Shown piece by piece: positions 1 to 12,611 of a stretch of DNA of 12,611 bases (the first letter of the stretch is position 1; every line of letters starts with the position of its first letter). Origin of the DNA: CAVPRW01 sp046727435 [NCBI: bacterium] (GTDB lineage: Bacteria > Tectomicrobia > Entotheonellia > J063); assembly GCA_046727435.1 (NCBI GenBank), contig JBKPCR010000428.1:1-12611 (forward strand), given 5' to 3'. Made by a program: the position numbers and the translations under genes. The notes below the pieces were generated by a model. The model saw only the letters and a program-made list of their open reading frames with translations, was not told the DNA's origin and searched no databases.

Positions 1-718
1 CTGCATCCTCACGGCTGAGGCCCAGTGCCTTCTGCAATGCCGCCGTGTATTGATTGCCTCCCAGCGCGATGTCGCGTTGAAAAGTACTTAAGCCATCCTT
101 CACGATCAGCACCGTCATCATGCTGGCCCCAAGGTGGACGAGGGAGATCGCGTGTCCAGGCATCTCGTCGGGGTAGTTGAGCTCAAAGGCGTTAATCAAG
201 GCCAACATGTCGACGTCGATCACCGCCGGGCTGAGGTTGGCGCCGCGGGCCACTTGGCTTAACTCATCCACGCGGCCCTTCTTGGCGGCGGCCAGCAATA
301 CCTCCATCTGCCCACTTCTGCTCGGGTTCGCATCGGTAGCACTGAGGATCTGAAAGTCAGTGTTGACATCGTACACGTCGAACGGGATATGCTGCTCGGC
401 TTCGTAGGGCATGGCATTGGCCAGTTCTTCCTCGGACATCCGTACGATTTGAACCTTCTTGACAATCACGGAATGGCCGGAAAGCGCCAGCGCCGCGTCT
501 TTGTCGGTGATGTTCTCGAGTGTGATGAGGCGCCGCAACACGCCTTGCACGGCAGGCAGATCGCCGATCACACCATCGACCACCGTGTCAGGGGGGACTG
601 GCAACAACGCCAGGTCGAGGAGTTGGTAGGAGCTGCCAGTGAGGGCGAACCGCACCAGCTTGATCGCATGCGAGCCGATATCGATGCCAATCAGTGGTTT
701 CGTGCGTCGGAACCACAT
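1..718 (-). CDS. pilM: Type IV pilus assembly protein PilM (partial, 3' end beyond the left edge)
   Basis: PilM is a cytoplasmic actin-like (FtsA-fold) ATPase that binds the PilN N-terminus and links the inner-membrane PilNO ring to the type IV pilus motor. Translating the minus strand from ATG 718 gives 239 residues without a stop. Residues 9-22 carry the phosphate-1 loop of the actin fold (I-G-I-D-I-G-S-H-A-I-K), which is the PilM signature. Further on are the SHS2-like stretch with MPYEAEQHIPFDV, which is highly typical of PilM, and a second nucleotide-binding segment (HLGASMMTVLIVKDG). The start is firm: an in-frame TGA lies a few codons upstream with no other start between, and GGAG (complement of 729-732) sits 10 bases before ATG. 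Full-length PilM is about 350 aa, so roughly one third is missing because of the window edge. pilN, pilO, pilP and pilQ usually follow and would lie outside to the left. Confidence 0.93.
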   Translation of the reverse strand, partial: MWFRRTKPLIGIDIGSHAIKLVRFALTGSSYQLLDLALLPVPPDTVVDGVIGDLPAVQGVLRRLITLENITDKDAALALSGHSVIVKKVQIVRMSEEELANAMPYEAEQHIPFDVYDVNTDFQILSATDANPSRSGQMEVLLAAAKKGRVDELSQVARGANLSPAVIDVDMLALINAFELNYPDEMPGHAISLVHLGASMMTVLIVKDGLSTFQRDIALGGNQYTAALQKALGLSREDA

Positions 719-1070
719 AGGCCGGGATCTCCAGGTCTTGCAGTGGTCAAATCAGAGAAGCAGCCCATGCTGCACGCTATGGCCGGCGGGATGTCTGAAC
801 AGGCCACGCCTATATGCGATGTCATGCGCTATTTATATCATCCTCATATACAGCTAATCAGGAACATATCATATGCATCTATTATGTCAACATATTTTTG
901 ATTTTTAATGATAATAATAGATAATTTCTAATGATTTCATGGCGTGGAAAGCCTGTTGACACCTACGGTGCGACAGCAACCGCCGTGGCTCGCCGTGCCT
1001 GAGTGCCTAGCTCAGTAGGGCAGCCGCCGCCTATAGCAAAGCCGGGTTACGCGCCCAATAGGAGAAGCTC
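719..1070. other. Intergenic region between pilM and the M50 protease gene, no gene seen
   Basis: About 350 bases lie between the pilM start and the 3' end of the M50 protease gene. The part from about 826 to 950 is strikingly AT-rich against its GC-rich surroundings and holds the candidate pilM promoter. The rest, about 955-1070, is GC-rich again. It contains a short imperfect hairpin (CTGAG at 999-1003 with CTCAG at 1011-1015) but no T-run, so I do not call a terminator. I find no credible coding frame: open frames on the plus strand here are antisense extensions over pilM and lack family resemblance. Confidence 0.6.
863..890 (-). promoter_or_regulatory. Candidate sigma70-type promoter for pilM
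   Basis: On the minus strand a perfect -35 TTGACA (890-885) is followed after 16 bases by TATGTT (868-863). TGA immediately before the -10 forms an extended -10 element. The site lies in the most AT-rich stretch of the window. Transcription would begin near 856, giving pilM a leader of about 138 bases. This is read by eye; there are no expression data. Confidence 0.55.
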
Positions 1071-2018
1071 TTAGTCGAAGGGAATGGTAAACGGCACGGG
1101 AGGGAAAGTCATGACGAAGATCACCAGGGCAACAGCGGCTACCCATTTCTGGGTGCGCGACAACGGCACCGCCTCGTCGCGCAAGGGAGGGTGCCGGAAA
1201 GCAAAACGCCATCCCTGACGCCAAGCAATGTGAGGTCCTGAAAAACAAAAGATCACAAAGGCCCAGACCCACCACCCTGGCCAGTACCATCCCATGGGGA
1301 GTAGACCCAGAACGCAGAGCAGCGTCACCAGCCGATGCCAGCGACCACAAAGCGAGTAGACGATATGTCCCCCATCCAATTGGCCGGCGGGAAGCAGATT
1401 GAAGGCCGTTACCAGGAATCCAATCCAGCCGGCAAAGGCGATCGGATGCAGGATGACATCGTAGGTCTGGGGTGTCACCCCGAGAAACACCTGCACCAGG
1501 CCGTTGAACAACAGGGACGATCCTAGGCCGATCCCGCTCAACTCGGTGGCGGGTCTGACATCGGAGAGTGTTATCCCTAGAATAATGGCCGGCACTGCCA
1601 CGGCAAACCCGGCGATCGGACCCGCCACCCCGATATCAAAGAGCGCGCCGCGGTTGGGAACAATGTCTTTGATACGGATAAAGGCCCCGAAGGTCCCAAT
1701 CAATGAGGGCGCTGGGATAAAATATGGCAAAGTCACAGGGACGCCATGATACCGTGCCATCCAGTAATGGCCGAACTCATGGGTCCCCAGGATGGCAAGT
1801 AAGGTCAGCGAGAAGGGAAATCCCTGGTAAAACTTCCACGGCTCCTGGAAAAGGTTGACATTATGATGCAACGCACCGTAAAACGTGGTGGTCGCCAGGG
1901 TGGCCAAGAAGAACAGGATGTGCGTCATCGGGAGGCGAGCCCACACGCCTCTTCTGACCGGTTCTTGCCCGTTTGGAAACCAGATCATCGGTTGGGTATT
2001 GCGTATCTCATGTTCCAT
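1071..2018 (-). CDS. Site-2-protease-like M50 family membrane metalloprotease
   Basis: An integral membrane zinc protease of the M50 (S2P) family, expected to cut transmembrane substrates within the bilayer. The product is 315 aa from ATG 2018, with about six or seven hydrophobic segments. The zinc motif HExxH is present as HEFGH at residues 80-84. The third ligand is in NLLPAGQLDGG at 207-217 (the Asp of LDGG). After HEFGH come PYFIPAP and GTFGAFIRIK, typical of the S2P/EGY-like branch close to cyanobacterial and plant chloroplast enzymes; there is no PDZ domain. A GTG at 2045 would add nine residues but has no ribosome site. ATG 2018 has a weak GGGA about 11 bases upstream, so the start is uncertain. 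It is divergent from rlpA and has no operon partner on its own strand here. The substrate cannot be read from the sequence. The family call is secure. Confidence 0.9.
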   Translation of the reverse strand: MEHEIRNTQPMIWFPNGQEPVRRGVWARLPMTHILFFLATLATTTFYGALHHNVNLFQEPWKFYQGFPFSLTLLAILGTHEFGHYWMARYHGVPVTLPYFIPAPSLIGTFGAFIRIKDIVPNRGALFDIGVAGPIAGFAVAVPAIILGITLSDVRPATELSGIGLGSSLLFNGLVQVFLGVTPQTYDVILHPIAFAGWIGFLVTAFNLLPAGQLDGGHIVYSLCGRWHRLVTLLCVLGLLPMGWYWPGWWVWAFVIFCFSGPHIAWRQGWRFAFRHPPLRDEAVPLSRTQKWVAAVALVIFVMTFPPVPFTIPFD

Positions 2019-2149
2019 GGCTGGTGATGTCCCACGCTGAAACACAAAGAGCGATCGTGCAGCCCATCACTGGGAGATCTCTAGCGCCCGCCGGGATACG
2101 CCGGAGCGCGGTTGGCAGCCCAATGAGAGAGAAGCTATAGCGTGTTCCA

Positions 2150-2178
2150 ATGATACAGGACTTCATAGGCCTATGCAA
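2150..2178 (-). promoter_or_regulatory. Candidate promoter for the M50 protease gene
   Basis: On the minus strand TTGCAT (2178-2173), 17 bases, then TATCAT (2155-2150). The -10 matches five of six consensus bases and the -35 only the TTG core. Predicted initiation is near 2143, leaving a leader of about 125 bases. It partly faces the candidate rlpA promoter on the other strand. Confidence 0.35.
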
Positions 2179-2188
2179 TGACCCTGAC

Positions 2189-2197
2189 TGGTATAGT
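2189..2197 (+). promoter_or_regulatory. Candidate extended -10 promoter for rlpA
   Basis: TG-G-TATAGT (2189-2197) is an extended -10 with five of six consensus bases. No good -35 is found 16-18 bases upstream, as is common for extended -10 promoters. Transcription would start near 2204 and run through the palindromic repeat before reaching the GTG at 2264. Confidence 0.35.
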
Positions 2198-2216
2198 ACG
2201 GCGTTTCGCCATTATA

Positions 2217-2262
2217 CCCCCACCCGAATCCTCACCCCTCGAGGGGGAGGGCTGGGTGGGGG
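2217..2262. repeat. GC-rich palindromic repeat, copy 1
   Basis: Outer arms of nine bases (CCCCCACCC at 2217-2225, GGGTGGGGG at 2254-2262) are perfectly complementary. They enclose a perfect 12-base palindrome CCCCTCGAGGGG at 2235-2246. The overall look (CCTCACCCCTC...GAGGGGGAGGG) is that of the short dispersed palindromic elements, often misread as peptides such as SPLEGEG, that litter many bacterial genomes. It ends two bases before the rlpA start codon and would fold in the rlpA leader. A related copy lies near 11615. Confidence 0.7.
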
Positions 2263-2263
2263 A

Positions 2264-2635
2264 GTGCGTCACCGTGCGCTCGGCATCATGGCTCTCTTCG
2301 GGCTGCTCTGCCTCGACATGCTCGGGTGCAGCAAAGAGCCCACCCATACTCTCCAGGGGGTCGCCTCATGGTATGGGTATCCCCATCATGGCCGCCTCAC
2401 GGCCAGTGGTCGACGCTTCAATATGTACGAGTTGACTGCGGCCCATCGCACGTTGCCGCTCGGAACCCGCCTGCGGGTGACCAATCTCATCAATGGTCGT
2501 GCAGTCACCGTAACCATTACCGACCGTGGGCCATTTGTGAAGCGGCGCGTGATCGATCTCTCGTATGCCGCGGCTCGGGAAATCGGTATGATTGGTCCCG
2601 GGACGGCGCCTGTCCAGCTTGAAATCTTGGAGTGA
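2264..2635 (+). CDS. rlpA: RlpA-like septal ring lytic transglycosylase lipoprotein
   Basis: RlpA proteins are outer-membrane lipoproteins with a double-psi beta-barrel; the Pseudomonas enzyme cleaves glycan strands lacking stem peptides. From GTG 2264 the product is 123 aa. Residues 1-22 form a lipoprotein signal: basic RHR, a hydrophobic core, then MLGC with Cys22 as lipidation site. The -3 residue is Met, slightly atypical. Ser at +2 favours outer-membrane sorting. The barrel follows directly (GVASWYG, HGRLTASG, LTAAHRTLPLGT, VTNLINGRAVTV, DRGPF, DLSYAAA). There is no SPOR domain, so this is a short form. The position of catalytic Asp123 in Pseudomonas RlpA is Asn53 here, whereas the His is kept (His61). 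A longer frame opens at ATG 2150, but it would put 46 poor residues ahead of the signal. ATG 2288 is another possible start. It ends 7 bases from convergent trmJ. Confidence 0.9.
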   Translation: MRHRALGIMALFGLLCLDMLGCSKEPTHTLQGVASWYGYPHHGRLTASGRRFNMYELTAAHRTLPLGTRLRVTNLINGRAVTVTITDRGPFVKRRVIDLSYAAAREIGMIGPGTAPVQLEILE

Positions 2636-2642
2636 TCCCGGC

Positions 2643-3404
2643 TCAGTCGATATGGCGATTGATATACCATTCGATCTGGCGAAACACCCCCAAGAAGACT
2701 TTGACATCGCGCGATTTTAGGCCGACGCGGGCGAAGAAGCGGCGAAAATAGCCCATCATCCGATCTGGGTTGGAGCCGTGCAAAAACCCGATGTGGCGCA
2801 ATACCTCCTGCATGCGGGTGTAGAGGCGTTCGACTTCCGCGGTCGTGGCGAGCATTGGAGGGGGGGCCAGAGGTTGGGTCGCAGCGCTAACATAGAGCTC
2901 ATAGCACACCAGCAGTACGGCTTGCGCCAGGTTTAACGAGCCAAAGGTCGGATGCGCCGGAATGGTGATCAGTTCGTGGCATCGCGCCAGTTCATCATTG
3001 CTGAGGCCGCTATCCTCCCGGCCGAAGACCAGAGCGATGGGATTCGACGCCGCCAATTCCAGCAGCAGCGGGGCGATACTCCGTGATGTCTGCTGGGCCT
3101 GACGGGACTTTCCCAGGCGTCGTGTGGTGCCCACCACATAGCCCACCTCGGCGATCGCCTGCGTCAAGGTGTCAACCACCTGGGCCTGTTGCAAGATGTC
3201 CAGGGCATGCATGGCCATCATGCGCGCTTCCATGGCCAGGTGGTCGGCCGGATTCACCAGCACGAGCCGACTGAGCGCCATGTTCTTCATCGCCCGGGCT
3301 ACGGCCCCGATATTCCCAGAATGCTGCGGCTCGACGAGCACCACGCGGATGTTATCGAGGGCAGCGGGCACGCTTTGCTGGAGGAGAGCCTCGTCTGTTG
3401 GCAT
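2643..3404 (-). CDS. trmJ: tRNA (cytidine/uridine-2'-O-)-methyltransferase TrmJ family
   Basis: A SPOUT-superfamily RNA methyltransferase. TrmJ uses S-adenosylmethionine to 2'-O-methylate the base at position 32 of tRNA anticodon loops. From ATG 3404 the protein is 253 aa, close to the 240-260 aa of known TrmJ. Motif 1 is EPQHSGNIGAVARAM (residues 25-39, with the catalytic Arg in the ARAM part). The trefoil-knot cofactor motifs are FGREDSGLSNDEL (127-139) and SLNLAQAV (156-163). A helical C-terminal extension follows, as in TrmJ but not TrmL. ATG 3404 begins two bases after the spoVG stop, which argues for translational coupling and against the upstream GTG at 3437, which lacks a ribosome site. 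Exact nucleotide specificity (C/U against other 2'-O targets) is inferred from family only. Confidence 0.91.
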   Translation of the reverse strand: MPTDEALLQQSVPAALDNIRVVLVEPQHSGNIGAVARAMKNMALSRLVLVNPADHLAMEARMMAMHALDILQQAQVVDTLTQAIAEVGYVVGTTRRLGKSRQAQQTSRSIAPLLLELAASNPIALVFGREDSGLSNDELARCHELITIPAHPTFGSLNLAQAVLLVCYELYVSAATQPLAPPPMLATTAEVERLYTRMQEVLRHIGFLHGSNPDRMMGYFRRFFARVGLKSRDVKVFLGVFRQIEWYINRHID

Positions 3405-3406
3405 GG

Positions 3407-3697
3407 CTATTCTGGGCCCAAATCGTTGGGGGTCCACTGCTTGAAGGCGTCGATCACGGTCGTCCGAATATACTCCCGCGTGGCGGCGTCGACAGGTACG
3501 ACTAAGTCATAATAGCGTCCGTTCCGCCCACGCTGGGTTGGAAAGGCGACAAACAACCCACCGCCAGCTCCTTCCACCACGCGCAATCCTTTGAGGACCA
3601 GACAGGAGTCAATGGTGATGTCGGCATACGCCCGCGTGTGTCCACCGAGGCTGCCGGTATCAAATGGGTAAATGCGCACCTGGCTAATGTTTATCAT
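3407..3697 (-). CDS. spoVG: SpoVG family regulatory protein
   Basis: SpoVG is a small nucleic-acid-binding regulator, first known for septation and sporulation effects in Bacillus but widespread in non-sporulating bacteria. The 96-aa product matches the family from its first residues: VRIYP (7-11), a Y-A-D-I-T-I-D strand (24-30), GLRVVEGAGGGLFVAFPTQ (37-55), and a YYDLVVPVDAATREYI segment (62-77). Length is typical (about 85-100 aa). Possible upstream starts at 3733 (TTG), 3721 and 3709 would overlap the predicted promoter and add residues unlike the family, so ATG 3697 is preferred. No Shine-Dalgarno sequence precedes it, which fits a leaderless message. It heads a two-gene unit with trmJ. 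Its targets in this organism are unknown. Confidence 0.93.
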   Translation of the reverse strand: MINISQVRIYPFDTGSLGGHTRAYADITIDSCLVLKGLRVVEGAGGGLFVAFPTQRGRNGRYYDLVVPVDAATREYIRTTVIDAFKQWTPNDLGPE

Positions 3698-3704
3698 AGG
3701 ATAT

Positions 3705-3733
3705 ACCATACTGTGGTGCATGCGACGCGTCAA
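3705..3733 (-). promoter_or_regulatory. Candidate spoVG promoter giving a leaderless transcript
   Basis: Minus strand: TTGACG (3733-3728), spacer of exactly 17 bases, TATGGT (3710-3705). Initiation seven bases downstream falls on 3698-3697, the first base of the preferred spoVG ATG. The -35 is five of six and the -10 four of six consensus bases. It lies back-to-back with the queC-side promoter. Confidence 0.5.
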
Positions 3734-3750
3734 TTGTTGGGTTCATACGC

Positions 3751-3779
3751 TTGACTTCATTAGGTACATTTGCTAGCGT
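3751..3779 (+). promoter_or_regulatory. Candidate promoter for the queC-like gene
   Basis: TTGACT (3751-3756), spacer of 17 bases, TAGCGT (3774-3779). The -35 has five of six consensus bases and the -10 keeps the critical T1, A2 and T6. Predicted start near 3786 leaves a leader of about 28 bases holding AGGAGG. The two divergent -35 boxes are 17 bases apart, so one regulator or polymerase could affect both genes. Confidence 0.5.
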
Positions 3780-3813
3780 GTTCTACTTCATCTCAACACC
3801 AGGAGGATCGACG

Positions 3814-4524
3814 ATGGCTGATAGGGCTGCCCCCCGGCGCGATGATGCGGTATGCGTACTGACCAGTGGCGGGCTTGATAGTGGCGTCCTGATCGCGGAA
3901 CTAGCCAAGGAATACAGTAGGGTGCATCCGGTGTATGTCCGCTGTGGACTCTTTTGGGAACAGGCGGAACGCTACTGGCTGCGGCGCTTTTTGAAAAAGC
4001 TCCACGCTCTGCATCACCACATCCAACCCCTGAAAATTCTCAGCATGGACCTGCGCGAGATTTACGGCGACCACTGGAGTCTGACTGGCAAGAACGTCCC
4101 ACCTTATCATTCTGATGACTTCGAGGTGTATCTGCCAGGTCGTAATCTCATCCTCCTCGCCAAGACCGCGGTATATTGCGTATTGGGCGGCATTGCCACG
4201 ATCGCCACGGCGCCTCTCAGCGCCAATCCTTTCCCCGATGGCACCCCGCAGTTCTATGGACACATGCAGGATGTGCTTTCCGAAGGTATGGCTGCGCCTC
4301 TGTCGGTCCGCACCCCGTTCCGACAGCTCTCGAAAGAAGAGGTCATCAGGATGGGCAGGGACCTTCCTCTCGAACTGACCTTTTCTTGTATCTGCCCGAA
4401 AGATCGCTTGCATTGTGGTGAGTGTGCTAAATGCGCGGAGCGCATCAAGGCTTTTCACGCCATGGGCATTGCGGATCGGACGACGTACCACCGTCCGCCC
4501 GAAGCCTTACGCCATGCCGGTTAG
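3814..4524 (+). CDS. queC: QueC/ExsB-like 7-cyano-7-deazaguanine (preQ0) synthase
   Basis: QueC converts 7-carboxy-7-deazaguanine to preQ0 using ATP and ammonia, in queuosine tRNA-modification synthesis. The 236-aa product has the ATP-pyrophosphatase P-loop SGGLDS (18-23), the family motif YLPGRN (106-111), and PLSVRTPFRQLSKEEVIRMG (162-181). A C-terminal cysteine cluster (C192, C194, C201, C204, C207, ending CGECAKCAERIKAF) matches the QueC zinc site. The start is decided by AGGAGG (3801-3806) seven bases before ATG 3814; an earlier in-frame TTG at 3751 is the promoter -35. The segment after the P-loop reads VRCGLFWEQAE rather than the D-Y-G-Q-R-H-x-x-E of classical QueC. This may be a divergent subfamily, and no queD, queE or folE is adjacent, so substrate is inferred. 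mrpA begins 60 bases downstream with no clear terminator between. Confidence 0.82.
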   Translation: MADRAAPRRDDAVCVLTSGGLDSGVLIAELAKEYSRVHPVYVRCGLFWEQAERYWLRRFLKKLHALHHHIQPLKILSMDLREIYGDHWSLTGKNVPPYHSDDFEVYLPGRNLILLAKTAVYCVLGGIATIATAPLSANPFPDGTPQFYGHMQDVLSEGMAAPLSVRTPFRQLSKEEVIRMGRDLPLELTFSCICPKDRLHCGECAKCAERIKAFHAMGIADRTTYHRPPEALRHAG

Positions 4525-4584
4525 GGGCTGCCGCACGGGCCTGAGGCAGGGCGGGTAGTTCTGCAGGAGAGGAGACACCAGCGG

Positions 4585-6906
4585 GTGGCCCTGGTCGCGT
4601 TGATTTTCCTCCTCCCATGGCTCGGTGCAGCGCTGCTCCCATACTTGCGTCCCCGCCTTGGACGCTACCTTGGGCGCTGGGCCCTGATCCCACCGGCCGC
4701 GAGTTTTCTCCTCACTCTCACCGTGGTGACCCCAACATCGCACGACCAAGGGGATCGCTATACACTCCCCTGGTTCCCCGCGCTCGGGGTGAACTTTTCC
4801 CTGTGGGTTGATGGGTTAAGCGTCTTCTTCGCTCTGCTCATTGCCGGGATGGGGCTGCTGATCACGTGGTATTCCCACTACTACCTCGATCCCTCAGAGC
4901 GGCAAGGCCGTTTCTACACCTACCTGATGTGCTTCATGGGGGCTATGCTCGGGCTTGTGCTGTCGGCAAACCTGCTTACGCTCTTCGTGTTCTGGGAGTT
5001 GACGAGCATTAGCTCATTCCTGCTGATCGGATTCTGGCAGACGCGCCCGGAGTCGCTTTATGGAGCCCGTCAAGCCCTGCTAGTCACAGTTTTGGGAGGA
5101 TTGGCCCTGCTGGGAGGGCTGATCCTTCTCTATCAGGTCACGGGAACTCTGGAGCTGCCGGAGCTCGCCAAGTCGTCCGGGGTGATTCGTGAGAGCCCGC
5201 TCTACCCTGTAATTGTGGGCCTTGTGTTGGTCGGCGCCGGCGCGAAATCAGCGCAGTTCCCATTACATTTCTGGTTACCCAACGCCATGGCCGCACCGAC
5301 GCCAGTGAGCGCGTATCTGCACTCGGCCACAATGGTGAAGGCGGGGCTCTTCCTGGTGTGCCGCATGCTCCCAGTGCTCGGGGGCACGGAGGTCTGGATG
5401 TACCCGGTGATGGCGATTGGCGTGGTGACCTTTTTCGTCGGGGGGATATTGGCACTATGGCAACATGATCTCAAAGCGCTGCTGGCTTACTCGACGATCA
5501 GCCAGTTGGGCGCCATCATGTTCCTTTATGGCCCGGGGACGGCCGAGAGTGTGCGCGCTGCCACCTTTCATCTCTTCAATCACGCAACGTTCAAGGGCGC
5601 GCTTTTTCTCCTGGTCGGGATCATCGAGCATCAGGCGGGAACCCGGGATCGCCGGGAGTTGACGGGGCTCCTGCCGCGGCTACCGGTGACCGGGACGCTG
5701 GCCGCTATCGCGGCGTTATCGATGGCGGGAGTCCCTCCCTTCAACGGCTTTCTCAGCAAAGAATTGACCTACGACGCCCTGCTCACATCGCCCTTTCCCG
5801 GGGGCTTCGGTTGGCTCCTTCCCAGCCTCGCCGTGGCCGGGAGCGTCCTGACGGTAACCTATTCCCTAGCGATCGTCCATGGCGTTTTTTTCGGGAGAGC
5901 CCCCAAGACCCTGACCGATCATCTCCACGAGCCAGCCATCGGCATGCTCCTGGCTCCAGCCTTATTGGCAGGCCTGTGCGTCCTGCATGGGGCAATTCCG
6001 CGCTGGCTCGACAGTGTTGTCCTGGCGCCAGCAGTGTTCAGCGTCATCAGCCCGCAGCACTTACCCCAAGTCGCATTGTGGCATGGCCTGGACCTCCCCG
6101 CCTTGATGAGCCTGGTCACGCTCCTAGGGGGCGCCGGGCTCTACGTTGTCGGTGGCTCTGCCCTGGGCTTGAGATCATCCAAGCGGCCAGCCTTCAGCTT
6201 CAATACCGTCTACGATCGCGGCATGGTCGCTATCGATAGCCTTGGGGCACTGCTCACCAGGGTCTTTCAGAGCGGCTACCTGAAATTCTCGGTAATGATG
6301 ATGCTCGGGTTTCTCGTGCTCAGCTTTACCTACCCGTTTCTCATGAAGGCCGGAGCGCGATTGGGGGCACTCGACCTGGCGCCAGTTGAACCCTACGAGG
6401 CTGTGCTCTTGGCGCTCCTGATGATTGGAGCGTTCGCGGTTACCTTAGCCTCGCAACCCCTTACAGCCGTATTGACGTTAGGCTTGGTGGGACTGCTGGT
6501 GTCGTTCCTGTTTGTGGTCTTACGAGCCCCTGACCTGGCGTTAACCCAGCTCTTAATCGAAACCGCCAGTCTCATCCTTTTTCTGCTGGTGATACGGTAT
6601 CTGCCGCCGTATAGGCTGGAACGGCTTTCATGGTGGGTGCGTGGCCGCGATGTAGCGGTCTCGCTCATGGTCGGAGGCCTGGTCGTCATTCTATTGCTCA
6701 TCGCCAACAGCGACACGTTCTACCCCTCGATCGCCAGTTACTTTCTTGAGCATAGCCTGCACCTCGGCGGCGGACGTAACGTGGTCAACGTCATCGTGGT
6801 GGACTTCCGCGGCTACGATACTATGGGCGAAATCACCGTCCTGACGATTGCCGCCATCGGTGTGTACACCCTGATCAAGCTCAAACAAGATCGGCGACAA
6901 CGATGA
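4585..6906 (+). CDS. mrpA: Na+/H+ antiporter subunit A (MrpA/MnhA)
   Basis: The largest subunit of the Mrp antiporter, homologous to NuoL of complex I. The 773-aa length is that of group 1 MrpA proteins. A proton-translocating antiporter domain covers about residues 65-440, with Glu138 (in [13 protein letters not shown]), Lys221 and His228 (in [14 protein letters not shown]), Lys252, and Lys297 in [17 protein letters not shown]. The C-terminal part has the NuoL-like tail, then MbhD/MbhE-like (DUF4040-type) domains at about 600-773. These include [13 protein letters not shown] (647-659) and FRGYDTMGE (741-749). Translation starts at GTG 4585, with AGGAGAGGAG (4565-4574) 10 bases upstream. mrpB begins before its stop (4-base overlap). 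It may be transcribed from upstream of queC, since no promoter is obvious in the 60-base gap. Confidence 0.96.
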
Positions 6907-7316
6907 GCTCATTGATTCTTACGACGGTCACGCGTCTTGTGTTCTTTGTGGTGTTGCTCTTCTCCGTTTATCTCCTGTTGCGGGGGCACAACAGCCCAGG
7001 CGGGGGATTTATCGCCGGGGTGATGACCGCCTTGGGGATCCTGCTGCAAGCCATCGCCTCGGACCTGCGCTACGTACGTCGGGTGTTTCGGGTGGAAGCG
7101 CGACTACTCGCAGGTATCGGCCTGTTGACTGCTCTGAGCACTGGGCTGGTGCCGATGCTGTTCGGGTATCCATTTCTCACCAGCACTTTTGGTCATCTGC
7201 ACGCACCTTGGCTCGGCGATGTCGAGCTGGCTTCGGCGTTTTTTTTCGATCTTGGTGTCTATTTTGTCGTAGTGGGCGGGACGTTGCTGATGGTTATGAC
7301 GTTGGCCGAGGCATAA
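6903..7316 (+). CDS. mrpB: Na+/H+ antiporter subunit B (MrpB/MnhB)
   Basis: A 137-aa membrane subunit with four hydrophobic segments. The MnhB signature [16 protein letters not shown] is at residues 26-41. It starts at ATG 6903, overlapping the mrpA stop (ATGA). MrpB belongs to the part of the Mrp complex that completes the cation path together with the MrpA C-terminus. Length and motif are normal. Two bases separate its stop from mrpC. Confidence 0.95.
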
Positions 7317-7318
7317 GC

Positions 7319-7657
7319 ATGGAATTGTGGTTGACGTTGGCGATCGGTATGCTCTTTGCGACAGGGACATACCTGGTGCTCCGCCGTAGCTTGCTGAAGG
7401 TGGTGATCGGCTTCTCATTGATTTCGCACGGCACCAATCTGTTATTGCTCACCACGGGCAAGCTTAAGCGCGGCGCCATGCCAATCCTGGTGGAAGGTTA
7501 CCAGGGACCGTATGTCGATCCCCTGCCACAGGCCTTGATCTTGACGGCGATCGTCATCAGTTTTGCGGTGACCGCCTTCATGCTGGCGCTCGTCTACCGA
7601 ACTTATCAGGCGCTGGGCACCGACGATTTGGATCACTTGCGGAGGCCGCCGGAATGA
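7319..7657 (+). CDS. mrpC: Na+/H+ antiporter subunit C (MrpC/MnhC, NuoK-like)
   Basis: A 112-aa subunit with three membrane segments, homologous to NuoK of complex I. Typical sequences are GFSLISHGTNLLLL (residues 29-42) and DPLPQALILTAIVISFAVTAFMLAL, the latter carrying the conserved D-P-L-P-Q-A-L-x-L-T-A-I-V. ATG 7319 follows the mrpB stop by two bases and has GAGG about seven bases upstream. An open frame from 7208 would extend it inside mrpB with non-membrane sequence, so that start is rejected. The gene ends in the 4-base overlap with mrpD. Confidence 0.95.
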   Translation: MELWLTLAIGMLFATGTYLVLRRSLLKVVIGFSLISHGTNLLLLTTGKLKRGAMPILVEGYQGPYVDPLPQALILTAIVISFAVTAFMLALVYRTYQALGTDDLDHLRRPPE

Positions 7658-9147
7658 CGCTCTTCGTGGCGCTGCCAATCCTCATCCCGTTAGGCACGGG
7701 CACGGTGTGTCTGTTGTGCTGGGGGCAAGTCCGCCGCCAACGTGTGATCAGCGTGGTGTCGGGCGTGGCCAATCTGGTGGCAACTGTAGCATTGCTGTTA
7801 CACGTGCGCACCGATGGGATCTTGGTGTCGATGATGGGGAATTGGCCACCACCCTTCGGGATCGCCTTGGTGGCGGACCTGCTTAGCACCATCATGGTGG
7901 TACTGTCGGCGACCATGGGGCTGACGGTACTACTGTATTCCTTTGGCGACATCGATCGGAGGCGGGAGCAAGGGGGCTACTACCCCCTCTTCCACCTGCT
8001 GCTGATGGGCATCAATGGCTCATTTTTGACCGGTGACCTGTTTAACCTCTTCGTGTTTTTCGAGGTCATGCTCATCGCGTCCTATGTGCTGTTGTCCCTC
8101 GGCGGCGAGGCAGGCCAGCTGCAGGAATCCTTCAAGTACCTGGTGCTTAATCTGTTGGCCTCGACGGTGTTCGTCGCCTCAGTGGGGATTTTGTATGGCG
8201 TCGCTGGTACCTTGAATATGGCCGACCTGGCCCTGAAGATGGCGCAGACGGAGCAGCCCGGACTGATGACGGCCCTGTCGATGCTCTTTCTCTTTGTCTT
8301 TGGGGCGAAGGCGGCGATTTTTCCGCTGTTCTTCTGGTTGCCCGATTCGTACCCAGAGCCACCAACGGCCGTGTCCGCCATCTTCGGTGGCTTGCTCACG
8401 AAAGTGGGGGTCTATGCGCTCATCCGCAGCTTCACACTGTTGTTTGTGCAGGACATCGCTTTCACCCATAGCTTCATTCTGGGGCTGGCAGCCTTGACGA
8501 TGATCATCGGAGTATTGGGCGCCATTGTGCAGAATCACTTCAAACGCATCTTGTCGTATCACATCATCAGTCAGATCGGCTACATGATTCTGGGCCTAGG
8601 CTTCTACACTCCTCTGGCGTTGGCGGGGTCGATTTTTTACATCATCCATCACATCACCGTCAAAACGGCTCTTTTCCTGGTCAGCGGTATCACCGAGCGT
8701 GCCACTGGCTCCCAGCAATTGCAGGAGATGGGGGGGCTGCTCAACACCTATCCCATGGTTGCCACCCTGTTTATGCTTGCCGCCTTGTCCCTGGCGGGTA
8801 TTCCTCCGCTTAGCGGCTTTTTCGCCAAGCTGGCGCTGCTGACGGCCGGAGTGCACGAGGCACAATACTTCTATGTGGGCGTGGCACTGCTCGGCAGCTT
8901 GCTGACGTTGGTATCGATGAGTAAAATTTATCTCTATGTGTTTTGGGGGGAGGATAAGCCGAAACGCACATGGGCAGTGCGGCACGCGGATCTCCTCCTC
9001 CCCACCGCCGCCCTCGTCTTGATCACCGTGGCGCTGGGACTCATCGGAGAACCCGTTTTTCAGCTGGCGCAGCAGGCGGCGACACAGCTCTTCTCCAGAG
9101 AGGCCTACATCGAGGCGGTCGTTGCCGCTGCGCAGGGGACCAAGTGA
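7654..9147 (+). CDS. mrpD: Na+/H+ antiporter subunit D (MrpD/MnhD)
   Basis: The second antiporter-like subunit, homologous to NuoM/NuoN, 497 aa with about 14 membrane segments. The conserved proton-path residues are Glu137 (FVFFEVMLIASYVLL), Lys219 (GAKAAIFPLFFWLPDSYPEPPTAV), Lys250 (GGLLTKVGVYAL) and His333/Lys337 (IHHITVKTALFL). These positions equal those I recall for the well-studied Bacillus MrpD (E137, K219). It overlaps mrpC by four bases (ATGA), with GGAG upstream, and mrpE by one base (TGATG). No defect is visible, so an active proton channel is expected. Confidence 0.96.
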   Translation: MTLFVALPILIPLGTGTVCLLCWGQVRRQRVISVVSGVANLVATVALLLHVRTDGILVSMMGNWPPPFGIALVADLLSTIMVVLSATMGLTVLLYSFGDIDRRREQGGYYPLFHLLLMGINGSFLTGDLFNLFVFFEVMLIASYVLLSLGGEAGQLQESFKYLVLNLLASTVFVASVGILYGVAGTLNMADLALKMAQTEQPGLMTALSMLFLFVFGAKAAIFPLFFWLPDSYPEPPTAVSAIFGGLLTKVGVYALIRSFTLLFVQDIAFTHSFILGLAALTMIIGVLGAIVQNHFKRILSYHIISQIGYMILGLGFYTPLALAGSIFYIIHHITVKTALFLVSGITERATGSQQLQEMGGLLNTYPMVATLFMLAALSLAGIPPLSGFFAKLALLTAGVHEAQYFYVGVALLGSLLTLVSMSKIYLYVFWGEDKPKRTWAVRHADLLLPTAALVLITVALGLIGEPVFQLAQQAATQLFSREAYIEAVVAAAQGTK

Positions 9148-9623
9148 TGGTCGGCTTACTTCTGCTCAACCTCATCTTAGCTCTGACATGGGCGGCCTTG
9201 CAGGGCGAGCTCAACGCCGCCAACCTGGTGATTGGTTTCCTTGTCAGCGCCGCGCTCATCTATCTCTTCCGTCGGATGTTTTTTAGGCCGCTCTATTTCA
9301 GGCAGACGGTGGTGGGCCTGACGTTGGCATTGGTGTTCATCAAAGAATTGCTCAAGTCGAATATCGCTGTCTTGCGCGTGGTGCTGAGCCCACGGCTGCG
9401 CGTGCGCTCTGGGGTGATCGCCGTGCCTACCGAACTGACCAACGATGTGGCGCTGACCATGCTGGCCAACATGATCACCCTGACGCCGGGGACACTGACG
9501 CTCGACATCTCACCAGATCGACGCTACCTTTATGTCCATACGCTCAATCTGGACAATCCCGAGGACGTCAAGCAGCAGATCCACCAGGCCTTTGAAGTGT
9601 ACCTGCGGGAGCTTAGCCGATGA
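9147..9623 (+). CDS. mrpE: Na+/H+ antiporter subunit E (MrpE/MnhE)
   Basis: A 158-aa subunit with two or three N-terminal membrane segments and a cytoplasmic C-terminal domain. The MnhE signature runs from PTELTNDVALTMLANMITLTPGTLTLD to YLYVHTLNL (about residues 93-135). ATG 9147 shares one base with the mrpD stop, consistent with stop-start coupling; starts farther upstream lie inside mrpD and are rejected. MrpE has no complex I homologue and stabilises the MrpE-MrpF-MrpG end of the complex. It overlaps mrpF by four bases. Confidence 0.95.
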   Translation: MVGLLLLNLILALTWAALQGELNAANLVIGFLVSAALIYLFRRMFFRPLYFRQTVVGLTLALVFIKELLKSNIAVLRVVLSPRLRVRSGVIAVPTELTNDVALTMLANMITLTPGTLTLDISPDRRYLYVHTLNLDNPEDVKQQIHQAFEVYLRELSR

Positions 9624-9901
9624 TCGACGTGGTCACCACCCTAGCGGTCTTGGTCTTGGCAGTGTGTATCATCATGGCGGCGTACCGGGTGATCGCTGGC
9701 CCCTCGCAGCCAGACCGGGTGATTGCGCTGGATGTCATCGCCGTCAACACCGTCGGCCTGATCCTCGTCCTCGACATTAAGTCGGGGAGTCACGCCTATG
9801 TCGATGCCGCCCTGGTCATCGCCCTGCTGTCATTTCTGGGCACGGTATCCCTGGCGAAGTACCTGGGGGGAGGGACGGTCATTGATCGAGGTGATCGTTA
9901 G
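9620..9901 (+). CDS. mrpF: Na+/H+ antiporter subunit F (MrpF/MnhF)
   Basis: A 93-aa subunit with three membrane segments. The family motif AYRVIAGPSQPDRVIALDVIAVNTVGL is at about residues 20-46; its Asp32 and Asp38 are the usual conserved acidic residues. It is followed by a YVDAALVIALLSFLGTVSLAKYL helix. It starts at ATG 9620 in an ATGA overlap with mrpE. Its last 20 bases overlap the beginning of mrpG in another frame. Confidence 0.95.
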   Translation: MIDVVTTLAVLVLAVCIIMAAYRVIAGPSQPDRVIALDVIAVNTVGLILVLDIKSGSHAYVDAALVIALLSFLGTVSLAKYLGGGTVIDRGDR

Positions 9902-10241
9902 TCTGTTGCTGCTGGTCGGCCTTGTCTTCACGTTCGCCGGCTCCCTTGGGCTGTTGCGGTTACCCGACATCTTCTGCCGGATGCATGCCACCGGCAAGAG
10001 CTCGACGGTCGGCGTCAGCGCCATCGTCCTAGCCTCCTTCATCTACTTTAGTGCTTCTGAAGCGGGCACTAGCATCAAAGAACTGCTGACGATTGTGTTC
10101 GTCTTCCTCGGTGGTCCAGTGGGGGCGCATATGATCGCCCGTGCCGCGTACCGCTCACAGGTGCCATTACATGAACGAACGATCGTCAATGAGTGGAAGA
10201 CCATCGAGGAGGACATCACCGAGCCGCACCGGGACGCTTAA
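9882..10241 (+). CDS. mrpG: Na+/H+ antiporter subunit G (MrpG/MnhG)
   Basis: A 119-aa subunit with three membrane segments. The MnhG signature is GSLGLLRLPDIFCRMHATGKSSTVGV (about residues 20-45), followed by a second and third hydrophobic helix, the latter IVFVFLGGPVGAHMIARAA. TTG 9882 is chosen as start because GGAGGG (9869-9874) lies seven bases upstream; GTG 9891 is the alternative. The gene overlaps mrpF by 20 bases and is the last of the Mrp set. There is no strong terminator behind it, and the next gene begins 54 bases later on the same strand. Confidence 0.94.
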   Translation: MIEVIVSLLLLVGLVFTFAGSLGLLRLPDIFCRMHATGKSSTVGVSAIVLASFIYFSASEAGTSIKELLTIVFVFLGGPVGAHMIARAAYRSQVPLHERTIVNEWKTIEEDITEPHRDA

Positions 10242-10295
10242 GCGCCGCTCGGAATCTTTATCCCGTAGGTTGGAGGGCCTATTAGACTGGACGCT

Positions 10296-11690
10296 ATGAA
10301 CGAGCGCAGCCGCAACGATCAGCTCGTCGTCCCACCGGAGCGGGACGAGATGTTCCCTGCTCTTGCCCCAGGCATCGACCCCGAGGATATCCCTCCGCTC
10401 TGGCTCCTCCAATCCAAGCTCCCCGTCCTCGAAGCCTTCATGACCCTATTTCGCGGGTCGATGACCGACAGTGTCGTCCGGCTGTTGATCCTGGGGGAAA
10501 TGGGACGACGCGGCCAGGCCCCGGAATGGACCTTTGCAGAGCTGCGGCAGACCTTTGCATATTTGACTCCATCCCCGCTCGAAAGTGCCTTACGCCGCCT
10601 GCGCGTGGGTGGCCTGCTGCGCTATGATGCCACTGAAAGCGCCTATGTCCTCACGCCCGCGGGCCTACGCGTCTACGGTGCGGTAGCGGCGCTGTTTCAA
10701 CTGACTGAAGAGGATGATCTTGGCTGGATCACCGGCGTCGTACGGGCCAGCTACGAGCTCGGCACGCTCACCCCTGAGGTGCTGTCGCATCTGTTGTATC
10801 GCTTGCGTCGTCTGGAGACCGAGCTCCAGCAAGCCGTGGAAGCCCTCTCTGAACCGCGGATCCTGCATGCCCGCGAGCGTTTGACCAGCATCTGGTCATG
10901 GATCGAACGTGGCAGCGCGATGATCGCGCAGATCGTCCAGGATTCGGCCCTGGACCGCGAGCTACATCGGGTGGCGCAGCAAATCGGCCGGGCCCAGAGT
11001 CGACTCTTGCGCATGACCACCGTCTTCCAGCGGGTCCTGAACGACATCGATCGCCAGCGCGTGCATTTGGGCGCGACTGGGCTCTCAACCTCCGACCTGG
11101 TGTTTTTTCTGCGGCAATGCACGCTGGATGATCTGGGGCGGTTGATCGCTCCCCACCTGGCGCATCCCGTGCGCCCGCTCTTCCTGTTAACCGATCTCAT
11201 CACCGACCAGGCGGAGTATGAATTATTACAGCGCAAGCGTCACGTCGTCGAGTGGTGTGACCTCCCAGAGGCCCAGGATTCGCCAGTCTCGCCGCCACAG
11301 CGCGCGGCGGAATTCCCCGAGTTGGGACGCCTGGTCACCCAGCTACAGGGGGAGACGCGCCCCACCGTCCCGCTGACCGAAGTCGTGCCCTGGGGGTCAT
11401 TCGAAGAATCCGCCTATCGTCTGAGTATGCTGTCCTTGCTTGGCGATAGCGAAGCGGCCGAAAGCGGTGGACTGGTTGCCAGGTTGGCGTCACTACCGTA
11501 TACATTAGCAATCGAAGCCGAGGAGGCGGTCGTCGAGCGCGCTGGCGTAGCTCGGATGAATGCCGGGCACTTGCATCAGCTGTCGCACGTGAAGCCTGAG
11601 CATTCTCCCGCTGCCCCTCTCCCGGAGGGAGAGGGAGTAACGGAGATCAGCTCGGGAATCATCCGCCAGGAGGCACGCTATGTCCCCTGA
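10296..11690 (+). CDS. Kleisin-like subunit of an SMC-type complex (JetA/MksF-like)
   Basis: A 464-aa soluble protein with no signal peptide. I identify it chiefly from context: it is first in a coupled trio ending in an SMC-like ATPase, the order of mksF-mksE-mksB and jetA-jetB-jetC, and its size is close to JetA. An N-terminal winged helix is plausible at about 48-133 (TDSVVRLLILGEM, FAELRQTFAYL, SPLESALRRLRVGGLLRY, YVLTPAGLRVYG). It is followed by a mostly helical middle at about 160-260, then a C-terminal domain (about 360-430). Residues 440-447 (APLPEGEG) are encoded by a palindromic repeat, and the last 25 or so residues look non-conserved. It starts at ATG 10296; GGAGGG at 10272-10277 is too far for an ideal ribosome site. 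It overlaps the next gene by 11 bases. In such complexes the kleisin bridges the ATPase heads. Distant homology, so the name is inferred. Confidence 0.62.
   Translation: MNERSRNDQLVVPPERDEMFPALAPGIDPEDIPPLWLLQSKLPVLEAFMTLFRGSMTDSVVRLLILGEMGRRGQAPEWTFAELRQTFAYLTPSPLESALRRLRVGGLLRYDATESAYVLTPAGLRVYGAVAALFQLTEEDDLGWITGVVRASYELGTLTPEVLSHLLYRLRRLETELQQAVEALSEPRILHARERLTSIWSWIERGSAMIAQIVQDSALDRELHRVAQQIGRAQSRLLRMTTVFQRVLNDIDRQRVHLGATGLSTSDLVFFLRQCTLDDLGRLIAPHLAHPVRPLFLLTDLITDQAEYELLQRKRHVVEWCDLPEAQDSPVSPPQRAAEFPELGRLVTQLQGETRPTVPLTEVVPWGSFEESAYRLSMLSLLGDSEAAESGGLVARLASLPYTLAIEAEEAVVERAGVARMNAGHLHQLSHVKPEHSPAAPLPEGEGVTEISSGIIRQEARYVP
11615..11635. repeat. GC-rich palindromic repeat, copy 2, inside a coding region
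   Basis: Perfect nine-base arms (CCCTCTCCC at 11615-11623 and GGGAGAGGG at 11627-11635) around a GGA loop. It has the same composition and arrangement as the inner part of the copy at 2217-2262. It is read in frame within the kleisin-like gene as PLPEGEG, near the 3' end and about 45 bases before the start of the next gene. Confidence 0.7.
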
Positions 11691-12363
11691 AACCGATGCG
11701 GTGCGTGTGCTGGTCTGTCGTCTGCTGGCGCATCAAACCCTCCCCCGCACCGATGAGTTGGTGCGCCGCCTGTTCGTGGATGCAGCCTACCGGGAGGGGG
11801 TAGAGAGTGCCTTACGGCAGGTTGGATTGGAATTGGCTGAGAATGTGTATGCCCCCTACATCGCCGTGCGGGTGACTCGTGAGCTGGAAACGCCGGTGTT
11901 TGAGGATGGCAAGGGCAGTTATTGGTCAAACAATGTCGGCCTGTCAGGAGGGGGCATGGCGCTGCTGACGATTCTCTGGAGCCTGCTGATTCTTCCCAAG
12001 CGTCAGCGACAGCAGGAAGGGCAGGGAGATCTAGGCGACCAAGATCGACAGCCCACAGTCCGTGCCGCCGATTTGGACATCGCAGTAGAACGCAAGACCC
12101 TTGAGGCCGATTTCGGCCATCTCTTCGGCAGTCAGATCCGCTTCCATGGCTACCTCAGTGAGCTCAAACGGCGCGGCTTCATCCAGGAGCGACGGGGCAA
12201 GATCACCGAAGGGCCCTTGCTGGATGTGCTGATTGACTATAGCACGTTGGCGCCACGCATCATCGAGGGGGCGCTGTCGCGGGTGTTGGCGGCGCGCTTC
12301 GATCAACCCTTGTCTCTCTCACCAACGGAGGCGGCTGAGGAGCCCGACGAGGAGACCTGCTGA
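11680..12363 (+). CDS. Small partner subunit of an SMC-type complex (JetB/MksE-like)
   Basis: A 227-aa soluble protein placed between the kleisin-like and ATPase genes, where KITE-type subunits (MksE, JetB; DUF4194-type) are found. Two winged-helix-like parts can be made out: one N-terminal (about 8-65, TDELVRRLF...VESALRQVGLELAEN) with a following GGGMALLTILWSLLILPKR helix at 90-108. The second is at about 137-187 (LEADFGHLFGS, FHGYLSELKRRGFIQERRGKITEGPLLDVLID). A charged Gln/Gly/Asp-rich linker (109-128) separates them, and the tail (216-227) is acidic. ATG 11680 has AGGAGG six bases or so upstream and overlaps the previous gene by 11 bases. Its stop directly abuts the ATPase start. In known complexes this subunit dimerises and binds the kleisin. 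The family is inferred from layout and fold pattern, with no single diagnostic motif. Confidence 0.6.
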   Translation: MSPETDAVRVLVCRLLAHQTLPRTDELVRRLFVDAAYREGVESALRQVGLELAENVYAPYIAVRVTRELETPVFEDGKGSYWSNNVGLSGGGMALLTILWSLLILPKRQRQQEGQGDLGDQDRQPTVRAADLDIAVERKTLEADFGHLFGSQIRFHGYLSELKRRGFIQERRGKITEGPLLDVLIDYSTLAPRIIEGALSRVLAARFDQPLSLSPTEAAEEPDEETC

Positions 12364-12611
12364 ATGTTCCGCTTCATGGCCCTGGAGCTCGTGCACTGGG
12401 ATTACTGGGAGCGGGTAATGCTGCCCCTCGACGAGTCGATTATCACCATCGTCGGTCCTAATGGCTCGGGCAAAACCACCTTGCTCGACGCCATGCGCAC
12501 GGTCCTCGCCCTCAACACCTCGCGCAAACGTTCCTACCCGACCTACGTCCAGCATTCGAACCGCCCTTATGCCTGGCTACGGGCGGTGGTGACGAATCAA
12601 CGCGATCATCG
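12364..12611 (+). CDS. SMC/Rad50-like ATPase, N-terminal fragment (JetC/MksB-like), cut by the right edge
   Basis: The 82 visible residues are the start of an ABC-type SMC head. A first beta strand (MALELVHWDYWERVMLPLD) leads to Walker A GPNGSGKTT at residues 31-39, then LLDAMRTVLAL. Next comes a segment with Lys/Arg, Tyr and a WLRAVVTN strand (70-77), equivalent to the region after the Walker A helix in SMC and MksB/JetC heads. The pattern 'alpha/beta strand, GPNGSGKTTLLDA' is typical for SMC, RecN, Rad50 and JetC. Context with the two preceding small genes favours MksB/JetC. ATG 12364 immediately follows the preceding stop, with GGAG (12351-12354) nine bases upstream. Coiled coil, hinge, signature motif and Walker B all lie beyond the window, so length and subtype are unknown. 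Confidence 0.8.
   Translation, partial: MFRFMALELVHWDYWERVMLPLDESIITIVGPNGSGKTTLLDAMRTVLALNTSRKRSYPTYVQHSNRPYAWLRAVVTNQRDH

Follow-up and report, generated by a model that had tools for sequence, protein, structure and literature searches.

Three consecutive genes, designated A, B and C, at the end of the 12,611-nt stretch of DNA analysed here (the window) probably encode the kleisin, the KITE subunit and the SMC-type ATPase of an MksBEF/Wadjet-type complex, a second SMC complex beside Smc-ScpAB, with a putative function in DNA looping. The conserved gene order, the motifs of C, the predicted folds of A and B and the patchy occurrence of a fourth gene, D, therefore point to a divergent SMC-kleisin-KITE lineage with an optional nuclease.

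Gene organization and conservation of the A-B-C locus

Gene A (positions 10296..11690, 464 aa, a MukF/JetA-like kleisin candidate) and gene B (11680..12363, 227 aa, a JetB/KITE-like candidate) were assigned from open reading frames and AlphaFold models, and are followed on the same plus strand by the 5′ end of gene C (12364..12611), of which 82 aa of an SMC-like ATPase lie in the window, compared with approximately 930 aa in relatives. A preliminary description of the window had claimed tight coupling of the three genes, and the ORF coordinates agree with it: A and B overlap by 11 bases, and the start of C at 12364 abuts the stop of B. Ribosome-binding-like sequences are located just 5′ of B (AGGAGG) and C (GAGGAG). 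The window stops 248 bases into C, which is open at the window end, and before the position of D; the first 82 residues of C contain HWDYWERVMLPLD and the GPNGSGKTT of the ATPase head noted in the same description. A 22-base palindrome-like element, CCCCTCTCCCGGAGGGAGAGGG (11614..11635, not assigned to a strand; 0.01 expected by chance), lies within the 3′-terminal part of gene A, where it codes for part of a C-terminal tail modelled with low confidence (residues 432-464, pLDDT < 50). The window A and B products showed at most 41% and 46% identity, respectively, to A and B of the other loci compared.

Among 80 fetched relatives of C, 73 loci carry A, B and C, without exception in that order and on a single strand; contig ends interrupt some of these loci. 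As the same order recurs in 73 of 80 relatives, the arrangement is not due to chance. Six of the seven loci lacking A and/or B begin at a contig end, and the seventh (L027) has neither gene in the 10 kb upstream of C. Counting against the best explanation, the gap between B and C exceeds 500 bases in 19 of the 73 loci. Of 60 scorable loci, 56 have prfB no more than 3 kb upstream of A, and of 54 scored for lysS, 27 have it downstream of C; the site is thus a stable chromosomal one in most scorable relatives. In a genome search, A was found in 45 of 300 genomes sampled within the order to which a Zoogloea genome belongs. The C profile, run against 229 genomes of the class of that genome with at most three candidates scored per genome, retrieved nothing but its own centre at E 1e-15. 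The searches for A, D and C scored 3 to 6 candidates per genome, and absences in them may therefore be misses.

A separate ScpA was present beside A-B-C in all 35 whole genomes given to the search, which were hand-chosen from the 80 loci; the same search gave no ScpA match in the E. coli control. A separate Smc was encoded elsewhere in five of six genomes, and three A-holding genomes (G067, G091 and G112) contain DUF3375 loci separate from A-B-C. Plasmid searches with the A products of the window and of locus L011 gave no match, and the plasmid copies of C were halves only, in two Variovorax records (megaplasmid). Three plasmid records contain D-like genes, which align over 57-87% of the query at 30-36% identity. 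A viral-contig scan yielded no confirmed C relative. A mobile defence island is accordingly not supported, given that A is absent from the plasmid searches, C occurs there as halves and no viral C was confirmed.

Gene C product as an SMC-like ATPase

Full-length C relatives are 882-949 aa as extracted, versus 1071-1123 aa for canonical JetC; for the canonical set, the three genes following a DUF3375 gene were assigned as JetB, JetC and JetD by position and length. The SGGQ motif and Walker B were found in 106 of 106 C relatives and Walker A in 105 (100 with the usual form, five with GQNGSGKT), the motif of the remaining one being clipped by the chosen start; the window C by itself contains Walker A only. 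In Pfam, the C product of locus L001 generated a hit on SMC_N over the cut-off (5e-17) and on SMC_hinge under it (7e-4), and its best NCBIfam match, also under the cut-off, was Smc. PADLOC placed LmuB first (2e-21) and JetC1 next (1e-18) for the same protein. The C profile matched the Smc structure 4rsj at E 2e-5, and in hhalign C aligned with Smc (E 4e-24, best over the hinge region), with JetC I (E 5e-21) and, over the head only, with MukB (E 2e-5). Matches to the MukB N-terminal domain were weak (2e-4 for the window, 0.2 for L001 and 0.05 for L011). The short N-terminus of C alone matches many ABC ATPases.

In a tree of the head sequences, C, whose opening the preliminary description had found unlike the usual JetC one, formed a separate clade (96/98) apart from JetC I, and the tree leaned weakly (80/78) toward grouping Smc with C against JetC with MukB. 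Judged by sequence, C thus appears about equally close to Smc and to JetC I. The preliminary description had left room for an ordinary RecN or SbcC protein; C relatives matched SMC profiles better than these, with evidence of a hinge.

Predicted folds of the A and B products

Scanned A members generated no hit over the cut-off in Pfam, NCBIfam or PADLOC. The A products of the window, L001 and L011 had no Pfam match to DUF3375, to PF02616 (ScpA) or, at E up to 1, to PF09660, and nothing over the cut-off was obtained with the MukF and MukB families for the proteins of these three loci. No sequence match of A to the JetA, ScpA and MukF profiles was found, and none of 32 A members matched the PADLOC JetA models. 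In hhalign, A versus JetA gave a probability of 0.4, and in profile-profile comparisons none of the pairs tried (A with JetA and MukF, B with JetB and MukE, D with JetD) reached significance; because the JetA versus MukF control fails in the same test, these null results say nothing against homology. The A alignment (A5) omits the canonical JetA rows L122, L126 and L127. A search for PF09660 in genomes, made for type II references, had no match anywhere, controls included.

Both AlphaFold models are moderate in quality, with mean pLDDT of 75.5 (A) and 75.7 (B), pTM of 0.41 and 0.52, and low Foldseek TM-scores. The first eight Foldseek rows for the A model were MukF or MukBEF entries, the best at E 7e-4 and the rest at 0.006-0.018. 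In the second aligner (VIA), the A model aligned with 9gm7_C (MukF) at Z 11.5, with 277 positions aligned and an rmsd of 44, and with unrelated MarR regulators and Wadjet-II JetA at Z 9.8 each. For the B model, the top three Foldseek rows were the JetB chains 8dk1_F, 8dk1_E and 8as8_C (E 6e-5 to 1e-4), followed by the KITE proteins MAGE, ScpB and MukE above E 0.001, and the second aligner scored JetB and an unrelated MarR regulator equally (Z 9.2). Sequence matches of B were faint: the window B hit DUF4194 at E 0.0056, and among 32 B members two weakly matched PADLOC JetB1 and one weakly matched DUF4194.

These models, at moderate confidence, suggest a MukF-like kleisin for A and a JetB/KITE-like protein with tandem winged helices for B, in line with the folds that the preliminary description had expected of the two small proteins. 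Together with the SMC-type C, the kleisin-like fold of A and the KITE-like fold of B support the membership of the MksBEF/Wadjet group that had been claimed for the locus.

An optional JetD-type nuclease gene

All 17 D proteins tested matched the JetD1 profiles, and the Toprim glutamate and the D-x-D motif were present in 26 and 25 of 27 D products, respectively. A JetD homologue, which the preliminary description had proposed to look for downstream, thus exists in the family, but it is optional: of 65 scorable loci, just 17 have D following C within 1 kb (L052, L021 and L037 being scored as without D directly after C, and L032 as with it), and was not found in 23 of the 35 hand-chosen whole genomes. 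In the sampled order, D was detected in 9 of the 45 genomes with A and in 1 of the 255 without it (Fisher p 1.6e-7). Distances between D proteins correlated with those of A-B-C (r 0.78), a value reached in 0 of 2000 permutations. On a quick A-B-C tree of 71 rows (24 with D, 42 without and 5 unscored), a minimum of 15 presence/absence changes is required to explain D. Five loci were scored as D-bearing by hand: L010, whose D is on another contig, L021 and L148, in which a contig end truncates D, L032, with an interrupted D, and L052, in which D lies 5.5 kb away. One D copy, that of G014/L032, contains an in-frame stop. D is therefore related in step with A-B-C, yet is repeatedly present or absent, appearing and disappearing at a fixed site.

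Among pairs of loci without D, the median dN/dS values of A, B and C were 0.19-0.22, and purifying selection holds A-B-C even without the nuclease. Counted against the best explanation, the median for C was 0.216 in the 199 pairs lacking D and exceeded the 0.149 of the 13 pairs carrying it, in a comparison that treated L010, L021, L032 and L037 as lacking D.

Comparison with known systems and alternative explanations

The order kleisin-KITE-SMC-Toprim nuclease is that of Wadjet type I (JetABCD) and MksBEFG, and the JetD1 and JetC1 profile matches and the JetB-like fold of B are further likenesses. The A product here has no DUF3375 similarity, however, B barely matches DUF4194, C is approximately 150 aa shorter, the nuclease is optional and the chromosomal site is mostly stable. 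We take type I JetA to be of the DUF3375 type and type II JetA of the DUF2397 type; from Wadjet type II, A differs in lacking a PF09660 match, and its Wadjet-II JetA fold row was tied with MarR rows. P. aeruginosa MksBEF, a chromosomal condensin that has no nuclease, compared here by composition and gene order, is likewise a second SMC complex beside Smc-ScpAB, and the nuclease is missing in most members of the present family too, but a minority of the A-B-C loci keep it. PMC10123090 gives the three-gene order of MksBEF as F-E-B, as in A-B-C. E. coli MukBEF contains the subunit closest to the A model and resembles the family in the absence of a nuclease from most members, but C has approximately 930 aa versus 1486, the sequence relation is weak and A-B-C genomes also hold ScpA. 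Smc-ScpAB shares an ATPase that C matches about as well as JetC I, but A is MukF-like rather than ScpA-like, and ScpA and Smc are encoded elsewhere in the genomes. Lamassu is connected through LmuB, the best PADLOC match of the L001 C product, but the partner folds here are kleisin and KITE, and none of 32 A and none of 32 B members matched the LmuA or LmuC models at E 0.01.

The last likeness raises the reading that C is a repair ATPase of the RecN, SbcC or Rad50 type, or a Lamassu LmuB-type ATPase, lying beside two unrelated genes, and the many ABC ATPases matched by its short N-terminus also fit this. We regard it as highly improbable. The evidence for a hinge, the alignment of C with Smc and JetC along most of its length and the folds of A and B led us to reject a RecN/SbcC/Rad50 protein; Lamassu was ruled out despite the LmuB match, since A and B match no Lamassu partner, and the conserved kleisin-like and KITE-like partners and the JetD-type partner of C argue against both. 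It is improbable, too, that the locus is a plain type I Wadjet that has drifted, with the D-less loci being dead or dying defence systems. The best match of D to JetD1, the JetC1 match of C, the in-frame stop in D of G014/L032 and the halved Variovorax megaplasmid copies of C would agree with such decay, but A has no DUF3375 similarity, C is shorter (882-949 versus 1071-1123 aa) and forms its own clade (96/98), and G067, G091 and G112 hold DUF3375 loci apart from A-B-C. The selection test on D-less A-B-C, which remains under purifying selection, weakens this reading further.

The same selection, the stable site between prfB (56/60 upstream) and lysS (27/54 downstream), the absence of D from 23 of 35 whole genomes and the plasmid and viral results (no A in plasmid searches, C there as halves, no viral C relative) would all suit a purely chromosome-organising condensin, a housekeeping complex like MksBEF in which D would be a sporadic accessory with no link to plasmid defence. 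We consider this unlikely, as the D products are homologous to JetD, keep the Toprim glutamate (26 of 27 copies) and the D-x-D motif (25 of 27) and mirror A-B-C in relatedness, and the gain and loss of D at a fixed site fits a nuclease with a cost and a benefit. The preferred reading, tempered by the tied MarR rows and the LmuB match, remains that of an additional SMC complex of the MksBEF/Wadjet kind that, by analogy with these systems, probably cuts plasmids where D is present and organizes the chromosome where it is absent. In the proposed mechanism, dimers of C, with A as the bridge and B loaded on them, would extrude DNA loops; members carrying D would cut circular DNA after extrusion is completed, as Wadjet does, and members without D would act on the chromosome like MksBEF or MukBEF. 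More tentatively, A-B-C may be a lineage between canonical Smc and the Wadjet/MukBEF group, combining a Smc-like ATPase and hinge with a MukF/JetA-type kleisin and a JetB-type KITE protein, in which a JetD-type nuclease is repeatedly gained and lost at one constant position on the chromosome, converting plasmid cutter into chromosome organizer and back.

Implications for SMC complexes in defence and chromosome organization

The absence of JetD from some members of the Wadjet group has already been published, and a review (PMC10586767) proposes that the P. aeruginosa MksBEF chromosome organizer arose from Wadjet defence by JetD loss. The locus had been suggested to represent an undescribed lineage; this holds only for the profile libraries and papers covered here, in which no separate record of the A-B-C family was found. 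With A present in 45 of 300 genomes and the scanned members matching no Pfam, NCBIfam or PADLOC model of their own over a cut-off, this is a system that current models miss. Taken together, sequence and predicted folds suggest that the three genes encode components of a DNA-looping motor with a relationship to the machines that defend bacteria against plasmids. A divergent chromosomal family in which only some members carry the nuclease is well suited to studying the conversion between a defence machine and a chromosome organizer. Closely related loci that differ naturally in having the nuclease share one chromosomal position, as in Zoogloea and Thauera relatives, and they make the switch between defence and chromosome organization directly testable in related environmental bacteria.

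A divergent SMC-kleisin-KITE operon at the right end of the window

The three genes at the right end of the window lie on the plus strand: gene A (10296-11690, 464 aa), for a predicted MukF/JetA-like kleisin, gene B (11680-12363, 227 aa), for a predicted JetB/KITE-like protein and overlapping A by 11 bases, and the 5′ part of gene C, for an SMC-like ATPase, which starts at 12364 and runs for 82 residues to the window end. As C is open there, any gene 3′ of it lies outside the readable sequence. Genes of an Mrp-type antiporter cluster lie upstream of A-B-C, and homologues of SpoVG (3410-3733), an M50-family peptidase (1071-2045) and PilM (2-718) occupy the left part of the window on the minus strand. 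A scan of the window for tRNA, tmRNA and Rfam RNA at default thresholds found none. A 22-base palindrome-like element, CCCCTCTCCCGGAGGGAGAGGG, is located at 11614-11635 within the 3′ end of A, and may extend the low-confidence C-terminal tail of the A product.

Genome contigs were scanned with the 82 residues of window C, and the best 80 of 148 stretches were kept as related loci. These came mainly from Rhodocyclales-type Betaproteobacteria, with some from Gallionella/Sideroxydans and three from Geobacter-like genomes (L006, L007 and L011). Of the 80 loci, 73 had all three genes, without exception in the order A-B-C; the A-B gap was ≤50 bases in 69 of the 73, and the B-C gap was ≤50 bases in 41 and >500 in 19. 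L027 has C but, although its contig runs on, neither A nor B in the 10 kb upstream of it. In whole-genome samples, where few candidates were scored per genome, A was present in 45 of 300 genomes from the order of a Zoogloea genome, in 5 of 349 from its phylum (one a weak match, E 3e-4), and in 1 of 247 from the phylum of L011, the one being L011's own genome.

Plasmid records contained no match to A; halves of C were found in two Variovorax records and genes like D, the optional nuclease gene, in three. Variovorax megaplasmids thus marked by halves of C and by D-like genes include L101 (8001-12516) and NZ_LR594663.1 (179630-182181), and in WDL1 an IS1071 transposase gene comes after the N-terminal half of C. 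No relative of C was confirmed in the viral contigs scanned.

In 56 of 60 scorable loci prfB, recognized by release-factor domains, precedes A at a distance of ≤3 kb. Downstream of C, 27 of 54 carry a gene for a class II synthetase (D, K, N type), named lysS by reading. The window copy is at another site, 3′ of the antiporter genes. ScpA was found in all 35 genomes picked from the 80 loci and full Smc in 5 of 6 genomes, so that ABC is a second SMC complex. Of 150 genomes from the Zoogloea order, 21 had a match to the Wadjet type I JetA (DUF3375) above the cut-off, and three of these also carry A, at a separate place.

Assignment of the A, B and C products

C is an SMC protein. Extracted C products were 882-949 aa long (median 930), and SGGQ and Walker B were present in all 106 of ≥880 aa. 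Walker A had the usual form in 100 of these and the variant GQNGSGKT in five, the remaining one having lost it through the choice of start in extraction. L001 C matched SMC_N over the cut-off (5e-17) and the SMC hinge just under it (7e-4), and the C profile matched the Smc structure 4rsj across the middle of C (E 2e-5), the JetC match being weak. The best match varied by library: in NCBIfam it was Smc (4e-30 and 1e-28, far under the cut-off), while PADLOC put LmuB ahead of JetC1 for L001 and had JetC1 at the top for L011. A head tree of 21 rows grouped C as a separate clade (96/98) next to JetC I, the SMC subunit of Wadjet type I, and Smc, and leaned weakly (80/78) to Smc+C against JetC I+MukB. 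Profile comparisons gave E 4e-24 for C-Smc, 5e-21 for C-JetC I and 3e-12 for JetC-Smc, placing C about equally near to Smc and JetC I.

Sequence searches gave hardly any matches for A and B. None of 32 A members matched JetA models. B matched JetB1 weakly in 2 of 32 members (best E 0.0016), and window B matched DUF4194, the JetB family, weakly (E 0.0056). AlphaFold models were of moderate confidence (mean pLDDT 75.5 for A, 75.7 for B). The first eight Foldseek rows for the A model were all MukF/MukBEF entries (best E 7e-4, others 0.006-0.018), the MukF chains being assigned by length. The structural aligner gave Z 11.5 against MukF over 277 aligned residues with an rmsd of 44, which indicates a domain-by-domain match, and Z 9.8 against Wadjet-II JetA, level with MarR regulators. 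For the B model, rows 1-3 were JetB from the Wadjet systems of Pseudomonas and E. coli (E 6e-5 to 1e-4), and after these came the other KITE proteins MAGE, ScpB and MukE at E >0.001; the structural aligner gave Z 9.2 against 8as8_C, level with a MarR regulator. Judged from these predicted models, the kinship of A and B to known subunits is at the level of fold.

Gene D, an optional nuclease homologue

In some relatives C is followed by gene D, coding for a JetD-type Toprim nuclease homologue of about 400 aa. All 17 products tested matched PADLOC JetD1, and among 27 collected sequences the Toprim glutamate motif was present in 26 and D-x-D in 25; L147 lacks D-x-D and the D of L148 is cut by the contig end. 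One D copy has an in-frame stop. L149-L151 carry a divergent D with ABC in three genomes, ≤35% identical to other D proteins and with ACDLDPAG in place of ACDPDP.

D lies ≤1 kb from C in 17 of 65 loci having a complete C plus at least 1300 bases beyond it. Whole-genome search found D in 12 of the 35 picked genomes, and nowhere at E 0.001 in the other 23. In the 300-genome sample D was strongly tied to A, with 9 of 45 genomes with A versus 1 of 255 without (one weak match, G210, left out of the count); in the sole D genome without A, C adjoins D on a fragment. In many Rhodocyclales loci, a diguanylate-cyclase-like gene with a GGEEF motif read by eye comes after C or D (L012 14108-15208 and relatives). 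It starts 77-173 bases past C in seven Zoogloea-named loci without D; in three Zoogloea loci that have D, the distance is 1305-1324 bases and D fills the space.

On a quick ABC tree of 71 concatenated rows, 66 of them scored, D presence required at least 15 changes, gain and loss being counted alike. D and ABC distances were correlated (24 loci, r 0.78, 0 of 2000 permutations), and thus D mostly travels with ABC. The D genes of Pseudothauera L067 and Thauera L029 are closer than expected (2.1 sd) and those of L016 and L028 less alike than expected (1.6 sd), hinting at exchange of D between loci in a few pairs. Median dN/dS, from pairs that are not independent, was 0.187 for A (117 pairs), 0.196 for B (168) and 0.216 for C (199) in D-less pairs, 0.195 (6), 0.163 (10) and 0.149 (13) in D-bearing pairs, and 0.213 (37), 0.213 (65) and 0.230 (89) in mixed pairs. 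The low values in D-less pairs indicate that ABC is kept without the nuclease; C is perhaps slightly less constrained without D.

Taken together, A-B-C is a real, divergent SMC-kleisin-KITE lineage in which JetD is optional. PMC7617805 describes a large operon survey and reports that MksG/JetD is missing from MukBEF and several other Wadjet-group members. By analogy with Wadjet and MukBEF, dimeric C-A-B complexes would extrude DNA loops in an ATP-driven manner; D, where present, would fire on circular DNA once it is fully extruded, and without D the same motor would act on the chromosome.
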